From a virus, in the IMG/VR virus record IMGVR_UViG_3300025824_000001, positions 1-34,370 of that record: a DNA stretch of 34,370 nucleotides. The stretch is one strand, 5' to 3'. The notes below the pieces were generated by a model, which worked only from the letters and a program-made list of their open reading frames with translations, was not told the origin of the DNA and did not search any database. The translations under genes and the position numbers were made by a program. This document shows, in pieces, positions 1 through 34,370 of the stretch. The first letter of the stretch is position 1. The number at the start of each line of letters is the position of its first letter.

Positions 1-93
1 TAACAACAAAGGCCAAATAGGTATATGTTTTTCAATAAACTGACCAATAGCTTTCAGGATCTTGTAAATCTTATATGTAGTGGAGAATTTCAT
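1..93 (-). CDS. 5' part of a gene running off the left edge
   Basis: An ATG at 91-93 opens 31 sense codons to the window edge with no stop. Its A is shared with the TAA of the endolysin gene upstream (TAATG), the same one-base coupling used elsewhere in this cluster. The visible peptide begins MKFSTTYKIYKILKAIGQ and becomes hydrophobic and aromatic near residue 25 (PIWPLLL). It may therefore be a small membrane-associated lysis protein such as a holin or spanin component. That role is inferred from position only; the family is not recognised. Confidence 0.55.
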   Translation of the reverse strand, partial: MKFSTTYKIYKILKAIGQFIEKHIPIWPLLL

Positions 94-548
94 TAGTGTA
101 TATCTGAATAACCTTTAATATCTCTTTCATTAGGCATTATTTCAAAATGTGGCGCATCAATGAATTTCTGATCATCAATATCATAATCACTATCCCAATC
201 AATTCCTAATCGTATTCTATGAGAGATAATACCATTATTATAAAGATAATCGGCTTTCCCTTTAACATAACCTGCGAAAAATGCCATCTGTCTGGGCTTC
301 CAATCAATCCCTTGTCCTTTTTCATAAGGTGCGGCATCAACTGCTTCACTGGGATATTTATTATGTTTAGAGTTCGGATATTTTTTTGTTGAATTACCTT
401 CGGCAAATGCTTTATCCTGAGCTTCTTTTTCCCTATGTCCGCAGACTATCGTACAATCAAAATCCTGTATCACATGAGCAAAAAGTATCTGTAAGTCTTT
501 ATGACAGGTTTTTAACCTTGCTTTTGATGTTTCGCTGAAGTATGCCAT
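93..548 (-). CDS. Peptidase M15-type endolysin (cell-wall peptidase)
   Basis: Predicted zinc peptidase that cuts peptide cross-links of peptidoglycan, as in the phage L-alanyl-D-glutamate / D-Ala-D-Ala peptidases of family M15. The zinc-site pattern is visible: SKHN near residues 60-63 (H62), EAVDAAP at 68-74 (D71) and PHFE at 133-136 (H134, E136). At 151 aa it is a bare catalytic domain with no signal peptide or wall-binding module, so release would need a holin. It follows a coiled-coil membrane protein with a one-base stop/start overlap, consistent with a lysis cassette at the end of the late operon. Family assignment is firm; the exact bond cut is not known. Confidence 0.88.
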   Translation of the reverse strand: MAYFSETSKARLKTCHKDLQILFAHVIQDFDCTIVCGHREKEAQDKAFAEGNSTKKYPNSKHNKYPSEAVDAAPYEKGQGIDWKPRQMAFFAGYVKGKADYLYNNGIISHRIRLGIDWDSDYDIDDQKFIDAPHFEIMPNERDIKGYSDIH

Positions 549-979
549 TATTTCAAAGTATCATTTATTGGTGATATATCCTGTTTGTATTCCATGCGGG
601 AGTTTAAATTCTCAACGGCTTCTTTATTATCACTACTTTCAGCTTGTGTATTCAAGCTAGTTATAAAACCGATGATGGTTATCACGCTGACAATAATGCC
701 AAAGGCAAAAAACCCAGTATTAATATTTGCCATCCGGCGGTTTTTAACCTGTTCAACACCACGTCCCTCACCCTCTAAGCCGCTCTTCCATTTTTCGAGG
801 TCTGTTATAGAGCTATTCTGTTTTTTAACTACTCTTGTAAGATTATCTATTGACTTTTTTATCCGTTGATTATCACTTAATAATACTGTTGATTGAATCT
901 TGAGTGTTTTTTCAAGACGTTCTGCAAGGTCTTCATTCTTGCGATCAACGAGTTCATATATCTCTTTATCTTCCAGCAT
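548..979 (-). CDS. Coiled-coil protein with one membrane segment; holin or anchor candidate
   Basis: 143 aa. Residues 1-65 are charged and heptad-like (coiled coil). A basic, polar stretch follows, then one strong hydrophobic segment at about 89-109 (FFAFGIIVSVITIIGFI) and a short polar C-terminus. This layout recalls XhlA-type and other phage membrane proteins that sit next to an endolysin. It lies directly upstream of the M15 endolysin, with the stop and the next start overlapping by one base. A holin-like or lysis-accessory role is inferred from context. No family was recognised from sequence alone. Confidence 0.7.
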   Translation of the reverse strand: MLEDKEIYELVDRKNEDLAERLEKTLKIQSTVLLSDNQRIKKSIDNLTRVVKKQNSSITDLEKWKSGLEGEGRGVEQVKNRRMANINTGFFAFGIIVSVITIIGFITSLNTQAESSDNKEAVENLNSRMEYKQDISPINDTLK

Positions 980-1005
980 TTATTCAATTTGATAATCTGT
1001 TCTTT

Positions 1006-1029
1006 GTGTCATCTTTCATTCTTTTAAAG
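1006..1029 (-). repeat. 24-bp direct repeat, copy 1
   Basis: Identical over 24 bp to 1587-1610. Each copy lies just after the end of an upstream gene and before the next start. On the minus strand it contains ATGAAAGATGAC, which would open an 11-codon peptide here. A shorter version (GAATGAAAGATGA) overlaps the real start of the gene at 1530. It may be a duplicated translation-initiation leader or a small recombination scar. Confidence 0.7.
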
Positions 1030-1035
1030 GGACAT

Positions 1036-1530
1036 CTATAATTTATTTATCGGTATTGAAACGCCCAATATAAAAAATACTCCACGTCCCATGTAAGTAT
1101 CCGGCGGGTTCATCTTTCCAAGAACTTTATCCCACGTGCTTGTCCCACCGATATAATTGAGCGGCAAACCCCTCGTAAGATTATACGAATAATCAAAAAG
1201 AGCTATTCTCAGGCTTGTATAACTTGTCAGATACCAACCCCATTTGCTTTTTTCATAGTCTATAATAAAGGGACTGGTAAGCATTATTCCTATTGATGCA
1301 GCATTACAAAAATGTCCCCATTGTTTTTCACCTGAATCATTTAAGCCGTCACCAACGGCATCAAAGATTATAGAACTCGAATAAACAGTTATTACTTTCC
1401 ATGCCTGAGATTTCTCTTTCTCTGCTTTGATATAATTATCAAAATAATCAGTCTTAATTTCAAGATTATACTGAGAAAAACAAGTCAGAAAAACACTACT
1501 TAGCAATAATATTATCAATAACCTTTTCAT
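1036..1530 (-). CDS. Exported protein of unknown function in the lysis region
   Basis: 164 aa. The N-terminus is a clear signal sequence: MKRLLI, then a hydrophobic core to about residue 17. LTCFSQ follows, so either signal peptidase I cleavage or a weak lipobox around C17 is possible. The mature part has amphipathic and hydrophobic stretches, for example around 75-85 and 148-160, and a SKWGWYLTSY motif. It could sit in the periplasm or outer membrane. It lies between the LamG-like protein and the coiled-coil membrane protein. A role in lysis, superinfection exclusion or envelope modification is possible, but none is shown by the sequence. Confidence 0.72.
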   Translation of the reverse strand: MKRLLIILLLSSVFLTCFSQYNLEIKTDYFDNYIKAEKEKSQAWKVITVYSSSIIFDAVGDGLNDSGEKQWGHFCNAASIGIMLTSPFIIDYEKSKWGWYLTSYTSLRIALFDYSYNLTRGLPLNYIGGTSTWDKVLGKMNPPDTYMGRGVFFILGVSIPINKL

Positions 1531-1586
1531 CTTTCATTCTCTTTCAAACTCTGCATTGATGTATTTTGTCCTATAATTTGGTCGTG

Positions 1587-1610
1587 GTGTCATCTTTCAT
1601 TCTTTTAAAG
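1587..1610 (-). repeat. 24-bp direct repeat, copy 2
   Basis: Second exact copy of the repeat at 1006-1029, placed just downstream of the LamG-like gene. Read on the minus strand it opens a 9-codon peptide (MKDDTTTKL). Confidence 0.7.
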
Positions 1611-1629
1611 AAGTATTTTTGGTTAATAG

Positions 1630-2760
1630 TTAAATTATTCCACAATATAATTTTGCTTTTGTTAAATCGTTTCCTGTTAATTTTGTATGCAGGTTAAATA
1701 TATCTTTTAGTAATCCATCCTCAACTTTTGTAAATAGCCTATCCTGATATAATACATTGAAATAGCTATTATATTTAGAATATGATCTTAATTCACTACC
1801 AAGCCATCCATAAGGATAAGAAGCATTATAAAAATCCATTGAGCCGGTTGCAATATGTATCGTAGCGTTAGACTTATCGAAAACATCTAATTTGCTATTT
1901 ATGGTTCCATCGGGGTCAAAATCAAATAATGCATCGGCAAAATTGTAATAAGTTGCATTACCCTGAATATCTTCTGACTTTGAATAACCTGCTCCAATAT
2001 TTACTCCGGGAGTGAGGCTCAATGCCCCCCCATCATTATTAAGCGGTACGTGAATATTTGGATTTGCATCTTTCTGCCATAGAGAATATCCTTCTTTTAT
2101 CAGTCGTGTTGAAGTAAGTTCATCATAAGTATATCTTCCTCCTGTTCCTGACCATGTTCCATGCTGATTTTGTCCAGAAACATCATATTCATAATCACCC
2201 ATACCAATAGGATAATATTCATAAGGAGTACCCCCATTTTTAGAAACAGAAACATAAGATACTAAACCATCCATATATTCAAGATTTTGCCACCCAATAT
2301 TAAAATCTCTTAAATTCATTAACCCTAACGAAGCAGGTATGTCAACATTAAAAATAAGTGTTTGTAAAATCCCATTAACGTATAATTTTAACTTTGTAGC
2401 ATTCGTAGCCTGGGTGCCATCATAAACCATACGTAAAGTGAACCATCCAGTATCAGTAACATTATTTACATAGGCGTTGCTTCCGGGACTGCCGTTGCAA
2501 GCCATAACATAAATATCATTACTCGTATTCCAATAAAGCCCCACTCTTCTACTTGTAGCATCATACTGCATTGCTACTGTATATATCCCGGCACTACCTC
2601 TATAACATATCATCGTTATATCTACTTGTTGTGCATCCGTTAAATCAATGCCAGTGTCTATATAATCATTTGTACCGTTAAATGAAGCTACTCTTGGCAA
2701 TATCATAGATTGCCGTCCATAATATGCATAATCAGTATTTAATATATCTTTTATAATCAT
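1630..2760 (-). CDS. LamG / concanavalin A-like lectin-fold virion protein
   Basis: 376 aa. Residues about 25-190 fit a LamG/ConA-like jelly roll: FNGTNDYIDTG opens the domain, and strands such as WFTLRMVYDG and LKLYVNGILQT are typical of LamG_3-type folds. The remaining part is Tyr/Asn-rich without a recognised domain. Such domains in phage tail-associated proteins usually bind surface glycans. It starts one base after the stop of the Asp-box protein upstream, so the two are probably co-translated and may form one adsorption appendage. There is no signal peptide, which fits an intracellularly assembled virion protein. Confidence 0.75.
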   Translation of the reverse strand: MIIKDILNTDYAYYGRQSMILPRVASFNGTNDYIDTGIDLTDAQQVDITMICYRGSAGIYTVAMQYDATSRRVGLYWNTSNDIYVMACNGSPGSNAYVNNVTDTGWFTLRMVYDGTQATNATKLKLYVNGILQTLIFNVDIPASLGLMNLRDFNIGWQNLEYMDGLVSYVSVSKNGGTPYEYYPIGMGDYEYDVSGQNQHGTWSGTGGRYTYDELTSTRLIKEGYSLWQKDANPNIHVPLNNDGGALSLTPGVNIGAGYSKSEDIQGNATYYNFADALFDFDPDGTINSKLDVFDKSNATIHIATGSMDFYNASYPYGWLGSELRSYSKYNSYFNVLYQDRLFTKVEDGLLKDIFNLHTKLTGNDLTKAKLYCGII

Positions 2761-2761
2761 C

Positions 2762-4000
2762 TTATTTAATCTTTACTAATAGTGATTTCTCGATCTCTAA
2801 TCCTCCGAACCCACCACTAAAATAACATTTTAACAAAAAATATTCTTGGTTATTTTGCGGGAATACTTTAAATAATCCTATCGGATTTGGTAATAAATCA
2901 AGTTCCGTGCTATCAACAATCACAAAATTTTCTCCATTATCTTTACTAATTATAATTCTTGGTTCTAATGTATTAAATGAAATAGGCATCGAAAGTATAT
3001 TATTATTTTGTTGCAAAAATCCAACCATATCAACATTGAAATCATATAATTCAACATATTCTCCCTCGTCAGTAATATCATCATAAGGAACTCCCCATAT
3101 TCCCATTTTAGCTCCTATTGAACTGTCCGAACCCCATTTAACATTGTTATTGCTATCGAAAAACATACCTGTTGTTTTCCAGTAATCTTCCTCATCTCCT
3201 GTTTTCAAGTAATCAAAAATGTAATTCATGCCACCATTCCATGTCACTTCTATCCAATGGCATTCATCATTAAACGGAGGTGCTGCCCCACTATCACCTG
3301 TCTGAATTATCCATTTACCTGTATTAGGATTATAATTAATAGCGTGAACATGGCGACATTCATAAGGATTGGTAGGATCACCATAACTATCATAATTAGC
3401 GTTTTGCCCAAATTGATAAATCATTGTGATTGTTTGCCCATCATTATAGGTATGGTAAATATTTACTTCGGAATTACCGACAATATTGGTGTATGGCCCC
3501 CACATTAAATGCTCTATTCCGTTAATAATTACGACATTATCTGGCTGTAATTGTCTGAAATATTGTCCAGGATTCGTTAAATTGATGGGGTTCCCATCAG
3601 TGTCATTTACTATAATTTCCGTATATGACTGTAACATATCTGTACTCCGATATATTTTATTTTGTGTGGCAAAAAGTACAGTTCCGGTATTAAAGAGAAA
3701 AACAGATTTAACAACAGCGGGAATAGCAACACCTCTTATAAAAGATAATGAATTATCCAAAGAATACCATAAATAACTATCCTTAATAGCAACAGCATAA
3801 TTATTTCTTTGTGCTTCTATTAACCAATTAGCAGTATATTTATAATCAATATTTGTTTTCTCGTTAATTGTTAAATTCAATACCTCAACACGACAATCAA
3901 CATATTCAGTATGCCATGTATCACATCTGCTCGCCCACCACCGTGACCAGGAGAAAGCACCTGATTTTCTGACACCTATTTTTATACCTATTTTCGGCAT
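2762..4000 (-). CDS. BNR/Asp-box beta-propeller-like protein, probable tail appendage
   Basis: Four degenerate Asp-box-like repeats are visible in order: YSLDNSLSF, YRSTDMLQSY, YHTYNDGQTI and SKDNGENF. This suggests a sialidase-like beta-propeller that binds, or possibly cleaves, surface glycans. Catalytic sialidase residues (arginine triad, Tyr/Glu pair) could not be identified, so binding is more likely than hydrolysis. An ATG at 4030 would extend the ORF by 10 codons, but it lies in the loop of a terminator-like hairpin. The internal ATG at 3998-4000 (MPKIGIKIGV) is the better start, giving 412 aa. The N-terminus is Trp/Arg-rich (FSWSRWW), possibly the virion attachment part. Confidence 0.7.
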   Translation of the reverse strand: MPKIGIKIGVRKSGAFSWSRWWASRCDTWHTEYVDCRVEVLNLTINEKTNIDYKYTANWLIEAQRNNYAVAIKDSYLWYSLDNSLSFIRGVAIPAVVKSVFLFNTGTVLFATQNKIYRSTDMLQSYTEIIVNDTDGNPINLTNPGQYFRQLQPDNVVIINGIEHLMWGPYTNIVGNSEVNIYHTYNDGQTITMIYQFGQNANYDSYGDPTNPYECRHVHAINYNPNTGKWIIQTGDSGAAPPFNDECHWIEVTWNGGMNYIFDYLKTGDEEDYWKTTGMFFDSNNNVKWGSDSSIGAKMGIWGVPYDDITDEGEYVELYDFNVDMVGFLQQNNNILSMPISFNTLEPRIIISKDNGENFVIVDSTELDLLPNPIGLFKVFPQNNQEYFLLKCYFSGGFGGLEIEKSLLVKIK

Positions 4001-4010
4001 TGCCTTATTG

Positions 4011-4049
4011 TAAAAAAGGGAGGAAAGCATATTATAACCAACCTCCCTT
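4011..4049 (-). terminator. Intrinsic terminator candidate before the appendage genes
   Basis: On the minus strand AAGGGAGG pairs perfectly with CCTCCCTT (8 bp, 18-nt loop), and the descending arm runs into a six-T stretch. It lies after the 70-aa gene ending at 4076 and before the Asp-box gene. It would end or attenuate the tail operon ahead of the appendage/lysis genes. The large loop weakens the call. Confidence 0.5.
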
Positions 4050-4075
4050 CGGATTAATATTTATTAGACAGGATG

Positions 4076-4288
4076 CTATTTCTTAACTTCTGGCTTCTCA
4101 GGCTTTTTCTCAGTATCCTCAAACAAATAAGCAAATTCCCTATCCCCGGTATCCTTATTCCTCATCTCGAAAAGAACCTTTAATTGTTCCTGCGTAGCCT
4201 CATTCAACGGGAGCAGATACGAACTGTTATTACGTCCAAAAGCAACTGCACTCTTCAAGTATTTTTCTTTTACTATTAATTTTGCCAT
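4076..4288 (-). CDS. Small protein with charged Lys/Glu/Pro tail
   Basis: About 70 aa from the ATG at 4286-4288 (MAKLIVKEKYLKSAV). An upstream in-frame ATG at 4324 overlaps the preceding gene by 26 nt and adds a non-conserved-looking extension, so the internal start is preferred. The body is a short alpha/beta-like segment (SSYLLPLNEATQEQLKVLF), followed by a low-complexity KKPEKPEVKK tail. It immediately follows the tube-like gene. Short proteins in this position are often tail assembly or head-decoration accessories. Function unknown. Confidence 0.62.
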   Translation of the reverse strand: MAKLIVKEKYLKSAVAFGRNNSSYLLPLNEATQEQLKVLFEMRNKDTGDREFAYLFEDTEKKPEKPEVKK

Positions 4289-4298
4289 GATTTCTTTA

Positions 4299-4964
4299 TT
4301 ATGACCATTTACATATCGAAGCATCCCCGGTGGTTACAACAGCAGCCGTTAAAGTTGAATCAAGTGGCAAGGCTATACCTCCACATTCATTTCCGAGAGT
4401 GATACGAACAGTATTGCCTTCTGCCTCCGAGAGTCCCTTACCTGTAGGATGATTTATACCCTGTAGTTTCAATGGCCTTTCCCTGATATCCGTAGAGTTA
4501 TAACCAACAATCCAGCATGATCCATTTCCGTCAACGATGAGTGCAAAGAGCCCACATGGTGATGCATCAATAAGAGCGTTTAAAAATGTGTTTGTTGCTG
4601 TTGCAGGTGGCATAATATCAAACTCCACGGTATTGGTGAATTTGGCATTATTTAATCCCACGATCTCTTCCGCCTGTACCCAGCTTACAGAGTCCTGTAA
4701 AGCATCTACACGCATGAATGGTGTAGTCCCTGTTACTTCCGAAATCTCTCCCGTAGTAACCGTAAAAGCAGTTGCCACTGATTTCTCAGCAATGAATATC
4801 TTTGCAGCTCCGGATACATTCTCGCCACAGCTTTGGGTAAATATTGCTAAAGCAAAAGCACCGGTTATCCCTGCCGGGAGAAACAAGTCAGGAACAATAA
4901 ATGCTAACAGCATGACAATACCTAACAAGTATCCGCCATATTCAAGAATTTTGTTCTTTTTCAT
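4299..4964 (-). CDS. Tail-tube-like protein with an N-terminal hydrophobic segment
   Basis: 221 aa. From about residue 45 on (CGENVSGAAKIFIAE) it is Thr/Ala/Gly-rich and beta-like, with a late block (CWIVGYNS, RPLKLQG, TGKGLSEAEGNTVRITL) that resembles tube-forming proteins seen in Bacteroidetes phages. It could be the major tail tube subunit. The oddity is the N-terminus: residues 10-42 form one or two hydrophobic segments (YLLGIVMLLAFIVP), unusual for a tube protein. There is no alternative Met before residue ~84. A membrane-linked or fused variant, or a different function, remains open. It lies after the tape measure, whereas tube genes normally precede it. Confidence 0.6.
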   Translation of the reverse strand: MKKNKILEYGGYLLGIVMLLAFIVPDLFLPAGITGAFALAIFTQSCGENVSGAAKIFIAEKSVATAFTVTTGEISEVTGTTPFMRVDALQDSVSWVQAEEIVGLNNAKFTNTVEFDIMPPATATNTFLNALIDASPCGLFALIVDGNGSCWIVGYNSTDIRERPLKLQGINHPTGKGLSEAEGNTVRITLGNECGGIALPLDSTLTAAVVTTGDASICKWS

Positions 4965-5003
4965 CTTTCTGATATTTTATTTATACTTTATAGTCGAAAA
5001 TTA

Positions 5004-5341
5004 GAATATAAAACAGTGTAGTTTTTGTAAATTTTTTACAAATGATCCAAAGAACTTTTATTCGGTGATATTCTTTGATAATCACCGTTTTACATTTAAT
5101 TGTACTCAGGCAGAAGGCGACCGCACCGGTAACGGTTGTTATTGAATTTCTGCTTATCACCGACCAGGTTGAGAAGTTTCACTCAGGGCCTGGATTTAAT
5201 TATCTTAAACAAACCTTCAAACCTGTATGTCCTTTAGTTTTGTTTCGATATAATCAAACACCGGGGAGGATACAGTTAAAACCCCTATTGATTGTGAAAT
5301 TAGGAGTTAAAACAGTGTGGTTTTCCTATATTTTGTAGGAA
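5004..5341. other. 338-bp non-coding interval with repeats and possible gene remnant
   Basis: No convincing intact gene. Near-identical 15-mers (AAACAGTGTRGTTTT) occur at 5011-5025 and 5308-5322, each followed by an inverted repeat: TTTGTAAA-3-TTTACAAA at 5024-5042 and TTCCTA-7-TAGGAA at 5323-5341. Between them the minus strand has protein-like stretches in two frames: one ending KLKDIQV then a stop, then FEGLFKIIKSRP, stop, VKLLNLVGDKQKF ending at about 5100. This reads like a short gene decayed by one frameshift and one stop. Both ideas, regulatory region or relic, are inferences. Confidence 0.4.
5024..5042. promoter_or_regulatory. Perfect inverted repeat upstream of the tube-like gene
   Basis: TTTGTAAA and TTTACAAA separated by 3 nt, about 60 bp upstream of the ATG at 4964. 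The symmetry and position fit an operator or a promoter element (the minus strand offers TTTG as a -33-like box). No good TAnnTTTG -7 box at standard spacing was found. Confidence 0.35.
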
Positions 5342-5581
5342 TTATTTTTGCAGTATTTTTTCGACTAATTCCACGCTGACATGGTACTTTGCGGCCAACT
5401 TCCCTTTTAAAATCTGCTTACCATTAGGTTCAACTTTTTGTTTATATTCTTCTTTTAACAAAATCTTTTTAGCAATATCATCCCTGATCCATCCTTTTTC
5501 AAATAACAGATCAGTTACCCTTTCCTCAATTTGAAAATTCTCTTTTAACAGTTCAGCCGATCTCTTGCGAATATCTATCAT
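5342..5581 (-). CDS. Small helical protein following the tape measure
   Basis: 79 aa, charged, predicted all-helical. The C-terminal part (KQILKGKLAAKYHVSVELVEKIL) looks like a small HTH or helical bundle. Its ATG overlaps the tape-measure stop by 4 nt, indicating translational coupling. A regulator, or a tail-assembly factor for the tape measure, is conceivable. The family is not recognised. Confidence 0.68.
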   Translation of the reverse strand: MIDIRKRSAELLKENFQIEERVTDLLFEKGWIRDDIAKKILLKEEYKQKVEPNGKQILKGKLAAKYHVSVELVEKILQK

Positions 5582-7992
5582 AATTTCTCAGATGTGTTGA
5601 TTATCTCTAATTCCTTCAATCCTGAATTAACCTTATTCAAATTAAGCTCGACAATTATTTTTTTGGCTGTTATATCTGTGAACCTGTCAAAATCAATATT
5701 TACTGCCGGTTGTCCTGATTGCATAACCGGAGGTGTAGTGCCTATATAACCACCTGCTACATATCCCGGCACACCTATATTACGCATGACTCTTGGACCA
5801 CCAAGCATCGCCACATGCTTATCGGTCAAAACTGTCTCGGTCTTATTTGCAAGAATGAGTGTGTCATCTTTTTTACCGGTATTGACATGAACTCCGTCGG
5901 TGATCTTACCACCACCTTTATATTTGGGCAATGGCTGTGCTGCTATCAGTGCTGTTTGAATAGCACCCATGCCGATAACCCACGGAATAAGTAACGGTTT
6001 ACTAAGCGTTTTAATTACATTTTTTGCAGTATCAATAATAGATTCAAAGATTGCTTGTCGTTTATTGGACTGATCTTCTTTATGCATTAACTGCTTTTTC
6101 TTATCCTGATATGCTTTATCTATTTTTGCCTTTTGTTCTTCATTATCTTCGGCTGCCTTTATGTCTGCATTATACTGAGTTTCGAGTGCCGAAAATTGCT
6201 TATCATATTTTCGTTTGGTATATTGTCCCCAGATATTAATTAATCCTTTTGTTGTTTCGTCAGCCATTTGCCATTGTAAGTTTTTCTTTTCATCCTCAAT
6301 TTCCTTCCACTCATCATAACCTCTATTCCATTCCTCAATTTCTTTATCAACTTGTTCTTCAATTATTTTCAGTTCAGCATCTGCCTGTTCTTGTCCAAAA
6401 TCAAGTAATTCTTTTCCCTGACTTTTTCTATTGTTAATTTCATCCTTAAAAACAACATATCTTGCTTTACTGGCTTTTTCTTCTATGCCTTGCCTTCTCT
6501 CTTCAGCCTCAACTTCTGCTTCAAGGCGTTTAAGTTCATCTTTATTAGCCTTTTTCTTTGCAGCCTCTGCTTCTGATTTAGTTGTAGTTATTTCATCCAT
6601 TTGCTTTTGATAATCTTTACCAATAGCTATAAACTCATCTTTTAATTTCTGTACTTCTTCATTGCTATTTACCCTTGCTCTTTTTGCTGCCGCCCAATAG
6701 CCCTCGCCCATAGCAACAAAAAATTTAAACCTATCATTAAATGATATTATTTTTTTATCATCAAATAATTCATTAAGGTTTTTTGTTCCTTTTGTGCCAA
6801 TGCCAGTTACTATGGTTGTTAATCCATCAACAAAATTCTTTATTGCCCCATTTGATTCATTTATTCTTAATGTCAACCCCTCCCATGCGCTTTTTAAAAT
6901 AGTTATTGATCCCTTGACATTATCAAGCATGGTATCGGCCATTTCTTTTGAAGTGCCATCGACATCCAATAGTGAATCATTGTAATCTTTTGCAGCTTTA
7001 TTGTTTTCAGCAAGTATCAAACCTGCAACAGCACCACGTTTGCCAAATAATTCGAGAGATGTTGAAGCCCTGTTTTGTGATCCCTGGATTTTTCTCATAG
7101 CCTGATCCCATGTCAATCCCCTTTTCTCTAATTCAAGGAATATATTCCTGAGTGATGTTCCTGAAGTTGATGCATCAAGACCTGAATTAGCAAGCACAGC
7201 CAATTTACCTGTAACGCTCTCTAATGATTCTCCCACAGCGGCTCCAGTAACTCCGGCATTCTGCATAGCCGTTTCAAATTTACTCATATCAAGAGCGGAT
7301 GTTCCAAAAGCAGCGGTCATAACATCGACCACATGAGTCATCTTTGTAGAATCTAAGTTAAATTGCCGAAGTGTAGCCCCCGCTATCGTTGCAGCATAAG
7401 CAAGGTCACTACCGGTTGCAGCAGCCAGATCAAGGGTAGCTTTTGTTATTGCAAGGATCTCCGTTATAGAAAAACCAAGTTTTGCATATTCCTTTTGCAG
7501 TCCTGCAACTTCCGAGGCTGTATATTTTGTAGCACCACCGAGGGAAATAGCACTTTGACGGAGTGATTCAAATTCATCACCTGTTGATCGGGTGATAGCT
7601 TTAACGGCAGACATGGCATATTCAAAGTCCCATGAAGTCTTGAATCCGTTTTTTATGACATTGAATAAAGCTCTTGCAGCAATGGCGGCACTGGCAAATA
7701 TTCCAAGTGATGTTAGAATGGTTTTCCCAAGCCTCATGAAAGAGCTTTGTGTCGGTGTTATAGCTTTCTTTAACTGTTTTTGAAGAACTGTTTGTTCTCT
7801 TAATTCTTTATTTAATAGAGCAAGTCTGGTTGCATATTGTTTTTCAGTTATCTTTCCACTTTCATAAGTTTTTTTTAAAACTCTCTTAGCATTATTAACC
7901 TTCCCAATCGCAATCTGAACTTGCGCTAACATCTTTTCTTCATTCGAGAGACCTAATATTCTTAATCTAAAACTTAACTCTTTTTCTGCCAT
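5578..7992 (-). CDS. Tail tape measure protein, TP901 family
   Basis: 804 aa. A helical N-terminus (1-75) is followed by a hydrophobic segment at about 88-112 (LTSLGIFASAAIAARALF). A TP901-type core at about 120-350 contains recognisable family phrases such as GGATKYTASEVAGLQKEYAKL, shortened here, and SGLDASTSGTSLRNIFLELE. A long coiled coil rich in Glu/Lys spans about 460-620, and a second hydrophobic stretch near 660-690 precedes a Gly-rich C-terminus. The protein sets tail length and guides DNA passage. At about 0.15 nm per residue it predicts a tail near 120 nm, consistent with a siphovirus. Identification is secure at family level. Confidence 0.93.
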   Translation of the reverse strand: MAEKELSFRLRILGLSNEEKMLAQVQIAIGKVNNAKRVLKKTYESGKITEKQYATRLALLNKELREQTVLQKQLKKAITPTQSSFMRLGKTILTSLGIFASAAIAARALFNVIKNGFKTSWDFEYAMSAVKAITRSTGDEFESLRQSAISLGGATKYTASEVAGLQKEYAKLGFSITEILAITKATLDLAAATGSDLAYAATIAGATLRQFNLDSTKMTHVVDVMTAAFGTSALDMSKFETAMQNAGVTGAAVGESLESVTGKLAVLANSGLDASTSGTSLRNIFLELEKRGLTWDQAMRKIQGSQNRASTSLELFGKRGAVAGLILAENNKAAKDYNDSLLDVDGTSKEMADTMLDNVKGSITILKSAWEGLTLRINESNGAIKNFVDGLTTIVTGIGTKGTKNLNELFDDKKIISFNDRFKFFVAMGEGYWAAAKRARVNSNEEVQKLKDEFIAIGKDYQKQMDEITTTKSEAEAAKKKANKDELKRLEAEVEAEERRQGIEEKASKARYVVFKDEINNRKSQGKELLDFGQEQADAELKIIEEQVDKEIEEWNRGYDEWKEIEDEKKNLQWQMADETTKGLINIWGQYTKRKYDKQFSALETQYNADIKAAEDNEEQKAKIDKAYQDKKKQLMHKEDQSNKRQAIFESIIDTAKNVIKTLSKPLLIPWVIGMGAIQTALIAAQPLPKYKGGGKITDGVHVNTGKKDDTLILANKTETVLTDKHVAMLGGPRVMRNIGVPGYVAGGYIGTTPPVMQSGQPAVNIDFDRFTDITAKKIIVELNLNKVNSGLKELEIINTSEKL

Positions 7993-7996
7993 AATG

Positions 7997-8509
7997 TCAC
8001 TCTTTTATCATATATATAAGCCCGTTCATTGCTGCCTGGGGGATCCCTTTCTCAGGCAAGAGGTCTTCGGTTACCATATGCGGCTCGAACTCACTTTTTT
8101 CTTCAAGAAATTGGTTGTATTTCTCTACCTGGGCATCCCTCTCTGTAATGTCATTTTTATATTTGTTCTTGAGTTTTTCGAGATCATTAGCAAACGGGGA
8201 TCCCGGAGCGGACCCACCCTCCAGGGCATAGTTTTCGATGGGACCCTCAATGCTATTCACAATCTTTGTAATAGGCCGGTCCTTATCATCCCGCACCGCA
8301 TGTTGCTGGAGAAGCTTAGTTTTCTCATCCTGAAACATTCCATAACCTTCAGAATGTTTCAGGATGGCTTTTATATCCTTTACGAGTTCCGAAAGCTTTC
8401 TTTTATTCTTAGCCACTGCGTAGCTAAGCCTCACGTGCAATATAGCAGGATTGACCTCATCCATTAATGAGAGGGCATCCAGCATTTCGAGACATTCACG
8501 GTTAGTCAT
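7997..8509 (-). CDS. Tail-assembly-region protein (DUF1617-like)
   Basis: 170 aa, mostly helical and charged, located directly before the tape measure with a 4-nt gap. The start MTNRECLEMLDALSLMDEV and the YAVAKNKRKLSELVKDIK block recall small proteins of the DUF1617 type that lie next to tape-measure genes. That match is from memory and should be checked with a profile search. A chaperone or assembly role for the tail is inferred from position. No catalytic motif is visible. Confidence 0.72.
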   Translation of the reverse strand: MTNRECLEMLDALSLMDEVNPAILHVRLSYAVAKNKRKLSELVKDIKAILKHSEGYGMFQDEKTKLLQQHAVRDDKDRPITKIVNSIEGPIENYALEGGSAPGSPFANDLEKLKNKYKNDITERDAQVEKYNQFLEEKSEFEPHMVTEDLLPEKGIPQAAMNGLIYMIKE

Positions 8510-8521
8510 GGTTCTTCTGCT

Positions 8522-8689
8522 TTACAGTTTGTTATTTATTTCAGGCTTGCCGTTCTGGACAGGCTTTGTCGAGCCTCCTCCGGAAGTCTTGTTAGAATTG
8601 TTTTTTCTCTTTTTTACAGTTGCTATAATACCTACAGCAACTATGGCCGAAAATATGGCCCCTAAAATAAAAGCTGTTAATCCGTTCAT
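8522..8689 (-). CDS. 55-aa single-span membrane protein
   Basis: Short ORF filling the gap between its neighbours: ATG at 8687-8689, TAA at 8522-8524. Residues 4-24 are a strong hydrophobic helix (LTAFILGAIFSAIVAVGIIA). It is followed by a basic cluster (VKKRKN) and a polar Gly/Ser/Asn/Lys tail, so topology is predicted N-out, C-in. It starts 4 nt after the 77-aa gene and ends 12 nt before the next, as expected for a real operon member. It could be a small holin-like or tail-assembly membrane protein. Function unknown. Confidence 0.65.
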   Translation of the reverse strand: MNGLTAFILGAIFSAIVAVGIIATVKKRKNNSNKTSGGGSTKPVQNGKPEINNKL

Positions 8690-8693
8690 AGTT

Positions 8694-8927
8694 TTATTCT
8701 TTAGTTTGGTTAATAATATTTTCTATTGCCTCAATCATGTCATTGATATCGGCGAGTTTCTCTTCATATAGGGCCTTGTCTGCATTTAGCTGGTCCAGGG
8801 TATAAAGGCCCAGGGAAACCTTTACTGAAACATCCTTATCTTCAATATCCTTCATCTCTTTTACCTCAAATAGCTCGTAATGCTCTTCGAGGTCTTTGTC
8901 CGTTGGTTTTGTTGCTATTATGTTCAT
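8694..8927 (-). CDS. Small coiled-coil protein
   Basis: 77 aa, very acidic, with a C-terminal coiled coil (about 45-77: LNADKALYEEKLADINDMI). It is separated by one base from the BACON gene upstream. It may be an assembly partner for the fibre/BACON proteins or for the tail. Not recognised at family level. Confidence 0.68.
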   Translation of the reverse strand: MNIIATKPTDKDLEEHYELFEVKEMKDIEDKDVSVKVSLGLYTLDQLNADKALYEEKLADINDMIEAIENIINQTKE

Positions 8928-8928
8928 C

Positions 8929-9267
8929 TTATACTGGATTTGCTAATTGGTTAATTGTCACTATTACATCGTCGCAATCCGGGGAGCTGAACGTTACCGT
9001 TCCCTGCCTGAGTGACCCTGTATCATTTACGGCTACATGGATACTTACAGATGCATTATCCCCCGGGCTTGATGCGCCTGTTACTAAAAGCCAGGCATCA
9101 TCTTCATTATAGCTCCATTCCTGAGTTTCACATCCTACATCCACCGAAACCACGCAAGTATCCCCGTTGTAATCAACGTTGTTAAAAAGCGTGGGGTTTA
9201 CCGATAAATAAACCGGTATCGTCCTCTCAAAATTCAATCCGTGATGTACTAAAAGTGCTCGTCTCAT
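8929..9267 (-). CDS. Stand-alone BACON-like domain protein
   Basis: 112 aa, essentially one beta-sandwich domain. The pattern fits BACON domains: an aromatic strand (TQEWSYN), DDAWLLVTGAS, then SVSIHVAVNDTGSLRQGTVTF and a terminal VIVTINQLA in which the Gln is typical. BACON domains are proposed to bind glycans or mucin and occur in Bacteroidetes enzymes and in crAss-like phage tail proteins. Here the domain is a separate protein, 2 nt from the tail-fibre gene stop, so it probably decorates or caps the fibre. There is no signal peptide. The glycan-binding role is family-based inference. Confidence 0.75.
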   Translation of the reverse strand: MRRALLVHHGLNFERTIPVYLSVNPTLFNNVDYNGDTCVVSVDVGCETQEWSYNEDDAWLLVTGASSPGDNASVSIHVAVNDTGSLRQGTVTFSSPDCDDVIVTINQLANPV

Positions 9268-9269
9268 CT

Positions 9270-11873
9270 TTAACTCGGTGATAAGTAGTTATTTCCGTAG
9301 CTCCAGTATAAATTAGTTCCATCGCTTACGAAAGTCAATATATTAATCACATTTGCTGATTCATCAAGTGTCAGCAGCCCTCCGTCGATGACCTTATTAT
9401 ATGTCGGGCTGGCAAAACTTAGTGTATGTCCTCCTGAGGCATCCTGGATAACAATAAGACATCCGCTGGTCCCGTTGTCTGCATTTGTTATTGTCAGGGA
9501 GCAATCTCCGGTAAGTGTTATTTTGGCATTATAGCCATTGTCAATGTCCCAAGTCTTGCTTGCAGCATAGGTCAATGTCTGGAATGCTGTGAAAACATCT
9601 CCTTTGCTGATCCATGAGCCGTCACCCTGTAATACCTTGCTTGTTGCTCCAGAACTATTAAGCTCCAGATACAGCGAAGCACCACGCTTGAATTGTAAGG
9701 CATTTCCACTTTCGGCTATTGTCCAATTTGTAGTCGCATAACTTCCTCCCAATATTTGTCCACTTGCCGAAACATAACCTATATTTTGTAAATTAAATAC
9801 TGCATCCGAACCGCTTGTATCCCTTGTAGCAAAATTCAACCACCCTGATTTTGCTTTATTGAGTAAATAAGTGCTCCCTTTTAAATATAATGTAGTTCCT
9901 ATTTCTACATAACTTAATGTAGAGATATGATCACTTGCCGAAACATAACCTATATTTTGTAAATTAAATACTGCATCCGAACCGCTTGTATCCCTTGTAG
10001 CAAAAGGCAACCACCCTGATATTGCTTTATTGAGTAAATAAGTGCTCCCTCTTAAATATAATGTAGTTCCTATTTCTACATAACTTAATGTAGAGATATG
10101 ATCACCCACATTTATCACTCCATTAACTGTTATCCCGGTGTTTATTGCTGTCACCTTTGCAGATCCTGAATAATGTAAAGAAGTATGTTCATGACCGTCC
10201 AGTGAAACCTCACTATAAGAGAATCCAGCAGATATAAACCCTCCACCGGCTGTCTGCTTTAACATATCGCCGGTTGAGCCACCGGTGGCTGTAGGTGCAT
10301 AAGTATTTGTATCGAGAGCCCAGGTATTAGCTGCTGTTTTCTTCAGGAAGGATGTTGCTGTAAAGCCCAGGGCAGCTATTGCAGTAAGGTCGGCATCCAG
10401 GGGCTGATAGGATGTACTTGATAGTGCAAATGTCCCGGGAGCTGTCATCGTTACTATAGGAGCTCCTGATGACCAGGCCAGAGCCGAAATACCATCTAGG
10501 TTAACATCATATTCTTGGTAAGCTGTAGTATCCAATGCCCAGGTGTTGGCTGCAGTTTTCTTTAAAAAGGCAAGGTTAGTAAAACCAAGACCGGCTATAC
10601 TGGCAAGATCAGCATCGAGCCTGGAATTACTGAGTGTACCCGATGTTATTTCTGCTGCGGAATGTTCATGTCCATCAAGCGACACCTCGCTATAAGAGAA
10701 CCCCGCAGATATAAACCCTCCACCGGCTGTCTGCTTTAACATATCCCCGGTGGATCCACCTGTGGCTGTGGGTGCATAAGTATTTGTATCGAGAGCCCAG
10801 GTATTGGCTGCCGTCTTTTTAAGGAATGAAGTTGCTGTATATCCAAGAGCAGCTATGGCCGTAAGATCGGCATCCAAAGGCTGATAGGATGTACTCGATA
10901 GTGCAAATGTCCCGGGAGCTGTCATCTTTACAAAAGGTGTCCCGGAGGACCAGTTAAGATCAGTAATCCCATCCAGTATGATATCATATTCCTGGTAAGC
11001 TGTAGTATCCAATGCCCAGGTGTTGGTTGCTGTTTTCTTTAAAAAGGCAAGGGCAGTAAAACCAAGCCCGGCTATACTTGCCAGGTCTGCATCAAGCCTG
11101 GAATTACTGAGTGTACCGGATGTTATGTCAGCTGCAGAATGCTCATGTCCATCCAGTGAAACCTCACTATATGAAAATCCAGCCGAGATAAGCTGGCCAT
11201 CTGCCGTCAGTTTTAATATATCTCCTTCGCTGCCACCAGTTATGATTCCCAGGTATGTATTCGTATCTAAAGCCCAGGTATTAGCTGCTGTTTTCTTCAG
11301 GAAGGATGTTGCTGTAAAGCCCAGGGCAGCTATGGCCGTAAGATCGGCATCCAAAGGCTGATAGGATGTACTCGATAGTGCAAATGTCCCGGGAGCTGTC
11401 ATCTTTACAAAAGGTGTCCCGGAGGACCAGTTAAGATCAGTAATCCCATCCAGTATGATATCATATTCCTGGTAAGCTGTAGTATCCAATGCCCAGGTGT
11501 TGGCTGCAGTTTTCTTCAGGAAGGATATTGCTGTGAATCCCAGGGCTGCTATGGCTGTCAGGTCGGTATCTATAGGCTGAAAATCGGCAGGCTTATATGA
11601 ACTTGTGTTTAATCCACCCACGGCATTCATCAACGGGATATTTCCATTGACCGGAGATGTGATAAGAGGTACATATGTATCAGTATGTAAATGATCTGCT
11701 GTAGCAAAATAGGTTGCTTCATGACCATCCAGCAGATCTGCATCCAGACCACTGCCAGCACCATCAACAAGAAGTAATCCTTCAAGAATATCTGCTGCCG
11801 GTCCACTTGCTGTGAATGGTTGCCAGGATTTTCTACCCGCATCATCGCTTGTATAGTAGTGTCTTACACTCAT
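9270..11873 (-). CDS. Repeat-built tail fibre / receptor-binding protein
   Basis: 867 aa. After an N-terminal ~95-aa part (MSVRHYYTSDDAGRKSWQPF) comes a shaft of about three long repeats. They are built from alternating modules: LTAIAALGFTATSFLKK / NTWALDT / FALSSTSYQPL and SAADITSGTLSNSRLDADL. Next are two nearly identical 57-aa repeats (residues about 590-705, YVEIGTTLYL...). The protein ends in a C-terminal beta domain of about 100 aa (TWDIDNGYNAKITLTGDCS...) that looks like the receptor-binding tip. Thr/Ala/Ser/Leu richness and tandem repetition are typical of trimeric fibres. The start overlaps the upstream tail-tip gene by 4 nt. Repeats probably vary shaft length. Confidence 0.85.
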   Translation of the reverse strand: MSVRHYYTSDDAGRKSWQPFTASGPAADILEGLLLVDGAGSGLDADLLDGHEATYFATADHLHTDTYVPLITSPVNGNIPLMNAVGGLNTSSYKPADFQPIDTDLTAIAALGFTAISFLKKTAANTWALDTTAYQEYDIILDGITDLNWSSGTPFVKMTAPGTFALSSTSYQPLDADLTAIAALGFTATSFLKKTAANTWALDTNTYLGIITGGSEGDILKLTADGQLISAGFSYSEVSLDGHEHSAADITSGTLSNSRLDADLASIAGLGFTALAFLKKTATNTWALDTTAYQEYDIILDGITDLNWSSGTPFVKMTAPGTFALSSTSYQPLDADLTAIAALGYTATSFLKKTAANTWALDTNTYAPTATGGSTGDMLKQTAGGGFISAGFSYSEVSLDGHEHSAAEITSGTLSNSRLDADLASIAGLGFTNLAFLKKTAANTWALDTTAYQEYDVNLDGISALAWSSGAPIVTMTAPGTFALSSTSYQPLDADLTAIAALGFTATSFLKKTAANTWALDTNTYAPTATGGSTGDMLKQTAGGGFISAGFSYSEVSLDGHEHTSLHYSGSAKVTAINTGITVNGVINVGDHISTLSYVEIGTTLYLRGSTYLLNKAISGWLPFATRDTSGSDAVFNLQNIGYVSASDHISTLSYVEIGTTLYLKGSTYLLNKAKSGWLNFATRDTSGSDAVFNLQNIGYVSASGQILGGSYATTNWTIAESGNALQFKRGASLYLELNSSGATSKVLQGDGSWISKGDVFTAFQTLTYAASKTWDIDNGYNAKITLTGDCSLTITNADNGTSGCLIVIQDASGGHTLSFASPTYNKVIDGGLLTLDESANVINILTFVSDGTNLYWSYGNNYLSPS
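9761..10102 (-). repeat. 171-bp tandem duplication inside the fibre gene
   Basis: Two head-to-tail copies, 9761-9931 and 9932-10102, differ at only a few positions. They encode 57-aa repeats differing at roughly three residues (R/K, I/K, P/N). The unit length is a multiple of three, so copy loss or gain keeps the frame. Confidence 0.85.
10185..11590 (-). repeat. Long imperfect tandem repeats of the fibre shaft
   Basis: About three copies of a ~150-codon unit with long identical DNA tracts, for example the LTAIAAL and DGHEHSAA segments at about 10200-10640, 10660-11120 and 11140-11590. Copies differ mostly by scattered silent and conservative changes, suggesting duplication or gene conversion. 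Confidence 0.75.
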
Positions 11874-13858
11874 TGCTTCAATACCATTTCTAATTCAGCC
11901 GTAATACCATCAGTAGTAACACGTTGCAAAATAAAATAATTCATTATTCCATCTATCTCAATACTATAAGTAGGTCTAAATCCTTCGCTGGCTGCCGTAT
12001 CGACCACAGTAAAAAACTGATTTAAAAAGCCGGGAGTTAATTTTATCCTGACAGTATATATCTTTCCCTTATCGACATAGTGATAATGTTTGATCCAGTA
12101 ATCGTTGTATATATCCGAAAAGTCAAGTGCATCAATCTTCGGATAGGTGCTTTTAGTAGCACTCTCAAAATACCATGTAAAACCCGCTGTCAATCCTTTC
12201 CATTCGACTATCCTGGTCTTGAAATCTGCCAGACGGTCAAAAATACTACCATAAGGATATACAGGCAGTTCTTTCCAGATGGTAGGTGCCTCAGTAGTAT
12301 AATTATTAATCGTGTAATTATATCCTTTGAGTATTGTTGCAAACTCACAAGTCTTATATGTTATGTCCTGCTCTGCAAACAGGCTCGTTAATGTTATCTC
12401 TTTCTGTCCGGGCAGGTCTGTATTCTCTTTCAGGTATTCGGCAAAGGACTGATCCTTATCATCACTTGAAAAACGCATGATGATAGTTTCGTTATAATTT
12501 TTTGATATAAGCTCTGCCGGGAAATCCGAATTATCAACATAATCCGTTAAATCGACAACGGTACCGGAGACAAAATCATCCCAGGGCTCTATATACAGGT
12601 TTTGTTTTGATTTGTCGAGCCAGAATTTAAGATTGAAAATACTCTTTATCACTGAGAGAAAATCCAACTGTGTCATATCCGGCAACATCTCTTCAAAGCT
12701 GATCGTTGCTCCATTGCCTATATAGCGGTTGGCACTGCCCCATACATTCTCAAAATATGAGCTGATAGCCGTATATAATGTTATTGTCTGTGATCCCGCC
12801 GTTACTGTGCCAATGACCCTTGTATATGACTCTATGGTTATCGAATCACCAGCCTCACAATATATATAACCTGTATCAAGCTCTGCTGTCACACCATCTA
12901 TGAGTTCATCAACACCATAAGCCCCTGCATCAAAACTCGCTTTAGATGTCCCATTGCGGTTAATATCTATCTCAAAATCTTCATCCGTTATAGTTACCGA
13001 TCCATTGCCATAACCGGTGTTTACCATTGTCACCGATGCACGGAATCGATATGTGCCCGTTGTTGGTACGGTATAGGTATCTGTTAACCAGTCTTCTCCT
13101 TCATCTGTTGACTCGTTAGAGAATTCCAGGTCTTTAATAATATCGACCATAAAGGCACCCGATTCGGTAGCAGTATCATAATTATCCGTAGTGGCATCGA
13201 CATAAGTGAGCAAGTCCTTTTCTTCAATAAAATCCTTATCAGCTATTTTCTGATTACAAAGGATAAACAAGTCCTTAATAAATGACTCTGCGATCCATGA
13301 TGATACTATCGTATATGGCTCAAGAATCTTATTTATAAGTGTTACAATGCTTATCATTGGAATAAAGTCACTTGTTATCCAGTTAGCGGATCCACCTGTC
13401 TCGCCACTTGCCAGCCCACCAAAATATATCATCGGGTAACGATATGCCGGATATGAAGCACTCCAGCTTGTCACTATATTCGTACCATTGAATTCATGGT
13501 CGTGCGTTGACAAGTCAAGTGCTGTCATCTTCTTGTCTTTCAGATTATCGAGCCATGTATCTGACTTGATTATTATTTTGGCATAATTATCATTATAATC
13601 CAGTACTTTCACCGTACCGGATATGACAAGCATCTCACCGAGATATAACCTGCCTGTATCACTGGGCTCACTTGTTACATCTGCCTGGTTGATGAATTTG
13701 AGAAGTTTCTTATTTGTCTTTGTAAGCGGGAGATTTAGTGTATAGGATTTATTATTATTGCCAAGCTTATCATTTCGTATGTCACCGATAGAAAATACCA
13801 CATTAAAAGCCTCATTAAAGTCTGCCAGTTCAGTCCCCATATATAATTTAGTCTTCAT
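11870..13858 (-). CDS. Large tail-tip / baseplate-like protein
   Basis: 662 aa. The N-terminus (KTKLYMGTELADFNEAF... and LPLTKTNKKLLKFINQA) resembles a group of large tail proteins common in Bacteroidetes siphoviruses. The middle, about 240-380, is beta-rich with Thr/Asp/Gly (TGTYRFRASVTMV), probably a carbohydrate-binding-like insertion. The C-terminal half contains a LDFLSVIKSIFNLKFWLDK segment of the kind seen in tail-hub proteins. It overlaps the upstream gene by 11 nt and the fibre gene by 4 nt. A hub or connector between tail tip and fibre is inferred from gene order. No enzymatic motif was seen. Confidence 0.75.
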   Translation of the reverse strand: MKTKLYMGTELADFNEAFNVVFSIGDIRNDKLGNNNKSYTLNLPLTKTNKKLLKFINQADVTSEPSDTGRLYLGEMLVISGTVKVLDYNDNYAKIIIKSDTWLDNLKDKKMTALDLSTHDHEFNGTNIVTSWSASYPAYRYPMIYFGGLASGETGGSANWITSDFIPMISIVTLINKILEPYTIVSSWIAESFIKDLFILCNQKIADKDFIEEKDLLTYVDATTDNYDTATESGAFMVDIIKDLEFSNESTDEGEDWLTDTYTVPTTGTYRFRASVTMVNTGYGNGSVTITDEDFEIDINRNGTSKASFDAGAYGVDELIDGVTAELDTGYIYCEAGDSITIESYTRVIGTVTAGSQTITLYTAISSYFENVWGSANRYIGNGATISFEEMLPDMTQLDFLSVIKSIFNLKFWLDKSKQNLYIEPWDDFVSGTVVDLTDYVDNSDFPAELISKNYNETIIMRFSSDDKDQSFAEYLKENTDLPGQKEITLTSLFAEQDITYKTCEFATILKGYNYTINNYTTEAPTIWKELPVYPYGSIFDRLADFKTRIVEWKGLTAGFTWYFESATKSTYPKIDALDFSDIYNDYWIKHYHYVDKGKIYTVRIKLTPGFLNQFFTVVDTAASEGFRPTYSIEIDGIMNYFILQRVTTDGITAELEMVLKQ

Positions 13859-14918
13859 ATTCTATCTCTATCTCATTAACAAACATCTCCGAATCTTCTA
13901 TTTTCACAGGGTCACTTATAATTGATACCTCTGTGGGTGCAGCATAACTCGCTTCCAGTTTCCTCACATCCATGCTATCCGATAGGCTTTTTAGATATGT
14001 AGTATTACTGATGTCATTAAAGCGTGTTTGTAATTTCTGCCTATTGGATCCTGATACATTGAGTAGTCTGTTTGCCTTACCTGATGTCTTGTAATATTTC
14101 CTGTCTGTTAGATATGATATGTCTTTTTTGCCCTCGAAGGCAAGGTATTCCTTACCGCCTACCAACCCGTCAAACTCAAGTACTTCACGGGCATCATTCT
14201 CGGTTGCATCGATATATATGGTCATAACCTCGGTGATCTTATCCCCGCCAACCTCGCCAAGCTGTATTCTCAGATCGCTTGTTACACTTGCCATGAGTTC
14301 CCCGATATTAACAATTATAACACCCCATTTATCAGTAAGATCGAAATGTGTGGCATGGTCATAAGCCCCGCTATCTTTTGAATAAAATAGCTCTATATGG
14401 ACAACCTCTGAAAAGAATACTATCCAATATTCCAATGGTACGGCTGTATAAAACTTCGTTATATTATTTCTAAGTGTCTTACAGGCAAAAAAACATGTCG
14501 AGTCATGACAGACATATTCCGTGAATGCATTAGCATCACCTACTGCCGGGACAAAACTATACGTAGTACCTGAAGCATTATCCGTGTCTCCCGTTGTTGT
14601 AGTACCATCTGCATCTTCCCATACCTCGGTAAATAGTATTGTATAAGCCACTAAAGGACTACCACCTGATACTTTATATAAATCTCCCGAGTCCCTTGCA
14701 ATACTAAGCCCCGTAACATTTGCTTTTAATATATCGAAAAAGTCAAAATCTGATAATCCTTTAGGCTTTTCACTTGTCGCCACAACAACCGCAGATACCG
14801 TTATATCAGCCCTGACCCTCAGGTTTACATGATCGGCATCTTCGGAAAGAGACGTAACGATATTAAATAAACCACTATTATCAATATTCTCTGGATATAT
14901 GTTTAATGTTAATGACAT
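13848..14918 (-). CDS. Tail-tip-associated structural protein
   Basis: 356 aa, beta-rich in the first 240 residues (Thr/Val/Asp/Gly). A more conserved-looking C-terminal region follows: KYYKTSGKANRLLNVSGS, then a helical stretch containing SLSDSMDVRK. Its start overlaps the end of the GIY-YIG endonuclease gene by 10 nt. Before that gene inserted, it probably followed the 15679-16221 neck gene directly. The neighbouring tail genes suggest a baseplate/tail-tip role. No specific family is claimed. Confidence 0.7.
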   Translation of the reverse strand: MSLTLNIYPENIDNSGLFNIVTSLSEDADHVNLRVRADITVSAVVVATSEKPKGLSDFDFFDILKANVTGLSIARDSGDLYKVSGGSPLVAYTILFTEVWEDADGTTTTGDTDNASGTTYSFVPAVGDANAFTEYVCHDSTCFFACKTLRNNITKFYTAVPLEYWIVFFSEVVHIELFYSKDSGAYDHATHFDLTDKWGVIIVNIGELMASVTSDLRIQLGEVGGDKITEVMTIYIDATENDAREVLEFDGLVGGKEYLAFEGKKDISYLTDRKYYKTSGKANRLLNVSGSNRQKLQTRFNDISNTTYLKSLSDSMDVRKLEASYAAPTEVSIISDPVKIEDSEMFVNEIEIEYED

Positions 14919-15673
14919 TTAATATTTTTTAGAGAATTACTTATTTTAAGTTTTATTTCTTCTGGACACGGTATTCCTTTATTCCATGCAGTTGGATGTT
15001 TGCCAAACATAGGATGCCTTTCCTTAGTATTATACATTCTTTTTTTTGCATCACTCATTTTCTTCCTTGATTCCTCTGACATCGTCTTGCCCTTATTCGG
15101 CGAAACATGACCTTTTTTACTTTCACTTATCTTTCGTTTTGTTTCTTCCGAACACGAAATACCCTTATTCCATGCAATTCTTGTTTTCCCTTTATTGGCT
15201 TCTGATATTTTTCTTCGTGTCTCTTCAGAACAAATTCTTCCTTTCATATTTTGTTTAGCCCGTTCACTAAGTTTGCGACCTTTAATAGATTCACTTAATC
15301 TTTGTTTTGATTCTTCTGACCAAATATAACCCTTGTGAGATTCACTTAATTTCATTTTGGTTTCATCTGATGCTTTTACACCTAAGCTATTGCCTGCTGT
15401 TTTACAAATATTAAAATAAGGATTAAGTACATCAATATAAAATTGCTCATAAACAATCAAATTTTCTTTCGAACAACCGACTATTATTGAAAAGACTAAA
15501 TCTAATTCACCATATTTATTAAAATGATTTTGAAGCTTCTGATTAGCATGATTGTTATTTCTTAAACCAAATAAATGCTCTCTTCTTCTCCGCTTACAAT
15601 CGATAGCACTCCCAACATAAATTCTTTCAGGCTTTATTTTTGATTGTATTTTATATATTCCACTAATTTTCAT
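14909..15673 (-). CDS. GIY-YIG homing endonuclease with NUMOD3 repeats
   Basis: About 254 aa from the ATG at 15671-15673 (MKISGIYKI). The upstream start option at 15706 overlaps the preceding gene and is less likely. The catalytic GIY-YIG domain has GIY at residues 5-7, YVG at 19-21, an Arg cluster at 28-31 and the catalytic Glu in YEQFYID (E76). The C-terminal ~150 residues hold about seven NUMOD3-like DNA-binding repeats of the form SEETRRKISEANKGK, some with an AWNKGI insert. It makes a double-strand break in DNA lacking the element, promoting its own spread. It lies free-standing between two neck/tail genes. A decayed relative sits at 16679-16867. Confidence 0.9.
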   Translation of the reverse strand: MKISGIYKIQSKIKPERIYVGSAIDCKRRRREHLFGLRNNNHANQKLQNHFNKYGELDLVFSIIVGCSKENLIVYEQFYIDVLNPYFNICKTAGNSLGVKASDETKMKLSESHKGYIWSEESKQRLSESIKGRKLSERAKQNMKGRICSEETRRKISEANKGKTRIAWNKGISCSEETKRKISESKKGHVSPNKGKTMSEESRKKMSDAKKRMYNTKERHPMFGKHPTAWNKGIPCPEEIKLKISNSLKNIKCH

Positions 15674-15678
15674 ATATA

Positions 15679-16221
15679 TTAATTCTTTGAAAGCTCTACC
15701 TGCCACTTTGCAAGTAACGCATCTATATTTATTGATATATAATTATTTGTTAGTTCTCTTACCGTTATAGTCAGTTTATCTTCACCTCTGCGAAGTGCCT
15801 CCTCAACCCATCCAGTGCGTTTTCCCGTACTTGAATAACGATAGCTCCCCGGTGTAGGCATACCTGATTTCTTCTGTGTATTGGCAATGGCAAAGGCTAC
15901 ACCAAGGGATTCCTTCTCATCGAGTCCCATGCGTAGTTGTGCATACCTTTGTAATGCCTGTATGTACTTGCTGGTACCGCCCCGCCCTGATCGTCCTGAA
16001 TAGGGTATATTACCAGGTTTAACACCCCGTGCAATGATATTGCCGTAAAAGGGCATATAACCCGATAGGATAACTTCATTTACAGTTTGAGTGACACGGT
16101 AATCTATCTCCCGAACAACTGCACCATTAATAGAATGACCTTGTGCTTCCCATTCTTCAAGAAGTGCCTCGTTGAGAATAGCTTGTAACCGATCTATACC
16201 TGTAAAAGTTAATTGTTCCAT
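15679..16221 (-). CDS. Neck / head-tail joining protein (HK97 gp10-like)
   Basis: About 180 aa from the ATG at 16219-16221, which shares its A with the TGA of the preceding gene (TGATG); an ATG three codons earlier at 16230 is also possible. The middle contains a Gly-rich basic section (GNIPYSGRSGRGGTSKYIQ) and an alpha segment (LGVAFAIANTQKKSG). TGWVEEALRRGEDKL and strands follow. Size and position after the tail-terminator-like gene match head-tail joining proteins of the HK97 gp10 group. Assignment rests on context and overall pattern. Confidence 0.62.
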   Translation of the reverse strand: MEQLTFTGIDRLQAILNEALLEEWEAQGHSINGAVVREIDYRVTQTVNEVILSGYMPFYGNIIARGVKPGNIPYSGRSGRGGTSKYIQALQRYAQLRMGLDEKESLGVAFAIANTQKKSGMPTPGSYRYSSTGKRTGWVEEALRRGEDKLTITVRELTNNYISINIDALLAKWQVELSKN

Positions 16222-16649
16222 CAGCACCACATTTTTATTTGAATCTCCGGATACATGACACCCAGCTCCGTATCTGCGGATCGTTCCCCCTCATGCAGGT
16301 AAACACCCTTCAGATCATCAATATTGAGTACCCGGATACAGTCTGTATCATTCATCTTATTGATATATGTATCAAAATAACCCTCTATAGTATCCCATAG
16401 AGTGATCTTATTCTGTGTATTGGGATCATAATTGATAACAACAAAAGCGGTCAGGGTAAGGATTTTGGTTTTCTGTATTGTTGTGCTACGGTGGTCTTTC
16501 TTGAAACTAGCCCCGTCAATAGCCCATAGTACAAAAGGATAGGTTTTCTCCCTCTGGTTATTGAAATAGAGATCATAGTCGAATATAACATCCGCAATAG
16601 ATGTCCCGGTTTTAATTATTAATTTTGTCTTTAACGCCGCTAATGTCAT
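16221..16649 (-). CDS. Tail terminator / tail completion-like protein
   Basis: 142 aa. It has the pattern of gp17/tail-terminator proteins: an N-terminal helix (LAALKTKLIIKTG), a YPFVLW strand, then alternating strands and a helix (WDTIEGYFDTYINKMN). The strand YPEIQIKMW is at the end. Such proteins form a hexameric ring that stops tail-tube growth and joins the tail to the head. It follows the decayed endonuclease and the chaperone-like gene and is coupled to the next gene by a one-base stop/start overlap. Confidence 0.6.
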   Translation of the reverse strand: MTLAALKTKLIIKTGTSIADVIFDYDLYFNNQREKTYPFVLWAIDGASFKKDHRSTTIQKTKILTLTAFVVINYDPNTQNKITLWDTIEGYFDTYINKMNDTDCIRVLNIDDLKGVYLHEGERSADTELGVMYPEIQIKMWC

Positions 16650-16678
16650 ACTAACCTGTTTTTTGTAATCTCTTTAAC

Positions 16679-16867
16679 TTATTTTCTGAAGAAATATTCA
16701 TCTTTCCCATATTTATTATAATGATTTTACAATTTAAGTGAATGATGAGTATTTTTTCTTAATTGTTCAAAATGAGTATTTTTCCTCTTATTTATATTTG
16801 TAGAACTACCAATATAAATACGATTTGGTTTAACCTTACTTTGAATCTTATAAATACCAGTTGTCAT
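16679..16867 (-). pseudogene. Decayed GIY-YIG homing endonuclease fragment
   Basis: Reading from the ATG at 16865-16867, the minus strand encodes MTTGIYKIQSKVKPNRIYIG and continues KRKNTHFEQLRKN. It then reaches LKL, an in-frame TAA, and resumes NHYNKYGKDEYFFRK before a second TAA at 16679-16681. This matches the first ~55 residues of the intact endonuclease at 15673 (GIYKIQSK, IY-G, KLQNH-NKYG). The first stop replaces the expected Gln codon (CAA to TAA). The catalytic Glu region and all NUMOD3 repeats are missing. Its ATG overlaps the stop of the -1 frame extension of the upstream gene. Confidence 0.85.
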
Positions 16868-17113
16868 TATTCCTTTATATTACTTGTTCTACAAAACGAA
16901 ACGTAATGAAAAAAATCGTATAATTTGATATTTTTTACTTTCTCTAATGTTCCAAGTCCTCCATAACCAGTGGCCTCATACAAAAGTCCAAAACTGCCAA
17001 ACTTTTGTAAGTTCGGACCAACTTTGTTAGCTCGTTTATCTGTTTTGGGAGACTGCCAAATAATTGGATGCTCTTTGTAGAGTCTGGCAACCGCTGAAGA
17101 GTGTAAAAAAAAA
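16867..17113 (-). CDS. -1 frame extension of the chaperone-like gene
   Basis: Open in the -1 frame relative to the 283-aa gene, from its nine-T run to a TAA at 16867-16869. The 79-residue extension reads ARLYKEHPIIWQSPKTDKR, then KFGSFGLLYEATGYGGLG, TLEKVKNIKLYDFFHYVSF. This composition and the small-protein phrase FGxxGxLYE...LYDFF look more like real coding than the frame-0 tail over the same DNA. It would be made by -1 slippage on T TTT TTT (17106-17112), giving a fused product of about 309 aa. An indel that truncated an originally continuous gene would look the same. Confidence 0.6.
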
Positions 17114-17795
17114 CACTCCAAACTACTGACATAGGTGCTTTCATAAACAATTTCTGCCGTTTCAATACTCTTTTCTCATTGTATTTTTCCCATCCCTTCC
17201 GACAATATATCCCCATGAACATTGCAAGATTGCGAAGATTACCCCTTGACATATGCACACCCCGAAATATCTCTGATGCTTCAAGGTAACTTATTGCAGG
17301 TTCATTCCTTAGTGGTATGTCCTGACCCATGATATTAACAACTTCCGGCAGATAGAATCTTCTCAGTCTCAAACGAAATGATCTCCCGATAAACGGCTCA
17401 TAGCTCCTGATCTGTCCCATGATATGTATTAGAGGCTCATGAAGAAGCAGCGACAGGACGAATGGTTTAAAGTAATATTCGTACAGCTCCCGGATATTGT
17501 CTGGTGTCAGCTCACTGATTTTCTCTTCCGGTATGTTTGTCAATGTCTTAATGACCTTACGGAAGTAATCAGGAAATGTCTTTTCAAGTTCTTCGGTTGT
17601 CAATCCTGAGACAAAATCGATATATGAATTAATGTTTTCCTTATCATCGGGATTGTATTTACTGTCGATTATTACAAACTCTTCGTACCTGGGAGGTATT
17701 TCAATATCGGCAAGATCACAAAAGCGTTTCAGGGTCATATCATTCCAACTGTAAACACCCCTGTATTTTCGCTTTCCTATCTCTATTTTTATCAT
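16944..17795 (-). CDS. Tail assembly chaperone-like protein, frame-0 product
   Basis: 283 aa. It opens MIKIEIGKRKYRGVYSWND then MTLKRFCDLADIEIP, the kind of N-terminus seen in tail assembly chaperones. A helical body follows, and a GIYCRKGWEKYNEKRV motif lies near residue 195. Up to residue 230 the protein looks coherent; the last 53 residues after the T run are frame-0 sequence overlapping a more protein-like -1 frame. Chaperones of this class (lambda G/GT type) commonly make a long form by -1 frameshifting and coat the tape measure during tail assembly. The gene overlaps the preceding 65-aa gene by 4 nt. Confidence 0.65.
   Translation of the reverse strand: MIKIEIGKRKYRGVYSWNDMTLKRFCDLADIEIPPRYEEFVIIDSKYNPDDKENINSYIDFVSGLTTEELEKTFPDYFRKVIKTLTNIPEEKISELTPDNIRELYEYYFKPFVLSLLLHEPLIHIMGQIRSYEPFIGRSFRLRLRRFYLPEVVNIMGQDIPLRNEPAISYLEASEIFRGVHMSRGNLRNLAMFMGIYCRKGWEKYNEKRVLKRQKLFMKAPMSVVWSVFFYTLQRLPDSTKSIQLFGSLPKQINELTKLVRTYKSLAVLDFCMRPLVMEDLEH
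17105..17113 (-). other. Candidate -1 ribosomal frameshift site (T9 run)
   Basis: Nine Ts on the minus strand supply a T TTT TTT heptamer in the correct register (frame-0 codons TTT TTT at 17106-17111). The run forms the loop of a 6-bp inverted repeat GAGTGT/ACACTC (17099-17118). Codons after slippage are TTA CAC TCT. No strong downstream stimulatory stem was identified. Confidence 0.5.
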
Positions 17796-17989
17796 CTCAG
17801 CAGTCTTTCAAAGTGGTTTATAAATGTCTTCAGATCGTTACGTAATGCGTAAAAATGCATGTATGGCCGTCTTTTTTCTTTTGCAAAAACCTCCAGATCC
17901 TGCAATTTCTTCATTACTTCCTCTGTGTCGTCAATTATCCCTTCTCCCCGTTGCCTTATCTGCTTATTTATTGACAACCGCACTTCCAT
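17792..17989 (-). CDS. Small charged helical protein of the connector region
   Basis: 65 aa, highly charged and helical (IRQRGEGIIDDTEEVMKKL, then FYALRNDLKTFINHFERLL). It lies one base after the 113-aa gene and overlaps the chaperone-like gene by 4 nt. It probably belongs to the head-tail connection or tail assembly set. Not recognised. Confidence 0.65.
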   Translation of the reverse strand: MEVRLSINKQIRQRGEGIIDDTEEVMKKLQDLEVFAKEKRRPYMHFYALRNDLKTFINHFERLLR

Positions 17990-17990
17990 C

Positions 17991-18332
17991 TTAAGATGTG
18001 ATCTGTTCTTTCACTTTATAACAATGCAGAGTCCCGGATGTCAATTGAATATTGGTAATGATATAACCGTCAACCCTGTAAAACTGAGCCAGCAAAGGAT
18101 CAGTGAGTGTAGTCAGAAAATAAGAAGCTAAATTAACTTCTGCTGACGTTATATCTGCCAGTGTCGTAACTGCTGTTTTTAGCGGTATTCCCTTTATGAC
18201 AGCCAGCACCGTATCGGCATCGGCATCAAAACCCCAGTACTGTTTGTTTGTAACTGCATCCGTGCCCGTTATGTCAAATGTGCCACCTTTTGCTACTATC
18301 TCATCCGTTGTATCATCAAAATGTGCATACAT
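17991..18332 (-). CDS. Small beta-rich structural protein
   Basis: 113 aa, Thr/Ala/Asp-rich with alternating strands (GGTFDITGTDAVTNKQYWGF, then RVDGYIITNIQLTSGT). No Lys/Arg-rich DNA-binding region and no signal peptide. It lies between the DUF6712-type connector and the 65-aa protein. A decoration, stopper or neck subunit is plausible from position; the sequence alone does not decide. Confidence 0.65.
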   Translation of the reverse strand: MYAHFDDTTDEIVAKGGTFDITGTDAVTNKQYWGFDADADTVLAVIKGIPLKTAVTTLADITSAEVNLASYFLTTLTDPLLAQFYRVDGYIITNIQLTSGTLHCYKVKEQITS

Positions 18333-18350
18333 AATTTATATTTTAAATGT

Positions 18351-18959
18351 TTATATTCCAAAGGCATTTATATTCCACAGGGCAGTAAAGTACCAATCAG
18401 GATAATCATCTTTGTTGGCATACAAAAAGTTATATGCTGATGGCTCCATGTCATACACGGCTCCAAGATCCTCTCCCTTTACAGGATAGGTAAAGCCAGT
18501 TTTGTAAGGTATCTTCCCGTATAAAGCCCTCATCTTATCCCAGATGTCGCAAAGCTTATACACCGGATTAACTCTCTCCCAATCTTTTCCTTTAAGCAGT
18601 ATTGTCATCGCCTTACCATGATATTCGACAAGGTGACGTTCTATAAATTTATAATAGACATAATATGCTATCAGGGATAACAGTGCAGTGTTTCTCAGCC
18701 CTTCCCAACGGAGTGTTATCTCCTCACCATAGAAATCATGAGTGAATTCTGCACCATCAACCAGGTCGGTATATATCTGTGTTGCCGGATCGCCACTCTC
18801 ATCAAGGTCTGCCAGTAATGCAGTATAAAGACTATATCCAAGCAATTTGATAAGTATTTCTTTCTCATATTGCGTTATTGCCTGGGTCAGCTGTGCATCT
18901 TCTGAAGCATTGGGTATAAGTATCTCCCCTGTGAAATATGTACTGTCAATAAATGCCAT
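18351..18959 (-). CDS. Head-tail connector-like protein (DUF6712 type)
   Basis: 202 aa. It has the layout familiar in Bacteroidetes phages: a short start with YFTGEILIPN, a helix with ITQYEKEILIKLLGYSLY, then a helical middle (LRNTALLSLIAYYVYYKFIE) and a Trp/Tyr-rich C-terminus. I recognise this as the DUF6712 pattern, generally annotated as a connector (adaptor) protein. It would attach to the portal ring at the capsid vertex. Its stop-start spacing with neighbours is tight (0 and 18 nt). Confidence 0.72.
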   Translation of the reverse strand: MAFIDSTYFTGEILIPNASEDAQLTQAITQYEKEILIKLLGYSLYTALLADLDESGDPATQIYTDLVDGAEFTHDFYGEEITLRWEGLRNTALLSLIAYYVYYKFIERHLVEYHGKAMTILLKGKDWERVNPVYKLCDIWDKMRALYGKIPYKTGFTYPVKGEDLGAVYDMEPSAYNFLYANKDDYPDWYFTALWNINAFGI

Positions 18960-19373
18960 TTATTTCTTAACTTTCTTCACAGCAGGTTTTTTGGCAGCCG
19001 GTTTCTTTGCCTTTGATTTATTAACCTTCGACTTTGCACTTAACTTATCTTCACCACCTTTATACAACTTGATATTTTCAAGTTTAAGGGCTTCGGCTTT
19101 TTCCTGCTCTTCTTTTTCCTTATCAGGCTCTTTGTTTTCTTCCTCTTTAGCCTTCTCTGCCTGATCTTTCGTAGATTCATCAGCTTTAGCCTTGTTTGCT
19201 ACTTTCTCGGCAGCTAAACGATCAGCTTTAGCTTTGGCTTTCTTCTCCTCTTCTTCTTTTAAAAGGAGTGCCTCGTATTCCTTGAGAGGCATGGCAGCCC
19301 CGCATCTTACCATCAGGGCCCCAAGTCTCCCATGAAATCTCTTTTTCGTGTGATTTTTTGCTACTGCTTCCAT
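18960..19373 (-). CDS. Lys/Glu/Ala-rich protein with histone-H1-like tail
   Basis: 137 aa. The first ~30 residues (MEAVAKNHTKKRFHGRLGAL) are ordinary. Residues about 40-95 are a long low-complexity helix of Lys, Glu and Ala. The last ~25 residues (KSKAKKPAAKKPAVKKVKK) resemble a histone H1 or bacterial nucleoid-protein tail able to bind DNA. Located between the 604-aa protein and the connector, it could be packaged with DNA, act as a scaffold, or carry a basic anchor. Composition makes homology searches unreliable. The start overlaps the upstream stop by one base. Confidence 0.7.
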   Translation of the reverse strand: MEAVAKNHTKKRFHGRLGALMVRCGAAMPLKEYEALLLKEEEEKKAKAKADRLAAEKVANKAKADESTKDQAEKAKEEENKEPDKEKEEQEKAEALKLENIKLYKGGEDKLSAKSKVNKSKAKKPAAKKPAVKKVKK

Positions 19374-21187
19374 TAGTCTGCTGCTTCAGGTGTTAATGTT
19401 CCTTCTCCATTCAAACTGCCTACAAACCATTTTGTAGCGGATATTCCCTTCACTATCATCCCGCCTCCAATCAAATGGCCTACTCCTCCATATGTAACTA
19501 AGTCAGATGTTGCAACATTATCACAAACAAATGAATTATTATTAGCAGTTGTAGATGTTACAATCAATTCATTATCTGCGGTCTGTAAAAGATAATAAAC
19601 TACTCCTATTGTTGCCGCCGATGCATCTGGAATGGTAGCCGTACCGGCTCCGTCAAATGTGACAATTGCCCCGGATTGTGCTGCTGTCAATGTCTCTGAC
19701 TCATCCGTATTAACCACAACGGTAGCAACCCTGAGATTGGCAGAAAGAACACCCGATACCGCAACTGTTCCATCGGTTGTATTGGCGATAGTCTCTCCAT
19801 ATTGCATGGAAATATCAACAGGCCATGTAGCTCCTTCTCCTTTATTTCTTATCCTCAACCCTGCTCCTAAACCAGTTCCTGTAGCAGTTACCGGACCAAC
19901 TCCACCGAGGTTTATGTCAACACCTGTAAAGTAGGTTCCACTCGGTACTGTCATTTCGCCAGCAAGTGTCGTTCCTGCATTTATGATTCCAAATTCCGCA
20001 CCAGAGGCAAGTACTACAACACCTGCCTGATTATATGCTTTTAGAGCAGTAATTGATCCACCCGTGAAGGTTGTCGAAGCATCTTTAGTCTTTAGTTGTG
20101 CAAAAAGACCCGTCTGGGTTGCACCACTTGACTGAGCGGATGTCAACAGATACCTTGTCCAAAGCGGTGATGTTACATCAGATACAGCAGTATTGCCATC
20201 ATCACAGAATATCTGAACACCTCCCGTATTATCTGTTGAACCTACCAGGACATGCCCTTCGCTTGCCGTATTGGATTTTACCCCGATTACAAGTGGAACA
20301 GTAGATGTCCCACCAGGAAAGGTATTAGCTCCCGTCCATGCATTTCCAAGACCAAGCCCCGGAAGTGTGGATGTGGCTGATGGTAATGTAATAGTAGCAG
20401 CTGAAACATTCTGATTTTGAATTGTCGTCACTGCCGTTCCTGTAGCAAGTGGTGTAAGTGTGATTCCACCGCTTACCGAACCGGATAAAATCAATGAACC
20501 ATTTGAGGAAATATTACCCAGCCCGGATGCTACACCTGTCGCATTAATTGCCCAATCGGTGCTTGTAATAGCTGTCGTGCTGGTTGCATCACCAAGAGTC
20601 AAAGCCCCGGTGCCACCTGCGCCAACCGTCAATGCTGCATTAGCATCATCATCGGCACTCGTTATGGTGACCGTTCCGGATGTAGCCCTTGTTATTGTCA
20701 GCGTACCAGCATTTGTAGGAACCTCCATAGCATTAGCTGTTCGTGCATCAAAGGTTAGTATCTGGCTTTTTTGTGTAGTCCCGTCAGCTGCAAATTCTAC
20801 CTTTAGATAATTATAATTTATCGGTGCTGTAGAACTTATAGTCTGCGGATTGTCAGCGACATCATCCCATGTCGCCGTAGAGCCTATCTGTACCCAGGAA
20901 CCACCTGAAGATACTTTACCATAGGCAATGACTGTAATGGACGGATCACCACTAATAGAATCCAACGTATATGTAAACACCTGGTGTTGCATATATGCCT
21001 GCGGATTATGAATAGTGATATTTGTCGTGTCACTTGTCGTTATTGTATCCGCTGTGGTAAATGACATCGGCCTGCTAATCATGGTTTGTCCGTTCATGAT
21101 CACTGCCGTTCTTTCAACTTGTGCCATGCCGACTGCCCCAAGAGCAGCCAGCATAACAATTAATAATAGTATTTTTTTCTTCATCAC
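19373..21187 (-). CDS. Secreted-looking beta-rich protein in the head gene cluster (head-fibre-like)
   Basis: 604 aa. The N-terminus MMKKKILLLIVMLAALGAVG followed by MAQ is a textbook Sec signal peptide, with likely cleavage near AMA/Q at about residue 22. The rest is Thr/Ser/Gly/Ala-rich with repeated short strands (GTLTITRATSGTVTITSAD and GGTGALTLGDATSTTAI). Its C-terminus resembles phage structural domains (ETLTAAQSGAIVTFDGAG, then TIPDASAATIGVVYYLL). Composition fits a fibre or spike. The gene follows the major capsid gene closely. A signal peptide on a capsid-adjacent protein is unexpected: it could be host-derived, a surface-displayed phage protein, or a head fibre with a pseudo-signal. 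Confidence 0.72.
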   Translation of the reverse strand: MMKKKILLLIVMLAALGAVGMAQVERTAVIMNGQTMISRPMSFTTADTITTSDTTNITIHNPQAYMQHQVFTYTLDSISGDPSITVIAYGKVSSGGSWVQIGSTATWDDVADNPQTISSTAPINYNYLKVEFAADGTTQKSQILTFDARTANAMEVPTNAGTLTITRATSGTVTITSADDDANAALTVGAGGTGALTLGDATSTTAITSTDWAINATGVASGLGNISSNGSLILSGSVSGGITLTPLATGTAVTTIQNQNVSAATITLPSATSTLPGLGLGNAWTGANTFPGGTSTVPLVIGVKSNTASEGHVLVGSTDNTGGVQIFCDDGNTAVSDVTSPLWTRYLLTSAQSSGATQTGLFAQLKTKDASTTFTGGSITALKAYNQAGVVVLASGAEFGIINAGTTLAGEMTVPSGTYFTGVDINLGGVGPVTATGTGLGAGLRIRNKGEGATWPVDISMQYGETIANTTDGTVAVSGVLSANLRVATVVVNTDESETLTAAQSGAIVTFDGAGTATIPDASAATIGVVYYLLQTADNELIVTSTTANNNSFVCDNVATSDLVTYGGVGHLIGGGMIVKGISATKWFVGSLNGEGTLTPEAAD

Positions 21188-21204
21188 GTTATAATTTTTA
21201 TTGA

Positions 21205-22599
21205 TTAAGCTGAAGTTATTGCAGTGACATCAGTATCTATCGCTGAACTGTAAATTACAGCAGCTTTATCCCTTACACCGAAGGCAAGACGAACTTTCAA
21301 AACAACAGTTTTCTGTCCTTCGGTTAAATCAGCAGCATTGTAACCAATCTCCATAGTCATTTCCTTACGCTTGCCAAGCATTAACTGCTTGGAGTCAACA
21401 ACAACGGCAGTATTGGCTGTTATGGATGTCGATCTCAATACTCTCATTCCACAGATAGCAACAGGCTCGCCAATAGGTGAATAAACAACCCTGCGATCAA
21501 CAATACTATTATCCATCTGGTCTTTTCTGCTGGAAAGGCTTGTCACATCGGTAGGCGAAAGAAGTATTGCATCTGGCTTGTACTTGTTACCTTCACACTG
21601 TAGTTTCATATGTGCAAAAAGGTCAACAGTAGTAGCATATGCAATAGTGCCATCCCAGGTAGCAGCGAAATCAGTCTTTTTATTTGCTGTCAGTATCCCC
21701 GCAATAGCAGATGAGTCATCACCAGCAGTACCGAGTACATAACCATCTATCTTATCGAGTATCTTATCGGGAACGGTAATTGCAATTTCCTCCATTGCCT
21801 CTTCGAGATCATCAAGAGTCTCATCGGACAATGTCAGGTATGTGGCAATATAAAATGCCGGGAATGAGGTTGTCTTGAACAGGAAGCTCGATTGACTTGA
21901 AGCCGATCCTTCTGTCTTTGTCCCGGAGCCATCGGTGTAGCTGTAAACAACCAATATGCTCATGTTTGGTCTCTTGATGGTTTTTGAAGGCATCCAGTCA
22001 AGGACATGCGGATATATCGTCAATGGAATACCAACACGCTGCGGATCAAGCTCCGTAAGCCTTATTGTCGATACATAGTTCTGGACAATATTACTTTCCA
22101 GCATATCGACAGCATCTTTCCTTGCAAGTCTTTCTACAGGAAACTTCACTTTGAATACAGGACTTGCCTGATTGCCTTTCTCGGTAAAGTAATCCTTTAG
22201 AGACTTACGTTTCCCATCATCATCATTTTTGTCGACAAGCAATCCCTGAATGTCTTTTTTCTCCATCACAGATGCAATAAGCGCATCGTAAAAGGATACT
22301 GCTTTCCCTGGTTTACCATTCTTTGCTTCTTCTGTCATTGCTGCTATAGCAGCGGCATTTTCTTTCGAGGCTTCAAGAAGTTTCTCAACACTATCCTTGA
22401 GTGCTTTCACTTCTTCGTGATTATCTTCCTTTTTATTGAGGGGTTCCAACTTCTTGTTGATTTCCTCAATTTTTTTATCAAGATCTTCTTTCGAGACATT
22501 GTCTTTCGTTGAGTCAGCGATAAGCCCCTTGATGTCTTCGATTAGTTGCTCTCTTTCTTTTTTTTGAGCTTCTAATGCTTCTTTTTCTTCTTTTGTCAT
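21205..22599 (-). CDS. Major capsid protein, HK97 fold
   Basis: 464 aa. Residues 1-110 are a Lys/Glu coiled coil (delta/scaffold domain), normally removed by the prohead protease. The HK97-like body starts around 130. Family-like segments include DWMPSKTIKRPNMSILVVYS, FPAFYIATYLTLSDETLDDL, KYKPDAILLSPTDVTSL and the C-terminal FGVRDKAAVIYSS. It forms the capsid shell. It follows the protease gene with a ~127-bp gap that contains a GCC/GGC stem (GCCTTTAAGGC, about 22669-22679) but no ORF of note. Length and order (portal, protease, capsid) are classic for HK97-type heads. Confidence 0.92.
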   Translation of the reverse strand: MTKEEKEALEAQKKEREQLIEDIKGLIADSTKDNVSKEDLDKKIEEINKKLEPLNKKEDNHEEVKALKDSVEKLLEASKENAAAIAAMTEEAKNGKPGKAVSFYDALIASVMEKKDIQGLLVDKNDDDGKRKSLKDYFTEKGNQASPVFKVKFPVERLARKDAVDMLESNIVQNYVSTIRLTELDPQRVGIPLTIYPHVLDWMPSKTIKRPNMSILVVYSYTDGSGTKTEGSASSQSSFLFKTTSFPAFYIATYLTLSDETLDDLEEAMEEIAITVPDKILDKIDGYVLGTAGDDSSAIAGILTANKKTDFAATWDGTIAYATTVDLFAHMKLQCEGNKYKPDAILLSPTDVTSLSSRKDQMDNSIVDRRVVYSPIGEPVAICGMRVLRSTSITANTAVVVDSKQLMLGKRKEMTMEIGYNAADLTEGQKTVVLKVRLAFGVRDKAAVIYSSAIDTDVTAITSA

Positions 22600-22726
22600 T
22601 TTTGTAAATATTAAAAGTTTAAAAAATCTGTTAAACTGAGTGGACTATACCGGCTCAATTATCGTTTTGAGTGCCTTAAAGGCGGCTCTATATTCTAAAT
22701 GGAGTGTATTGTGCTACGGCTCCAGT

Positions 22727-23683
22727 TTATTCATATTCCTTTTTCAGTCGCTCACGTATGAAACTGAAATCAATCACTCTGAATTCTTTGTCGCATTGTG
22801 CAACAGCTTTCCCACATTCAGGGCAATTGACAAATCCCAGGCTCATCTCTGCTTCTTTGTTGTAATCAAATTCATGACCACATGCCTGGCAAAACACTGA
22901 TTCTTTTCCTGCTGTTACACTTTGTGTCGGTGTGGCAATATTACTGCCCAACGGAACAGCAGATCCTTCAATAAGCTTCGCTTCGAGTACGTACCAGAAA
23001 TATCCCTTTTCATCAGCAACCTCTTTATTGGCAATCTGTGGATAGTATTTCTTCCATGCCTCATACTCATTGGGTTGATCTTCGTCATTAAGGGCAAGGT
23101 CAAACTTGACATAATACATTCCTACCGAGTGATTTCTTACCCATCCTTTAGCATACTGGCCGAACATATACCTGTTACGATCTTTGAGAATCTCCGAATC
23201 AAATATCAATGCTTCGGTTGTCCCTTCATAGCCATATCCAAGCTCCGACCACTTATATGTTTTGGTATATGCTTTAAGCTGGTCACCGTCTGCTATTATC
23301 TTCTCAAACTCCATATCATGTTCCTGAAGGTGCATGACCATCTTGTTATCCTTGATGGTCTTGTTCCAGATACCGGGAATATGTACATCCATGTGACTAT
23401 CCATGAAATTGGTTGTGTTTATCACAGCAATAACCTTCAAGGCATCTATGTTTGCAATGTCGGCTATGGTGCCGTTATCGGCTTTTACCGCATCAGCCTT
23501 CTGCGGATCGACAACTAAAACAGTCTTGACTATCACGGGGCAGTCAGCCCTTTTCATCTCTGCTTTCTTCTGTGTGATAAGCGTGTCCTTGTTATCAATA
23601 AGAAACTTATAAAACTCTTTCCGGGTCTCGAAATGCTTTGCCCCGTAATGATAATTCCCTGAAGTAGTGCTTTCGTTTGGCAT
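22727..23683 (-). CDS. HK97-type prohead protease with C-terminal zinc ribbon
   Basis: 318 aa. Serine-protease elements of the herpesvirus-assemblin/HK97 type: HLQEHD at 118-123 (candidate catalytic His 118), RNHSVGM at 183-189 (candidate Ser 186), and the family phrase EAKLIEGSAVPLGSN at 234-248. Beyond the usual end of the family lies a zinc ribbon: CQACGHEF (C265, C268) and CPECGK (C287, C290). It cuts the capsid delta domain and scaffold during head maturation. The ribbon may bind nucleic acid or portal. It is placed between portal and capsid genes as expected. Confidence 0.87.
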   Translation of the reverse strand: MPNESTTSGNYHYGAKHFETRKEFYKFLIDNKDTLITQKKAEMKRADCPVIVKTVLVVDPQKADAVKADNGTIADIANIDALKVIAVINTTNFMDSHMDVHIPGIWNKTIKDNKMVMHLQEHDMEFEKIIADGDQLKAYTKTYKWSELGYGYEGTTEALIFDSEILKDRNRYMFGQYAKGWVRNHSVGMYYVKFDLALNDEDQPNEYEAWKKYYPQIANKEVADEKGYFWYVLEAKLIEGSAVPLGSNIATPTQSVTAGKESVFCQACGHEFDYNKEAEMSLGFVNCPECGKAVAQCDKEFRVIDFSFIRERLKKEYE

Positions 23684-23694
23684 CTTACTAAATG

Positions 23695-23808
23695 TTAATG
23701 ATTACTCTTTTTACCTTTTTTGATAAGCACCCTGTCGTCTAATTGCTTCTGTTTTAGTTTTCGCATCTCACATATCTGTTTGTCTGTGAGCTTTTTCTTA
23801 TTACTCAT
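23695..23808 (-). CDS. 37-aa basic peptide coupled to the portal gene
   Basis: ATG at 23806-23808 lies within the last codons of the portal gene (8-nt overlap, ATGAGTAA), and the TAA is at 23695-23697. The peptide MSNKKKLTDKQICEMRKLK... is Lys-rich with a helical middle resembling the start of an HTH (LTDKQICEMRKLKQKQL). It exactly fills the gap between portal and protease genes, and the coupling suggests it is translated. Confidence 0.6.
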   Translation of the reverse strand: MSNKKKLTDKQICEMRKLKQKQLDDRVLIKKGKKSNH

Positions 23809-25183
23809 CGGTTCCAGTTTTAACTTTTAATGAAAATTCCTTGTTCTGATTATCAGACCTATCCCCCCTGTCACTCTTTAGAACATCCCCGCCATCAACC
23901 GGCTCCAGATCCATCAATACGAGGTATTGATTCCATGTGATTACATTGTTGTTATAGGCTATCTCTGCTGACTTGGTATTATATGACAGAGCTATAGCTT
24001 TTTCCTTAAATGCCTCTTGAAGTGCCTGTATATGGGAGAAGTCAGTACGCAACTCAAAGCCATATTCACGCATATTAAGCCTGTCAGTATAATATTGATC
24101 TTCATTTTCGACAAGCGGAATAACGGTATCCTGGTACAGCCTTCTTACTGCCTGTACCTGATTCTCGAATGTAGCTCCCAGCATATAAGTCTTATAAAGC
24201 TCCGGAGGTACCTTGAAGCCATTTGATATTATCATGGCATTATTAGAAAATTCTTTATAAATACCAATCTCTTCAGAGTTAAGAATCGTTCTGATGAAAT
24301 CTATATCATAATGAGCTATGAGAAATTGTTTTTGATTATCCTTTAGTCCATATTCCTTTTTGAAGGTCTCATCAATCTCCTTTTTGGCATCATGGCTTAA
24401 TGGTATCTGCGTGCCTTGAGCATCTTTATTATTGGCTTTGATGATTCCCTGCATGCCACGTGACTTGAGTATCACGTTCATCGCTTCAAAAGTAAGCTGT
24501 GTATTGGTAATAGGGTAACGGAGGTTTTCTAATCGTGATGTACCGATAATGGAACTACCTACTTTAGATATATTAATATCATTGAAATGTATGATATTAT
24601 CAGGGTCAAACTTTCGTATCGGATCACGATCTGTGAGACAATACATCTCAACAATCCCCTTCAGGTCAATCTGATCAAATAGTTTTCCTGTCTGTTTCAC
24701 TTCTACCCATTCCGAAGGGAGACTGATCATTGACTCAACTGTTGTTATGTCTGTCGGGAATGTTTTAAGAGGGTTGTTGAGATATATATAATTATTGCCA
24801 AAGGTGAAGAACATATAATAACGTTCCTGATTGTATTCCTTTACCGACTGTAAGGGATTAGGTCTATTCACAAATAGTTTCCTGGCATTTATAACAGCCT
24901 TATTGTTTGTGTCCCACGGTATAATATTACCGTCAAGGTCAACAAGATATTTCTTGCCATTAGCTGCCGCACTGGCTAATATATCTATACAGCCATAGAG
25001 TACCGGATTTTCTGCTACTGCCTGCCGGTAGTCATGTGCATTAGAAAGTGACAACCAAGCTGGTTTGTCAACAAGATATTGATAATTTGAAAAGTTTAGC
25101 CTGCCACGATTTATTCCCGAATGCCTTGCAGACCATTGTGAAATAGAATAAAATGTCCTTTCAAGTATATTGCCATCGGCCAT
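23801..25183 (-). CDS. Portal protein, HK97/SPP1-like
   Basis: 460 aa. Typical features are an N-terminal RQAVAENPVLYGCIDILASA helix, a YMFFTFGNNYIYLN strand pair, and a middle domain with IIHFNDINISK and SSIIGTSRLENLRYPITN. A long C-terminal helix region (FSNNAMIISNGFKVPPELY; FENQVQAVRRLYQDTVIPLV) follows. It forms the dodecameric ring at one capsid vertex through which the terminase packages DNA. A possible operator/-7 box lies 12-27 bp before the ATG. Identification is strong at family level. Confidence 0.92.
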   Translation of the reverse strand: MADGNILERTFYSISQWSARHSGINRGRLNFSNYQYLVDKPAWLSLSNAHDYRQAVAENPVLYGCIDILASAAANGKKYLVDLDGNIIPWDTNNKAVINARKLFVNRPNPLQSVKEYNQERYYMFFTFGNNYIYLNNPLKTFPTDITTVESMISLPSEWVEVKQTGKLFDQIDLKGIVEMYCLTDRDPIRKFDPDNIIHFNDINISKVGSSIIGTSRLENLRYPITNTQLTFEAMNVILKSRGMQGIIKANNKDAQGTQIPLSHDAKKEIDETFKKEYGLKDNQKQFLIAHYDIDFIRTILNSEEIGIYKEFSNNAMIISNGFKVPPELYKTYMLGATFENQVQAVRRLYQDTVIPLVENEDQYYTDRLNMREYGFELRTDFSHIQALQEAFKEKAIALSYNTKSAEIAYNNNVITWNQYLVLMDLEPVDGGDVLKSDRGDRSDNQNKEFSLKVKTGTDE

Positions 25184-25194
25184 ATAAAAAGCTT

Positions 25195-25210
25195 TCCTAC
25201 AAAATTAGGA
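25195..25210 (-). promoter_or_regulatory. Promoter -7 box inside an inverted repeat, upstream of portal
   Basis: TCCTA-6-TAGGA inverted repeat. On the minus strand its spacer completes TAATTTTG (25200-25207), matching the Bacteroidetes -7 consensus TAnnTTTG. The predicted start of transcription would be about 10 bp before the portal ATG. A TTTG -33 box at 19-21 bp was not found. A related inverted repeat (TTCCTA-7-TAGGAA) is at 5323-5341. Confidence 0.45.
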
Positions 25211-25276
25211 CAGCCTTATCTAAATAGTACTATATGGACGCTTGGTTGTGTCCGATAGTTGGACTGAATGTGTGGT

Positions 25277-25810
25277 TTATATGAGAATTTCAGTTTTTAA
25301 TATATCATCGAGCTTCTCATACTTGTAATCGAATGTATCATATCCCCCACATTTAGGACAAATATCAACCATATTTTCATCTTTTCGGATATCATTTGCC
25401 CTTACTTTTGCATAACATTCGGAACATTCAACCAAAGAATTTTTATGTTTATAGAAATATTCCGGTTCCGATATGTGGTGAACTTCCTGTGTTTTTATTT
25501 CGACATTAATGTTCAACCCCGGATGTTTTTTCTCCGTACATTCACGGTATAGTTTTTCGCTTAATCCCTCGTCTATTATATGACCTTCAATGATAAAATA
25601 ACCTTTCTTTGAACATTTACCTTTTGCAGGAATAATGCGTTCTGCTTTTATTTCGCCAATATAGACACCTTTATTATCTAACCATTCCGGCTTACCAAAT
25701 CCTTCATATTTAAATGTCGTTTCGGGTCGCAAAGGAATATAACTTGTGGTGCTAAAAGCATGTGGGTTTCTCTTAATGCTTTTTCTGATGATTTTAATTA
25801 GTGTTGTCAT
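25277..25810 (-). CDS. Zinc-ribbon protein of unknown function
   Basis: 177 aa. The C-terminus carries two CxxC knuckles, CSEC (about 128-131) and CPKC (about 147-150), spaced as a zinc ribbon. The rest is a mixed alpha/beta region (GVYIGEIKAERIIPAKGKC) resembling small domains of phage proteins. It overlaps the upstream gene by 4 nt (ATGA). Its position between the terminase and portal regions suggests a non-structural accessory, perhaps nucleic-acid-binding. Confidence 0.68.
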   Translation of the reverse strand: MTTLIKIIRKSIKRNPHAFSTTSYIPLRPETTFKYEGFGKPEWLDNKGVYIGEIKAERIIPAKGKCSKKGYFIIEGHIIDEGLSEKLYRECTEKKHPGLNINVEIKTQEVHHISEPEYFYKHKNSLVECSECYAKVRANDIRKDENMVDICPKCGGYDTFDYKYEKLDDILKTEILI

Positions 25811-26238
25811 GATTTCAGTTTAAGTTCTTCGCCGGTTAATTCATAATATAAATTCTGAATCTGATGGATATATTTAAATCTTCTGTTTACTTCATAGGGA
25901 ACAAGACCTAATAATAAAACCCGCCACCGACCAGAAAACTCCTCTTTGGTTGCTGTTGTTGTTGTAAATGGTATTATTGCCATCACAATAAAAGAGTTGC
26001 AAAATTTAACACCATCTATTCCAAACTCCGCTAAACGTTCTTTAGTTATAGGGACACCTTCAACAAAATCAATTTTTATTGAATAGCCACCAATGCTTGT
26101 AGAATTATCACGGAATCTAATATTTCCAAAATCATCTATCCCAATAATGGGTAATATTATCTTGGGGTGTTCAAATGGATTTTTCTTTGAGTTATATGTT
26201 AACATTAAATTCCCTATTCTCAACTCTGTTGTTGTCAT
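25807..26238 (-). CDS. Conserved Bacteroidetes phage/mobile-element small protein
   Basis: 143 aa. ELRIGNLMLTY at the start, GVPITKERLAEFGID in the middle and YIHQIQNLYYELTGEELKL at the end follow a pattern I recognise from many small Bacteroidetes phage and prophage proteins (LRIGNxV...GIPLT...VHQLQNLYFALTG). The function of that family is not established. It is coupled by ATGA overlaps to both neighbours. Confidence 0.78.
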   Translation of the reverse strand: MTTTELRIGNLMLTYNSKKNPFEHPKIILPIIGIDDFGNIRFRDNSTSIGGYSIKIDFVEGVPITKERLAEFGIDGVKFCNSFIVMAIIPFTTTTATKEEFSGRWRVLLLGLVPYEVNRRFKYIHQIQNLYYELTGEELKLKS

Positions 26239-26408
26239 GATTGCTTATTTTTATATCCTGGAACATTAAATATCAATTCTACATTATAATATTTATTGAA
26301 GATTAAATCAAGTTTTCTATCTGTAATAGCTACTAATCTGTTGTCTTGATTCCTGAAATAATAACTATTCCCCCTGTGATAATAATATTGCATCCTGTGA
26401 CGTGTCAT
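26235..26408 (-). CDS. 57-aa Tyr/Asn-rich small protein
   Basis: ATG at 26406-26408 and TGA at 26235-26237, overlapping the next ATG by ATGA. The peptide begins MTRHRMQYYYHRGNSYYFRN and contains RLVAITDRKLDLIFNKY. Codon use is ordinary and it exactly fills a gap between two coupled genes, which supports it as real. Function unknown. Confidence 0.6.
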   Translation of the reverse strand: MTRHRMQYYYHRGNSYYFRNQDNRLVAITDRKLDLIFNKYYNVELIFNVPGYKNKQS

Positions 26409-26409
26409 C

Positions 26410-26787
26410 TTATTTGTATCTGAATCCGCAATTTAGTTTTACCGATCGATTCTCCGAATGTATATCTATCGTATCTTCAATTGGATAGAATATAATTATT
26501 AGTTTCCCAGACTTAGTTCCATCATTCCAAAAATAAGCTTCTGAATTATCAGAACGTTTTACTGCTATCCTTGGGAATAATCGTTGTATTTCATCATTTA
26601 GGTCAATATCTTCGCTTGTAATTGCCTTAAGCTTTTCTTTAAAAAGTCGTTCTTTCTCGGCATTAATTTTATGAACATGTTTATCGGTTATCTCAGATAT
26701 ATGATTGTAATCAATTTGCATTTGTTTACTGATATTTGTGAATGCCGTTGAGAATGGAACTGCTTTAAATAATTGTTTTTTAGTCAT
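26410..26787 (-). CDS. Small hypothetical protein
   Basis: 125 aa. An N-terminal helical half (MTKKQLFKAVPFSTAFTNIS, KLKAITSEDIDLNDEIQRLF) is followed by a beta-rich C-terminal half (GKLIIIFYPIEDTIDIHSE). No motif identifies it. It belongs to the accessory block between terminase and portal, starting two bases after the preceding small ORF's stop. Confidence 0.65.
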   Translation of the reverse strand: MTKKQLFKAVPFSTAFTNISKQMQIDYNHISEITDKHVHKINAEKERLFKEKLKAITSEDIDLNDEIQRLFPRIAVKRSDNSEAYFWNDGTKSGKLIIIFYPIEDTIDIHSENRSVKLNCGFRYK

Positions 26788-26789
26788 GG

Positions 26790-26960
26790 CTATTTATTTT
26801 TAAAATATAATCCCTCTATCCCTTCCCTAATTTGTGCTATAGTCTGATTAGAATAATATATCATTGCTTTGTTGAAATCACTAAGAAGCTTAATTGGATT
26901 AATTTCCGTTTCAACCAACGGGATTTCCTTTGAATTGATTTTACTTTTAAGGTAGTTCAA
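26790..26960 (-). CDS. 56-aa short ORF with TTG start
   Basis: The frame is open between a TAA and the stop at 26790-26792. The peptide includes KEIPLVETEINPIKLLSDF and AQIREGIEGLYFKNK and looks protein-like. There is no ATG; the best start is TTG at 26958-26960, overlapping the preceding gene end by 14 nt. It lies snugly between neighbours (2 nt to the next ATG). Start codon uncertain. Confidence 0.5.
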   Translation of the reverse strand: MNYLKSKINSKEIPLVETEINPIKLLSDFNKAMIYYSNQTIAQIREGIEGLYFKNK

Positions 26961-27279
26961 TTATCTTTAGATATTCATTAACGATCTTTCTGTTTTTTTT
27001 GTCCAGAACATCAATCACTTCGCCGTTGATGTTCATTAATATAGAATTGGGTTTGTATTTTAGCCTTTTTGCTTGTTCTTGCATAGCCCTCACAATATCT
27101 AACTGTTCATATAATTTCTGTCCTTGTCTATCTGCTTCGGTTATCCGTGCAGTATTCCCCACTCTTGAAATTGCTTCTCTTATATCAAAAGAATTCCTTT
27201 TACTTAACAACATCCCCGGAGCCACAGCGCAAATGAGTGCACCTAATCCTATCTTCTTAAAAAATTCTGATCGTGTCAT
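26947..27279 (-). CDS. Small protein with N-terminal hydrophobic/export-like segment
   Basis: 110 aa. MTRSEFFKKIGLGALICAVA and a following PGMLLS resemble a signal or membrane anchor; the twin-Arg motif of Tat signals is absent. The rest is charged helix (LYEQLDIVRAMQEQAKRL) with a short INGEVIDVLD strand. Similar small proteins with a FFKK...G start occur near head genes in Bacteroidetes phages. Function unknown. A repeated box lies just upstream at 27291-27305. Confidence 0.7.
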   Translation of the reverse strand: MTRSEFFKKIGLGALICAVAPGMLLSKRNSFDIREAISRVGNTARITEADRQGQKLYEQLDIVRAMQEQAKRLKYKPNSILMNINGEVIDVLDKKNRKIVNEYLKIIELP

Positions 27280-27290
27280 GGTTCAATCTT

Positions 27291-27305
27291 TTACACAAAT
27301 TTACT
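27291..27305 (-). promoter_or_regulatory. Repeated box with TAAATTTG, copy 1
   Basis: 15 bp identical to 27611-27625 (plus strand TTACACAAATTTACT). On the minus strand it holds TAAATTTG, the TAnnTTTG -7 consensus, 12-25 bp before the ATG at 27279. No proper TTTG -33 box at 19-21 bp. Could be a weak promoter or operator. Confidence 0.4.
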
Positions 27306-27591
27306 CTAATATAAAATCAGGGAAATTAAGGATATGAGATAGTTTTACTCCAGTATCAGCCAATCCTGTAATATAATCAACATCATGCTGAAGTGTATTT
27401 ATTCCCCTCCATTTACTTAATATCTCTAAAGAAGAACAGATATTAATAATAGTAGCCTTATGTTTTATAGTTGCTGTCTCTATTATTGCCTCACATTCAT
27501 TATAGTTAGCATGATATATTTCAGCAACTAACTTAATTTTTATTTGCTCTATCTTGCTCTTTTTAAACTTAGACAATTGATCTGACTTCAT
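27301..27591 (-). CDS. Small helical hypothetical protein
   Basis: 96 aa, Lys/Ile-rich. A basic N-terminus (MKSDQLSKFKKSKIEQIKIK) precedes a helical body with three Cys/His-type residues (HANYNECEAII, INICSSLEIL). No known motif. Its promoter-like box lies at 27611-27625. Confidence 0.62.
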   Translation of the reverse strand: MKSDQLSKFKKSKIEQIKIKLVAEIYHANYNECEAIIETATIKHKATIINICSSLEILSKWRGINTLQHDVDYITGLADTGVKLSHILNFPDFILE

Positions 27592-27610
27592 AATTATATA
27601 TTCATTTTAG

Positions 27611-27625
27611 TTACACAAATTTACT
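27611..27625 (-). promoter_or_regulatory. Repeated box with TAAATTTG, copy 2
   Basis: Second copy of the 15-bp box, 20-34 bp before the ATG at 27591. On the minus strand TAAATTTG (27616-27623) fits a -7 element. The only upstream TTTG is about 32 bp away (27656-27659), too far for standard spacing. Confidence 0.4.
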
Positions 27626-27661
27626 ATTTTTTGTAGTATATACCACTATCAATTACAAATA

Positions 27662-27895
27662 TTACTGATCTTCTTCTATTATTACGGATTCACGACAAAA
27701 TATTTTATTCGGATTGGCATTAATCCTCTGGTCTATCACCTCAATCAACCACATGCCACGTCTGCCGGGAAGCTTCCTTGCCTTGTGATTGCCAGGCAAC
27801 ATACCATTTTCACACCTACGTTTAACAGTCCGTGCAGATACCTTCTTGCCTCTGAACTTAAAAATCCTGCTATATTCAATTGCTGTGCAGATCAT
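27662..27895 (-). CDS. Small HTH (MerR/excisionase-like) DNA-binding protein
   Basis: 77 aa. The central part KKVSARTVKRRCENGMLPG followed by basic KARKLPGRRGMWLIEV fits the winged HTH_17/excisionase pattern: a recognition helix, then a wing with Gly/Arg, then a strand. It probably binds DNA as an excisionase-like factor, regulator, or terminase accessory. Its position between terminase and portal genes does not decide. No integrase is present in the window. Confidence 0.72.
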   Translation of the reverse strand: MICTAIEYSRIFKFRGKKVSARTVKRRCENGMLPGNHKARKLPGRRGMWLIEVIDQRINANPNKIFCRESVIIEEDQ

Positions 27896-27909
27896 ATAAT
27901 TTACTTATT

Positions 27910-27975
27910 TCAACTTTCATCATTAATATCTTCAATAGACTTATAGGGATTGCCAAATAATGGTAATTTTTTCAT
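27910..27975 (-). CDS. 21-aa peptide with ATGA coupling
   Basis: ATG at 27973-27975 overlaps the stop of the upstream gene (ATGA); TGA at 27910-27912. Peptide MKKLPLFGNPYKSIEDINDE(S) looks protein-like but is very short. Confidence 0.3.
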   Translation of the reverse strand: MKKLPLFGNPYKSIEDINDES

Positions 27976-28307
27976 AATGTTATTTTTATCGGTTTATTAT
28001 AGTGTTCGCATTCAGGATTACAGCAATAACGTTTTCCAAATATCCAGGGTTTTCTTAGTGCTGACGAATGACACGCAGGGCAAAAGCCCGATGAATTTAA
28101 AGCATATCGTATAATTCGTGGTAATGGAAATTTTGGTGGTAACATCTTCTTTACCGGCTCTACTCCGATATGATACCTTAAATCGAGGTACATATTATAA
28201 GAACATCTATCCTGATGAGTCCCGAACCATTCATTAAGAGCAAATGACTCTGTTTCGTTTTCGGGAGTTATGACCAACATCCCTGATTCAGTTATTCGTG
28301 CTTTCAT
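27972..28307 (-). CDS. Zinc-knuckle small protein
   Basis: 111 aa. A strand-rich start (MKARITESGMLVITPENETE) of a type common in Bacteroidetes phage small proteins. The C-terminal half has CPAC (about 76-79) and CCNPEC (about 94-99), giving a treble-clef or zinc-ribbon with HYNKP after it. It overlaps the upstream two-span membrane protein by 4 nt. Nucleic-acid or protein binding is likely, but no specific role is known. Confidence 0.7.
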   Translation of the reverse strand: MKARITESGMLVITPENETESFALNEWFGTHQDRCSYNMYLDLRYHIGVEPVKKMLPPKFPLPRIIRYALNSSGFCPACHSSALRKPWIFGKRYCCNPECEHYNKPIKITL

Positions 28308-28780
28308 GAGGTTTGTTTTTTCTCAGTATTCAGTTTCATTAAGAGTTCAATATCTTCTTCACGGAAACAGCCCTGCACCTTACCGTCTGCATCAAAACAA
28401 GTATAAGAATTATCTTCACCAATAGATCGTATGACAAGATTACCGGCTCTTTGTCCTACTTTAAACTTGGCTAGAGGAAGCGGATTCTTAAGTTTGTAAA
28501 TCTCATATTCCTTTTTCTTCAAAGCAATTTCAAGTTGTTCATTAAGATGCTTTACATGTACAAGTGTTCTATCCTTTGCAATATAATCCATCACTGGCTC
28601 CTCCTCTTTGTCTGGCCAAAATACTAAAGTAAAAAATATCACGAACCCGTAACCAATTTCTGAAAATAATACAGCTAGTATCTTTCCTGACTCAGCACTA
28701 ATCATTATGAGATAGCTAACAGAAATAAACAAAGCTGTTACAAGTAAAATCAATACATAAAATCCGATTCCTTTTTTCAT
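28304..28780 (-). CDS. Two-span membrane protein with C-terminal soluble domain
   Basis: 158 aa. Two hydrophobic helices (about 7-27 FYVLILLVTALFISVSYLI and 33-54) are joined by a short loop. A coiled-coil-like section follows (VKHLNEQLEIALKKKEYEI), then a C-terminal ~50 aa with strands (FKVGQRAGNLVIRSI, YTCFDADGKVQGCF). It would sit in the inner membrane with the C-terminal part in the cytoplasm. No recognised family. Confidence 0.68.
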   Translation of the reverse strand: MKKGIGFYVLILLVTALFISVSYLIMISAESGKILAVLFSEIGYGFVIFFTLVFWPDKEEEPVMDYIAKDRTLVHVKHLNEQLEIALKKKEYEIYKLKNPLPLAKFKVGQRAGNLVIRSIGEDNSYTCFDADGKVQGCFREEDIELLMKLNTEKKQTS

Positions 28781-28795
28781 AATTTTAATTTTTAG

Positions 28796-30040
28796 TTATT
28801 CTTTAAACAATCCATAATAATGTTCCAGATATGCGGCTAAACCAGCCAAGCTATCAGCTCCGTCATCTTCTTTGGTTGATGTTTTAAGTAGTTTGCAAGC
28901 CTGATTCATGAGGTTCTGTAGAACATGATTAGGCTCTTCCGGGAAATAGAAATAATACTTTACAAGTCCTGAATTGGCAAGTATCCGGTGCATCTTATTA
29001 GCCTTCGAATATTGACCGAATATCTCCACCGAGGGTAATAACTCCCGCATCCTGCGTGTGAAATAAGCCCCAAAGCTATTTGTTTCAATACATATAGTAC
29101 TGAGTTTGTGTTCTTTAACTTTGCCCTCAACTTGTCCCTCCTGGATGGTCAGGTTCTCCTGATCGAAGATTGCATCAAAGACATACACCCTATTACCATA
29201 TACCCTCGCTATTGGCATGGAGAAATAATCTTCCCCCTCGTCTGCTGTGTCTGCAAAGGCAACGGTAAAATATTCCATCTCCTGCGGGAACTCTTTATAT
29301 CGTTTGAATTTAGGGAATATCTGGCCTTCAAGTTCGGAGACCCATCCACCCAAAACGATATTATCATATTCTTTCGGATCATCATCTCTTAGCCTCCGAT
29401 AATCTTGTAATATGGTATTTGGTATTCTTGACTGATCTGCATCCAAATAACTCGAATGAATATACATGACATTATCAATAATGCAATTATCCCCTCCCTG
29501 TAATCCTTTTTTCTCAAAGAATTCTTTAAAGATCCAGTGTTCTTTAGTTGTCGGGTTTAGTATCAGAATGGTGAGGTTACGTTTTTGTGGGGATCTTATT
29601 GAATAGAATATCTTCTTGAATGTTTTGTAATCCGGCAGTTCCTCGGCTTCATCATTTATGAACAGGTTAAACCCTGATAACGACTTGAGGCTTGCCGTCT
29701 GTCCTTTGCTTCCTGTCTTTATTCCCTTGAATGATATTCTGTTCCCGTTATATTCAATATGGCTCTGCGTATCAATAACCCGGCCTTCGAGGTTTAATAA
29801 TTCAATCTTATCACTCACTTCCGGCTTTACAGAATCTATTATTGACATATTCGTAAACCTAGTATATAGAGTGTTCCAACCATAATTAACAAGTGATACC
29901 AAAGCAAATATTGAGGCGGTATAAGATTTAAGTGAATAACGACCACCGGTAATAATGACGGTATCTATTTCAGGATGAAACTTATCATCAAAAAGTTGGA
30001 ATAACGGCTTGTACTTAATCGAAAGATCAAGATTTTCCAT
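28796..30040 (-). CDS. Terminase large subunit (ATPase/nuclease)
   Basis: 414 aa. N-terminal ATPase: Walker A variant GGRYSLKS at 32-39, where Leu replaces the usual Gly before Lys; Walker B plus catalytic Glu in LFINDEAEEL (126-135); coupling motif LNPTT (161-165). The nuclease domain in the C-terminal half has acidic patches in AFADTADEGEDYF (about 257-269), IETNSFGAYF and DGADSLAGLAAY. It cuts and translocates DNA into the prohead. It overlaps the putative small-subunit gene by 14 nt. Length and motifs fit the Terminase_3/6 group; the variant Walker A is the main oddity. Confidence 0.9.
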   Translation of the reverse strand: MENLDLSIKYKPLFQLFDDKFHPEIDTVIITGGRYSLKSYTASIFALVSLVNYGWNTLYTRFTNMSIIDSVKPEVSDKIELLNLEGRVIDTQSHIEYNGNRISFKGIKTGSKGQTASLKSLSGFNLFINDEAEELPDYKTFKKIFYSIRSPQKRNLTILILNPTTKEHWIFKEFFEKKGLQGGDNCIIDNVMYIHSSYLDADQSRIPNTILQDYRRLRDDDPKEYDNIVLGGWVSELEGQIFPKFKRYKEFPQEMEYFTVAFADTADEGEDYFSMPIARVYGNRVYVFDAIFDQENLTIQEGQVEGKVKEHKLSTICIETNSFGAYFTRRMRELLPSVEIFGQYSKANKMHRILANSGLVKYYFYFPEEPNHVLQNLMNQACKLLKTSTKEDDGADSLAGLAAYLEHYYGLFKE

Positions 30041-30461
30041 CTGTGAAGTCCCTGAATTGTATAATGGGAGGGAATAAAGGATTTTCTTTGTCCCCTGATA
30101 ATTCTGTTTTTTCTTTCCAGTTGTGATTGTTGATTAAAACGAATTTCGTCATGCTTGCATTCAGCTTGTCTGCCGTGCCATATTTCTTGAGCTTTATCTC
30201 CTGTATTTTCTTTGACTTCTCAATAAGCTTGGAAAACGAGGTAAATTTTTCACATAAATAACTTATAAGTTCCGGATATAAATCCTTCTCCAGAAAAAGA
30301 AACTCTTCAAAAAACATATTGTCATGATTTGTTTTTTGCCATGTAATAAGATCATCGCCAAGTTTAAGAGCTCTTTTTTCTGTCCACTTTTCAGGTGGCT
30401 GATATTCTGAACTGAATTGCTTACCGTCTTCCGGTTTTATATTTCCTTTTCCTCCCGGCAT
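30027..30461 (-). CDS. Probable terminase small subunit
   Basis: 144 aa. MPGGKGNIKPEDGKQFSSEY, then ALKLGDDLITWQKT and a C-terminal MTKFVLINNHNWKEKTE. This is the pattern of small subunits in Bacteroidetes phages: Gly-rich start, central helical domain, C-terminal end that contacts the large subunit. It recognises DNA for packaging. The 14-nt overlap with the large subunit strongly supports the pairing. Confidence 0.78.
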   Translation of the reverse strand: MPGGKGNIKPEDGKQFSSEYQPPEKWTEKRALKLGDDLITWQKTNHDNMFFEEFLFLEKDLYPELISYLCEKFTSFSKLIEKSKKIQEIKLKKYGTADKLNASMTKFVLINNHNWKEKTELSGDKENPLFPPIIQFRDFTDGKS

Positions 30462-30474
30462 ATAATCCTATTAT

Positions 30475-30494
30475 GGTATTTATATATTAATACC
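30475..30494. promoter_or_regulatory. AT-rich inverted repeat before the packaging genes
   Basis: GGTATT (30475-30480) and AATACC (30489-30494) with an 8-nt TA-rich centre, 14 bp upstream of the small terminase ATG. It could be an operator or an mRNA leader stem. No T-run follows. Confidence 0.35.
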
Positions 30495-30562
30495 TTATTG
30501 TCTTTTATTATCTCTCTCGGTTTTTATCCCTGCATATTCTTATCCTAGGGTAATTGTTCTAT

Positions 30563-30700
30563 TTAACAATTCAGGCAAAAGCAGCGACCGATCCCTGTGT
30601 CGGATGAATATTTCATGAAATTATGCAGGTCGTGGCTATAAACCGTAAATTCACCACACTTTTTATTCATACTGTTTGCTGTCATCTCTGTTTTTTTCAT
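30563..30700 (-). CDS. 45-aa Cys-containing small ORF
   Basis: ATG at 30698-30700, TAA at 30563-30565. Peptide MKKTEMTANSMNKKCGEFTV continues to a C-terminal IGRCFCLNC, so four Cys might bind a metal. It sits alone between the small terminase and the tRNA-like gene. No homolog recalled. The start could also be either of the internal Met codons. Confidence 0.45.
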   Translation of the reverse strand: MKKTEMTANSMNKKCGEFTVYSHDLHNFMKYSSDTGIGRCFCLNC

Positions 30701-30750
30701 TCTCGATATAATCAGAAAGGGTAGAACTGTGTCAAAACTCCCTTATTTTG

Positions 30751-30824
30751 TGGCGAGGGCAGGACTCGAACCTGCGTACATAGGCTATGAGCCTATCGTG
30801 GAATCATCTCCAACTTACCTCACA
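30751..30824 (-). tRNA. tRNA-like gene, anticodon CAT (Met or Ile2), atypical
   Basis: 74 nt, minus strand. T arm GCAGG-TTCGAGT-CCTGC is perfect. The anticodon arm is ATAGG-CTCATAG-CCTAT, giving anticodon CAT with T33 and A37. Acceptor TGTGAGG pairs with CCTCGCC except the outermost T-C and one wobble. The D arm is poor: only TGGA/TCCA with a 6-nt loop lacking the usual GG. It does not have the GGG/CCC anticodon stem of initiators, so Met-elongator or Ile-CAT is more likely. CCA is not encoded. Phage-borne tRNAs in this position often support translation or mark an att site; no integrase is seen. Confidence 0.65.
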
Positions 30825-30897
30825 TATATATATTTAATATTTTTCATATCCACCTGCAAAATTAACCGTAATATATCGTAAATCCAAATTATATTAT

Positions 30898-30922
30898 AAA
30901 AAAACCATCCCGTTAAGAATGG
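30898..30922 (-). terminator. Rho-independent terminator after the early gene block
   Basis: Minus-strand CCATTC pairs with GGGATGG (about 6 bp including one G-T pair, ~6-nt loop), followed directly by seven Ts. It lies 50 bp after the stop of the 68-aa gene, and would separate the early accessory operon from the tRNA and packaging genes. Confidence 0.65.
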
Positions 30923-30973
30923 CTCTTCGCTTAATTGATCAATAGTCTTTAATCCATAGGCAATAACATTGGT

Positions 30974-31180
30974 TTATACTACAAAATTTACTATTCTTTT
31001 CTCAATCTTTTGTATCCTGCTTTTGTAAATACCGAGCCTCAGTTCACCTTCAATAAGGTATATCTTCAACTCGGATGTCTCCGCAACTTCGTAAATGCCT
31101 TTTATAAACCAGTTGCCTTTATTCTTTGAAGTACCCGTTAAGGCTTCTATATATACCAGGTCTCCGGGGTTAATTGTCAT
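30974..31180 (-). CDS. Small beta-rich hypothetical protein
   Basis: 68 aa. MTINPGDLVYIEALTGTSKN then WFIKGIYEVAETSELKIYLI looks like an SH3-like or other small beta barrel. Last gene before the terminator at 30898. Function unknown. Confidence 0.65.
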   Translation of the reverse strand: MTINPGDLVYIEALTGTSKNKGNWFIKGIYEVAETSELKIYLIEGELRLGIYKSRIQKIEKRIVNFVV

Positions 31181-31183
31181 TGA

Positions 31184-31744
31184 TTAATCTTTGTTTAATA
31201 ATTCTCTTTCGATCAAATTTAATGTACGTCCCCATTTGAAAAGTATTGTATATGCTGCTTCAAGAAAGAATATTCTATCTATTGATATATATTTGGGTAA
31301 TTGCACTATTTTTAATGCACTAACGTTAGGCTCAAGTATTCCCCAATAATCGGGTAAGTTAGATAAATCATAAGCCTGATAAAATCCTTTTGGAATAACA
31401 AGAAAATGGAAATTAGCATAAGATTGTTCTTTCCATTGACCATTGCCATTAAATGAATTTTTAAAATCTGAATAAGATACCTTAGTTTCAAAAACAAACA
31501 TATGGTTATATTCGTCTTTCCATGTAAAATTATCTCGTTGAACACAATTAAATTTTCTCTCATATTTCATTTGTAGTTCGCAAAAAGCGACTGCATCTGG
31601 TCTCATTCCGTTATGTATAGTATGTTCTTGCCTCCAAACAATTCCCCTTGCTGTTGCCATTTGAGATAAGAAAGGCAAGGTTTTACTTGTTAACCATTCA
31701 TGTAATGCCGTTTGATTCCTATATTGTTTACCTAATACAGCCAT
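31184..31744 (-). CDS. PD-(D/E)XK nuclease-like protein (MmcB-related)
   Basis: 186 aa. The catalytic pattern is visible: RPDAVAFCELQ (Asp), then FVFETKVSYSDF (E-x-K), then the downstream QSYANFHFLVIPKGF strand. This is the same order as MmcB-like DNA-repair nucleases (RxDV...EIKSSRADF...DYCDxFYFAV). It may process phage or host DNA, for example in recombination or host takeover. Divergence makes the exact substrate unknown. Confidence 0.68.
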   Translation of the reverse strand: MAVLGKQYRNQTALHEWLTSKTLPFLSQMATARGIVWRQEHTIHNGMRPDAVAFCELQMKYERKFNCVQRDNFTWKDEYNHMFVFETKVSYSDFKNSFNGNGQWKEQSYANFHFLVIPKGFYQAYDLSNLPDYWGILEPNVSALKIVQLPKYISIDRIFFLEAAYTILFKWGRTLNLIERELLNKD

Positions 31745-31774
31745 TTCTTTCAGTATTAATTATTTAATTGTTTT

Positions 31775-32017
31775 TTATAAATATGACGCATTATCAATCA
31801 TTGCTCTACCACAAATAGAACAAGCTACACTGCCGCCAGTGATTTCGTCTTTATACTTTTCAAAATTATCATCTGTCATAGGTATTCTTTCTCCTGATTT
31901 AAGAATATAAATAGTTGCATCTTCATTACAGGTATGATCAGCCGGTTCGCCACCGCATATAAATCCCGTGGTATCTCCTATCTTAAATTGTCTGCATCCC
32001 TGTCTCATATCATTCAT
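31775..32017 (-). CDS. Small zinc-binding protein of Bacteroidetes phages
   Basis: 80 aa. Cys/His placed as C8, C21 (FICGGEPADHTC, H28, C30), then CSIC at about 67-70. The ITGGSVACSICGRAM phrase is one I recognise from small Bacteroidetes phage proteins. Probably a zinc knuckle with structural or nucleic-acid-binding role. Confidence 0.7.
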   Translation of the reverse strand: MNDMRQGCRQFKIGDTTGFICGGEPADHTCNEDATIYILKSGERIPMTDDNFEKYKDEITGGSVACSICGRAMIDNASYL

Positions 32018-32029
32018 TTTAATTGTTTT

Positions 32030-32197
32030 TCAAATCATACCTTGTTCGTGCATTATTTGTTCGAGTCTTTCTATAGTTAAATTCTCATTTGGATGATTGC
32101 GGCTTTTCTCTCTTTCAGATTTCCGTCTTTTGCCACCCTCCTTTACCCTTAATTCCCGGATATAACGTTTATTCTTTTTCCTGTTTTTGTATGCCAT
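32030..32197 (-). CDS. 55-aa highly basic small protein
   Basis: ATG at 32195-32197, TGA at 32030-32032. MAYKNRKKNKRYIRELRVKE and GGKRRKSEREKSRNHPNEN are followed by a helical LTIERLEQIMHEQ. It fills the gap between neighbours with 5-nt spacing to the upstream gene. The basic N-terminal half suggests nucleic acid binding. Confidence 0.6.
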   Translation of the reverse strand: MAYKNRKKNKRYIRELRVKEGGKRRKSEREKSRNHPNENLTIERLEQIMHEQGMI

Positions 32198-32202
32198 TTC
32201 AT

Positions 32203-32492
32203 TTATTTTAATTGTTTTTCAAGTTCGGCAATCTGATCTATAAGTTCTTTTATTTTCCTAATAGAATCTGGGTTAAATCTATTTATAGAAATACTTAAAT
32301 ATTCTTTATATAGCTTTACCAGTTCTTCCAGCTTCTCAATCCTGGAGTCTTTGTCGGCTGTTACTTCAGAGGCATGTTCATCCATAGCAATTAATATCTG
32401 TTTTCTTAATTCATCCACTTCTTTACTATTAATTGCTGAAAATATTGTATATCCAGATGTATATTTATGTAATGTTTTTTTGCGTTTGCCAT
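32203..32492 (-). CDS. Small coiled-coil protein, start likely requires -1 frameshift
   Basis: The stable part from TLHKYTSGYTIFSAINSKEV to the end (helical coiled coil, IRKIKELIDQIAELEKQL) is in the frame ending at 32203. An in-frame ATG at 32535 would give 110 aa but overlaps the upstream gene by 41 nt. The better start is the ATG at 32490-32492: the 14 nt leading to it repeat the Shine-Dalgarno leader of the upstream gene. It encodes MANAKK before a seven-A run in which a -1 slip joins the main frame. The resulting product would be about 96 aa. An indel error in the A run is the alternative. Confidence 0.5.
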
Positions 32493-32494
32493 TG

Positions 32495-32719
32495 TCATTC
32501 TCCTTTCTGTTTAGTGTTTTTACTATAAACTTCATTAATCAATTTATCCCTGTATCTAACAAGTTTAGAAATTGCTTTAGCTATCTTTTTTTTCTTAAAC
32601 ATAGATTGTGCAATTAATTTATCTAAATCACTATTTTCTTTGTTAAGTAAGTCTTCCCTTATATGTAATTCTTTAATTTTTTCTTTCTTTAATTGATATA
32701 TTTCTTCTAATGTTTTCAT
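32495..32719 (-). CDS. Small Lys/Glu-rich coiled-coil protein
   Basis: 74 aa, nearly all helical: MKTLEEIYQLKKEKIKELHI, then DKLIAQSMFKKKKIAKAISK. A clear Shine-Dalgarno-like leader (AAAGGAG) lies 7 nt before the ATG. The same leader recurs before the next gene. It looks like a small structural or regulatory early protein; no family recognised. Confidence 0.62.
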   Translation of the reverse strand: MKTLEEIYQLKKEKIKELHIREDLLNKENSDLDKLIAQSMFKKKKIAKAISKLVRYRDKLINEVYSKNTKQKGE

Positions 32720-32754
32720 TTCATTCTCCTTTCTTTTTTAACTCTTGCGGGGGA

Positions 32755-32946
32755 TTACAGATGTAAATTAAACCATTCACTTTTAGTAATCTTATGCCCA
32801 TATAAATAAGGCCAAATAACTTTTACGGCTTCCTTGATTTGATCTCTGTCCTTATTAGTTATACCAGTTGAAATGCCAAGTCCAACTCCATTATGGAATC
32901 CTATTGCTCCATTCATCAATATTTTAATAGCTTCTTTCTTTTTCAT
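32755..32946 (-). CDS. Small hypothetical protein beside the TnpB element
   Basis: 63 aa from the ATG at 32944-32946 (MKKKEAIKILMNGAIGFHNG). An upstream in-frame extension to 33006 runs through the transposon's left-end hairpin and is rejected. The short protein contains a Gly-rich section (GVGLGISTGITNKD) and ends with WPYLYGHKITKSEW. The transposable element ends very near its start, so its original promoter or leader may be disrupted. Confidence 0.6.
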   Translation of the reverse strand: MKKKEAIKILMNGAIGFHNGVGLGISTGITNKDRDQIKEAVKVIWPYLYGHKITKSEWFNLHL

Positions 32947-32963
32947 AAAATTGGAGCAGGAAA

Positions 32964-32989
32964 CCCACTGATGCCGAAGGCTCGGTGGG
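32964..32989. repeat. Left-end hairpin of the TnpB element
   Basis: CCCACTGA pairs with TCGGTGGG (8 bp with one G-T); an inner GCC-GAA-GGC stem follows a bulged T. It fits the subterminal hairpin of IS200/IS605 elements. A second short GC-rich motif follows (GCGGCTGCC). Confidence 0.65.
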
Positions 32990-33062
32990 AGGAATGCGGC
33001 TGCCACGCTTTAAATTGTTTGACAAAATTAGTAATTATTTTCTGATATGTGAAATTATTTAG

Positions 33063-33070
33063 TATATTTG
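33063..33070 (+). promoter_or_regulatory. Promoter -7 box (TATATTTG) of tnpB
   Basis: TATATTTG matches the Bacteroidetes -7 consensus TAnnTTTG exactly. It lies only 5 nt before the tnpB ATG, so transcription would begin at or very near the start codon, giving a leaderless or almost leaderless mRNA. No TTTG -33 box at the usual 19-21 bp; a TTTG occurs at 33018-33021. Confidence 0.4.
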
Positions 33071-33074
33071 CACT

Positions 33075-34235
33075 ATGAAGTTGACTTTGAAAGTGAAACT
33101 TTTGCCTACTGACGAACAGGCTAACTTGCTTCTCGATACGATGAAGGAGGCTAATATTGTTTGCAATGCCATTTCTGATGTGGCTTGGGAAAAGCGTATT
33201 TTCAATAATTTTAAACTCCATTACGAAATGTATCACGCTTTCAAGGCTAAATTCAAACTTTCCTCTCAAATTCTTGTACGTTGTATTGCTAAGGTTGCTG
33301 ATGCCTACAAACTTGATAAGAAGGTTAAAAGGAAATTTAGACCGCTCGGAAGTATTGGTTATGATAGTAGGATTATGACCTACAAACCTAATGACATTGT
33401 TTCTCTCTGGGCTATTGGTGGAAGAATTAAAATACCTTTTGTTTGCCATAATCGAAACTATTTGCCTTATATTAAAGGTGAAGCGGATTTGGTTTACAAA
33501 AAAGGCAAATTTTACCTTTTTCAAACTGTGGATATTCCAGAAGAAGATATAAAAGATATTGAGGAATTTATCGGTATTGATTTTGGTTTGACAACTTTGG
33601 TTGCAACTTCTGACGGTATTAACCATTCTGCCGAGTGGCTTAATAGTTATCGTGAACATCGGCAAACGGTTCGTAGTTCTATTCAGGCAAAGGCAGACAC
33701 TTCTAAGCGTTCCACTAAAAGGAATTGCAGAAATTTGTCTAAACGGCTTTCTGGCAAGGAAAGAACAACGGCTAATTTGATTAACCATACAATAAGTAAA
33801 TCTATTGTAGCATCTGCAAAAGAACAAGGCAAAGGTATTTCTATTGAAGACCTTACTAATATTAGGTTCACTTCTAAACGGAGAAATAAAAAGTTTAGAA
33901 CAAAACTTGGTAAATGGAATTTTGCAGATTTGAGGGCAAAACTTGAATACAAGGCTTTGCTCAATGGAGTTAAACTTGTTGTGGTTAATCCTGCTTATAG
34001 TTCGCAGACTTGCTGTGAATGTAAACATATTGGCAAACGAACCAACAAAGTGTTTAAATGCACAAACACAAACTGTAAGGTAGATAACATAGATGCGGAT
34101 TATAACGCTTCTAAAGTTATCTCTTTGCTTGGGCAGACCGTAAATTCTGCTGAAAAATCGAATGATATGTGTTGCTCTATTGCTCACGTTTATTCAGGTT
34201 TAAAGCCCATCCCATCGCTTTGCGTGGGTGGGTAG
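33075..34235 (+). CDS. tnpB: TnpB RNA-guided nuclease of an IS605/IS1341-type element
   Basis: 386 aa. Family N-terminus (MKLTLKVKLLPTDEQ) and RuvC-like residues: D169 in IGIDFGLTT, E258 in ISIEDL, D342 in NIDADYNAS. The zinc finger has C313 and C316 (CCEC) but its second pair is CTNTNC (C329, C334), with four rather than two residues between Cys. All three catalytic acidic residues are present, so it may be active. TnpB uses an RNA from the element's right end to cut DNA at sites next to a short TAM, favouring retention of the element. The ATG lies five nt after a -7-like box. Confidence 0.92.
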   Translation: MKLTLKVKLLPTDEQANLLLDTMKEANIVCNAISDVAWEKRIFNNFKLHYEMYHAFKAKFKLSSQILVRCIAKVADAYKLDKKVKRKFRPLGSIGYDSRIMTYKPNDIVSLWAIGGRIKIPFVCHNRNYLPYIKGEADLVYKKGKFYLFQTVDIPEEDIKDIEEFIGIDFGLTTLVATSDGINHSAEWLNSYREHRQTVRSSIQAKADTSKRSTKRNCRNLSKRLSGKERTTANLINHTISKSIVASAKEQGKGISIEDLTNIRFTSKRRNKKFRTKLGKWNFADLRAKLEYKALLNGVKLVVVNPAYSSQTCCECKHIGKRTNKVFKCTNTNCKVDNIDADYNASKVISLLGQTVNSAEKSNDMCCSIAHVYSGLKPIPSLCVGG

Positions 34236-34236
34236 T
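34100..34236 (+). ncRNA. Putative right-end (omega/re) RNA overlapping the tnpB 3' end
   Basis: Known TnpB systems make the guide RNA scaffold from the 3' end of tnpB and the right end. Here the last part folds as CCCA-(T)-CGC-TTT-GCG-TGGG (34211-34228), then TGGGTAG. The guide would be the flanking bases starting at about 34237 (TTTACTGCTTTATAATTTTT). The 5' boundary is only a guess. Confidence 0.5.
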
Positions 34237-34370
34237 TTACTGCTTTATAATTTTTAATAAATCACTACAGGCCAAATAAGCATTAATATTTGAGTTAGTT
34301 GGTTGTGATTGCTTATTAAGTAATGAATTATGGATTCTCTTCATTTCAATATTAAGTAATCTTATTATTG
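34237..34370 (-). CDS. 3' end of a gene running off the right edge
   Basis: 43 codons then TAA at 34237-34239: ...LLNIEMKRIHNSLLNKQSQ, then AYLACSDLLKIIKQ. The N-terminal part is outside the window. The stop codon coincides with the right boundary of the TnpB element, so the last codons may be changed by the insertion. Helical, family not recognised. Confidence 0.5.
   Translation of the reverse strand, partial: IIRLLNIEMKRIHNSLLNKQSQPTNSNINAYLACSDLLKIIKQ

Follow-up and report, generated by a model that had tools for sequence, protein, structure and literature searches.

The locus and its gene neighbourhood

The window, meaning the whole 34,370-nt stretch of viral DNA that was analysed, carries a series of minus-strand phage genes that includes terminase, portal, an HK97-type capsid gene, a DUF6712 connector-like gene, and small neck and tail genes. 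Its closest cultured relatives infect Flavobacteriia: the large terminase is nearest to that of Olleya phage Harreka (56% identity over 60% of the protein), and the portal to those of Polaribacter and Flavobacterium phages (about 30% identity). Among these genes lies one with a run of nine T's (T9), at which a -1 change of reading frame would join two protein parts. The relevant features, from upstream to downstream, are the following:

17792..17989, minus strand: 65-aa open reading frame (ORF) immediately upstream, with an ATGA overlap with the frameshift gene
16944..17795, minus strand: frame-0 ORF of 283 aa, consisting of a 230-aa N-part up to the slip and a 53-aa frame-0 tail (supported by homologs, alignment and an AlphaFold2 model)
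17105..17113, minus strand: T9 slip run, codons GTT TTT TTT TAC, invariant in 24/24 sequences
16867..17106, minus strand: -1 frame domain, 79 codons plus stop (LHSSAVARLYKEHPIIW...HYVSFCRTSNIKE), supported by its codon-position profile
16944..17105, minus strand: dual-frame stretch, covering the frame-0 tail and the first two thirds of the -1 domain
16943 to 16867, minus strand: stretch in which the -1 frame alone is open
16690..16868, minus strand: GIY-YIG endonuclease relic, wedged exactly between the -1 stop and the following tail gene's start codon, flanked on both sides by ATGACA
16221..16649, minus strand: 142-aa gene (MTLAALKTKL...), tail-terminator-like by position only
14909-15706, minus strand: intact GIY-YIG/NUMOD3 homing-endonuclease gene, a paralogue similar to the relic, located where two other genes of this operon meet
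5578..7992, minus strand: gene for the tail tape measure protein, downstream of the frameshift gene at a distance of about 9 kb

The codons at the slip are AGT GTT TTT TTT TAC, which place T_TTT_TTT in the slip register, and the -1 domain starts with the codon TTA, built on the last two T's of the run. The products predicted from the reading frames are 283 aa in frame 0 and 309 aa as a -1 fusion. The -1 frame ends in TAA, whose final A is also the first base of the GIY-YIG relic's ATG (TAATG). The original prediction had proposed a -1 frameshift here, and the position, length and register of the run, the open -1 frame and the TAATG junction are all borne out by the window sequence. The T9 run is the only one in the window, both strands counted. 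Shuffling the window gives a mean of 3.3 such runs, so a T9 alone is unremarkable at such a base composition and the case for a frameshift rests on comparison; judged from the alignments, the feature that goes beyond chance is the conservation of the run across relatives, not its mere presence.

Elsewhere in the window, the region 5578..15000 has an unusual order, in which the tape measure gene is preceded by large tail-tip or fibre-type genes and by none that is clearly a major tail gene. A TnpB-family RNA-guided nuclease gene (33075..34235, plus strand) lies on the strand opposite to the phage genes, and a 414-codon open frame runs antisense to it (34187..32943).

Conservation of the run and of both reading frames

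Relatives were gathered by six scans of viral contigs, which yielded 22 distinct contigs; with the window and the cultured Nonlabens phage P12024S these make 24 sequences, falling into 23 clusters at 90% identity, 20 at 70% and 8 at 50%. The scan patterns were peptide-based, some of them placed at the FF motif, and involved no DNA-level selection for T9. Nearly all relatives are metagenomic, and their run lengths depend on their assemblies. The run consists of exactly nine T's at the same codon in all 24 sequences, preceded by G or C and followed by A or G, and near-identical copies, including Nonlabens phage P12024L, also have T9. Identity in the N-part falls to 31% (12 sequences compared in detail).

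Both Phe codons at the slip are TTT in 24/24. TTC is often used elsewhere in the same genes, where the share of TTT in five other Phe-rich columns is 8/20, 17/19, 9/22, 8/18 and 12/17. Unlike the surrounding codons, which vary freely (GTT/GTC/GTA/GTG five codons upstream and AGT/TCG/GCG/ACG three upstream), the slip codons show zero synonymous changes, and a replacement of Val by Leu (GTT to CTT) in P12024S and two contigs, L032 and L034, leaves the T's unchanged. A count over 237 kb of coding strand gave 28 T7, 0 T8, 23 T9 and 0 T10 runs, the 23 T9 runs amounting to one per contig, each at the slip site. The site is thus very probably a programmed and conserved point of frame change, as far as sequence comparison can tell. 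An A9 run also occurs close to the start of the frameshift gene in relative L010 (L010:9767-9775, an Asn-Lys-Lys-Lys region) and may be due to chance.

Homologs with T8, T10 or a continuous gene, named in the original prediction as evidence against it, were sought among the 24 sequences and none was found. Two scans of GTDB genomes for continuous homologs in bacteria gave no relative, a sequence search of annotated phages returned a meaningless weak match to Croceibacter phage P2559S as its sole result, and a DNA search for homologs found nothing. Homopolymers are error-prone, and the arrangement could stem from a sequencing or assembly error, or from a one-base deletion in a once-continuous gene. 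The same run length recurs in contigs of about 20 metagenomes and in two cultured phages, which makes a shared assembly error implausible and leaves this account a negligible probability. Homopolymers are also capable of switching in bacteria (PMC3711429), and replication slippage might alter the run length in the DNA and so toggle the -1 domain; such phase variation is very unlikely, given nine T's in 24/24 genomes and in near-identical pairs, with no run of 8 or 10.

The -1 domain can be aligned in all complete relatives, with the consensus LHCxAxxRLxxDYPIIWKxPK...GLIYExAGYGG...LYEFYNYLAFKR. Past the frame-0 stop, variation in the -1 frame is 0.45/0.31/0.60 at codon positions 1/2/3, a coding profile similar to that of the frame-0 part upstream (0.39/0.29/0.62). 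The -1 frame is therefore conserved in relatives with a coding-type profile, and together with the invariant T9 this supports the proposed -1 shift joining two protein parts. In the two-frame overlap the profile is flattened (0.48/0.39/0.48), which matches the expectation if both frames are constrained; the frame-0 tail, initially regarded as less convincing, is better supported than that. With the -1 peptide of the window as the only query, a viral scan gave no match; 15 loci were recovered when aligned -1 domains were used.

In 20 of the 21 contigs for which a following ORF could be called, this ORF abuts or overlaps the -1 stop (the overlap lengths are maximum values). The spacing of genes in the operon thus agrees with the -1 end and not with the frame-0 end. 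In L008, L016 and L017, the homolog of the 142-aa gene begins right at the -1 stop; in the window, the GIY-YIG relic intervenes. The -1 domain might instead be a separate gene with its own start, as in the annotation of P12024S, where gp39 is called from an ATG downstream of the run, and an ATG, GTG or TTG does occur a few bases ahead of T9 in some sequences. In four relatives (L014, L016, L017 and L032), however, the -1 frame holds none of these start codons from its upstream stop to T9, which excludes an independent start there. Additionally, conservation begins right at the run (LH after FF), and a gene with its own start would need no T9. A separate gene is accordingly given only a very small probability.

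Mechanism of the frame change

The best studied frame shifts of tail chaperones are ribosomal. For the gene in the window, a different mechanism is slightly favoured, in which a two-form virion-assembly protein would be produced through RNA-polymerase slippage on T9. The gene would yield two proteins, with most copies staying in frame 0; the frame-0 product is 283 aa in the window and about 260-290 aa in most relatives. A fraction would shift to -1 inside T9, where a conserved domain of 76 to 95 aa would replace a frame-0 tail of 25 to 57 aa. In this scheme RNA polymerase would stutter on T9, transcripts with ten U's would read the -1 domain, and those with eight or eleven U's would terminate quickly because the +1 frame meets a stop 1 to 27 codons after the run, usually after no more than 10. 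If the shift is real, polymerase slippage is the most likely way for it to occur, a judgement held with modest confidence and drawn from the sequences.

One ribosomal -1 slip and one extra U give an identical protein, so comparison proves neither mechanism. A programmed -1 slip of the ribosome on U_UUU_UUU, of the kind known from lambda G/GT, would use the homopolymer as its slip site and give the same products and function, and it is a lesser but serious possibility. The register is correct in every sequence, with an in-frame X_XXY_YYZ heptamer, T_TTT_TTT, in 24/24. Ribosomal -1 shifts serve tail assembly in lambda and many long-tailed phages (PMC5009743), and GeneTack work reported 6-7% shifting measured in tail-chaperone genes (PMC3711429). 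Against this stands the observation that U_UUU_UUU is a weak site in E. coli, less shift-prone than A_AAA_AAG (PMC5009743). In vivo, transcriptional slippage is efficient at nine A's or T's (PMC5009743). An A/T run of about nine whose length is conserved among homologs marks transcriptional slippage, which a 9T run of this kind makes very likely (PMC1088944), and the run here has nine T's in 24/24.

The eighth T is particularly informative. A change from T to C there would be silent in both frames (Phe TTT/TTC; Leu TTR/CTR), and the position corresponds to the free Z base of X_XXY_YYZ, yet it is T in all 24 sequences though the heptamer does not require T there. The probability of this arising by chance is about 1e-5 (56% TTT usage, 20 clusters), an approximate value that, like the other probabilities, assumes independent clusters. 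Ribosomes may slip more readily on UUU than on UUC, and the invariant eighth T is thus compatible with a ribosomal slip. T8 runs elsewhere on the coding strand number 0 against about 8 expected, whereas T7 runs in the ribosomal slip register show no depletion (14 versus 12 expected); potential ribosomal sites elsewhere are thus not avoided. The T8 deficit is partly a general codon-context bias, because T6 runs starting at codon position 2 are also depleted (3 versus 18). A further point against the polymerase reading is that the encoded residues, too, restrict the first and ninth T; most substitutions of the ninth create a stop in the -1 frame.

A stimulatory structure downstream of the slip is frequent at ribosomal -1 sites, without being obligatory. 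No consensus pairs were found downstream in 18 sequences, and single-sequence RNA-structure z-scores are scattered around 0, so that no conserved downstream structure supports a ribosomal slip. The 6-bp inverted repeat GAGTGT/ACACTC, pointed out earlier as possibly enclosing the run as its loop, is present in the window and missing in most relatives, whose counterparts include GACGGT-T8-ACACTC, GGTCGGT-T8-ACACTG and GGGCGGT-T8-GCACAA. The repeat is therefore incidental in the window, and a hairpin with the slip run as its loop was rejected.

The balance tips modestly towards RNA-polymerase slippage, given the fixed run length, the invariant eighth T, the missing RNA structure and the absence of other runs of T8 or longer. 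Of the lambda-like mechanism first suggested, the -1 shift stands; the ribosomal slip is one of two candidates, as RNA-polymerase slippage fits the data at least equally well.

Predicted function and comparison with known systems

The frame-0 protein was modelled with AlphaFold2 from a 13-sequence alignment (pLDDT 72, pTM 0.73), which was used in place of a poor six-sequence model. The predicted fold of the N-part comprises a beta hairpin, a helical bundle, a beta-rich insert and further helices. Foldseek matched the N-part model to many uncharacterised tailed-phage proteins (best probability 1.0), and a Foldseek search of the model against the PDB found nothing. Sequence comparison of the frameshift protein with Pfam, PHROG, NCBIfam and PDB gave no meaningful match and no named family. 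In Polaribacter phage Freya and Olleya phage Harreka, the neighbours of the tape measure gene likewise had no significant profile match with the family.

A role in tail or neck assembly, comparable to that of lambda gpG/gpGT, is nevertheless probable in view of the two-product architecture and of the genomic place, with the connector gene ahead of the gene and small tail genes behind it. The two forms would share the N-part, and the -1 domain would recruit a second partner. As in tail assembly chaperones, two products are predicted through a programmed change of frame near the 3' end, from the conserved slip site and the conserved -1 domain. Such chaperone genes are expected to come after the major tail gene and to have the tape measure gene as their immediate downstream neighbour; here the tape measure gene is about 9 kb and several genes away in the window and about 7 kb away in L010, and kinship in sequence or fold to a known chaperone was absent from Pfam, PHROG, NCBIfam and PDB. 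The distance and the absent homology point to gpG/gpGT-like working only, not to membership of the chaperone family. The earlier reading as a tail assembly chaperone is plausible in this sense, with no relative of known function in those databases behind it.

It is also conceivable, if rather unlikely, that the frame change is real and that the gene codes for a component of the neck, connector or baseplate instead of a tail assembly chaperone. Such an assignment would suit a gene that lies about 9 kb from the tape measure gene, is placed between head-tail connector genes and small tail genes, and is unrelated to known chaperones. However, tail assembly chaperones are recognised above all by having a short and a long form, produced through a -1 shift within a virion operon, and L010 has no other candidate chaperone beside its tape measure gene.

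The frame change of tail chaperones is classic ribosomal recoding in phages. It is tentatively proposed, at somewhat less than even confidence, that the gene represents a widespread unnamed virion-assembly family in which the short/long ratio is set by RNA-polymerase slippage on an invariant T9, not by ribosomal frameshifting, and in which both alternative C-terminal tails are conserved. If true, the same two-product logic can run at transcription. Neither tail chaperones driven by slippage nor frameshifted tail genes of flavobacterial phages turned up in the open-access literature searched. Such genes get split or truncated by annotation pipelines, and the frameshift reading accounts for a pair of annotated orphan genes in a cultured phage, in which a direct test is possible.

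These are gp38 and gp39 of P12024S (NC_018271.1 23136-23830, L038), annotated as two unrelated hypothetical genes, which appear to be one frameshift gene. The run reads CTT TTT TTT TAT, with T9 in the same register; gp38 finishes in the frame-0 tail, the -1 domain includes the annotated gp39, and P12024L is alike. The N-part has no significant sequence match to the family, and P12024S is tied to it by fold (gp38 matches the window protein model with Foldseek probability 1.0, E 0.004), register, a weakly alignable -1 part (hhalign E 0.0014) and gene neighbourhood, two small tail-type genes following downstream as in the window. It differs from the window in its two-gene annotation, its site directly after the large terminase gene and its shorter N-part, with about 150 aa before the slip and a frame-0 product of 175 aa.

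Lambda gpG/gpGT, like its analogues in long-tailed phages, resembles the window gene in pairing a short protein with a longer -1 form that has an extra domain, with the shift near the 3' end of the gene, in a virion-assembly operon where the -1 stop adjoins the next gene. The two have no detectable kinship in sequence or PDB fold. The lambda-type slip is a heptamer of the G_GGA_AAG type, whereas the window gene has T9. Unlike in lambda, frame 0 of the window gene and its relatives runs 25-57 codons past the slip, which gives the two forms alternative tails, and the gene is remote from the tape measure gene, with small tail genes coming after it. Genes with transcriptional slippage at nine A's or T's include Thermus thermophilus dnaX, Shigella mxiE and spa13, and IS elements. 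The window gene differs from these in being a phage structural gene whose slippage is a prediction, and shares with them a homopolymer of conserved length, no need for an RNA structure and a third frame that is soon closed.
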